From assembly GCA_028874995.1 (NCBI GenBank), contig JAPPGM010000176.1, positions 1-37,177 on the forward strand: DNA of 37,177 nucleotides, given 5' to 3'. The DNA comes from Gemmatimonadota bacterium. GTDB taxonomy: Bacteria > Gemmatimonadota > Gemmatimonadetes > Longimicrobiales > Gaopeijiaceae. The position numbers and the translations under genes were made by a program. This document shows positions 1 through 37,177 of the stretch, one piece after another. Each line of letters starts with the position of its first letter. The first letter of the stretch is position 1. Below the pieces are notes generated by a model that did not search any database, was not told the DNA's origin, and worked only from the letters and a program-made list of their open reading frames with translations.

Positions 1-21
1 TGGCAAGGCGCGACGAGAGGT

Positions 22-38
22 GAATAGCAGAGCTATTC
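22..38. repeat. Palindrome in a REP-like element at the left edge
   Basis: GAATAGC-AGA-GCTATTC is a perfect inverted repeat with 7-bp arms and a 3-nt loop. The flanks (1-90) have no convincing coding content and end in the segment TATGGCGAAC. The layout recalls intergenic palindromic repeats of the REP type, but only one copy lies in this window, so its repeat status is inferred. Confidence 0.35.
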
Positions 39-77
39 GCCCGAGGAGCAACGCAGAGCGAAGCTGACAAGGAGCCG

Positions 78-106
78 AGAGTATGGCGAACATTACATTC
101 TGTAAA
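78..106 (-). promoter_or_regulatory. Candidate minus-strand promoter with operator-like palindrome
   Basis: Read on the minus strand, TTTACA (101-106) and TACTCT (78-83) are separated by exactly 17 nt, a plausible sigma70-type pair that would fire out of the window to the left. It overlaps TTACA-TTC-TGTAA (93-105), and TGTAAA/TTTACA arms pair across 101-118. TACA/TGTA half-sites are typical of BlaI/MecI-type repressors, which often accompany beta-lactamase genes. No repressor gene is visible here, so this is weak. Confidence 0.22.
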
Positions 107-138
107 GCACGGTTTACATTGTGGCCAGGTGAGCGTAG

Positions 139-173
139 CGGCCCAGCGCGGATGCATCGCCGCTCGAATGCCG
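139..173. repeat. Dispersed 35-bp repeat, copy A
   Basis: This segment matches 26404-26438 at 31 of 35 positions in the same orientation, around the shared core GGATGCATCGCCGC. Both copies lie just downstream of the stop codon of a minus-strand gene (here the class C-type hydrolase, there accA). Coding does not explain the similarity. It may be a mobile intergenic repeat or a 3'-end element. Confidence 0.5.
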
Positions 174-219
174 TGAGGGTTTTTTCCGCGGGCTGCCAGG
201 GCGAACCCGGCAATGCTCT

Positions 220-1860
220 TCATCGCACTCTCCGGTACTGTCCCATGAACCCCAGATCCACCGCGGTGACACCGGCGACCGGCTCGACGGTGAAGGTCGC
301 GAACGAGCTCCCGTACGCCTGACCGTCCCCGCCGTCAAAGTAGAGGCGGAACACGTCGTGGTTCCAGTGCTCCATGTCTCCCGAGAAGGTGCCGGGTTCC
401 CCGAAGTGGAGCCTGAGGCGACCGCCCGCGGCCTCTTCCACGACGGCATGACCGGCGCCATGAATATCCGCATATCGACCCACGTATTCCTTAATGGGCC
501 TCGTCGGACTGGTGCCGTCAACGCGCGCGGAATCCTGGGCGGCCAAGGTCCGCTCGACCTGCTCCAGGATCGCACCCGTGCGCTCCATGACCGTGCCGTG
601 CCAGTCGCGCGGTTCGGCCCCCAACAGATGGGCAAAGACCCGCGCCGCGATCTCGTGGTGGGGATAGTAGGGCGTCCACAGGCTGCCGTTGGCCAGCACC
701 ACCACCCCGGCCCCGATCTCCGGCAACATGGCCGCGTAAGCCGGAAACCCGAAGATCCCACCCCCGTGCGAGATATGGACGCGGCCCTCGAAGGTCGTCC
801 GGCTCCACCCGAGCCCGTAGGTGCCCGCGGCGCTGTCCGCGAAGATGAAGCTGGTGCCGGCATCGACCAGGGGGGCGTGCATCTCCGCCACCGTCGCCTC
901 CCCGAGCACCGCGCGCCCGCCGAACCGGCCCCCGGCGAGCTGCATGCGCAGCCAGTTCGCCATCTCGGCCGCGCTCGACACCACGCTCCCCGCCGCCTGC
1001 ATGTTGTCGTAGGACTGCCAGGAGAGGACCCGGCGCTCGCCATCCCGGTCCACCCCATGTGGCATTGCGACGTTCTTCCCGGGCGCGTCCGCGATTCCGG
1101 GCGTGCCCGCGGGCGCCGTGCCCAGGAAGGTCGGGGCGACGAACGGCCCGTCCCACACTTCGAACGGACTCGCGCGGCTGTCCCGCATTTCGAGCGGGTC
1201 GAAGAGGCGCTCCCGCACCCACTCCCCCCACCCCTTCTCCGTCACGGCCTCGACCACCAACCCGGCCACGCCGTAGCCGTGATTGCTGTAGCTGTGGCCC
1301 TCGCCGGGCACTCCGAAGTTGTCCAGCAGACGCGCCCGCTCCGCCACCTCCCGCCCTCCCATGACGGCCAGCACGGGGAACGCGTCGCCCGGCATTCCGG
1401 ACGTGTGCGCGAGCAGGTCGCGGATCGTCATCCGGCGCGTGGCCTCCGGGTCCTTCACGCGGAACCATGGCAGGTGCTCGACGACCGGGTCGTCCCAGTC
1501 CACCAGCCCGTCGTCGACCAGCGCCCCGATCGCGGCCGCCCCGAACGACTTGGAGACCGAGCCGATCTGGAAGAGGGTGTGCTCGTCGACAGGGTCGTCC
1601 CGGCCGAGTTCCTTCACTCCGAACCCCTCGGCGAAGACGACTTCGTCCCCGTGCACCACGGCGACCGCCAGCCCCGGGAGGTCCCAGTCGGCCATGGACG
1701 CGCGGATGTAGTCGGCGAGGCCGTCGAGGTCGTCGCGTGAGGCGTCCCGGCAGGCCGTCACCGAGCCGACTGCGAGTCCGGCAAGCGTGATCGCCAGACC
1801 AACGCGCCGCGTGACCCACCGGCCTCCCCCCTCACCCCCCATTGAACACGAAGTAGTCAT
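220..1860 (-). CDS. Serine hydrolase of the class C beta-lactamase/PBP family, lipoprotein
   Basis: A 546-residue serine hydrolase of the Beta-lactamase (PF00144) fold, acting in the cell envelope. The acylation motif S101-V-S-K104, the Y191-S-N193 motif and H365-G-G (replacing KTG) are all present. Members include AmpC-like enzymes, D-aminopeptidases and esterases, so the substrate cannot be called. The C-terminal ~100 residues look like the DUF3471-type lipocalin-like domain common in this family. The N-terminus has basic residues, a hydrophobic stretch and a lipobox ending at C37, so it is probably a lipoprotein. The ATG at 1860 overlaps the preceding beta-lactamase gene by 29 nt; an in-frame ATG at 1842 is an alternative. 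No clear Shine-Dalgarno precedes either, which suggests translational coupling. Confidence 0.9.
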   Translation of the reverse strand: MTTSCSMGGEGGGRWVTRRVGLAITLAGLAVGSVTACRDASRDDLDGLADYIRASMADWDLPGLAVAVVHGDEVVFAEGFGVKELGRDDPVDEHTLFQIGSVSKSFGAAAIGALVDDGLVDWDDPVVEHLPWFRVKDPEATRRMTIRDLLAHTSGMPGDAFPVLAVMGGREVAERARLLDNFGVPGEGHSYSNHGYGVAGLVVEAVTEKGWGEWVRERLFDPLEMRDSRASPFEVWDGPFVAPTFLGTAPAGTPGIADAPGKNVAMPHGVDRDGERRVLSWQSYDNMQAAGSVVSSAAEMANWLRMQLAGGRFGGRAVLGEATVAEMHAPLVDAGTSFIFADSAAGTYGLGWSRTTFEGRVHISHGGGIFGFPAYAAMLPEIGAGVVVLANGSLWTPYYPHHEIAARVFAHLLGAEPRDWHGTVMERTGAILEQVERTLAAQDSARVDGTSPTRPIKEYVGRYADIHGAGHAVVEEAAGGRLRLHFGEPGTFSGDMEHWNHDVFRLYFDGGDGQAYGSSFATFTVEPVAGVTAVDLGFMGQYRRVR

Positions 1861-2908
1861 GAATCGCCCGTGCTATGTGCGCGATCACCGGCTCGCGGTC
1901 CGCATACGTCTCGATCGCCGACTCCTTGATGTACACGACCGCCACCACGTGCCCCGCGTCGCCCGGCAGGTCGATGATGCCGACGTCGTTGGTGGTCTGA
2001 CCGATGGTGCCGGTCTTGTGGGCCACCTGCGTGCCGGGGGGCAGCACGCCCTTGAGGCGCCCCTCGCCGGTCCGGCACCGGTACATGATGTCGATGAGCA
2101 GCGCGGAACTCTCCTCCGAAAGCAGCTCCCGATTCCAGATCTTCGTGAGCAGTTCGGCCATGGCGGCGGGGGTGGAGGTGTCGCGCGGGTCGGGGTTGAA
2201 GGCGGCGTTCAGGGCCGCGATGTCCGCATCGGTCCGCTCCGCATCCAGGAGCTTCCGGTAGGGACCGGGGTCGATGCGGTTCGCCTCGCTGACCTCGGCG
2301 GCGCCGAGCCAGTTGGCGATCAGGGCCCAGGTGGGGCGATCGACGCGGATTCCGTCGATCCCGGCATCGGTCATGCGTCCGGTCACGGCCGCCGCGCCCC
2401 CCGCCACGCGCATGAGCACGTCGGTGGCGATGTTGTCGCTGGTCTGGAGCATCATCTCGAGCAGGTTGTGGATGGAGATCTGAAGGCCCGGATCGTCGAT
2501 GAGGTCGCTGATGGTGCTGGCGGTGAGGTACACGTCCCGCTGCTCGATCTCGACCATGTCGCCGAGCGCGATCTCGCCCGCGTCGACCATGGACAGGATC
2601 CGCACCGCGATGGGGACCTTGTAGGTGCTCGCCATGGGGAAGCGCTGGTCGCCGTTGAGGGTGAAACCGCGTCCCGTTTCGAGGTGGTGGGCCGCGACGC
2701 CGACGGTGCCGCGGGCGGCTTCGGCGAGGCGCGCGACCTCGGCGGCGAGAGGGGCAAGGCCGGGGTCGTCGACCTGGATCTGGAAGTGCTGGGCGGCTGC
2801 GGGGGCGGGGCTGGTGGCGGCTGAAACGCACAGGGCCAGAGCGGTTCGGCGTAACGAAGAGGATGAGGCACGCCGTGGGCGGCGGAGCCGGGGGTGGAGG
2901 CGATCCAT
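1832..2908 (-). CDS. Class A beta-lactamase-like serine hydrolase
   Basis: A secreted protein of 358 residues with a basic N-terminus and an Ala-rich hydrophobic signal peptide. It has class A motifs S94-T-Y-K97, S157-D-N159 and K298-T-G, and the class A RDT-STPAAMA segment after the omega loop. Compared with TEM-type enzymes there are about 40 extra residues between the Asp-Arg that opens the omega loop (about 190) and that segment. The usual Glu166 of the E-x-x-L-N motif is not evident: the LN pair is preceded by A-D-I-A-A, and the nearest Glu is 10 residues before the Asn. The start at 2908 was chosen over an ATG at 2926 because GGAG lies 5 nt before it. It is the first gene of a two-gene beta-lactamase-fold operon. 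The fold is sure; actual beta-lactam hydrolysis is not. Confidence 0.88.
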   Translation of the reverse strand: MDRLHPRLRRPRRASSSSLRRTALALCVSAATSPAPAAAQHFQIQVDDPGLAPLAAEVARLAEAARGTVGVAAHHLETGRGFTLNGDQRFPMASTYKVPIAVRILSMVDAGEIALGDMVEIEQRDVYLTASTISDLIDDPGLQISIHNLLEMMLQTSDNIATDVLMRVAGGAAAVTGRMTDAGIDGIRVDRPTWALIANWLGAAEVSEANRIDPGPYRKLLDAERTDADIAALNAAFNPDPRDTSTPAAMAELLTKIWNRELLSEESSALLIDIMYRCRTGEGRLKGVLPPGTQVAHKTGTIGQTTNDVGIIDLPGDAGHVVAVVYIKESAIETYADREPVIAHIARAIHDYFVFNGG

Positions 2909-3035
2909 GTCAACTCCAGATGACAAAAAGGAAATTGGGGATTACATGAGGCACTCCCCACCTTAGGTTCGCGGCCGCGCGGCGCGCCAGAGTACGGGGA
3001 GGCGGGGGATTGGCGGGTAGGCGGACCGCTTCAAA

Positions 3036-3108
3036 TGAGCCGGCTGGGAATCGAACCCAGGACCTACGGATTAAAAGTCCGTTGCTCTGCCAACTGAGCT
3101 ACCGGCTC
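3036..3108 (-). tRNA. tRNA-Lys (anticodon TTT)
   Basis: The minus strand folds as a full cloverleaf of 73 nt. The acceptor is GAGCCGG/CCGGCTC with discriminator A, the D-arm region is AGCTCAGTTGGCAGAGC, and the anticodon loop is CTTTTAA with anticodon TTT. The T-arm contains GGTTCGATTCC. CCA is not encoded. It lies downstream of rnhB on the same strand. Confidence 0.97.
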
Positions 3109-3211
3109 GCCGAAAAGGTAACCCCGGCCGCGGTCCGGCGGGACACTTCCGGCTTCCGGCCGGCGCAGGCCGGTGGATCATGCATCGCCGCCGCGGCGCG
3201 TGGAATTGCCG

Positions 3212-3859
3212 TCAGCGGACTGATTCGTCCGCGAGGGGCAGCTCCAATTGCAACAGTCCGAAGGTGGTGCGGTGGTGTGGCGTCAGCCCCTCCTCCCGTA
3301 CCGCACGCCGGTGCCGCCGGGTGGCGTAGCCCATGTTCCGCTCCCACCCGTACGCCGCGTAACGGGGGGCCAGGCGCCTCATGAGGCGGTCGCGGCAGAC
3401 CTTGGCCACGATCGATGCGCAGGCGACCGAATGGATGAGCGCGTCGCCACCCACCACCGCCTCGTGCTCCCAGGCGAGGCCGCGAACCGGCAGCCCGTCA
3501 ACCACCACGTGATCCGGCTGAACGGGCAGCCGGGTGAGGGCCCGGGTCATGGCCCGCGTGGTGGCCTGGAGGATGTTGTGGCGGTCGATCTCCCGCACGG
3601 AGGCCGCCCCGAGTGAAACGGCTGCGGCCCGCTCGTGGATGTCGCGCGCGATCTCGGACCGTTGAGGCGGGGTCAGGACCTTCGAATCGGCGGCCCCGTC
3701 GATGACCACTCCTTCGGTCAGGATGACGGCGGCCGCGACCACGGGTCCCGCGATTGGGCCCCGGCCGACCTCGTCCACTCCTGCCACCTTGACGAGATTG
3801 CGCCGCCAGAACCCGCGCTCGTACTCGAGGATGTCGCCGGGGGCGGGGGTGGGAGACAC
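3212..3859 (-). CDS. rnhB: Ribonuclease HII
   Basis: A 215-residue RNase HII that nicks RNA-DNA hybrids and misincorporated ribonucleotides in the cytoplasm. The hallmark D29-E30-V-G-R-G-P near the N-terminus supplies the first two acidic metal ligands. The VVVDG and SVACASIVAKVCRDRLM blocks follow in family order. Length is normal. The start is GTG, with GGAG only 2 nt upstream, and it sits 20 nt after rplS on the same strand. rplS-rnhB is a widely conserved neighbourhood, which supports the call. Confidence 0.97.
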   Translation of the reverse strand: MSPTPAPGDILEYERGFWRRNLVKVAGVDEVGRGPIAGPVVAAAVILTEGVVIDGAADSKVLTPPQRSEIARDIHERAAAVSLGAASVREIDRHNILQATTRAMTRALTRLPVQPDHVVVDGLPVRGLAWEHEAVVGGDALIHSVACASIVAKVCRDRLMRRLAPRYAAYGWERNMGYATRRHRRAVREEGLTPHHRTTFGLLQLELPLADESVR

Positions 3860-3879
3860 CGCTCCGGTGTCGGCGACGC

Positions 3880-4239
3880 TCAGTGCGGCTTGTAGGTCCG
3901 CTTTTCCTTGATCCGGGCGGCCTTGCCTCGCAGTCCCCTCAGGTAGTACAGCTTGGCCCTGCGCACCCGTCCGCGCCGCACGATCTCGACGCCGCCGACG
4001 GTGGGCGCGTGGACCGGGAAGACGCGCTCGACTCCGATGCCGCCGGAGATCTTGCGGACCGTGAACGTCTCGCCCATCCCCGAGCCGCGCCGCCCCAGAC
4101 AGACGCCCTCGAAGACCTGGATCCGTTCCTTCTGTCCCTCGCGGACCCGGTAGAGGACCTTGATGGTGTCGCCCGGCGCGAAGTCGGGAAGGTCGCTGCG
4201 CGCCTGTTCCATATCCAGCTGGTGGAGGATGTCCGCCAT
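3880..4239 (-). CDS. rplS: 50S ribosomal protein L19
   Basis: bL19, 119 residues, sits at the 30S-50S interface of the ribosome. The sequence shows the F-x-P-G-D-T-I-K-V block, the RIQVFEG-x-C-L-G-R-R-G-S-G block and the basic C-terminus ending in KRTYKPH. An upstream in-frame ATG would give 145 residues. The ATG at 4239 is preferred because GAGGAG lies 7 nt before it and it gives the family length. It is the first gene of a short rplS-rnhB-tRNA-Lys unit, separated from trmD by a plus-strand gene. Confidence 0.97.
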
Positions 4240-4290
4240 GGCCGGGCTCCTCTTCGTGAATTCGTTACCGTTTCGCGTCTTCAGCGCTAA

Positions 4291-4343
4291 CAGTCCGTGG
4301 AAAAACCCCCGGAGCATTGGAGCGGTGATTCCTCCACGGACTG
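4291..4343. promoter_or_regulatory. Inverted pair of the TCCACGGACTG motif between divergent genes
   Basis: CAGTCCGTGGA (4291-4301) and TCCACGGACTG (4333-4343) form a perfect 11-bp inverted repeat, 31 nt apart, between rplS (minus) and the plus-strand gene at 4523. Read outward, each arm continues into an extended -10-like TGyT segment. The same core recurs upstream of other transcription units (17538, 17574, 26391). It is either a divergent promoter/operator pair or a hairpin. The rest of 4240-4522 holds nothing else recognisable. Confidence 0.4.
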
Positions 4344-4522
4344 CTGGCCAGCAAAGATAGATTCGCCGGGGATCTTTTGGAAGGGCCGTGGGGTCCTAAA
4401 ATGTGTCGTACGGATTTGGAAATCCCCTCGTTTGGAACATGTTCGGTCACCGGCAACGATTCCGGCTCCCGATGTGTCCAAGAGAACAACACCCTCGGAA
4501 CCCTCGGCACGGAGAAGGCACA

Positions 4523-4954
4523 ATGAGAAGGCACGGCACGGACATCATGGCGATCGGAGCAATTCTGGCAGGCGCGGCGATCGGAGCCGGCGGCACCCTC
4601 GCCTTCGTGGGCGATTCCCCCGACAACCGGTCGGTAACGGCGTGGGATTGCGAGTCCATCCTCGTAAGCGCAGGCTCGCTGCAGTCGGTGCGGATCTACA
4701 CGGCGGGGCGCAACGGGGAACTCCGGAAGAAGAAGTGCCCGAGAACGATCGCGAGCACCGTCTTCGTGGAGCGACCCGTGAGAACCGTCGACATGGCTCT
4801 CCAGGCGCGGCTGCAGGCCACGGCTCAGGCACTGGCCGAGGCGCGGACGAGACAGGAGGTCGTCCGGGCGCTGGAGAACCGTGTCAGGGAAACCGACCGT
4901 GCCTTCCGCGGTGATCGCGCCGCCGAGTCAGCCGAGGCTGCCGGGAACCGCTAG
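4523..4954 (+). CDS. Small membrane-anchored protein with C-terminal coiled coil, unknown function
   Basis: I do not recognise a family. The 143-residue product starts with a short polar stretch, then one Gly/Ala-rich hydrophobic segment (about 9-27) that should be a signal anchor. Two cysteines, at about residues 42 and 66, bracket a small domain. The last ~60 residues are helical and charged (ALQARLQATAQALAEARTR region), likely a coiled coil. The ATG at 4523 was preferred over one at 4403 because GGAG is 8 nt upstream and the extra N-terminus looks non-coding. It lies on the opposite strand between rplS and trmD, splitting a normally continuous operon. Confidence 0.65.
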   Translation: MRRHGTDIMAIGAILAGAAIGAGGTLAFVGDSPDNRSVTAWDCESILVSAGSLQSVRIYTAGRNGELRKKKCPRTIASTVFVERPVRTVDMALQARLQATAQALAEARTRQEVVRALENRVRETDRAFRGDRAAESAEAAGNR

Positions 4955-4991
4955 CGGCGCCAGCCCCACAACGAGTCCATCGCACTACCCC

Positions 4992-5014
4992 GCCAGCCGC
5001 TTCGGCGGACTGGC
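4992..5014. terminator. UUCG-capped hairpin between convergent genes
   Basis: GCCAG-CCGC-TTCG-GCGG-a-CTGGC forms a 9-bp stem with a single bulged A and a C(UUCG)G tetraloop on the plus strand. It lies between the stop of the 4523 gene and the convergent trmD stop, so a bidirectional terminator is likely. There is no T-run, so it is not a classical intrinsic terminator. Confidence 0.4.
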
Positions 5015-5023
5015 CTCGGATCG

Positions 5024-5689
5024 TCAGGTCTCCCCGCGCCGTTGCCGCGTAAGCCGCTCCGACGCCGCCCTCCGCCACGCCTCGATCCTCCGGTGATCGC
5101 CGCTCCGCAGAACGTCCGGTACGCGGTGTCCCCGGTACTCGGCGGGACGCGTGTACGAGGGCGCCGAGATCGCGTCTCCGTCGTAGAAGGAGTCCGAAGA
5201 CGCGGACTCGTGGTCGCCGAGGGCGCCGGGCAGCAGCCGCACCACCGCATCGGTCACCGCGAGCGCCGCGACCTCCCCGCCCGACACCACGAAGTCCCCG
5301 ATCGACAGCTCTTCCGTGGCCAGATGGTCGGCGACGCGCTGGTCGACATCCTTGTAGTGACCGCACAGCAGCGTGACTTCGGGTTCCAGTGAGAGACGCA
5401 CCGCGTCGTCGTGGCGGAATCGCCTGCCGCGCGCCGACATGAGGATGATCGGGCCGCGGGGCGCGAGATCGTCGACGGCTTCGAAGAAGGGTTCCGGTTT
5501 CATGACCATGCCGGCGCCGCCGCCGTACGGAATGTCGTCGACGGTGCGGTGCACGTCGTGCGTGTAGTCGCGCAGGTCGATCACGCGATAGGAGACGAGC
5601 CCCGCCTTCGCGGCCCGGCCGGGGATGCTCGCCTCCAGCGGCGCGCCGAAGAAGCCGGGGAAGATGGTCACGATGTTGATCCGGATCAC
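5024..5689 (-). CDS. trmD: tRNA (guanine-N1-)-methyltransferase
   Basis: TrmD, 221 residues, methylates G37 N1 in tRNAs that read CNN codons, using S-adenosylmethionine; this prevents +1 frameshifting. Visible family blocks, in order, are the N-terminal I-V-T-I-F-P, PYGGGAGMVMKPEP, LLCGHYKDVDQR, the SAM-binding trefoil-knot segment IGDFVVSGGEVAA, and P-S-Y-T-R-P. The GTG start overlaps the rimM stop as GTGA, so the two are translationally coupled. Length and order are standard. Confidence 0.97.
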   Translation of the reverse strand: MIRINIVTIFPGFFGAPLEASIPGRAAKAGLVSYRVIDLRDYTHDVHRTVDDIPYGGGAGMVMKPEPFFEAVDDLAPRGPIILMSARGRRFRHDDAVRLSLEPEVTLLCGHYKDVDQRVADHLATEELSIGDFVVSGGEVAALAVTDAVVRLLPGALGDHESASSDSFYDGDAISAPSYTRPAEYRGHRVPDVLRSGDHRRIEAWRRAASERLTRQRRGET

Positions 5690-6228
5690 GGCAGCAGTCC
5701 CTCCGGCGGGTCGACCACGACACGGCGCCGCTCCCGGTCGAACTCCACCACCACCCGGCGGTCCAGCGGAAGCAGGATATCGCCGTCGGGTCCGGTTACC
5801 TCGAGCAGGTGGGACGGGCGTACGGGGTAGACTTCCTTCACGGTACCGAGCACGGATTCGCCGCGGGTCACCACGGCCGCCCCGAGGAGTTCGTGGTAGA
5901 AGATCTCGTCCTCGGCCAGCTCGTCGATCGTCTCGAAGGGACGGAGCAGATAGAGGCCGCGGAGACGTTCCGCCGCTTCCCGGTCGTCCACCCCCGCGAA
6001 TCTGGCCAGGAAGCCCTTCCGGTAGGGGCGGACCGAGTCGATGGTGAGTTCCGGCAGGTCGGGCGAAGGATTCTCGCCGTCTTCGTCGCCGGGGAGATGC
6101 ACGGCACCGGGAATGAAGTGGCTATCGGGATAGTCCGTCAGCGGCCAGATGTAGAGTTCTCCCTTCGTGCCGTGGGCCTTGCTGAGATGACCCACCACGA
6201 GGAAAGGGGGATGGCCGCCCCCGGTCAA
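5686..6228 (-). CDS. rimM: 16S rRNA processing protein
   Basis: RimM, 180 residues, is a 30S assembly factor that binds S19 and helps mature the 16S 3' domain. The N-terminal RimM domain (V-V-G-H-L-S-K-A-H-G-T-K-G-E) and C-terminal PRC-barrel-like segment with YHELLGAAV and LPLDRRVVVEFD are clear. The assigned start is TTG, 3 nt after the rpsP stop; in-frame GTG codons at about residues 11-12 are alternatives. It sits between rpsP and trmD as in many bacteria. The 4-nt overlap with trmD supports co-translation. Confidence 0.95.
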   Translation of the reverse strand: MTGGGHPPFLVVGHLSKAHGTKGELYIWPLTDYPDSHFIPGAVHLPGDEDGENPSPDLPELTIDSVRPYRKGFLARFAGVDDREAAERLRGLYLLRPFETIDELAEDEIFYHELLGAAVVTRGESVLGTVKEVYPVRPSHLLEVTGPDGDILLPLDRRVVVEFDRERRRVVVDPPEGLLP

Positions 6229-6231
6229 GGC

Positions 6232-6903
6232 TCAGGCGGTGTCGGAGTCGGCAGCCGCTTCGTCGGCGTCCGCGGCATCGGCTTCGGCGTCGTCCGCGTT
6301 GTCCGGATCGGCGTCGCCGTCGTCCGCGTCTTCGGTGTCGGCTTCAGCGGCGGCGTCCGCGGCGGCGGCGTCAGCAACTTCAGCGTCTTCGGCTGCGGCA
6401 GCGGCGGGGGTTTCGTCGACCGGAGCGTCGTCCGCCTCGCCGGCGGCCTCAACGTTTTCCGCTTCGTCGGCGATTCCCTCGGGGGCGGGGTGACCGTCTT
6501 CCGCCGGTGCCTCGGCCACACCCGCGTCGGGGGCTGTGGGAGCGACCTCGGCGACGTCTCCCGCGTCGGTGGCGGCTTCGACAACCTCCCCGTTCGCGGC
6601 GGCGGCCTCCGAGCCCGCATCGCCCTCCGCACGCACGCCTGCGAGCGCCACACTCTCGTCCCCGCCCGCGCGCGCCTTCGACACCAGGCTGCCCACCGTC
6701 GGCGAGAGGATGGCACCCTGGCCGACCCAGTACTCCACGCGCTCCAGGTCGACCTTCAGCGTGGCGGGGTGCCTGATCGGGTTGTAGTAGCCGACGATCT
6801 CGACGAAGCGGCCGTCGCGCGGGGCGCGGCTGTCTGTGACGACGATGCGGTAGTGGGGCTGCTTCTTCTTCCCCATCCGCCGGAGGCGAATCTTTACGGA
6901 CAT
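6232..6903 (-). CDS. rpsP: 30S ribosomal protein S16 with long acidic Ala-rich C-terminal extension
   Basis: The first ~80 residues are canonical bS16 ([20 protein letters not shown], then [15 protein letters not shown]). The protein then runs on to 223 residues with a ~135-residue low-complexity tail made almost only of Ala, Glu, Asp, Gly, Pro and Val, with virtually no Lys or Arg. Typical S16 is 75-100 residues; some high-GC phyla have shorter Ala-rich extensions. The tail is unusually long and acidic for a ribosomal protein. The ATG at 6903 lies 14 nt after ffh, with no strong Shine-Dalgarno. Confidence 0.96.
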
Positions 6904-6917
6904 TGGCTCTGTTCGGT

Positions 6918-8231
<1,314 letters not shown>

Positions 8232-8299
8232 CGGTGTCCGCGATGGAAGCGGTACAGCCTTTAAGCATAGCTGGAACCGGAGTGGGATTCAACGTGCAT

Positions 8300-9604
8300 T
8301 CACCTCCCGCGGATCACCTGGCTGCGCCTCGTCCCCACCGAGACCATCACGATGGGCGCACCCCCCAGCTCCTCGATGCGGTGCAGATAGGCGCGGGCGT
8401 TCGGCGGAAGGTCGCTCATGGCGCGCGCTTCGGTGGTGGGGGACTGCCAGCCGGGGAGCGTCTCGTAGACGGGTTCGGCGCGCTCCAGCTCACGGACGCA
8501 GGCTGGGAAGAGCGAGTGCGCGTCCCCGTCGATGCGGTAGCCGGTGGCGATCTTCAGTTCGGGCAAGGTGTCGAGCACGTCCAGCTTGGTGACGGCGATG
8601 CCGGTGAGGCCGTTCACGCGTGACGAATACGCTGCCAGCACCGCGTCGAACCAGCCGCAGCGGCGCGGCCGGCCGGTGGTGGCACCGAACTCGGCGCCGA
8701 GTTCGCGGATGTGTTCGTCCATGCCGGCGTCGAAGGCGCTGGGGAGCGGCCCGTTGCCGACGCGGGTGGTGTAGGCCTTGACCACGCCGACCACCGAATC
8801 GATCGCGGTGGGACCGATCCCGACCCCCACCGCCGCCCCACCCGCCGTGGTGTTGGACGAGGTCACGTAGGGGTAGGTGCCATGGTCGACATCCAGCGCG
8901 GTGCCCTGGGCGCCCTCGAGCAGGACGCGCTTGCCGGCCGCCAGCGCCCGCGCGATCTCGTCGCCCACGTCGGTGGCCACGGCGGGGAGGCGGTGGGCCA
9001 GCGCGAGCGAGTCCTCGACGGTTCCGGCCGTGTCGGGATCCGCGCCCAGCTGCCGCAGCCGCTCGCGCGCCCATTCGATCCCCCGCCCCACCCTGTCCGC
9101 CCCCCGCGCGCGGTCCAGAAGGTCGGCGATGCGCACCCCCCGCCGTCCCGTCTTGGCCTCGTACGCGGGACCGATCCCGCGCCCCGTCGTGCCGATCTTG
9201 CGGCGCGCGGCCGCCTCGGCCGCCACATCGAGCGCCTTGTGGTACGGGAAGACGACGTGCGCACGCGTGCTGATCCCGATGCGGCCGCCGGCATCGACCC
9301 CCCGTTCCGCCAGCCCGTCGAGCTCGCCGAAGAACTGGTCCACGTCCAGCACGACCCCGTTGCCGAGCAGGCATCGCTTCTCCGGATGAAGCACGCCGGA
9401 CGGGACCTGGTGCAGCACGATGTGGTGCTCGCCCACGTGGACGGTGTGCCCCGCGTTGGCGCCGCCCTGGTAGCGCGCGATGACGTCCATGTCGCCGGCA
9501 AGCACATCGACCACCTTGCCCTTGCCCTCGTCTCCCCACTGGCACCCGACGATGACGGTGCACGCACCGGAGGGCGCCCGCGCGCCCATTCCTTCGCCCG
9601 TCAC
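8300..9604 (-). CDS. purA: Adenylosuccinate synthetase
   Basis: PurA, 434 residues, joins IMP and aspartate using GTP to make adenylosuccinate, the first committed step to AMP. The P-loop-like G-D-E-G-K-G-K near residue 25 and the N-A-G-H-T-V motif with the catalytic His are both intact. So are the GTTGRGIGPAYEAK switch block and C-terminal V-T-K-L-D-V-L-D. The GTG start at 9604 overlaps the upstream stop by 4 nt (GTGA); an ATG five codons in is an alternative. Co-transcribed with the dihydrodipicolinate synthase-family gene. Confidence 0.97.
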   Translation of the reverse strand: MTGEGMGARAPSGACTVIVGCQWGDEGKGKVVDVLAGDMDVIARYQGGANAGHTVHVGEHHIVLHQVPSGVLHPEKRCLLGNGVVLDVDQFFGELDGLAERGVDAGGRIGISTRAHVVFPYHKALDVAAEAAARRKIGTTGRGIGPAYEAKTGRRGVRIADLLDRARGADRVGRGIEWARERLRQLGADPDTAGTVEDSLALAHRLPAVATDVGDEIARALAAGKRVLLEGAQGTALDVDHGTYPYVTSSNTTAGGAAVGVGIGPTAIDSVVGVVKAYTTRVGNGPLPSAFDAGMDEHIRELGAEFGATTGRPRRCGWFDAVLAAYSSRVNGLTGIAVTKLDVLDTLPELKIATGYRIDGDAHSLFPACVRELERAEPVYETLPGWQSPTTEARAMSDLPPNARAYLHRIEELGGAPIVMVSVGTRRSQVIRGR

Positions 9605-10500
9605 GCGCGCGCCAACGCCCCTTCCGCGAGGAGGCCCGCCCGGGTGAGGTGTTCCGCAACCTCACCGCGCCGACTTTCGGGGAGCGGTTTGAGGGGAGGC
9701 CTCGGCACGCCGCCGCGGTAGCCGAGGAGGTCGAGTCCGTACTTGACGCCGGCCACACCCATGCCGCCGACGATGGCGTTGTGCAGGGCGCCGACCCGGT
9801 GCTGGATCCGACCGGCGGCGGCCCTGTCGCCCGCCTGGAAGCGCGCCTGGATGCGGGCCGAGTCGACGGGTGCGAGGTTGGCCACGCCGAGGATTCCCCC
9901 GACCGCGCCGATCTCCAGCGCCGCGTAGAGAAGCGCACCGCTGCCCACCAGCACCTGGAAGCCGCGCGCGGTCTGCGTCACCAGCTCGCCCACGGTCTCG
10001 AGATTACCGCGCGAGTCCTTGATCCCGATGATCTTCTCGTGGACCGACAGTTCGGCCACCAGCCCCGCCGGGAAGTCGAGCGTGCTGAACCGGGTGGGCA
10101 CCTGATAGAGGATGACCGGGATCGGTGCGGCGTCGGCCACGGCCAGGTAGTGGTCGCGGACGACGGCGGGGGTCATGGCGCCCTTGTAGAAGGCGGGCGG
10201 CTGCACGAGGGCCGCGTGGAAGCCGCGGTCGGCGGCCATGCGGGTCAGGCGCAGGGTGGTGCGCAGGGACTCGGCTCCGGTTCCGGCGACGAGGACCGTG
10301 TCGTCCGGGACGGACCGGGCGACCACGTCCCAGCAAAGGTCGCGTTCGCGCTCATCCAGGAAGACGGCTTCGCCCGTCGAGCCGCCGATGACGAGGCCGC
10401 GAATGCCGGTCGGCACCCACTTCTCGACGTTGCGCCTGAGGGCCACCGGGTCGACCTCGCCGGTGACGGGGTCGAAGGGGGTGGTGGTGGGGATCATCAC
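9601..10500 (-). CDS. Dihydrodipicolinate synthase (DapA)-family lyase
   Basis: A (beta/alpha)8 pyruvate-dependent aldolase of the DHDPS/NAL family, 299 residues. Visible are the G-G-S-T42-G-E substrate loop, Y132-Q-V-P-T-R137 matching the Tyr133/Arg138 pair of DapA, and Schiff-base Lys K161 in G-I-K-D. The Arg favours true dihydrodipicolinate synthase, acting on pyruvate plus aspartate semialdehyde for lysine and diaminopimelate. GGST instead of GTT and YQVP instead of YNVP leave 4-hydroxy-2-oxoglutarate aldolase-like activity possible. The open frame begins GTG-ATG at 10500. Family N-termini start about five residues earlier, and a perfect AAGGAG sits 7 nt before an in-frame ATC at 10515, so the start is uncertain. 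Confidence 0.9.
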   Translation of the reverse strand: MMIPTTTPFDPVTGEVDPVALRRNVEKWVPTGIRGLVIGGSTGEAVFLDERERDLCWDVVARSVPDDTVLVAGTGAESLRTTLRLTRMAADRGFHAALVQPPAFYKGAMTPAVVRDHYLAVADAAPIPVILYQVPTRFSTLDFPAGLVAELSVHEKIIGIKDSRGNLETVGELVTQTARGFQVLVGSGALLYAALEIGAVGGILGVANLAPVDSARIQARFQAGDRAAAGRIQHRVGALHNAIVGGMGVAGVKYGLDLLGYRGGVPRPPLKPLPESRRGEVAEHLTRAGLLAEGALARA

Positions 10501-10522
10501 TCCGCTGATGTCGATCTTGCTT

Positions 10523-10528
10523 CTCCTT
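10523..10528 (-). promoter_or_regulatory. Strong ribosome binding site in front of an ATC codon
   Basis: AAGGAG on the minus strand lies 7 nt before ATC-GAC-ATC-AGC-GGA-GTG-ATG. The spacing to ATC is ideal, but to the first conventional start (GTG at 10500) it is 22 nt. Translation from ATC would add I-D-I-S-G, which matches the usual N-terminal hydrophobic-x-G-V strand of this family. Confidence 0.45.
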
Positions 10529-10549
10529 CGGATCCTTGGGGGGCCGGGG

Positions 10550-11599
10550 TCAGGTTGGGGGAGCGAACGTCCCCATCTTCTCCCTGGCGAGCGCGAGCGT
10601 TTCGCCCGCTACCGCGCGGGCCCTTTCCCCCATTTCCATGACCCGTCCTTCCAGATCGGTCTCGCGGTCGAGGATGTCGGCGCGGCGCTCCCGCATCTCG
10701 CTGGTCAGGGCCACCAGCGCGTCCGCGGTGAGGCCCTTGAGATCAACGTAGCGCAAAGTACCCGCGAAGTAATCCCGCCGCATCTGGTCGGCCTCGTCCC
10801 GGTGGCCGCACGCACCCAGGAGGGTGAGCAGGTTATCGATGCCCGGACTGGCCTTGCGGTCGCCCCCATCTCCCGCGCCTGCCGCCGGCGCCGCTCCCGA
10901 GTCGGTCACCGCGGAACGGATCTTCCGGCGGATCGAATCCTCCTCCTCGAAGAGGCCGATGTAGTGCTTCGGACCTAGGCTCTTGCTCATCTTGCGGGTC
11001 GGGTCGGCCGTGGAGAGGACCTTGGTGATGGGCGTGTGCAGGGTCTCTGGCTCGGGGAACAGATGGCCGAAACGCGAGTTGAAGCGCCGCGCGATGCCGC
11101 GGCTCAGCTCGAGGTGCTGCGACTGGTCCTGCCCGACGGGAACGCAGTCGGCGCGGTAGGCCAGGATGTCGGCGGCCTGGAGGACGGGGTAGAAGAGGAG
11201 GCCGGCCGATATGAAATCGCCGTCGTCCTCGGCGAGTCCGGTTCTGAGCAGGCCGGATTTCTCCTTGAACTGGGTCATGCGGGAGAGGTCGCCGAGCGAC
11301 GTGAGCGTCGCGAGCATCCAGCACAGTTCGGTCTGTTCGGGGACGGTCGACTGGACGTAGACGATCGTGCGGTCCGGGTCGATGCCGGCCGCAAGCAGGC
11401 TGACGAACATCCCGGTCGACGCAGCGCGCAACTCGGCCGCGTCGTAGGGCGCCGTCATGGCGTGCAGGTCCACGACGCAGTAGATGCAATCGCACTCGTC
11501 CTGCAGCCGGACCCAGTTCTGCACGGCGCCGAAGTAGTTGCCGATGGTCATGACGGCGGTGGGCTGGATGCCGGAGTAGACGCGTTTGCGGGGGGGCAT
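10550..11599 (-). CDS. trpS: Tryptophanyl-tRNA synthetase
   Basis: TrpRS, 349 residues, a class Ic synthetase that charges tRNA-Trp. The N-terminal YSGIQPTAVMTIGNYFGA contains the HIGH-equivalent T-I-G-N. The VDLHAMT block, V-G-x-D-Q-x-Q-H-L-E-L segment and K-M-S-K-S class I signature (followed by LGPK) are all in place. A short Gly/Ala insertion (about residues 238-252) follows the KMSKS domain. It is the first gene of a trpS-dapA-like-purA run, with about 50 nt to the next gene. Confidence 0.97.
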   Translation of the reverse strand: MPPRKRVYSGIQPTAVMTIGNYFGAVQNWVRLQDECDCIYCVVDLHAMTAPYDAAELRAASTGMFVSLLAAGIDPDRTIVYVQSTVPEQTELCWMLATLTSLGDLSRMTQFKEKSGLLRTGLAEDDGDFISAGLLFYPVLQAADILAYRADCVPVGQDQSQHLELSRGIARRFNSRFGHLFPEPETLHTPITKVLSTADPTRKMSKSLGPKHYIGLFEEEDSIRRKIRSAVTDSGAAPAAGAGDGGDRKASPGIDNLLTLLGACGHRDEADQMRRDYFAGTLRYVDLKGLTADALVALTSEMRERRADILDRETDLEGRVMEMGERARAVAGETLALAREKMGTFAPPT

Positions 11600-11790
11600 G
11601 GGGTGGGGGGGAGTGGAAGGTCGGTGGGCGGAGGGTCCCGCGGCGGAGAGAACGGCTGGCGAAACCGCCGCGTTAAGGCGGAGTGCTAAGTTAGCGGAGC
11701 GTGGCCGCGAGTTCGACCCTCTCCGGGGGCGAGCGGCGCGTGGACAGGGTCGGTCGCGCCTCGAGAGGGGTGAGGCTCGTGGGCAAGAGG

Positions 11791-11830
11791 TATACTATGG
11801 ATTACATAATGGAAAGTGCAATGTACATTG
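11791..11830 (+). promoter_or_regulatory. Candidate -10 and 12-bp palindrome at the IMPase start
   Basis: TATACT (11791-11796) is a good -10-like hexamer in an AT-rich patch, though no matching -35 is seen. CAATGTACATTG (11819-11830) is a perfect 12-bp palindrome. TACATAATGGAA and TACATTGGAA form an imperfect direct repeat. If translation starts at the TTG at 11828 or later, the palindrome is untranslated and operator-like. The rest of 11600-11790 shows nothing recognisable. Confidence 0.35.
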
Positions 11831-12688
11831 GAACGAGTTGAAGCGAAGCGGTCCAATCCGGATGAGTCGCGGGCCGCTCGCCTGCTGGCAACAGCAAAGG
11901 AGGCCGCGAATGCGGCGGCGCGGGTGCACCGTGAGGCGGCGCGGCGTGGCGGCGGCCGGTGGATCGACGAGAAGACCGCGCACAGCGACTTCGTCTCGGA
12001 TGTGGACATGGCCGCGCAAGAGGCCGCGGTGGCGGTGATCGCCGCGCGGCATCCGGACCACAGGGTGCTGGCCGAGGAGGACGGGGGTGGCCGGGAGGGG
12101 GCCCCGGATACCGATCGCCTCTGGCTGGTGGACCCGCTCGATGGGACGACCAACTTCCTGCACGGACATCCGTACTACGCGGCTTCGGTGGCGGTTTGGG
12201 ACGGCGAGGGTCCGCTTGCGGCGGCGGTCGAGGCGCAGGCGCTGGGCAAGGTGTGGACCGCGGCGCGGATGCGGGGTGCGCGTGAGAACGGGGAGCCGAT
12301 TCGGGTGAGCCGCACGGACAGAATCGAGCGGTTTCTGGTGGGGACGGGGTTTCCGTTCAAGGCGCATGAACTGCTGCCGGGTTACCTGGCCGAGCTGGAC
12401 CGGGTGCTGCGGTCGACGGCGGGGGTGCGGAGGACGGGGGCCGCCGCGATCGACCTGGCCTATGTGGCGAACGGGATCCTGGACGGGTTCTGGGAATCGC
12501 GGCTGGCGCCGTGGGACTACGCGGCGGGGATGCTGCTGGTGGCGGAGGCGGGGGGCGTGGTGGAGCGGGTGGAGGGGGGTGGGGTGGGGGTGGTCGCGGG
12601 GTCGGTGATCGCGGCGAATTCGGTCGAGGGGGTGGGGTGGTTGCGGGGGGTGGTGGTGGGTGGGTCAGATAAGACTCCCACCTCGTGA
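11816..12688 (+). CDS. Inositol monophosphatase family protein
   Basis: A Mg-dependent, Li-sensitive phosphatase-fold enzyme, 290 residues; family substrates are inositol-1-phosphate, histidinol phosphate or related sugars. The first acidic ligand is in LAEED, the signature L-V-D-P-L-D-G-T-T-N-F is at about 105, and the third Asp lies in the W-D-Y-A-A-G block. The C-terminal strand GSVIAANSVEGVGWLR is followed by an atypical Gly/Val tail ending SDKTPTS. The codons for this C-terminus are repeated at 14669-14717 beyond the ATPase-PIN cassette, so the present tail probably came with that insertion. The GTG start at 11816 has only a weak GGAA upstream; TTG at 11828 is possible. Confidence 0.92.
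   Translation: MQCTLERVEAKRSNPDESRAARLLATAKEAANAAARVHREAARRGGGRWIDEKTAHSDFVSDVDMAAQEAAVAVIAARHPDHRVLAEEDGGGREGAPDTDRLWLVDPLDGTTNFLHGHPYYAASVAVWDGEGPLAAAVEAQALGKVWTAARMRGARENGEPIRVSRTDRIERFLVGTGFPFKAHELLPGYLAELDRVLRSTAGVRRTGAAAIDLAYVANGILDGFWESRLAPWDYAAGMLLVAEAGGVVERVEGGGVGVVAGSVIAANSVEGVGWLRGVVVGGSDKTPTS
12597..12645 (+). repeat. 49-bp direct repeat, left copy (IMPase 3' end)
   Basis: Identical to 14669-14717 at 45 of 49 positions, same orientation and same reading frame. The four differences are GTG/GTA, GGG/GCG, GTG/GTA and TTG/CTG codons, so three are synonymous. This is the pattern left when an element integrates into the 3' end of a gene and supplies a diverged replacement end. Confidence 0.85.
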
Positions 12689-12758
12689 TCCCCTTCCCGC
12701 TCAGTCGTTCACGGCGTACCGTTCAGATTCAACCACCCCCCAGGGAGACAGACACACC

Positions 12759-14153
12759 GTGGACCAGGTCACCGTCGCCGACTTCCGCTGCTTCCACTTG
12801 GAGCAGACCGCGCGACTCGCCCCGCTGACTCTGTTGGTCGGGGAGAACAGCACCGGCAAGACCTCGTTCCTGGCACTGGTCAGGCTACTTTGGGACGTTG
12901 CGTTCCGCGAAAGACTTCCGGACTTCAAGGAACCCCCCTACGATCTCGGTACATTTGATGAAATCGCCCACTACAGGGGTGGTAGGGGTGGTAGAGTTCT
13001 ATCTTTCGAGGCTGGCTTCTCGATCCATACGCCACACGACAGCCGCCGATCACACCCGAATCGGAGACACATGCCATCCCGTTACCACTTCGCCTTCCGG
13101 CGAGATGGGTCGGGCGTGCTCCCTCATGTCCGGCGCGTCGAGAACGGTGATTCCTGGGCCGAGTGCCGCATCTCCAAAGACGGCCTTGTCTCCCTGGACG
13201 TAACAACGTCGACGGGTCGTTGGACGCTTACTCACCACCATCTCGGAATAGCGGATCGTTTCGCCTTGTCCCCCGGATGGGACAGCCCGCAGCGGGATCT
13301 CCCGCCGCTGGGCTACCTGATTCGAACATTCCAGCGAGTCGCCCACAGCGAGCCGGAGCGCTTGGACCGCGCGGACGAAACGGCGCACTCGCCTACCGAC
13401 AAGGATCTGGACGAGATCCGGAACCTTCCCCCGATTGGTCTACGGCACCTTCAGCGACCCTTCGCCAGCGCACCGGTCAGGTCGCAGCCCAGAAGAACCT
13501 ACGATCCCGCCCATGCGATATCCGATCCGGAAGGGGAGCATGTTCCGATGTTCCTCGCGAACGTGGCGCGAAAGGACTCGAAGGCCTGGCACTCGTTGAA
13601 GCGCTCAATCGAGAGGTTCGGACAGTCCGCCGGCCTGTTCGACGAGATCGCTATCAAGGTTCTTGGGGGAAAGACGGGAGGGCCATTCCAGGTTCAGGTG
13701 CGGAAGCTGGGCACACGATCCAAAGGACCCAGCCGCAACATCATCGATGTCGGCTACGGCGTGAGTCAGGTGCTTCCGGTGGTCACCGAGCTTCTGCGTC
13801 CAAAGGCATCACCGATGTTCCTGCTTCAGCAGCCCGAAGTCCACCTCCACCCTAGTGCTCAAGCCGCCCTCGGATCTCTATTCTGCGACATTGCCGTCAA
13901 TCAACTGCAGGTGATCGTCGAAACCCACAGCGACCATCTAATCGACCGGGTACGCATGGATGTGCGCGACCGGAAAACCAGGCTGAAGCCCGAAGATGTC
14001 TCAATCCTCTACTTCGAACGTGACAACCTCTCTGTGACGATCCACTCGCTGGGCTGGGACGCCGATGGGAATCTGATCGCCAAACGGGATGTGGTGCCCG
14101 CTGGGTATCGACGGTTCTTCCGCACCGAACGAAATAGGTCGATCGGGCTTTAA
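12759..14153 (+). CDS. AAA/ABC-type ATPase, DUF3696-like, candidate defence effector partner
   Basis: A 464-residue SMC/OLD-type ATPase. The N-terminus has V-x-V-x-D-F-R-C-F and then Walker A G28-E-N-S-T-G-K-T-S36. A long variable middle region follows, with an R-S-x-P-R-R-T-Y element as in DUF3696 ATPases. The ABC-signature-like D-V-G-Y-G-V-S-Q, Walker B L-L-Q-Q-P-E-V-H-L-H-P and switch His in V-E-T-H-S-D-H-L-I are near the C-terminus. All catalytic positions look intact, though the first acidic residue of the usual EEPE is Gln. The GTG at 12759 was preferred over an ATG at 12660, which would overlap the IMPase gene; GGGAG lies about 11 nt upstream. It forms a two-gene operon with the PIN gene 3 nt downstream. 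I infer defence from this architecture and the insertion context; the family itself is not function-specific. Confidence 0.88.
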   Translation: MDQVTVADFRCFHLEQTARLAPLTLLVGENSTGKTSFLALVRLLWDVAFRERLPDFKEPPYDLGTFDEIAHYRGGRGGRVLSFEAGFSIHTPHDSRRSHPNRRHMPSRYHFAFRRDGSGVLPHVRRVENGDSWAECRISKDGLVSLDVTTSTGRWTLTHHHLGIADRFALSPGWDSPQRDLPPLGYLIRTFQRVAHSEPERLDRADETAHSPTDKDLDEIRNLPPIGLRHLQRPFASAPVRSQPRRTYDPAHAISDPEGEHVPMFLANVARKDSKAWHSLKRSIERFGQSAGLFDEIAIKVLGGKTGGPFQVQVRKLGTRSKGPSRNIIDVGYGVSQVLPVVTELLRPKASPMFLLQQPEVHLHPSAQAALGSLFCDIAVNQLQVIVETHSDHLIDRVRMDVRDRKTRLKPEDVSILYFERDNLSVTIHSLGWDADGNLIAKRDVVPAGYRRFFRTERNRSIGL

Positions 14154-14156
14154 CCC

Positions 14157-14624
14157 ATGTGCGTGATCCTGGACGCGAGCGCCCGCGACGACGTATTCGG
14201 AAACCGTCGCACCCGTGCCGGTGAGCAGTTCTTTCGTTGGCTGGAAAGGCCGAGAGCACGATTGGTGCTGGGCGGCAAGCTTACCGAGGAACTCGCCAGC
14301 AGCGATTCCTTTGCGAAGTGGGCCGAAACAGCGATTGCGGACGGTCGGATTCGGAGCTTCAACCCGACCGAAGTTGGCGCGGAAGCGGAGTCGCTTGCCG
14401 CGAATTGGCACGGCAGCTCCAATGATCAACATGTGATCGCGCTGGCGCGCGTCAGCAGGGCGCGCATCCTGTACGCGATTGATGGTGACCTGTGCGAGGA
14501 CTTCAAGGATTCGCGCCTCGTCTCGACTCCACGCGGCCGCGTGTACCCCACCGGGGACAGTCAAAACGCGGCAAGGCGTCGCCGCCAACTTCTCAACCAA
14601 ACCAATCTCTGTCCTAACCGTTAG
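14157..14624 (+). CDS. PIN-like nuclease partner of the ATPase
   Basis: A 155-residue protein with the layout of a PIN domain (FEN1/PIN-like RNase fold). It starts V-I-L-D6-A-S on the first strand. The central acidic helices contain L-T-E-E-L. It then has S-N-D-Q-H-V-I-A-L-A-R (the usual D-x-x-I-x-A-x-A helix), followed by L-Y-A-I-D-G-D-L in place of TxDxDF. These supply the expected acidic metal ligands. The C-terminus is basic (ARRRRQLLNQ). It begins 3 nt after the ATPase stop with no strong Shine-Dalgarno, so it is coupled. VapC-type PIN proteins are toxins with small DNA-binding antitoxins; here the partner is a large ATPase, so a simple VapBC pair does not fit. Confidence 0.78.
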   Translation: MCVILDASARDDVFGNRRTRAGEQFFRWLERPRARLVLGGKLTEELASSDSFAKWAETAIADGRIRSFNPTEVGAEAESLAANWHGSSNDQHVIALARVSRARILYAIDGDLCEDFKDSRLVSTPRGRVYPTGDSQNAARRRRQLLNQTNLCPNR

Positions 14625-14668
14625 CGACTACATTTGGCAACCCATGAGGGCGAGCTGATATCCCCGCT

Positions 14669-14717
14669 CGGGGTCGGTAATCGCGGCGAATTCGGTCGAG
14701 GCGGTAGGGTGGCTGCG
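14669..14717 (+). repeat. 49-bp direct repeat, right copy (orphan IMPase 3' end)
   Basis: In frame this reads G-S-V-I-A-A-N-S-V-E-A-V-G-W-L-R, the IMPase C-terminus, without the rest of the gene. The frame continues R-P-L-T-P-P-A-P-P to a TGA at 14752, overlapping the convergent M14 gene end. That is probably the original IMPase tail before insertion. Confidence 0.85.
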
Positions 14718-14725
14718 TAGGCCCC

Positions 14726-17347
14726 TCACCCCCCCCGCCCCACCAGCGCGTTGAACACCAGCTTGAAGGTCCCGTGCGTCTGGGCCCGGTGCTGGGCCCG
14801 GAACCCGATCATCACGATCGTCCCCTCGCCGTGCTCCACCGACACCATGGCCGCCTTGTTGGCGATCGCCTCCTCGCCCAGCAGCCACCCGCTCTGCAGG
14901 ACGTCGCGGTCGATGTAGGTGATCACGCGCCGCACATCGTTGCTGCGCGCGCCCGGGATCGTCTCGTAGACCTGGCCACCCGCGAGGTACGCCGCCAGCG
15001 CGTCCTCCGGCATGCCGTAGGCGAACGGAATCGAGGTGTCCACCTTCACCTTCAAAGTGGAGCCCGGGGCCCAGAATTCGTTCCCCCACATGCCCGCGAC
15101 GGCGTTGCGGACGGGCACGTCGAACTCGTCGAGCACCAGGTCGCCCGCCTGCGCGAAGGTGACCAGGGTGCCGCCGTTGTCAACGAATGCTTCCAAGGCC
15201 CCGGCGCCGGCCTGGCCGAACCCGCTGCGGTACTCGGGCGGCGTGCCCGCGGGATCCGGACCGCGCCCGCCCACCGGCTCTCCGGTCGGGCCGAGCATCA
15301 TCTGTTTCGAGTCGTTGGGGAGGATGATCACGTCCCAGCGTTCGTGCAGATCGCCCGCCAGGATCTCGTCGTCGAAGAGGCTGGTGTAGGCGAAGCCGAA
15401 TTCCTCGAGGAGCCAGCGTGTCCAGCCCTCGTCCATGTTGCCGCCGTAGTAGCGCTGGTACATGCCGATTCGCTGGCGGGCGATGGGGTGGCTGACCGCC
15501 GACGCATCCTCGGTGAGCGCGGTGAGGTGGACACCGGCCGCCGCCGCGATCTCGCTGAGCGTGCCCGGATCGGTGTCCGCCGCCACGACGAAGTCCCCCC
15601 GCCGGACCCCCACTCCGTACCCGGTCACCCGCCTCACATCGGCCCCTGCCTCGAAGAGCCTGTTGACCGCCTTGAACGCATCGTTCAGCGACCCGTCGAT
15701 CCGATACCCGTTCGGCGCCTCCGCGGCCACCGTCCCCACCACCCCGAGCATCCCCCCGACCTCGGTCAGCGGTGCCTCCACCGCCGTCCCCACCGGGTCG
15801 ACCCTCACCCCCATGAATTCCGCGATCACGTCGGCCGACATGTCGTACGGGCGGATCGGGTCGCCGTTGGCGGTGCGGGTATAGCTGTTGTCCGGATAGA
15901 AGGTGCGGCCCAGCAGCCAGCGGATGACGCCACGCTTGGGCTGTGCCAGCGACACCACGTAGCTGCCCGCTCCATAGACCCGGCCCTCGTGCGCGAATTC
16001 CTCCGCCGAGTGCTCGACCGTGATCCCCTGCAGGAGCAGCTTGTTCACCATCTTGGTCATGGTGAGCGGGTCGTGCTGCGCGGCGGGGATCACGTACGCC
16101 TTCACGTCCCCCTCCAGGCCCCGCTGGATCTGCCGGCTCGACTTGTTGTACGCGTTCCTGAGCACCGTCTCGCGGTTCTTCGCGGCGATCTCGAGCGGCG
16201 AGAAGGTCGCCACGATCTGCCGCTCCACGATGTCGCGGATGCGCCACCAGCCGCCCGGCCATGGGTTCGGGAAGGTCGTCTGGGCCTCGTACTCGGGAAG
16301 CTGGCGGGAGCCGCGCAGCTGGTCCGGGTGCACGTAGAGCGGCGTCGCGAGGCGGGCGCTGGCCGACTCGGTCAGCATCCCCGCGATGTTGTGGAACGGG
16401 GTGATCCAGTGGAAGCCGAAGTGCCCCCACCCGGAGTAGATCGCCGCGTTCACCGTGCCCTGGAACCCCATCTCCTCCATGCGGTACGCCATGTGCGCGC
16501 CGTACCACGACATCTCGCGCCAGACGAGCGGATCCCCCTCGGGACGGATCGGCTCCGCGTACGGCGGCAGGTAGATGCGCGCCGTGTACGCGCCCATCTG
16601 GTGATGGTCGATGTACGCCTGCGGGATCCATTCCCGGAAGAGGATTTCGGCCCCGTAGCGCGACTCGACGGTGTTCTGCATGAAGGCGTCGCGGTTGTTG
16701 TCGTGGCCGATGTAGTGGTGGTACAGCTCGGGCGGGCGCGCGCCCTCGTACTCGGTGCCGACCCAGCGGTCGTACCACTCGTTGACGATGCCCACCCCGT
16801 CCGGGTTGAAGGCCGGGATCAGGATCGAGATGGTGTTGTCGAGGATCTCGTGGATTTCGTCGTCGTCGCGGGTGGCGAAGAGGTACATGATCTCGGCGGG
16901 CGACTGGGCGCACGCGACCTCGGTGGAGTGCAGCGCGTACGACTGCACGAAGACGACCTTGCCGTTCTCGATGGCGTCGTCGACCTCGGCGCGCGTGTGT
17001 CCGCGCGGGTCCTGCAGGACAGCGTTCATGCGCTTGTAGTCGTCGAGGCGGGCGAGGTTTTCGGGGGACGAGACGAAGATCGAGAGGAAGGGCTCGCCCA
17101 GGGTGGAGGGGCCCATGTGCACGACCCGGACGCGGTCGCTGGCCGCGTCGATGAGCTCGTAGTACTCGACCAGCTTGTCCCAGCGCGCGAGCTTGCGGTC
17201 CGCACCGATCTGGTGGCCGAAGAAGTCTTCGGGGGTGGGGATGGTGGCGGGCTGCTGGGCCGCGGTGGGGGCCGCGAGGGTCAGGAAGAGTGTGCAGGCG
17301 AGGGTGGCGGCGGGACCGGTGGCGTGCCGGCGATCGAATCGGTTCAT
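14726..17347 (-). CDS. Secreted M14-family zinc carboxypeptidase
   Basis: An 873-residue exported metallopeptidase. A typical signal peptide (residues 1-30, ending A-A-Q) is followed by the M14 domain. Zinc ligands H140-S-T-E143 and a His in D247-H-H249 are present, as are the D216-N-N-R219 substrate-binding motif and catalytic E327 in M-L-T-E. The C-terminal ~450 residues include a glutamine-amidotransferase-like fold (G-G-T-L-V-T-F and following), an arrangement common in large M14 proteins of environmental bacteria. The substrate is probably extracellular peptides or peptidoglycan fragments. No Shine-Dalgarno is obvious at the ATG. Its 3' end converges on the orphan IMPase repeat. Confidence 0.93.
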   Translation of the reverse strand: MNRFDRRHATGPAATLACTLFLTLAAPTAAQQPATIPTPEDFFGHQIGADRKLARWDKLVEYYELIDAASDRVRVVHMGPSTLGEPFLSIFVSSPENLARLDDYKRMNAVLQDPRGHTRAEVDDAIENGKVVFVQSYALHSTEVACAQSPAEIMYLFATRDDDEIHEILDNTISILIPAFNPDGVGIVNEWYDRWVGTEYEGARPPELYHHYIGHDNNRDAFMQNTVESRYGAEILFREWIPQAYIDHHQMGAYTARIYLPPYAEPIRPEGDPLVWREMSWYGAHMAYRMEEMGFQGTVNAAIYSGWGHFGFHWITPFHNIAGMLTESASARLATPLYVHPDQLRGSRQLPEYEAQTTFPNPWPGGWWRIRDIVERQIVATFSPLEIAAKNRETVLRNAYNKSSRQIQRGLEGDVKAYVIPAAQHDPLTMTKMVNKLLLQGITVEHSAEEFAHEGRVYGAGSYVVSLAQPKRGVIRWLLGRTFYPDNSYTRTANGDPIRPYDMSADVIAEFMGVRVDPVGTAVEAPLTEVGGMLGVVGTVAAEAPNGYRIDGSLNDAFKAVNRLFEAGADVRRVTGYGVGVRRGDFVVAADTDPGTLSEIAAAAGVHLTALTEDASAVSHPIARQRIGMYQRYYGGNMDEGWTRWLLEEFGFAYTSLFDDEILAGDLHERWDVIILPNDSKQMMLGPTGEPVGGRGPDPAGTPPEYRSGFGQAGAGALEAFVDNGGTLVTFAQAGDLVLDEFDVPVRNAVAGMWGNEFWAPGSTLKVKVDTSIPFAYGMPEDALAAYLAGGQVYETIPGARSNDVRRVITYIDRDVLQSGWLLGEEAIANKAAMVSVEHGEGTIVMIGFRAQHRAQTHGTFKLVFNALVGRGG

Positions 17348-17537
17348 GGGAGGGCCGTCCGTGCGGTGTGTCGGGAGGTCGGAATCGTAGGACTGTCGAA
17401 GGATATTGGGGGCGGAGCCTCGACCGCGCGCAAGATCTGCCCGTCGGCGCCCGCCGGAGCGGTTCCCGCATGCCGATCACCGGATGCAGCGCGAATGCTC
17501 TCCTTCGCGGCGTTGGCCGCCCACCGGCCGCGGGCCG

Positions 17538-17591
17538 GTCCGTGGAGGACACCCCGGCATTAACGCGGCTCTATCCGTGGACTGCTAGATT
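17538..17591. promoter_or_regulatory. Divergent TCCNNGGAC motifs and extended -10
   Basis: Minus-strand TCCACGGAC (17538-17546) faces the M14 gene and plus-strand TCCGTGGACTG (17574-17584) faces the MNT gene, the same arrangement as at 4291-4343. The plus motif runs into TG-C-TAGATT (17583-17591), a fair extended -10. The rest of 17348-17637 shows no gene. Confidence 0.35.
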
Positions 17592-17637
17592 GGGAGGGAA
17601 TCGACCCCGTCATCGAGGACAGGATTGAGCTGTTGTC

Positions 17638-18015
17638 ATGGGGGAAAACACCGAAAGAAGCTCGGAACCCGGTGCCGACTCGGCCAGGCGGGCCGTGGCG
17701 GACCCGTCCTTGAGTCGCTTCCTGCGAGTGCTGCGGCCCCTGCTGGCGGAGCAATCGGCGTGCTCGGCATGGCTCGTGGGATCGCGGGCCCGCGGAACTG
17801 CGGCGCCCGAAAGCGACATCGACGTAGTCATCGTCGCCCCCACGGAGCGTCCCTTCGTCGAGCGGTTTCGCGACTATCTGCCGGCCGTGCTGGCGGCCGG
17901 AGTCGGCGTGGACCTCCTGGTCTATACGCCCGGCGAGTTCGAGCAGATGCGGACTGAAGAGCGGCCCTTCCTTTCGCATGCCATGAAATCCGCCAGGAAG
18001 ATCGATGTGGGATAG
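17638..18015 (+). CDS. MNT nucleotidyltransferase (antitoxin of HEPN-MNT pair)
   Basis: A minimal nucleotidyltransferase of 125 residues with the pol-beta signature G48-S-R-A-R-G then S-D60-I-D62-V-V-I; the third acidic residue is in V-D-L-L-V-Y. In HEPN-MNT modules the MNT protein neutralises the HEPN RNase by AMPylating it near the active site. The N-terminal 25 residues are polar and may be disordered, or the real start may lie further in. Its stop overlaps the HEPN start by 11 nt, so the two are co-translated. Confidence 0.88.
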   Translation: MGENTERSSEPGADSARRAVADPSLSRFLRVLRPLLAEQSACSAWLVGSRARGTAAPESDIDVVIVAPTERPFVERFRDYLPAVLAAGVGVDLLVYTPGEFEQMRTEERPFLSHAMKSARKIDVG

Positions 18016-18412
18016 CAGGGCCGAGGCAGACCGCTGGCTGAGGCAGGCTGAAAACGATCTCGAGTTCGCACGGCTGGGGCTGCGCGAGGGGTTTTTTGCG
18101 CAGGTGTGCTTCCTCGCCCAGCAGAGTGCCGAGAAGGCCGTCCAGGCCGTGGGTTACCTGTTGGGTGAACGAACGGTGTTGGGGCATTCGGTCGCGGTGT
18201 TGGTCGACCGCTATTCCGAGCGCGTTCCGGGCCTGGCCGATCTGCGGGATGAAGCCGGGATTCTGGATCAGTACTACATCCCCACGCGTTACCCAAACGG
18301 CCTTCCCGGCGGTTTCCCCTTCATGGCCTTCAACGAGGAACAGGCAAGCAACGCCCTTGCGGCTACGGAGCGCTTCCTGCGTCTTGCCTCCGAACTAATG
18401 GCGGCCGGCTGA
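18005..18412 (+). CDS. HEPN-domain protein (toxin of HEPN-MNT pair)
   Basis: A helical HEPN protein of 135 residues. The F-L-A-Q-Q-S-A-E-K-A-V-Q-A helix is characteristic, and the RNase motif R-x4-H is present as R56-T-V-L-G-H61. The C-terminal helix carries the usual E-x-x-S-x-x-A-L segment. Members cleave RNA, often tRNA, when free of their MNT partner. The order MNT then HEPN and the overlap are consistent with a toxin-antitoxin operon; the motif looks active. Confidence 0.88.
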   Translation: MWDSRAEADRWLRQAENDLEFARLGLREGFFAQVCFLAQQSAEKAVQAVGYLLGERTVLGHSVAVLVDRYSERVPGLADLRDEAGILDQYYIPTRYPNGLPGGFPFMAFNEEQASNALAATERFLRLASELMAAG

Positions 18413-18438
18413 GTCGCCGGCGGCCCGAAGAGTGCTCC

Positions 18439-19344
18439 CTACCCACGCCCCGCCACCCCCCTCCCCACCGTCACGGCCGCCGCATCGCTCACGATGAAGA
18501 CCCTGAACCCCTGCGCGATCCGCTCCGCGATGTCATCGACGCCCGCCGTGATTCCGCACGGCACCCCGTGCCGCCTGCACGCGGCCAGCACCGTCCGGAT
18601 GGCGCCCTCCACAGCCTCCATGTCCCCCTCGTAGGCCCGGCGCAGGTCCCCCGGTCCGGGGAACACGATGCTCACCCCTTCGGTCCCGACGATCTCGTCG
18701 GCGCGTTCCACCCCCACCCGGTCCTCGATGATCAGTATGTTCACCAGATCCCCGTCCGGGTTGCCCGGCCACAGGCGCTCTCCCATCGCCGACACCGCGA
18801 TCGCAGCCTCCTCCGCCGACTCGACATGCGGAAAGACGATCGACGCCACCCCCGCCTCGAGCGCCTCGGCCACGTTCGCCTCAGCGGCCTCCACTCCGTC
18901 GCGGATGGCCGGCACCCGCAGCACGAGCGGGTGGGGCGGATCCGGCGCCGATCCCTCGGCGATCCCCGACATGTAAACTTTGGTTGTCATAATGTCAAAT
19001 GGACCTGACTCCAGGGAGTAGAACACGAAGTCCAATTCCCGGTTGCGGCCCATCGCAGCCCCCTGTTCGGCGGTCCTGTCGCCGGAGAAGACTCCGAACA
19101 GCACCTGGCCGTCGGCGAGGAGCCGTACGAGTGGCGCGGTCGACCGGGTGGGGCGATCGGTCGCGCCGGTGGTGGCGGCCGGGGCGTCGGACCCCGACTC
19201 GGCGCGCTGACCGGGGGTCGAGCAAGCGAGCATCGCCAGCGCCATCGCGAGCACCGCCCGCGGCAGGCTGCGGCAGCCCGCGGGCGGAGCGTCGGGATCG
19301 GCGATCGGGCTGGGCAGCGACCGGCAGTGACGGGCGGAGGGCAT
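18439..19344 (-). CDS. Exported HpcH/HpaI aldolase-like protein
   Basis: A (beta/alpha)8 protein of the HpcH/HpaI aldolase family (class II, pyruvate-enolate chemistry). Recognisable are F-G-V-F-S at the barrel start, L-V-L-R-V-P, the A-G-V-A-S-I-V-F-P-H-V block, I-I-E-D (metal Glu), and F-P-G-P-G-D-L (metal Asp). The catalytic His of the G-E-H motif in HpaI aligns with Ser in L-E-S-G-P. Unusually for this cytoplasmic family, the N-terminus has a hydrophobic stretch ending L-A-C, so it looks like a lipoprotein or periplasmic protein. The ATG at 19344 was chosen; one at 19398 is open but would run into the divergent promoter. Function may have moved away from aldol cleavage. Confidence 0.8.
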   Translation of the reverse strand: MPSARHCRSLPSPIADPDAPPAGCRSLPRAVLAMALAMLACSTPGQRAESGSDAPAATTGATDRPTRSTAPLVRLLADGQVLFGVFSGDRTAEQGAAMGRNRELDFVFYSLESGPFDIMTTKVYMSGIAEGSAPDPPHPLVLRVPAIRDGVEAAEANVAEALEAGVASIVFPHVESAEEAAIAVSAMGERLWPGNPDGDLVNILIIEDRVGVERADEIVGTEGVSIVFPGPGDLRRAYEGDMEAVEGAIRTVLAACRRHGVPCGITAGVDDIAERIAQGFRVFIVSDAAAVTVGRGVAGRG

Positions 19345-19397
19345 CGAGGTGGCGAGGCCTTTCGGGCTAATGGCTACCGACGTGTCTGTGCCCACCA

Positions 19398-19427
19398 TTG
19401 GCGGACCAGACCGAAGATGCGTAATTT
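19398..19427 (+). promoter_or_regulatory. Candidate promoter of the EF-hand/cytochrome operon
   Basis: TTGGCG (19398-19403) and TAATTT (19422-19427) are separated by 18 nt, in a locally AT-richer stretch between divergent genes, about 58 nt before the ATG at 19485. A fair sigma70-type match only. Confidence 0.35.
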
Positions 19428-19484
19428 TCGCGGCCCCACCCCCATGAACAACCCTGATCGCCCATCTGAAGGAGAATGACCCTC

Positions 19485-20138
19485 ATGGCCAACACCAGAC
19501 TTCTCATCCTGACGGCCGCGGCCGCCGCCTTCCTCGCGGGCCCGATGACCGAGACCGCATCCGCCCAGAGCGCCGCCCACCGCCACATCGGACACGTCGC
19601 CGACATGTTCAACGGCACGCCGGACAACGTCGGTCTGCTCGCCGCCGCTCGGGCCGAGGCCGAAGTCGCCGGCCAGCACGCCGCGCTGGCGGACGGATCC
19701 GGGGATCTGGCCGGGATTCAGCGGCACACCACGCATGTCCTGCACGCGATCGATCCGTCCACTGCCGAGCGGGGACCCGGCAAGGGCTACGGTCTGATCA
19801 GGGCCGCCTCGGGGTGCGCGCAGCACATCGGCATGGCCGGCGAATCGGATGACGCGTCGGCAGCCGTGAAGAACCATTCGACCCATGTGAAGACCAGTTG
19901 CCAGAACGTGGTCACCTGGGCCGAGGCCATCCAGGAGAAGGCCGCGGCGATCGCCTCCGCGACGGATCTGGCATCGGCAAAGGAGATGGCCCAGGAGATC
20001 GGCCGCCTGACGAAGGCCATCCTCGCCGGGATGGATGCGGACGGCAACGGCAGGGTGACCTGGCAGGAGGGCGAGGGTGGCCTGGACCAGGCCGCGACTC
20101 ATCTCAGGCTCATGAAGGAGGCCGAAGGGCTCGGCTGA
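19485..20138 (+). CDS. Secreted protein with one EF-hand loop
   Basis: 217 residues with a clear signal peptide (1-28, ending A-S-A-Q). The mature part is helical and His-rich, with H-R-H-I-G-H, H-T-T-H and H-S-T-H segments and two Cys at about 111 and 139. Near the C-terminus a canonical calcium-binding loop is present (D184-x-D186-G-N188-G-x-V-T192-W-Q-E195). The regularly spaced His recall four-helix c'-like or metal-binding bundles, but there is no CxxCH, so haem binding is not claimed. The ATG at 19485 lies 10 nt after AAGGAG; the ATG at 19476 is only 1 nt from it. The next gene, 8 nt on, is a cytochrome, which suggests a shared periplasmic role. Confidence 0.75.
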   Translation: MANTRLLILTAAAAAFLAGPMTETASAQSAAHRHIGHVADMFNGTPDNVGLLAAARAEAEVAGQHAALADGSGDLAGIQRHTTHVLHAIDPSTAERGPGKGYGLIRAASGCAQHIGMAGESDDASAAVKNHSTHVKTSCQNVVTWAEAIQEKAAAIASATDLASAKEMAQEIGRLTKAILAGMDADGNGRVTWQEGEGGLDQAATHLRLMKEAEGLG

Positions 20139-20146
20139 CCGCCCGG

Positions 20147-20617
20147 ATGACGCCCATGACCCCATTCAAACGAACCGGATCCTCCCGGGCCACCGGCACG
20201 CTCTCCGCAACCGCGGTCGGTGCAGCCGTCCTGGCCGCGGCCGCGGGATTCACGCCGGATGCGGCAGCTCCGCCCTCGACCGACCCGAATCCCCGCCTCC
20301 AGGAGTCCCAGGACACCGTCAGCTTCGCCACGCAGATCCTTCCCATCTTCCAGAAGCGCTGTGCCAAGTGCCACGGAGGTGAGGACGAAAACGGCGAGGT
20401 GCTCACCGAGGTCAGCCTGAGCCTTCTCGAATACGAGAGGGTCATGGTGGGCTCCGAGTTCGGCACCGTCGTCGAGCCCGGCGACCCGGACGGCAGCTTC
20501 CTGATGGACATGATCACCGCGGGCGACATGCCTCCCGAAGGCGAGGGCGACAAGGTTCCCGAAGAGGAGATCGCGCTGATTCGGACCTGGATCGAGCAGG
20601 GGGCGCTGAACAACTGA
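20147..20617 (+). CDS. Small exported c-type cytochrome (PSCyt-like)
   Basis: 156 residues with a signal peptide (about 8-40), then one haem site C72-A-K-C75-H76 and a likely axial Met in G-D-M128-P-P. The F-A-x-x-I-L-P-I-F-x-x-R-C-x-x-C-H opening and the I-x-x-W-I-x-x-G-A ending are typical of the planctomycete-type cytochrome C domain (PSC1). This domain is often fused to large redox or sugar-oxidising proteins but stands alone here. Two ATGs (20147, 20156) are possible and neither has a strong Shine-Dalgarno. Probably co-transcribed with the EF-hand gene. Confidence 0.85.
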   Translation: MTPMTPFKRTGSSRATGTLSATAVGAAVLAAAAGFTPDAAAPPSTDPNPRLQESQDTVSFATQILPIFQKRCAKCHGGEDENGEVLTEVSLSLLEYERVMVGSEFGTVVEPGDPDGSFLMDMITAGDMPPEGEGDKVPEEEIALIRTWIEQGALNN

Positions 20618-20624
20618 GGAGCGG

Positions 20625-21485
20625 CTACCCCCTCCCCCGCCTCCTCAGCCACGCCACCACCACCAGCAGCAGCGCCGCAAAGACGATCAGGAACGTCGCC
20701 ACCGCCAGGATCGCGGGACTGATCTGCTCCCGGATCCCCGCCCACATCTGGCGCGGAATCGTGCGCTGCTCGACGCCGGCCATGAAGAGCACCACGACCA
20801 CTTCGTCGAACGAGGTCGCGAAGGCGAAGAGCGCCCCCGAGATCACGCCGGGCGCGATCAGCGGGAGCTGCACCCTGCGGAACGCGTAGAGCGGCGGGGC
20901 CCCCAGGGAGGCGGCCGCGCGGGTCAGGTTCGAATCGAAGCCCGACAGCGTGGCCGTGACGGTGATGACCACGAAGGGGATGCCGAGCGCGGTGTGCGCC
21001 AGGATCAGCCCCAGATGGGTCTGCCCGAGCCCGATGCTCGAGTAGAAGAAGAACATCCCCGCCGCCGAGATGATGACAGGGGTGATCATGGGCGAGATGA
21101 GCAGGCCCATGACGAGGCGGCGGGCGGGCATGGCGGCGCTCGCGAGACCCAGCGCCGCCAGCGTCCCGAGGGTGGTGGCGAGGGCGGTCGCGGAGACGCC
21201 GATGACCAGGCTGTTCACCAGGCTCCGCGTCCAGACCTCGTTCTCGAGGATCTCCCGGTACCATCTCAGCGAATACGCCTCGGCGTCCAGTCGCAGCATC
21301 CCCTCGGTGAAGGTGAAGTAGGGCTCGGCGTTGAAGCTGAGCGGCACGATCACCACGATCGGCGCCACCAGGAACACGAAGACGAGGACGCAGAAGGCTA
21401 GGTAGGCGAAACGGCCAAGTGTGTCGCCGCGCAGCAGACGTGCCGGTGAGGGTGGTGCGGTGGGCGCGCCGGTGGCCGCAGTCAT
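20625..21485 (-). CDS. ABC transporter permease, PotC-like
   Basis: A 286-residue inner-membrane permease of the polyamine/iron/thiamine-type importer family with six predicted TM segments. The cytoplasmic EAA-like loop is T-R-A-A-A-S-L-G-A-P-P-L-Y-A-F-R-R-V-x-L-P-L-I-A-P-G and docks on the ATPase. The ATG at 21485 was chosen (GGGGG 5 nt upstream) over a GTG at 21560 directly after the upstream stop, because the extra N-terminus is low-complexity. It is the last gene of the importer operon and converges closely with the cytochrome gene. Confidence 0.92.
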   Translation of the reverse strand: MTAATGAPTAPPSPARLLRGDTLGRFAYLAFCVLVFVFLVAPIVVIVPLSFNAEPYFTFTEGMLRLDAEAYSLRWYREILENEVWTRSLVNSLVIGVSATALATTLGTLAALGLASAAMPARRLVMGLLISPMITPVIISAAGMFFFYSSIGLGQTHLGLILAHTALGIPFVVITVTATLSGFDSNLTRAAASLGAPPLYAFRRVQLPLIAPGVISGALFAFATSFDEVVVVLFMAGVEQRTIPRQMWAGIREQISPAILAVATFLIVFAALLLVVVAWLRRRGRG

Positions 21486-21560
21486 GGTCGCCCCCTGGTT
21501 GCAGGCTGAGGCGCCCGATGCCGACCGGTCGCGCGGGTGGCGGTACTCATCGTCGCACAC

Positions 21561-22754
21561 TCATCCCAGACTCAGCCGCTCGATGCCCACAAGCCGGTCA
21601 TACAGCAGGTAGAGCGCGAGCACGCCCGCCAGGAGGATGCCGCCCAGCGCCCCCGCCAGACCCCAGTTGAGCGAGGTCTGCATGTGATACGCAACCATAT
21701 TGGAGATGAGCTGGCCGCTGCTGCCGCCCACCAGCGCCGGGGTGATGTAGTAGCCGATGGCGAGGATGAAGACGAGAAGCGAACCCGCGCCCACCCCGGG
21801 CAGCGTCTGCGGCCAGTAAACCCGGAAGAACGCCTGTGCCGGTTTGGCCCCCAGCGACGCCGCCGCGTTCATGTACTGGCCCGGGATCGCGCGCATGACC
21901 GAATAGAGCGGCAGTACCATGAAGGGCAGCAGCACGTGGGTCATGGCGATGATCGTGCCGGTCATGTTGTAGATCATCGCGAGGCGCCCGTCCTCGCCGA
22001 TCAGCCCGATGGCGAGGAGAAGGTCGTTGACCACGCCCTGCGTCTGCAACAGCACGATCCAAGCGGTGGTGCGCACCAGCAGCGAGGTCCAGAAGGGGAC
22101 CAGCACCAGGGCAAGCAGGAGGTTCGCACGGCGTTCGGGCGCGTTCGCGATCAGGTGCGCGACCGGGTAGCCCAAGGCCAGACAGAGGATCGTGATCACC
22201 GCACTCACCACCAGCGTCCGCCAGAGCAGCGGCAGGTAGATGCGCCGTTCCTCGGGCTGGCGCGCGACCGATCCGCCGGGAAGCCGCTGCATGTCCACGG
22301 CATTCAGGTAGTGGCGCGCGGTGAAGCGCTGGCCGGCGGCGCGGACGGCGTGCCAGGTCGCCGGATCGGCCCAAGCCGCGTCGATCTCCTCCAGGACGCC
22401 GCGCCAGGGTCCGTCGGTCACGTCGCGAAGCGAGCGGGCACTCCGCGTGAAGACGCTCCGAAGTCCGCTCTCCAACCGGTTGACGCGCCCCGCGACCTGG
22501 CCGAGCGTACGGTTCTCGCGGGCCTGCACAAGTTCGCGTGCGACCGCCTCGTAGGCGGCCTCGCCGGGGAGTTCTTCGCCATCCCACTCCGCCAGCGAAG
22601 CCAGCGTTTCGGGCAGGGCGTCCGCCACCACGGGGTCGTGGACGCTCCTGACCAGCATCGTCGCCAGGGGCGCGATGAAGGTGACGAGGATGAAGAGGAG
22701 GAGAGGCAGCACCAGGGCCAGCGCCCTGAACCGCTCCCGTCCGGACCCGATCAT
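21561..22754 (-). CDS. ABC transporter permease, PotB-like, with large first external loop
   Basis: A 397-residue permease. TM1 (about 11-36) is followed by a ~135-residue hydrophilic helical insertion before the remaining TM segments, so the protein is ~110 residues longer than PotB. The EAA loop reads N-A-A-A-S-L-G-A-K-P-A-Q-A-F-F-R-V-Y-W-P. With the insertion after one TM helix, it should face the periplasm and might contact the binding protein. It lies 4 nt after the binding-protein gene. The specific substrate is not determinable; the subunit set suggests polyamines or a similar cation. Confidence 0.92.
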   Translation of the reverse strand: MIGSGRERFRALALVLPLLLFILVTFIAPLATMLVRSVHDPVVADALPETLASLAEWDGEELPGEAAYEAVARELVQARENRTLGQVAGRVNRLESGLRSVFTRSARSLRDVTDGPWRGVLEEIDAAWADPATWHAVRAAGQRFTARHYLNAVDMQRLPGGSVARQPEERRIYLPLLWRTLVVSAVITILCLALGYPVAHLIANAPERRANLLLALVLVPFWTSLLVRTTAWIVLLQTQGVVNDLLLAIGLIGEDGRLAMIYNMTGTIIAMTHVLLPFMVLPLYSVMRAIPGQYMNAAASLGAKPAQAFFRVYWPQTLPGVGAGSLLVFILAIGYYITPALVGGSSGQLISNMVAYHMQTSLNWGLAGALGGILLAGVLALYLLYDRLVGIERLSLG

Positions 22755-22758
22755 CGCT

Positions 22759-23898
22759 TCAGCGCGCCAGCCAGGCGCTGAAGCGCTCGTTCAACTCGTC
22801 CTGGTTGTCGACCCACCACTCCCAGTCGTAGCGGAGCGCTCGCCTCGCGTTCTCCGGACTGGCCGGCATGTGCGGTGCCATCTCGACGCCGGCCGCGACG
22901 TGGGTGGTGACCAGGGGCGCACCCGACCTGCGGGCGGGGGAATAGGAGATCCGGCGGCCGATCCGCGCCTGGGACTCGGCGCTGGTGGCGAAGGCGAGGT
23001 AGCGCATGGCTTCATCCAACCTTGGCGTTCCCGCGACGATTCCGAGCACGCCCACATCAAGCAACTGTCCGTCCCACACGATCACGAACGGCTGGTTCTC
23101 CAGCACCTGGGCGTTGAAGATGCGGCCGTTGTAGGCGGTGCTCATGACCACCTCGCCGTCGGCCAGCATCTGCGGGGGCTGCGCGCCCGCCTCCCACCAG
23201 ATCACCTGGTCCTTGATGGTGTCCAGCTTGCGGAAGGCGCGGTCGAGACCCTCGCGGGTATTCATGGCGGAGTACACCTGGTCCAGCGGCACCCCGTCGG
23301 CGATCAGCGCGAACTCGAGGTTGACCTGCGGGACACGGCGCATGCCGCGCCGGCCGGGGAACTTCTCCAGGTCGAAGAAGTCGGCCATGGTCGCGGGCTT
23401 CTCGCCGGGGATGTTGTCGGCGTTGTAGGCGTACACGGTGGACCAGAAGAGCTGCCCGATTCCGCACTCGGTCAGGCCTTCGGGCACGAAGTCCTCGGCG
23501 GCGGGCGTACCGTCGGCGCCGTCCGGCAGAAAGCTGACGTCGATGGGCTCCAGCAGGCCTTCGTCGCAGCCGCGAACCGCGTCGGCGATCTCCAGGTCGA
23601 CCACGTCCCAGTGGATGTTGCCCACGCTGACCTGGGCCCGGATCTGGGCAAGCCCGCCGTTGTAGTCCTCCACGTTCACGCGAATGCCGGTGGTTCCCGT
23701 GAATGGGATGTTCACCCCCTCGTTGACGGCCCGGCCGTATGAGCCGCCCCAGGAGACGGCGGTGATGGCCTGGGCGTGCAGGTTGTGCACCGGTACGGGC
23801 GAGACCATGGCCAGAACGGCAAGTGCCGTCCATCGCCCGGCGCCCTGAATCCAGCCTCGCGGCCGCCGCGCGACGCGGCACAGTCTTTCGGTCATCAT
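22759..23898 (-). CDS. ABC transporter substrate-binding protein, PotD/PotF-like
   Basis: A 379-residue periplasmic binding protein. The signal peptide includes a hydrophobic stretch around A-L-A-V-L-A-M-V and ends H-A-Q. The mature start V-S-W-G-G-S-Y-G-R-A and later W-S-T-V-Y-A-Y-N and F-P-G-R-R-G motifs are typical of SBP_bac_8-type extracellular binding proteins of the putrescine/spermidine group. The start at 23898 was chosen: AAGGAGG lies about 12 nt upstream, and the open frame's first codon at 23949 is a TTG inside a -35-like TTGACA. It sits between the ATPase and permease genes. Confidence 0.92.
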   Translation of the reverse strand: MMTERLCRVARRPRGWIQGAGRWTALAVLAMVSPVPVHNLHAQAITAVSWGGSYGRAVNEGVNIPFTGTTGIRVNVEDYNGGLAQIRAQVSVGNIHWDVVDLEIADAVRGCDEGLLEPIDVSFLPDGADGTPAAEDFVPEGLTECGIGQLFWSTVYAYNADNIPGEKPATMADFFDLEKFPGRRGMRRVPQVNLEFALIADGVPLDQVYSAMNTREGLDRAFRKLDTIKDQVIWWEAGAQPPQMLADGEVVMSTAYNGRIFNAQVLENQPFVIVWDGQLLDVGVLGIVAGTPRLDEAMRYLAFATSAESQARIGRRISYSPARRSGAPLVTTHVAAGVEMAPHMPASPENARRALRYDWEWWVDNQDELNERFSAWLAR

Positions 23899-23934
23899 TG
23901 TGCTTGCAACCCTCCTTGCGTGTGTAAACCGTGA

Positions 23935-23959
23935 TTGACTTAATGTCAACTAAACTTGA

Positions 23960-23960
<1 letters not shown>
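23935..23960 (-). promoter_or_regulatory. Overlapping TTGAC/GTCAA half-sites upstream of the binding-protein gene
   Basis: Plus-strand TTGAC (23935-23939), GTCAA (23945-23949) and TTGAC (23956-23960) make two adjoining inverted repeats with 5- and 6-nt spacers. The middle one is also a minus-strand -35-like TTGACA, 17 nt from TACACA. This suggests a regulated internal promoter for the binding protein and permeases, allowing higher binding-protein expression. Confidence 0.4.
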
Positions 23961-25089
<1,129 letters not shown>

Positions 25090-25093
<4 letters not shown>

Positions 25094-25536
25094 GAACCGC
25101 CCTCCAGCTCCTGGTTGTAGTAGCCGAAGGTCTGCGAGCCCTCCAGCGCCGGGTCCAGGCGGCGGGCGCCGAAGGGGGCGTCGGGCTTGGTGAGGAAGAA
25201 CTCGTCCGCGCGGGCGAAGAACTCCCGGGAGGGCGTGTCGAACCGCTCCTCCAGCTCCGCCACGTTGGCAAGGCCGATGGCACCCATATCACCCATATCG
25301 GTAGACCCATACGATATGGGTCGGTCCTCGCCGCAGGCGGCCAGGGGAAGGAGGAGGGCCGGCAACGCGGCCGGACGGGCAAAGGGGGTCAAGGTCCGGC
25401 GCAGCCGGAATCCGGCCACGTCCAGGACACGCACGACGAACGGAACCGGGCGCGGCGGATTCGGCGGCGGGACCGGAGGCTTCGGGGGCGGAGGGGGCAT
25501 CGGCGGCCGCGGAGGCGGCTGGGGAGTGGTCGTCAT
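25090..25536 (-). CDS. Small putative lipoprotein with Pro-rich N-terminus
   Basis: Unrecognised, 148 residues as drawn. Residues 1-32 are almost pure proline. Next come a basic segment and a hydrophobic stretch with a lipobox (L-P-L-A-A-C at about 68), then a ~75-residue acidic and aromatic tail ending Y-Y-N-Q-E-L-E-G-G-S. The long N-terminus before the lipobox is abnormal, so the true start is probably internal and non-ATG. The 4-nt overlap with the importer ATPase gene supports a real coding end. A Cys-anchored partner of the importer is possible, but that is inference. Confidence 0.5.
25282..25321. repeat. ACCCATATC repeat cluster with palindrome
   Basis: Two tandem ACCCATATC copies (25282-25290, 25291-25299) are followed by the palindrome ACCCATA-CGA-TATGGGT (25305-25321). 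This AT-rich island lies in very GC-rich sequence inside the putative lipoprotein gene. It could be a binding site or only the coding of D-M-G-D-M-G. Confidence 0.45.
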
Positions 25537-25545
25537 GGGATCGGG

Positions 25546-26382
25546 TCAGTTCCTGGGCCGGATCGACATCTCCTCCTTCAGGTCGGACACCGTCACCACG
25601 CGCACGTCCCCATCCTCGCCGCGCAGGGTGATCGTCTCATTGAAGATGTTCACGCCCACCACCCGCTCGCGCCCCCGGCCGGTCCGCAGGGTGCGCCCCT
25701 CGCGCGGGAACCGCCTGCGCGCCTCCACGTAGCTGTCGTGCTCGTACATCAGGCAGCACATCAGGCGCCCGCAGCACCCCGAGATCTGCGCGGGGTTGAG
25801 CGAGAGCGACTGGTCCTTGGCCAACTGCAGGCTGACTGGCTTGAGTTCGGGCAGCCACGTCGAACAGCAGAGTTCGCGCCCGCACCGCCCCACACCCCCC
25901 AGCAGCGCGGCCTCGTCCCGCACGCCGATCTGCTTGAGCTCGATGCGGGTGCGGAAGGACCGCGCCAGGTCACGCACCAGCGCCCGGAAGTCCACCCGCT
26001 TCTCGGCGGTGAAGTAGATGATCAGCTTCTTGCGGTCGAACTGCCACTCCGTCTCAGTGACCTTCATCTTGAGCCCGTGGCGGGCCACGTGATTGCGTGC
26101 TTCCGTCCGCGCCCGCCGCTCGTCGTCGACCTTGAAGCGGGCCCGGTTGACCTCTTCGGGTTCCGCGCGGCGGAGCACCCGCATGGTCGGGGTGGGCGTC
26201 GAGCACCCGCCGGAGGACGAGCACTTCCGTTCGGCGATGCTCCCCAGCGCGGTGATCTGGCCGAAATCCTCGCCGCGGTCCGCCTGCACGATTACCCGGT
26301 CACCGGGGACCAGATCGAGTCCTCCGGTGTTGAAGTAGCCCCGGCGCGTCCCCTTGAACCGCACCTCGGCGAAGCCGGACAC
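25546..26382 (-). CDS. ricT: PSP1-domain protein, RicT/YaaT family
   Basis: 278 residues with the PSP1 C-terminal domain. The conserved cysteine pattern G-R-C-G-R-E-L-C-C-S-T-W-L and I-S-G-C-C-G-R-L-M-C-C-L-M-Y-E is fully present. In Bacillus the RicAFT complex binds Fe-S clusters and controls RNase Y-dependent mRNA maturation. A second Cys pair, K-C-x4-G-C, lies at about 54-60. The start is GTG with no clear Shine-Dalgarno. It is transcribed after accA with a 67-nt gap that contains the dispersed 35-bp repeat and a TCCACGGAC motif. Confidence 0.92.
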   Translation of the reverse strand: MSGFAEVRFKGTRRGYFNTGGLDLVPGDRVIVQADRGEDFGQITALGSIAERKCSSSGGCSTPTPTMRVLRRAEPEEVNRARFKVDDERRARTEARNHVARHGLKMKVTETEWQFDRKKLIIYFTAEKRVDFRALVRDLARSFRTRIELKQIGVRDEAALLGGVGRCGRELCCSTWLPELKPVSLQLAKDQSLSLNPAQISGCCGRLMCCLMYEHDSYVEARRRFPREGRTLRTGRGRERVVGVNIFNETITLRGEDGDVRVVTVSDLKEEMSIRPRN

Positions 26383-26403
26383 TATCCGCGGTCCGTGGAA
26401 AGG

Positions 26404-26438
26404 CGGCCCGGCGTGGATGCATCGCCGCCCGAATCCCG
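26404..26438. repeat. Dispersed 35-bp repeat, copy B
   Basis: 31 of 35 positions match 139-173 in the same orientation. It lies between the accA stop and the ricT start. The adjacent GTCCGTGGA (26391-26399, minus-strand TCCACGGAC) is a further instance of the motif seen at 4291 and 17538. Confidence 0.5.
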
Positions 26439-26449
26439 CGGAGACCGCT

Positions 26450-27418
26450 TCACGGGCCGCCCTCGATCCAGGTGCCGAGGGCCTCGTACTTGGCCCAGCG
26501 CTCGGTGAGCAGGCGGTCGGTCTCCCTGGCGTCGAGCGCGTTCAGGTGGCGGGTGATGGTGCGCGCCACCGCGGCCATGGTGGACGGCGGGTCCGCGTGG
26601 GCACCGCCGGGGGGCTCGGGAATGACCTCGTCGGCAACCCCGAGCGCGAGCAGGTCCGCCGAGGTGAGGCGCAGCGCGCTGGCGGCCTTCTCCCGCTCCT
26701 CGGCCGAACGCCACAGGATCGCGGCGCACCCCTCCGGCGAGATGACGGAGTAGATCGAGTGCTCCAGGAGGAGGATCCGGTCGGTGACCCCCAGGGCGAG
26801 CGCCCCGCCCGAGCCCCCTTCGCCGATCACCACGCAGACGGTCGGGGCTCGCAGCCGGGCCATCTCGCGCAGGTTCGTGGCGATCGCCTCGGCCTGGCCC
26901 CGCTCCTCGGCGCCGAACCCCGGATACGCGCCCGGCGTGTCGATCAGCGTGACGACGGGCCGCCCGAACTTCTCGGCCATCTTCATGAGGCGCAACGCCT
27001 TGCGGTATCCCTCGGGATGGGGCATGCCGAAGTTGCGGCGCAGGTTCTCCTTCATGTCCCGGCCCTTCTGGTGCCCGATCACCATGACCGATCTGCCGTC
27101 GAGCCGGGCCCAGCCGCCGACGATCGCCTCGTCGTCGCGGTAGCGCCGGTCGCCCCTGAGTTCGAACCAGTCGGTGAAGATGCCGTCGATGTAGTCGAGG
27201 GTGTAGGGGCGGCGCGGATGGCGGGCAACCTGCACCTGCTCCATCGGGGTCAGGTTGCGGTAGGTCTCGTCGCGAAGGACATCGAGCTTCGCGGTGAGGA
27301 CCCGCACCTCGTCCCGCACATCCAGACCGCGCCTGGCCGCCATGTCCCGCAGCCGCGCGATCTGCCCCTCTATCTCGACGATGTCCCGCTCGAAGGAGAA
27401 GTGCGATGAGGAAGACAT
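26450..27418 (-). CDS. accA: Acetyl-CoA carboxylase carboxyltransferase subunit alpha
   Basis: AccA, 322 residues, with AccD transfers CO2 from carboxybiotin to acetyl-CoA to make malonyl-CoA for fatty acid synthesis. Family blocks are all intact: H-P-R-R-P-Y-T-L-D-Y-I, the V-T-L-I-D-T-P-G-A-Y-P-G block, G-E-G-G-S-G-G-A-L-A-L and Y-S-V-I-S-P-E-G-C-A-A-I-L. Length is normal. AAAGGAG is 8 nt before the ATG. First gene of the minus-strand run leading to ricT and the importer; the preceding 27419-27660 shows no gene. Confidence 0.97.
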   Translation of the reverse strand: MSSSSHFSFERDIVEIEGQIARLRDMAARRGLDVRDEVRVLTAKLDVLRDETYRNLTPMEQVQVARHPRRPYTLDYIDGIFTDWFELRGDRRYRDDEAIVGGWARLDGRSVMVIGHQKGRDMKENLRRNFGMPHPEGYRKALRLMKMAEKFGRPVVTLIDTPGAYPGFGAEERGQAEAIATNLREMARLRAPTVCVVIGEGGSGGALALGVTDRILLLEHSIYSVISPEGCAAILWRSAEEREKAASALRLTSADLLALGVADEVIPEPPGGAHADPPSTMAAVARTITRHLNALDARETDRLLTERWAKYEALGTWIEGGP

Positions 27419-27660
27419 CCGGTGTGCTCCTTTGTGGGTTGCAAGGGGGAAAGGTACACGGGAGGCTCGGTTTCGCGAAAGCGGGGGGGCGAGGGGGAAG
27501 CAGGGGACCGGAACCGAATGGTGAGGGTCTGGTAAACACGGGATGCGCGGCGGACGTATTCTTTAAGGTGCCGGAGTGTTTCCGGGAGGTCGGCCGGGAT
27601 CGTGAAGGGGCGCAAGCGGGCGCCGAAGGACGGGGAAAGCAATCGAACGGAGGACGAGCC

Positions 27661-28965
27661 GTGAGGAGAACGGGACTTGCAGGGGTGGTGGTGGTGGTGG
27701 CCGGAATCGCGGGCCAGGTGGTCGCGCAGGACCGGCCGCTGAGCGCGGATTTCGCGGAGGTCTACAGGGTGGGCGGCGTGAATGCACCCGATTGGGCCTT
27801 CTTCACGGGGCGCTCGCCCACGGGATTCGACGCCGCCGGCAACCTGCATGTGCTGGACATGCAGTACCCTCAAGTGGTGATCATCGACCCGCGGGGACGG
27901 CTCGTGCGCACGGTGGGACGCGGGGGTGAAGCGGCCGGCGAGTTCGACGCGGCCGCGGATATCTTCGTTTGGCGGGACGGCCGCTTCGTCGTGATGGACA
28001 GGGGGCAGAACGCCTACCAGGTCTTCGGCCCGGAGGGAGAACTGGAGCACTACGTCAGCAGGGGCGGTGGAACAGGCCTATTCACGTCCTTCAGCAATGA
28101 GAGAGCGAGAATGCGGCCCGACCCCGCGGGCGGCGCGCTGATCGCCCAGGGAATGCCGTCGTTCATGGGGGACGTGTTGTCGGGCGTGTTCGAGCAAATG
28201 GCCGAACTGACGGGCCAATCCGTCGAAACACCGGAACCGGGGGTCGACGACCGCGGTCTTGAACGGCTAGACCTTACGGGGGATGTCGTATCCGCGACGC
28301 CGATACTCCGGACGTGGCGGGTGCCACGCCTGGAAGCACAGGAAGAATTGAGCATCGAGGACCTCGCCGATCCCTCGACCTTGGCGGGGATCATGAACCT
28401 GGTCCGATACTTTGAGCCGTTCATGTCCTGGGACGTGCTGCCGGACGGGACGCTGGCCTACTCCGACTCCACCGCCTACGCCATCAAGCTTGCCCAACCC
28501 TCGGGCCAGGTGATCGGCGTGCTGCGCCGTCCGATCCAGGCCGAGGTGGTCACCGACCGCATTCGTCAGGCAACGATCGACAACGAACTGCGGGAACTCG
28601 AGGAAGGGATGGCGTCCGCGGAATCGGAAACGGCTGCGTTGGCGGGTATCTTCGCGGAGACGATCGACGACCAGCGGAGATTGGTCGAGGAGCGCGGATT
28701 CTATCCCGAAATCCAGGTCGTTCGGGGCGTGGAGGCCACCTGGGGGGGCGCCCTGTGGATCCAGCGGCGTGGCGAGGATCCGTGGGACGATTCGGGACCC
28801 ATCGACGTCTTCGGCGCGAACCGCGAGTATGTGGGGACGTTCGCGGAGGGGGAAACGGAGATGCCGGCCGCTTTCGGACCCGGCGGTCTGGTAGTGTTCT
28901 GGGAATTCGACGAACTGGACGTGCCGACGATCGTGGTGAAGAGGCTGCCGGAGGAGGTGCGGTAG
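27661..28965 (+). CDS. Secreted six-bladed beta-propeller protein, copy 1
   Basis: A 434-residue exported protein with a short signal peptide ending V-V-A-Q. The N-terminal half contains NHL/6-bladed propeller repeats, for example F-D-A-A-G-N-L-H-V-L-D-x-x-x-x-x-V-V-I-I-D-P-x-G. The C-terminal block W-I-Q-R-R-G-E-D-P-W-D is shared with the next two genes. The GTG at 27661 was chosen because GGAGG sits 7 nt upstream and the signal peptide follows directly. The function is unknown: such propellers bind ligands or proteins at the cell surface. It is the first of three tandem paralogues. Confidence 0.88.
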   Translation: MRRTGLAGVVVVVAGIAGQVVAQDRPLSADFAEVYRVGGVNAPDWAFFTGRSPTGFDAAGNLHVLDMQYPQVVIIDPRGRLVRTVGRGGEAAGEFDAAADIFVWRDGRFVVMDRGQNAYQVFGPEGELEHYVSRGGGTGLFTSFSNERARMRPDPAGGALIAQGMPSFMGDVLSGVFEQMAELTGQSVETPEPGVDDRGLERLDLTGDVVSATPILRTWRVPRLEAQEELSIEDLADPSTLAGIMNLVRYFEPFMSWDVLPDGTLAYSDSTAYAIKLAQPSGQVIGVLRRPIQAEVVTDRIRQATIDNELRELEEGMASAESETAALAGIFAETIDDQRRLVEERGFYPEIQVVRGVEATWGGALWIQRRGEDPWDDSGPIDVFGANREYVGTFAEGETEMPAAFGPGGLVVFWEFDELDVPTIVVKRLPEEVR

Positions 28966-29101
28966 GGGGATCGCACGGGACCCGGCGGCGGTGATTCTCC
29001 GCACCCTAGTGAAGCGGTGGCGCAGTATGATACGTACCGGCGGGGAGCGCTGGGGCGCTCGCAGGGAACGAACCACAGTGCAGCAATGCGGAGATCGAGC
29101 C

Positions 29102-30421
29102 ATGAGAAAACCAATCGTCCGTCTGCTCGGTGCCGGACTGGGCGTAGCCCTTGCGGCCACGAGCCAGCTATCGGCCCAGGACCGCCCGCTTTCCGCCGAC
29201 CTCGCCGAGGTCTACCGCGCGGGCGGATTGAACGCGGAGGAGTGGGCTTTTTTCGAGGACTCGGCGAAGGCGGCGTTCGACGCGGCCGGCAACCTGTTCG
29301 TTCTGGACCGAGCGGCCGGGCATATCGTGGTGATCGACCCGCAGGGGAAGCTGGTCCGTACCTTCGGGCGCACGGGACAAGGACCGGGCGAGTTCACCAT
29401 GGTGATGGACGTTGTCGTCTGGCGGGACGGGCGCTCGGGCGTGTCCGACCTGGGCCACGCCGCGATCCTGATCTTCACCCCGGACGGAGCATTCGAACGT
29501 TCCGTGAGGATGGCCAGTGGCCAGGGCCCCGCAGCCATGTTTACCGGAGCGAGAGCGGGGCTGAAGTCCGACCCGCTGGGCAATGCGCTGATCGCCCCGG
29601 GACCGCCGGCGGCCATGGGACGAATGGCGCAGCTGATCGGCGGGGCCCTGGGGGAAGACGTGGAAGTCCCGGACGCGGGGGTTGACGAGCGCGGACTCGA
29701 GAGGCTCGGCCTCGATGGAGATGTCGTTTCCGCAACGCCGATCCTGCAGGGATGGAGGGTACCACGGGGGGAAGCCCCCGAACTGGGCGTGGACGACCTC
29801 GCGGATCCCTCGGACTTCGCTGACGGACTGATGGGCGATGTCAGGCACCTGGAGCCCCGTTTCCACTGGGATCCGCTCCCCGGCGGCGGCATCGCCTACT
29901 CCGACTCGTCGGCCTACGCCGTCAAGCTCGCCGGCCCCGAAGGTGAGGTGATCGACGTGCTGACGCGGCCGTTCTCTCCCGAAGTGGTGACGGAGCGCAT
30001 CCGTGAGGGCACGATCGCCTACACGCTTCGCAGAATGGAGGAGGAATTCGAGAAACAGTCCCGGGATCCGGAGTTGGCTGGACTATTGGAGGGGGCCGCG
30101 TCCATCATGCCGGGCTTTATGGAGACCATGCGGGAGCAGGTCGCGAAGCAGGGGTTCCACCACGAAGTCCCGGTCGTGCGCGGCGTGCGCGCCACCTGGG
30201 ACGGCTCCCTGTGGATCCAGCGGCGAGGCGAGGAAGCGTGGGACGACGCGGGTCCGATCGATGTGTTCGGCGTGGATCGCGAGTACGTGGGAACCCTCGC
30301 GGCGGGCGCCCCCGGGATGCCCGTGGCGTTCGGACCGGACGGTCTGGTCGCCTACTGGGAATTCGACGAGATGGACATGCCGATGATCGTGGTGAAGAGG
30401 CTGCCGGCGGCGATAAGATAG
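29102..30421 (+). CDS. Secreted six-bladed beta-propeller protein, copy 2
   Basis: 439 residues, paralogous over the whole length to the genes on both sides. It has a signal peptide ending L-S-A-Q, the D-R-P-L-S-A-D-L-A-E-V-Y-R start, F-D-A-A-G-N-L-F-V-L-D and V-V-I-D-P-Q-G-K-L-V-R-T-F-G-R propeller strands, and the W-I-Q-R-R-G-E-E end block. The ATG has GGAG 8 nt upstream. A TATGAT -10-like hexamer at 29026-29031 in the preceding gap, without a good -35, hints at its own promoter. The ligand is unknown; the middle region (about 150-200) is the most divergent among copies. Confidence 0.88.
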   Translation: MRKPIVRLLGAGLGVALAATSQLSAQDRPLSADLAEVYRAGGLNAEEWAFFEDSAKAAFDAAGNLFVLDRAAGHIVVIDPQGKLVRTFGRTGQGPGEFTMVMDVVVWRDGRSGVSDLGHAAILIFTPDGAFERSVRMASGQGPAAMFTGARAGLKSDPLGNALIAPGPPAAMGRMAQLIGGALGEDVEVPDAGVDERGLERLGLDGDVVSATPILQGWRVPRGEAPELGVDDLADPSDFADGLMGDVRHLEPRFHWDPLPGGGIAYSDSSAYAVKLAGPEGEVIDVLTRPFSPEVVTERIREGTIAYTLRRMEEEFEKQSRDPELAGLLEGAASIMPGFMETMREQVAKQGFHHEVPVVRGVRATWDGSLWIQRRGEEAWDDAGPIDVFGVDREYVGTLAAGAPGMPVAFGPDGLVAYWEFDEMDMPMIVVKRLPAAIR

Positions 30422-30472
30422 GGGGGCGATGGGCGCTGGTTCCGGTCGCATTTTCCAGAAGGGCGAAGAGTG

Positions 30473-31723
30473 ATGCCGAATTTGAGGATTGTCCTGCTGT
30501 TCGTGGCGGGTGCCGGGGTGGCGGGATCCGGATCCGGTGTGGCCGGACAGGACCGCCCCGTTGCCGGGGAGTTGACCGAGGTCTACCGCGTGGGCGGATT
30601 GAGCGCGCCCGAATGGGCCCAGTTCGTCGACCCCTCGCGGATGGGCTTCGACGCTTCCGGCAACCTCTACGTCCTGGATACGGATGCCTACCAGGTGGTC
30701 GTGATCGGCGCCGGGGGGGATCTGGTGATGACCGTCGGGCGGGAAGGCGAGGGGCCGGGAGAGTTCCGGGCCCCCGCCGACATCGTGGTCTGGCGTGACG
30801 GACACTTCGGCGTGGTCGACATGATGCACGGTGCATACCAGCTCTTCACCCCGGATGGCGGGCTCGAGCGGTTCGTCAGGATGAGTTCGGCAACGGGCGA
30901 GGTCGGCATGGCCGCGGCCCGGGCGACCGTCAGAGCCGATCCGGCCGGCGGCGCGGTGATCGCGGAGGGAGCGTCGATGGGCGCGATCTTCTTTTCGATG
31001 ATGGCGGAGGAGATCGAGGGTGAGCAGATCGACGTGGTCGGCGAGAACGGGAAGCTGGAACGGCTCGATCTGAGTGGCCAGGTCGCGGTCGCGGAATCCA
31101 TCGCGCATGCAAGGCAGGTCGTCCCCATGAGCCTCGAGGCGAACCCGCCGTACTTCGCACCAAGGGTGATCTGGGATGTGCTCCCCGACGGCACCATCGC
31201 CTACTTCGACTCCACGGCCTACGAGATCAATCTCGTCGGCGTGGACGGCGGCTCGAAGGGCGTGCTGGAGCGCCCACTGCGTGCCGAAACCGTGACCGAC
31301 GGGATCCGCTCGGCGGTGATCAGGCATCTGACCGAGGAGATGGAAAAGGCTTTCAAGGAATTGGCCAGGGAAATGGCGGAGCTGATGCCGGCAGAGGAAA
31401 TGGAAGAGATGCCGGACATGGACGAACAGGCCCGCGAAAGGGCCGAGAGGACCGAGTTCTACGCGGAAATCCCCGTCCTGCGAGGGCTGCGCGCCACCTG
31501 GGACGGTTCCCTCTGGGTTCAGCGGCGCGGCGAAGATCCCTGGGACCACAACGGCCCCATCGACGTTCTAGGCGCGGACGGGGAGTATCGAGGAACCCTG
31601 GCGCCGGGTGATCCCGGGATGCCGGAAGCGTTCGGACCTGGCGGCCTCGTCGCGTTCGTGGAGCTGGACGAGATGGACGTGCCTACGATCGTGGTGAGGA
31701 GGCTGCCGGCGGAGGTGCGTTAG
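30473..31723 (+). CDS. Secreted six-bladed beta-propeller protein, copy 3
   Basis: 416 residues, third tandem paralogue. It has a Gly/Ala signal peptide ending G-V-A-G-Q, D-R-P-V-A-G-E-L-T-E-V-Y-R-V-G-G, F-D-A-S-G-N-L-Y-V-L-D and the W-V-Q-R-R-G-E-D-P-W-D end block. It differs by a Met/Glu-rich helix (about 300-335) before the last blade. GTG (30470) and ATG (30473) are adjacent; the ATG is better placed relative to AAGGG. It is followed directly by a stub of a fourth copy. Confidence 0.88.
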   Translation: MPNLRIVLLFVAGAGVAGSGSGVAGQDRPVAGELTEVYRVGGLSAPEWAQFVDPSRMGFDASGNLYVLDTDAYQVVVIGAGGDLVMTVGREGEGPGEFRAPADIVVWRDGHFGVVDMMHGAYQLFTPDGGLERFVRMSSATGEVGMAAARATVRADPAGGAVIAEGASMGAIFFSMMAEEIEGEQIDVVGENGKLERLDLSGQVAVAESIAHARQVVPMSLEANPPYFAPRVIWDVLPDGTIAYFDSTAYEINLVGVDGGSKGVLERPLRAETVTDGIRSAVIRHLTEEMEKAFKELAREMAELMPAEEMEEMPDMDEQARERAERTEFYAEIPVLRGLRATWDGSLWVQRRGEDPWDHNGPIDVLGADGEYRGTLAPGDPGMPEAFGPGGLVAFVELDEMDVPTIVVRRLPAEVR

Positions 31724-31731
31724 GGGTCGGC

Positions 31732-31776
31732 GTGCCGTCCATAGTGGTGAAGAGGTTGCCGAAAGCAGTAGGCTAA
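31732..31776 (+). pseudogene. 3' stub of a fourth beta-propeller paralogue
   Basis: Fourteen codons and a TAA encode V-P-S-I-V-V-K-R-L-P-K-A-V-G. This matches the last residues of the three intact copies (V-P-T-I-V-V-K-R-L-P-E-E-V-R in copy 1). It begins 8 nt after the stop of copy 3. It is best explained as the remnant of a deleted fourth tandem gene. Confidence 0.75.
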
Positions 31777-31853
31777 GCGAGACGCGAACGCCGCCTGATT
31801 CGGCTTTCGTTCAACACACACTCATCGAGATCGGCAGAATCGGACCCGTCTCC

Positions 31854-32912
31854 ATGCATACCACATGCATGTTCTGCAAGAAACCCCTCGGCACCAACGA
31901 GGTCGTCGAGAGTTTCCCGGTGGGACGCCGGCTGGCGTTCGACGCCGCCAAGGGACGGCTCTGGGTAGTGTGCAGGAAATGCCAACGCTGGAACCTGACA
32001 CCACTCGAGGAACGCTGGGAGGCGGTGGAGGACTGCGAGCGCCTGTTCCGCGAGATACCGACGAGGGCATCGACCGAGAACATCGGGATCGCCCGCCACA
32101 AGGAGGGGCTGGACCTGGTGCGCATCGGAGAGCCGCCGCGCGGGGAGTTCGCGGCCTGGCGGTATGGGGATCAGCTCGGGACGCGGCTCCGCAAACAACT
32201 GGTGTGGGCCGGGTCGATGGGGGGCTGCGTGCTGATCGGCGCGTCGGGTCTGATCCCGCTCCCGGCGCTCGCCGTGGCGGCGATTGGCGGGGGGGCCTAT
32301 CCGGTTCTGGCCTGGGAGTACCTGCGTCCCGTGGTAAAGGTCCGTGTCGAGGAAAGTGACGACGGCGGCCCCGCGGCGCCGGATGAGGTCGCAAGGTTCA
32401 GCCGTCACAACCTCCGTTCCATTCGGCTGTTGCCCGCCGAAGATGAACCGGGATTCAGCGTCGAGGTGTCCAAGGGGATGCGGAAGGCGCTGTTTCCCGG
32501 CGATGGCGCCCGCCGTGTGGCCGCCACGCTCCTGCCGCACCTCAACGGATGGGGCGGCTCCCGCCTGTCGGTCGAGCGCGCCGTGCACGAAATCGAATCC
32601 GAGGGTGATCCCGGGCGCTTCGTCGCCCGCGTCGCAAAGCTGGGCTACCGGAACTGGCGGGGCCGGTCGGGGAACATCGCCAGCTTCCCGTATTGTACGA
32701 GACTCGCCCTCGAAATGGCCGTCCACGAGGAGCAGGAGCGCCGGGCCCTCGAGGGCGAACTGTGGCTTCTGGAACAGGCGTGGAAGGAAGCGGAGGAGAT
32801 TGCGGCCATCGCGGACAACCTCCTTCTTCCGGCGGGCGCGGACGCCTTTTTCGACCGGCACGGGGAGGACACCGGGAGCCGAAGGGGAACCGGTCGGCGG
32901 CGCTGGTCGTAG
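31854..32912 (+). CDS. Zinc-ribbon membrane protein of unknown function
   Basis: 352 residues. The N-terminus has two CxxC knuckles (C5-x2-C8 and C40-x2-C43), as in a zinc ribbon. After a charged region come two hydrophobic helices (about 118-155) that should form a membrane hairpin. The C-terminal ~190 residues are soluble and helical, with an H-E-E-Q-E-R-R-A-L-E-G-E-L segment near residue 290. I do not recognise a named family. The start at 31854 places the first Cys at residue 5. A second copy's first codons lie at 32956, so this was a tandem pair. Confidence 0.8.
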   Translation: MHTTCMFCKKPLGTNEVVESFPVGRRLAFDAAKGRLWVVCRKCQRWNLTPLEERWEAVEDCERLFREIPTRASTENIGIARHKEGLDLVRIGEPPRGEFAAWRYGDQLGTRLRKQLVWAGSMGGCVLIGASGLIPLPALAVAAIGGGAYPVLAWEYLRPVVKVRVEESDDGGPAAPDEVARFSRHNLRSIRLLPAEDEPGFSVEVSKGMRKALFPGDGARRVAATLLPHLNGWGGSRLSVERAVHEIESEGDPGRFVARVAKLGYRNWRGRSGNIASFPYCTRLALEMAVHEEQERRALEGELWLLEQAWKEAEEIAAIADNLLLPAGADAFFDRHGEDTGSRRGTGRRRWS

Positions 32913-32955
32913 CCCGTCATGGTGAAGTAACGCCCTCCAACCGACAAGAATCGCC

Positions 32956-33000
32956 GTGTACACGACATGCATGTTCTGGTGGAGAAAACTTCCTAAGTAG
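32956..33000 (+). pseudogene. 5' remnant of a zinc-ribbon paralogue, cut by the island
   Basis: Codons from GTG read M-Y-T-T-C-M-F and then lose similarity, against M-H-T-T-C-M-F-C in the intact gene at 31854. ACATGCATGTTCTG is identical in both. Homology stops at about 32983, exactly where an AT-rich foreign sequence starts, so this marks an insertion point. Confidence 0.7.
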
Positions 33001-33010
33001 TTACAAAACA

Positions 33011-33058
33011 GTGATATAGAGAAACATCCATGAGTTTCGTTATCACTTTTCTTATCAC
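33011..33058. repeat. AT-rich direct and inverted repeats at the island end
   Basis: TTATCAC occurs at 33040-33046 and 33052-33058 (12-nt period), with an inverted half GTGATA at 33011-33016. This could be part of an attachment/arm-binding site or an operator. The remaining 33059-33178 holds no convincing gene. Confidence 0.4.
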
Positions 33059-33178
33059 TCGGTGCTCCAACGGCGGGACCAAGAGTGGGAAGGGGACGTG
33101 ACTGGATCTAGCTGGACGAGCGCGGTCTGCTTGCAGGGTCCGGAGTACTTAGGTTGGCCGGCTGGGGGAACTCGCCGG

Positions 33179-33292
33179 CTACCGACGGCGGCGAGGAAAC
33201 ACGCGGCGCGCTGCGGCCCGCACGTCGGTGGACAGCCCGAAGATGACGGCGACGGCCAGTGCCCCGAGGGCGAGGTAAAGGAGCAGGCTCAC
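33179..33292 (-). CDS. 37-residue single-pass membrane protein
   Basis: A very small ORF. A hydrophobic helix L-L-L-Y-L-A-L-G-A-L-A-V-A-V-I-F-G-L (3-20) is followed by a strongly basic tail ending R-R-V-F-P-R-R-R-R. Its GTG start overlaps the stop of the upstream 76-residue gene as GTGA, and GGAGG lies 7 nt before it, so it is very likely translated. The shape (one TM helix plus a basic tail) recalls small membrane-acting toxins or phage small proteins, but no family is claimed. Confidence 0.6.
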   Translation of the reverse strand: MSLLLYLALGALAVAVIFGLSTDVRAAARRVFPRRRR

Positions 33293-33519
33293 GGCCCGAC
33301 CTCCGGGAACCGGTCCGACTGCTCGCCCGCCGGTATCTGGCGGAGCTTCCGCACCGCGCGCGACACGTCGCGGGCATCGGAGCGGATCAAGAGCCACTCG
33401 TCGCCGAACCGGATCAGGCGGACCCAACACAACCCGTCCCCGGCTTCGTCGATGGCGACGACTTCGCGGGCGTGGATCTTCCGCCCGTAGGCTTGCCCGA
33501 TGATGCCGCTGTCGCTCAC
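33289..33519 (-). CDS. Small hypothetical protein of the island cargo operon
   Basis: 76 residues, unrecognised. It reads as a small beta-rich domain (G-R-K-I-H-A-R-E-V-V-A-I-D-E and W-V-R-L-I-R-F-G-D-E-W-L-L-I) followed by a basic helix R-D-V-S-R-A-V-R-K-L-R-Q-I. The start is GTG. It lies 18 nt after the HEPN-like gene and overlaps the 37-residue gene by 4 nt, so the three form one operon. Confidence 0.6.
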   Translation of the reverse strand: MSDSGIIGQAYGRKIHAREVVAIDEAGDGLCWVRLIRFGDEWLLIRSDARDVSRAVRKLRQIPAGEQSDRFPEVGP

Positions 33520-33537
33520 GAGATGGATCCCGCTCCG

Positions 33538-34362
33538 TCACAGATCTACGGAGTCGTCCGCCCAGGACCGGCGTACACGCGCACCGATACCCTCGATAAC
33601 CTCTTCCACGGTATCTACGCAGTGCTCGATGAACTCCCTTGACATATAGAAAATCCAAGGGTCCCCATCTGATTCGGCTCTTTCGAAGCAATCCGTCCAC
33701 CCGTTCGACTTGATCAGGTTGGCGAAGTCCTTCAGGTCCTTGCTGGGCCATTCGAGACCGCAATGGAACATCTTGTTCCGATACTCGAAAAGAACCGACA
33801 GGGTTCTCGCGAGATCCGCGGGAAGGTGCTGTTTCAAGTCGATGGCCTCAGCAAGCTGGACGATCCCCTTGGCGATGTCGCCAGATCGACGACCACGCTT
33901 CCAGAGGTAGCGATGATCCCAGCGATCGTCGAGTTGCCACCGTTCGTGGCCGCTCCCCAGCGAATACGACTCCCCCACGGCATGCTTAAGGTAGAGGAAA
34001 GCCCGACCGAACAGGGACTCCATGAGCGGGGCTATTAAGCCAACAGCCGCCATGCTGTGCGTAGCACCAAGAAACGTGGAACTGTGCAGCTTGTCGACCC
34101 AGTGATCGACCAACCACGAGTCACCCCCGCGCTTCCGAATATCGGCCTCAAGCTGCTTGATCTCCGCCGAGACCTTCTCTTCGGCCTCTCGATTGCGCTC
34201 CAGCACGACGCGGACCGCGATCAACTGAGACCGGAAGTCCGGTTCAAGAATTCCTTCCCCGATATCCTGGTCGGTGATCTCCTCAAGGCCGAATCCTGCG
34301 TATTCAGACAGATACTGTAGGTATTCCTCGGCAGAAACTGTGGAGTCGTCGTGTTCGGTCAT
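33538..34362 (-). CDS. HEPN-like protein with RNKxxH motif, candidate RNase
   Basis: 274 residues from the ATG at 34362; a GTG at 34398 would add 12. The protein is helical: an acidic N-terminal part and a charged helix (E-R-N-R-E-A-E-E-K-V-S-A-E-I-K-Q-L-E) precede a domain rich in Trp, His and Arg. Then comes L-F-E-Y-R195-N-K-M-F-H200, an R-x4-H motif with Asn at the second position, as in many HEPN RNases. HEPN proteins serve in toxin-antitoxin, abortive infection and CRISPR effectors. No nucleotidyltransferase partner is adjacent; the two small downstream genes are the likely partners. Codon use is more AT-rich than that of chromosomal neighbours. Confidence 0.7.
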   Translation of the reverse strand: MTEHDDSTVSAEEYLQYLSEYAGFGLEEITDQDIGEGILEPDFRSQLIAVRVVLERNREAEEKVSAEIKQLEADIRKRGGDSWLVDHWVDKLHSSTFLGATHSMAAVGLIAPLMESLFGRAFLYLKHAVGESYSLGSGHERWQLDDRWDHRYLWKRGRRSGDIAKGIVQLAEAIDLKQHLPADLARTLSVLFEYRNKMFHCGLEWPSKDLKDFANLIKSNGWTDCFERAESDGDPWIFYMSREFIEHCVDTVEEVIEGIGARVRRSWADDSVDL

Positions 34363-34486
34363 CGGCACGGTATCCCTGTTTTCTCGTTCACGGTTCACGA
34401 TGTATGGGGAGGCACCAAAGTCGGAAGGTAACCTGCCCCCAGAGACGACGAAGCCCGCCGCCGAGCGGAAGGTTCAGCGCAGTGGC

Positions 34487-35200
34487 TTATAGCCGCCTAG
34501 AGACCCAGACTGCGCGTCCGACGACGCGAACCTCCTCGGCGGGCCGTTCGTAGCTGTCGTACTCGGGATTGAGGGACTTGAGCACCACGCGGGCCGGCTC
34601 GGAATGCGGCACGTGCTCGATTCGCTTGGCGACGAGCCCCATGCCGTCCCAGATCACGAAGATGCCGGGCGGCACCGGCACCTGACGGCTCACATCGATC
34701 AGGATGCGGTCTCCGCTCGATAGCAGCGGCTCCATCGAGTCGCCGTCGACCGCGATCATTTGCAGGTCCTCGGGCTTGGCGCGGAACTCGTGGCGGATCA
34801 GGGGATCGGCGAACAGCCACATGTCCTTGGTCCGCTCGAACTCGTCGTTCCAAGCCCCCGGACCCGCCGACGCCCGGACATCGATCTCCGGCACGGCGCT
34901 GTAGCCCCTCGGGGCGGCGTGCGGCGCGACCACGGGCGGTTTCCGGCGCGTCTTGCGGCTGAAGCCCCGGTCGTGCCTGAGCAGGTCGGGGCTGCACCCC
35001 AAATGCTCCGCCAGCGCCTCACGGTCGTCCTCGGCCAGAACCTTGGGCGTGCCCCGGTGGATGAACTGGTGCAGGTAGGCGGGGTTGCGCTCCATGGCGC
35101 GCGAGGCCGTACGCAGGTTCGTGCGGCTATCGGCCACCAGCCGGAGCAGCCTCCGGCGCACCGGGTCCAGTTGATCGGTGTCTTTCCTTCTTCGCCCCAT
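34487..35200 (-). CDS. S24-family (CI/LexA-like) transcriptional repressor
   Basis: 237 residues. The N-terminal helical DNA-binding domain contains T-A-S-R-A-M-E-R-N-P-A-Y-L-H-Q-F-I. The C-terminal S24 peptidase has V-D-G-D-S155-M-E-P-L and the catalytic Lys in G-L-V-A-K192-R. An A112-G113 pair in the linker (S-A-G-P) fits a RecA-stimulated self-cleavage site. It should keep the island quiet and respond to DNA damage. The ATG at 35200 was chosen over a TTG at 35236, which would put the operator inside the gene. Operators at 35206 and 35330 lie between it and the divergent HTH gene. Confidence 0.92.
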   Translation of the reverse strand: MGRRRKDTDQLDPVRRRLLRLVADSRTNLRTASRAMERNPAYLHQFIHRGTPKVLAEDDREALAEHLGCSPDLLRHDRGFSRKTRRKPPVVAPHAAPRGYSAVPEIDVRASAGPGAWNDEFERTKDMWLFADPLIRHEFRAKPEDLQMIAVDGDSMEPLLSSGDRILIDVSRQVPVPPGIFVIWDGMGLVAKRIEHVPHSEPARVVLKSLNPEYDSYERPAEEVRVVGRAVWVSRRL

Positions 35201-35205
35201 GAGTG

Positions 35206-35222
35206 GGAAATTACCTACTTCC
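35206..35222. promoter_or_regulatory. Operator O1 of the island switch
   Basis: GGAAATTA-C-CTACTTCC is an imperfect 17-bp palindrome (half-site GGAARTAG). It is part of a 27-bp sequence repeated at 35327-35353 with 21 identities. It sits right before the repressor ATG, so repressor binding would autoregulate. Confidence 0.65.
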
Positions 35223-35329
35223 TGCCGCCAGAGCAACCAGCTTCCCGATACACCGAAAGCGGCTTTTGGCCGGACTGGCGATGATCTCCAGAAGTCCAGT
35301 TCCGTATCCCGTTGTCTCTCAATGACGTG

Positions 35330-35346
35330 GGATATAGCCTATTTCC
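35330..35346. promoter_or_regulatory. Operator O2 of the island switch
   Basis: GGATATAG-C-CTATTTCC pairs at 7 of 8 arm positions and shares the half-site with O1. It lies 62 nt upstream of the HTH gene at 35408, as expected for control of the rightward promoter. Confidence 0.65.
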
Positions 35347-35407
35347 TACCACCTTGCGGCGCTTGCCGCCACCGTGTTTTGGTGGATGGGCAATGGAGAG
35401 CCTGACG

Positions 35408-35641
35408 ATGCACTTCGAGCGCCGCGTGGCCGCGATTCTTCGGCGCGTGCGGATGTCGCCGTCTGAGTTCGGAGAGCGCGCGGTCGGGGACCGGAAGCTC
35501 CTCGGCGACATGCGCCGGGGCCGTTCGCCGAGGCTGGCGACCGCGGACCGGGTTCTGGCGTTCATGGATGCTTTCGGCCGGAGTCGCGAATCGGACGGTT
35601 CCCGGGATTCATCAATGAGCGAAGGAGGTAGGAAAGGATGA
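35408..35641 (+). CDS. Small HTH protein, Cro-like position
   Basis: 77 residues, reading as a short helix-turn-helix: R-R-V-A-A-I-L-R-R-V-R-M-S-P-S-E-F-G-E-R-A then L-G-D-M-R-R-G-R-S-P-R-L-A-T-A-D-R-V. The tail is polar. The ATG at 35408 has GGAG 9 nt upstream; an ATG at 35393 is possible. It is divergent from the S24 repressor and overlaps alpA by 4 nt (ATGA), the place of a Cro or excision regulator. Confidence 0.65.
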   Translation: MHFERRVAAILRRVRMSPSEFGERAVGDRKLLGDMRRGRSPRLATADRVLAFMDAFGRSRESDGSRDSSMSEGGRKG

Positions 35642-35865
35642 CGAGCACGACCGAGCGCAAGACACTGTTAGGGGTACGCTTCCTGCGGCTCCCGGAGGTG
35701 CTGGAGCGTACTGGCCTGTCGCGGAGCACGATCTACGTGCGGCTGGAGCAGGGGCTTTTCCCGAGGCCCGTGTCGTTGGGCGCTCGCGCGGTGGGCTGGA
35801 TCGAGTCCGAGGTGGACGAGTGGATCCGGCAGCGGATCGAGGACAGCCGGGACGGCGCGGCGTGA
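35638..35865 (+). CDS. alpA: AlpA-family transcriptional regulator / excisionase-like
   Basis: 75 residues: F-L-R-L-P-E-V-L-E-R-T-G-L-S-R-S-T-I-Y then F-P-R-P-V-S-L-G-A-R-A-V-G-W and E-V-D-E-W-I, the complete AlpA (phage_AlpA) signature. AlpA proteins activate integrase genes or assist excision of prophages and islands. Its start overlaps the upstream HTH gene, so both are made together when the repressor is released. It suggests an integrase gene elsewhere on the island. Confidence 0.92.
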   Translation: MTSTTERKTLLGVRFLRLPEVLERTGLSRSTIYVRLEQGLFPRPVSLGARAVGWIESEVDEWIRQRIEDSRDGAA

Positions 35866-36238
35866 GACAGGTTTCCGGCAGCCGTTGCCCACGGCGTTGG
35901 GGGAGCCGCTGGCGGAGCCCGATACGGCTCCGGGACGGCGCTGGAAGTCTTGGGAAACCGCCTCGATTCGGGCGGTTGACACGGTCGGAATCGGGCTTCT
36001 CCGTGTACGGGTATGGAGACGCCGCCGACCCGAGATTCCCAGCGCCGCAAGCCGTCCGGCGTGCCTCCCCGAAGGCTGGCTGACGGCCTTGAGGTCCGTA
36101 AGCCAGCCGACTCCGTGTTGAACACGGAGGCTGGCGAGGGGATGCTGCGCCCCCCTTCGAACCCCCGGCCTTTCGCGCCGCCGCGCAAGCAGCGGCCGCG
36201 CGGGGGCGAGGCCCCCGAACCCCGTCTCCGGTGCGCTT
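35866..36238 (+). other. Non-coding hairpin-rich region, candidate oriT
   Basis: No convincing gene lies in these 373 nt between alpA and mobC. GGCTGGCT (36074-36081) pairs with AGCCAGCC (36101-36108), extended inside by ACGG/CCGT. The same GCCAGC (36102-36107) can instead pair with GCTGGC (36130-36135), around CTCCGTGT-TGA-ACACGGAG (36111-36129). The two hairpins exclude each other. CGGTGCG/CGCACCG (36229-36235, 36251-36257) straddles the mobC start. The position directly upstream of mobC and a relaxase gene is typical of oriT. Confidence 0.45.
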
Positions 36239-36577
36239 GTGGCTGAGCATCGCACCGTGATGGTCGCCGCGCGCGTCACGCCCGCCGAGCACGCCGCTTG
36301 GCGGGCGAAGGCGGCTGCGGTGGGCGTCTCCCCCTCCGCGCTGCTGCGCGAGGCGATGGCGCGGACGCGGACATGGACCGCGTCGGCGCGGTCCGTCGAG
36401 CGCGAGCGCACCCGCCAGATCGCGCGCATCGGAAACAACCTGAACCAGTTGGCGCGCTGGGCGAACACCCACGCTTCGGCGGCCGAGGCCGTCTCGGTGA
36501 TCGCCCACCTCGTGTCGTTCGAGCGCTCGCTGCTCCGTGTCGCCCGCATCGGCGAGGACGGCGGTGATGCACCTTAA
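36239..36577 (+). CDS. mobC: MobC-like relaxosome accessory protein
   Basis: 112 residues. An N-terminal ribbon-helix-helix-like segment (V-M-V-A-A-R-V-T-P-A-E-H-A-A-W, then S-P-S-A-L-L-R-E-A-M) is followed by the MobC signature I-A-R-I-G-N-N-L-N-Q-L-A-R-W-A-N. MobC proteins bind oriT and help the relaxase open the DNA. The start is GTG; an ATG at codon 8 is an alternative. The gene overlaps the relaxase start by 11 nt. Confidence 0.9.
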   Translation: MAEHRTVMVAARVTPAEHAAWRAKAAAVGVSPSALLREAMARTRTWTASARSVERERTRQIARIGNNLNQLARWANTHASAAEAVSVIAHLVSFERSLLRVARIGEDGGDAP

Positions 36578-37177
36578 GTTTCTCGCGCACGGGACCGGAT
36601 CGGCCCGGAAGGCGGCCGACTATCTCGTCGGTGAACGGGACGCGGCGGGAGAGGAGCGCGAAGGCGTCGAGGTCCTGCGCGGGAATCCGGACATGGTGGC
36701 CGCCGTGGCCGACTCCCTCGACTTCGAGCGGAAGTACAGGTCGGCCGTGATCGCGTGGGCACCGGAGGACCGGCCCACCGATGAGCAGATCGAAGCCGTC
36801 CTCGACGAGTTCGAGAAGACGGCGTGGGCGGGACTGGAGCACCCTGATCCGCGACTACCTCGTGCAGCGCGTCGAGCACGGCGCGGTCAAGGGCCGCGCC
36901 GACGTGGTCTCCGCGCTGGAGGATGTGGGGCTGGAGGTGCCGCGCCAGGGCAAGGACTACATCACCGCCCGCGATCCCGACAGCGGAAAGCGGTGGCGGC
37001 TGAAGGGAGAACTGTATGAGCGAGACTTCGAGCCCGAACGACTTGACCTCCCGGCTGAGGAGCAGGCTGGAGACCGACCGGCAACGGATCGAGGACGCAG
37101 CCGCGCGAGAGCTCGCGCGGCTTGGAGAGAACTTGAGCGCCGTCGCAAGCGGCGCGCTGCGTTCCATCGAGGCCGAT
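36567..37177 (+). pseudogene. Relaxase with internal deletion and frameshift, partial at window edge
   Basis: The N-terminal part (M-H-L-K-F-L-A-H-G-T-G-S-A-R-K-A-A-D-Y19) keeps the motif I Tyr expected of MOBP/ColE1-type relaxases. After K-T-A-W-A-G-L-E (about 36837) the frame runs into low-complexity sequence and stops at 37019. A different frame, from about 36832 onward, reads D-W-S-T-L-I-R-D-Y-L-V-Q-R-V-E-H-G-A-V-K and G-K-D-Y-I-T-A-R-D-P, typical relaxase middle/C-terminal sequence, and stays open to the window end. The metal-binding motif III region that should lie between the two is absent. The gene is therefore broken by a deletion joined out of frame and is probably non-functional. 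Confidence 0.8.
37016..37177 (+). CDS. MbeB-like mobilization protein, nested in the relaxase gene, partial
   Basis: 54 codons to the window edge without a stop. The sequence includes S-R-L-R-S-R-L-E-T-D-R-Q-R-I-E-D, then A-R-E-L-A-R-L-G-E-N-L-S and A-L-R-S-I-E-A-D. This Arg/Glu-rich helix pattern is that of the MbeB N-terminal region. It is in a different frame from both relaxase segments. GGGAG is 6 nt before the ATG. In ColE1, mbeB lies wholly inside mbeA in another frame, and the same layout is seen here. Confidence 0.7.
   Translation, partial: MSETSSPNDLTSRLRSRLETDRQRIEDAAARELARLGENLSAVASGALRSIEAD

Follow-up and report, generated by a model that had tools for sequence, protein, structure and literature searches.

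In ColE1, the genes mbeB and mbeD are nested within mbeA. The MbeA/MOBP relaxases of ColE1-type plasmids (NF047848; PF03432) are the closest described counterparts of the relaxase gene analyzed here; they share with it Tyr19 and a MobC gene upstream, and the plasmids are also alike in having small mob genes in or behind mobA (match to MbeD/MobD, PF04899). The best plasmid relaxases among the matches listed are 48-53% identical to an intact relative of the present protein over residues 1-245 to 1-338. In contrast to the plasmid genes, however, the copy described here is chromosomal, lies on an integrase-bearing island and appears to be inactivated. When the intact relative was compared with 72,556 plasmid records, 3,445 matched, of which 3,299 are predicted to be mobilizable, with Escherichia and Klebsiella foremost; none of the matches covers 80% of the protein, and none is at least 60% identical to it.

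Relaxase decay has precedents. PMC5357655 describes three relaxase pseudogenes within IMEs, in IMEs with two relaxases, and PMC11389934 presents relaxase loss as leading to elements that are mobilized only in trans, in a reductive model of helper-dependent elements. The present island resembles the former in combining an integrase of its own with a decayed relaxase. The cases in the two papers differ in host and setting (streptococci; mostly plasmids), whereas here the exact lesion and the empty site can be given. A literature search of titles and abstract openings yielded no description that we recognized as this island family. We regard the relaxase loss as an ordinary kind of decay that is unusually well delimited.

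The window, i.e., the whole stretch of DNA analyzed (37,177 nucleotides), is the entire contig C64 of an uncultured bacterium's 4.52-Mb draft genome in 191 contigs. Its right-hand part carries the features listed below, some of which have their continuation or partner on contig C131 (18,759 bp).

32955..32978, + strand: attL (GTGTACACGACATGCATGTTCTGG), 22-bp direct repeat, 95%; partner attR at C131:9834-9856
33538..34398, - strand: island open reading frame, 286 aa; profile searches gave no Pfam match at E 0.1 and no PADLOC match at E 0.01
34487..35236, - strand: repressor-like protein with Peptidase S24 domain (PF00717, E 1.6e-12)
35638..35865, + strand: AlpA-type regulator (PF05930, E 1.8e-22)
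36101..36140, + strand: oriT-like hairpin, intact, with CTGGCGAGGG at its 3' side (pattern and covariation)
36239..36577, + strand: mobC, NikA-like relaxosome accessory gene, intact (PF21983, E 1.7e-13; PF05713, E 1.9e-11)
36567..36839, + strand: N-terminal fragment of mobA (MbeA-like relaxase) with Tyr19, 91 aa (NF047848 positions 1-86, E 1.9e-11)
36838..36840, + strand: deletion join, 284 bp absent compared with intact relatives (single-deletion modeling)
36838..37177, + strand: C-terminal fragment of mobA in another frame (NF047848 positions 178-248, E 1.6e-12; 36838-37176, 113 aa)
37016..37177, + strand: first part of a mobB-like gene, which lies within mobA but in a different frame and runs on into C131; product of 166 aa in which one hydrophobic segment is visible by eye
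37123..37177, + strand: exact 55-bp overlap with the first 55 bases of C131 (sequence identity)

The relaxase gene (ColE1/MbeA-like, MOBP-type; 36567-37177) is divided between two reading frames that split at 36838-36840, and the NF047848 positions between the two fragments are absent. This agrees with the original prediction of a MOBP-type relaxase with an internal out-of-frame deletion, whose two fragments are both recognizable in different frames. Since the 284 bp missing relative to the closest intact relative (L006) are not a multiple of three, the frame that starts with ATG at 36567 is read on out of frame to a stop ending at 37019, giving 150 residues of which the first 91 are native and the last 59 are not. 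The C-terminal frame has no stop at the contig end and continues into C131:1-681. Each piece separately matches the MbeA-like MOBP model with E 1e-11 to 1e-12, both at scores far below the NF047848 cut-off (500 bits, set for MbeA itself). Together with the comparison with plasmid relaxases and the island context, these matches identify the gene as a broken MbeA-like member carried by an IME. C131 holds the rest of mobA, with the mobB-like and mobD-like genes in other frames; the latter matches PF04899 (E 2.5e-07), and the C131 part of the former matches no Pfam family at E 0.01. We take the position of the mobB-like gene to be that of mbeB in ColE1.

Relatives were collected by scanning genome contigs with the N-terminal fragment, which found 175 loci, and the best 80 were kept. 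In viral contigs, seven stretches fitted a pattern, and none of them encodes a relative. The closest among these best 80 of 175, L006, has a complete gene of 507 codons, and its DNA is 95% identical to the window on both sides of the join. In the intact L006 gene, each possible single deletion between 200 and 359 bp was modeled in turn; the best fit, with 8 mismatches in 291 bp, was a loss of 284 bp that breaks at 36838-36840. The same size was best for 58 of 60 relatives with a frame of at least 300 codons and enough sequence, the remaining two giving 236 and 287. Alignment with intact relaxases, proposed along with the original prediction, thus puts the missing segment at 284 bp; the predicted join exists, a few bases to the right of the 36832-36837 at which it had been placed.

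As far as the contig end, mobA has no damage other than the deletion and few amino-acid changes, and for this reason the deletion is probably recent. The N part differs from L006 at 10 of 273 bases (7 synonymous and 3 nonsynonymous), and before the contig end the C part has 10 synonymous and 5 nonsynonymous changes. Followed into C131, the C frame is open for 322 codons, over which the changes total 22 synonymous and 54 nonsynonymous; mobB has 16 and 24, respectively, so that these few substitutions reveal no evident constraint on the overlapping region.

Residues about 92-186 of the relaxase are lost. Of the 47 relatives whose frames reach 490 codons or more, 44 were aligned and three left out; Y19, H102, H110, H112 and N127 are invariant across this alignment. 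Tyr19, presumably the catalytic residue, is retained in the window, and the three histidines and N127 all lie in the missing segment, as expected from the earlier claim that the metal-binding region is gone. Strands 96-103 and 109-116 fall inside the lost part in an AlphaFold model of an intact relative, which is weak overall (mean pLDDT 56.4; ten-residue blocks over 1-120 average 51 to 92). The best fold match of this weak model is the minimal relaxase domain of R1162 MobA (2ns6, E 8.7e-05; 19% identity), followed by 4ht4 (E 5.0e-04), which we take to be a staphylococcal relaxase; a sequence search of the PDB gave nothing meaningful (best E 0.46). Because the deletion takes the central strands with the metal-binding residues, we infer that an active relaxase cannot be made from the broken gene, even by frameshifting. 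Judged from its sequence, mobA in the window is a relaxase pseudogene that would provide no working relaxase.

Among the alternatives, an assembly error has to be considered most seriously, and we judge it rather unlikely as the source of the join. It would mean that a complete relaxase gene exists in the cell and that two ends within a multi-copy family were wrongly joined near a contig end. C64 does end 337 bp beyond the join, and its 55-bp overlap with C131 reads like a branch of a k-mer graph (k 55). Related genomes hold several copies, a further oriT-like site lies at the end of contig C115, and an otherwise undamaged gene is equally expected from an error of this kind. However, mixing of copies in a k-mer graph joins sequences in register, via identical stretches as long as k, whereas at the present join the register is shifted by 284 bp and 2 bases are shared, which would need real DNA or faulty gap closure. 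Furthermore, the missing segment (profile positions 93-184) is found nowhere else in the draft, and the same relative, L006, is matched equally well on both sides.

A DNA search at E 0.001 or better gave matches in 42 of 121 genomes of the family and 124 of 395 genomes of the phylum, many of the weaker ones likely due to chance. Among the matches listed for these 121 and 395 genomes, only the own genome is matched in one piece through the join; the other genomes listed show two pieces with a gap, or a single side. One row from the single-contig genome G033 extends past the join position, with its true right part following 284 bp later, and L035 and L055 likewise align for a few bases beyond it, with the right part further on. 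The join occurs in none of the best 80 of 175 loci. Frames reach 490 codons or more in 47 of these 80 (in L059 and L061 running to a contig end), 18 others are open to the contig end and 15 are interrupted by varied lesions. In several of the 15 interrupted relaxases, the break comes later than residue 237 or so, and the catalytic domain may be kept, as far as their sequences tell; L041, L052, L072, L079 and L084 break in or just behind it, as does L023, beside a contig end. Relaxase decay thus recurs in the family, and the 284-bp lesion is seen only in the window among the relatives examined.

Two of these loci, L051 (313) and L080 (312), have a TAG at codon 4 of the relaxase (MHV*FL) and an unusual upstream sequence in common. 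At L072 (6001-6783, in a record titled Acidobacteria), an independent deletion of about residues 117-332 has removed the HxH residues and left a 260-codon frame open.

It is very improbable that the gene encodes a relaxase of naturally small size, or a truncated product retained for another role such as DNA binding or interference with related elements. MobC, the oriT-like site and mobB/mobD are all kept, as such a role might suggest, and the large deletion at L072 also leaves a single open frame; against this, the last 59 residues of the 150 are read out of frame, and the join is found in 0 of 80 loci and in no other match listed among the 121 and 395 genomes. A naturally short family with the same join, named at the outset as the contrary case, was sought in these same loci and genomes and none was listed; its absence from all relatives examined argues that no such family is involved.

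The bases GC are all that the two deletion ends have in common (2-bp microhomology), and among random break pairs within the relaxase gene, 22% share two bases or more. Slippage between G-L-E and G-L-E-H coding repeats, the origin first put forward, is scarcely credible: GGACTGGAG and GGGCTGGAACAC indeed lie at the two deletion ends in L006, but the 267 bp from GLE (L006:4383) to GLEH (L006:4650) are a multiple of three and would give an in-frame deletion, which leaves the join unexplained, the best 267-bp model has 105 mismatches compared with 8 for 284 bp, and the observed loss, being 17 bp larger, would require a second deletion of 17 bp.

The island comprises 32979-37177 of the window and C131:56-9856, in total 14,000 bp (4,199 in C64 after the repeat and 9,801 in C131). 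Its 22-bp direct repeat pairs 32957-32978 of the window with C131:9835-9856. A query consisting only of the flanks, with the island omitted, matches an unbroken stretch of 140 bp with 86% identity in a single-contig genome (G033:C1:2730442-2730581). The att repeats and this empty site together show the insertion site and set the length of the island, and the empty site also supports C64 and C131 belonging together. The element thus has its own integrase, att sites and an empty site in a relative, as an IME should, but the working relaxase that also belongs to an IME is broken; on these sequence features, the description that fits it best is that of an IME whose relaxase has decayed.

The island has inserted at the 5' end of a gene that belongs to a tandem array of paralogues. 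Adjoining the integrase are two paralogues (C131:9834-10922 and 10938-11972) of the gene at 31854-32912 of the window; members of the array have no Pfam match and start M-[HY]-T-T-C-[MI]-F-C, and similar paralogue 5' ends are present in 23 of 23 genomes of the genus. As for a tRNA attachment site, C131 contains no tRNA, and the single one in the window is far away. Further upstream, three adjacent genes (27406-31723) with like starts (QDRP[LV]...EVYR[VA]GG) have the look of another tandem family, and C115 holds frames somewhat similar to them.

The integrase, a tyrosine integrase with an arm-binding domain, is encoded on C131 (PF00589 at C131:8525-8977). The cargo (L105, contig C131, 2633-8309) consists of an Eco29kI-type restriction-modification pair, i.e., a DNA cytosine methylase (PF00145, E 4.8e-51) and an Eco29kI-type restriction enzyme (PF09517, E 4.4e-53). 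Behind this pair come a Vsr endonuclease, another cytosine methylase and a protein with an HATPase domain, for which PADLOC gives matches to type II restriction models. The DNA of the repressor-like gene (34487..35236) is conserved in L006, L038, L039, L043 and L060.

The hairpin at 36101..36140, placed between the AlpA and mobC genes, is a putative oriT. Of 68 relatives whose upstream DNA extends over 330 bp or more, 33 fit a strict hairpin pattern. From these 33, 14 of equal length were chosen and compared together with the window (14 distinct rows); in this set, pairing is seen in 94.5% of pair cells, and 22 cells are changed on both sides. The covariation score is reached by 0 of 500 shuffles; slid versions are only 30-47% paired, and the window copy is paired throughout. 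Near the copies in G033 and a second single-contig genome, G032, the strict pattern occurs in one of seven stretches (the intact G032 copy) and is missed even beside the intact G033 copy. The own genome has two further oriT-like hairpins, both at contig starts: one (G000:C115:19-58, L141) has its mob side running off the contig end, and the other (G000:C189:49-88, L142) is imperfect, with 2 mismatches, and is followed by other genes. C189 and the window also share a stretch at about 33213-33520 (86%).

A search of the own genome with PF03432 gave 0 matches; since an intact relative scores only 30.8 bits with this model, above its cut-off of 24.6, a second search was made with a profile built from the full-length family, which found only the pieces on C64 and C131 and no other such relaxase in this genome. 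No PF02534 coupling protein was found in the whole draft. The two further oriT-like sites indicate that another mob module may be present in the genome, unassembled. On sequence, the integrase, AlpA, the oriT-like hairpin, mobC, mobB and mobD are intact, and because the mobility parts other than the relaxase look intact, rescue in trans by a foreign relaxase is plausible; most likely, the island would move only if another element lends it a relaxase. The explanation that we favor, with good confidence as a whole, is that of a 14.0-kb IME whose MbeA-like gene has suffered one frameshifting deletion of 284 bp, probably recently. Loss of the central metal-binding strands would leave it without active relaxase, the accessory parts are intact, and with its integrase the island would presumably still excise; a related relaxase acting in trans could then nick it and send it through a foreign mating pore.

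Relaxases of this family are widespread in the genus, with 20 of 23 genomes having one at E 1e-10; among the matches listed, 33 span the entire model with no stop and another three span it with one TAG, the latter possibly including L051 and L080. The two single-contig genomes each hold one full-length relaxase, along with remnants at two (G032) and three (G033) further places, which means that donor and dependent copies can share a chromosome. Relatives occur in records titled Gemmatimonadetes, Acidobacteria, Gammaproteobacteria and others, these being metagenome bins in which binning errors are possible. In one record titled Bryobacterales, L020 (6561-8410) is 92% identical to C64 and C131 along some 1.85 kb, pointing either to interphylum transfer or to faulty binning. 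A wider picture, in which a multi-copy chromosomal ColE1-type family across several phyla repeatedly loses relaxases, keeps oriT and accessory genes and is moved by intact copies, with cheaters and donors in one genome, is speculative and rather unlikely. The island itself would represent a first step from a self-initiating mobilizable island to a helper-dependent one, for which the parent, the lesion, the att sites and the empty site are all known. Its relatives among the Gemmatimonadota, and those in records titled Acidobacteria and Gammaproteobacteria, indicate that chromosomal ColE1-type mobilizable islands make up a large family.
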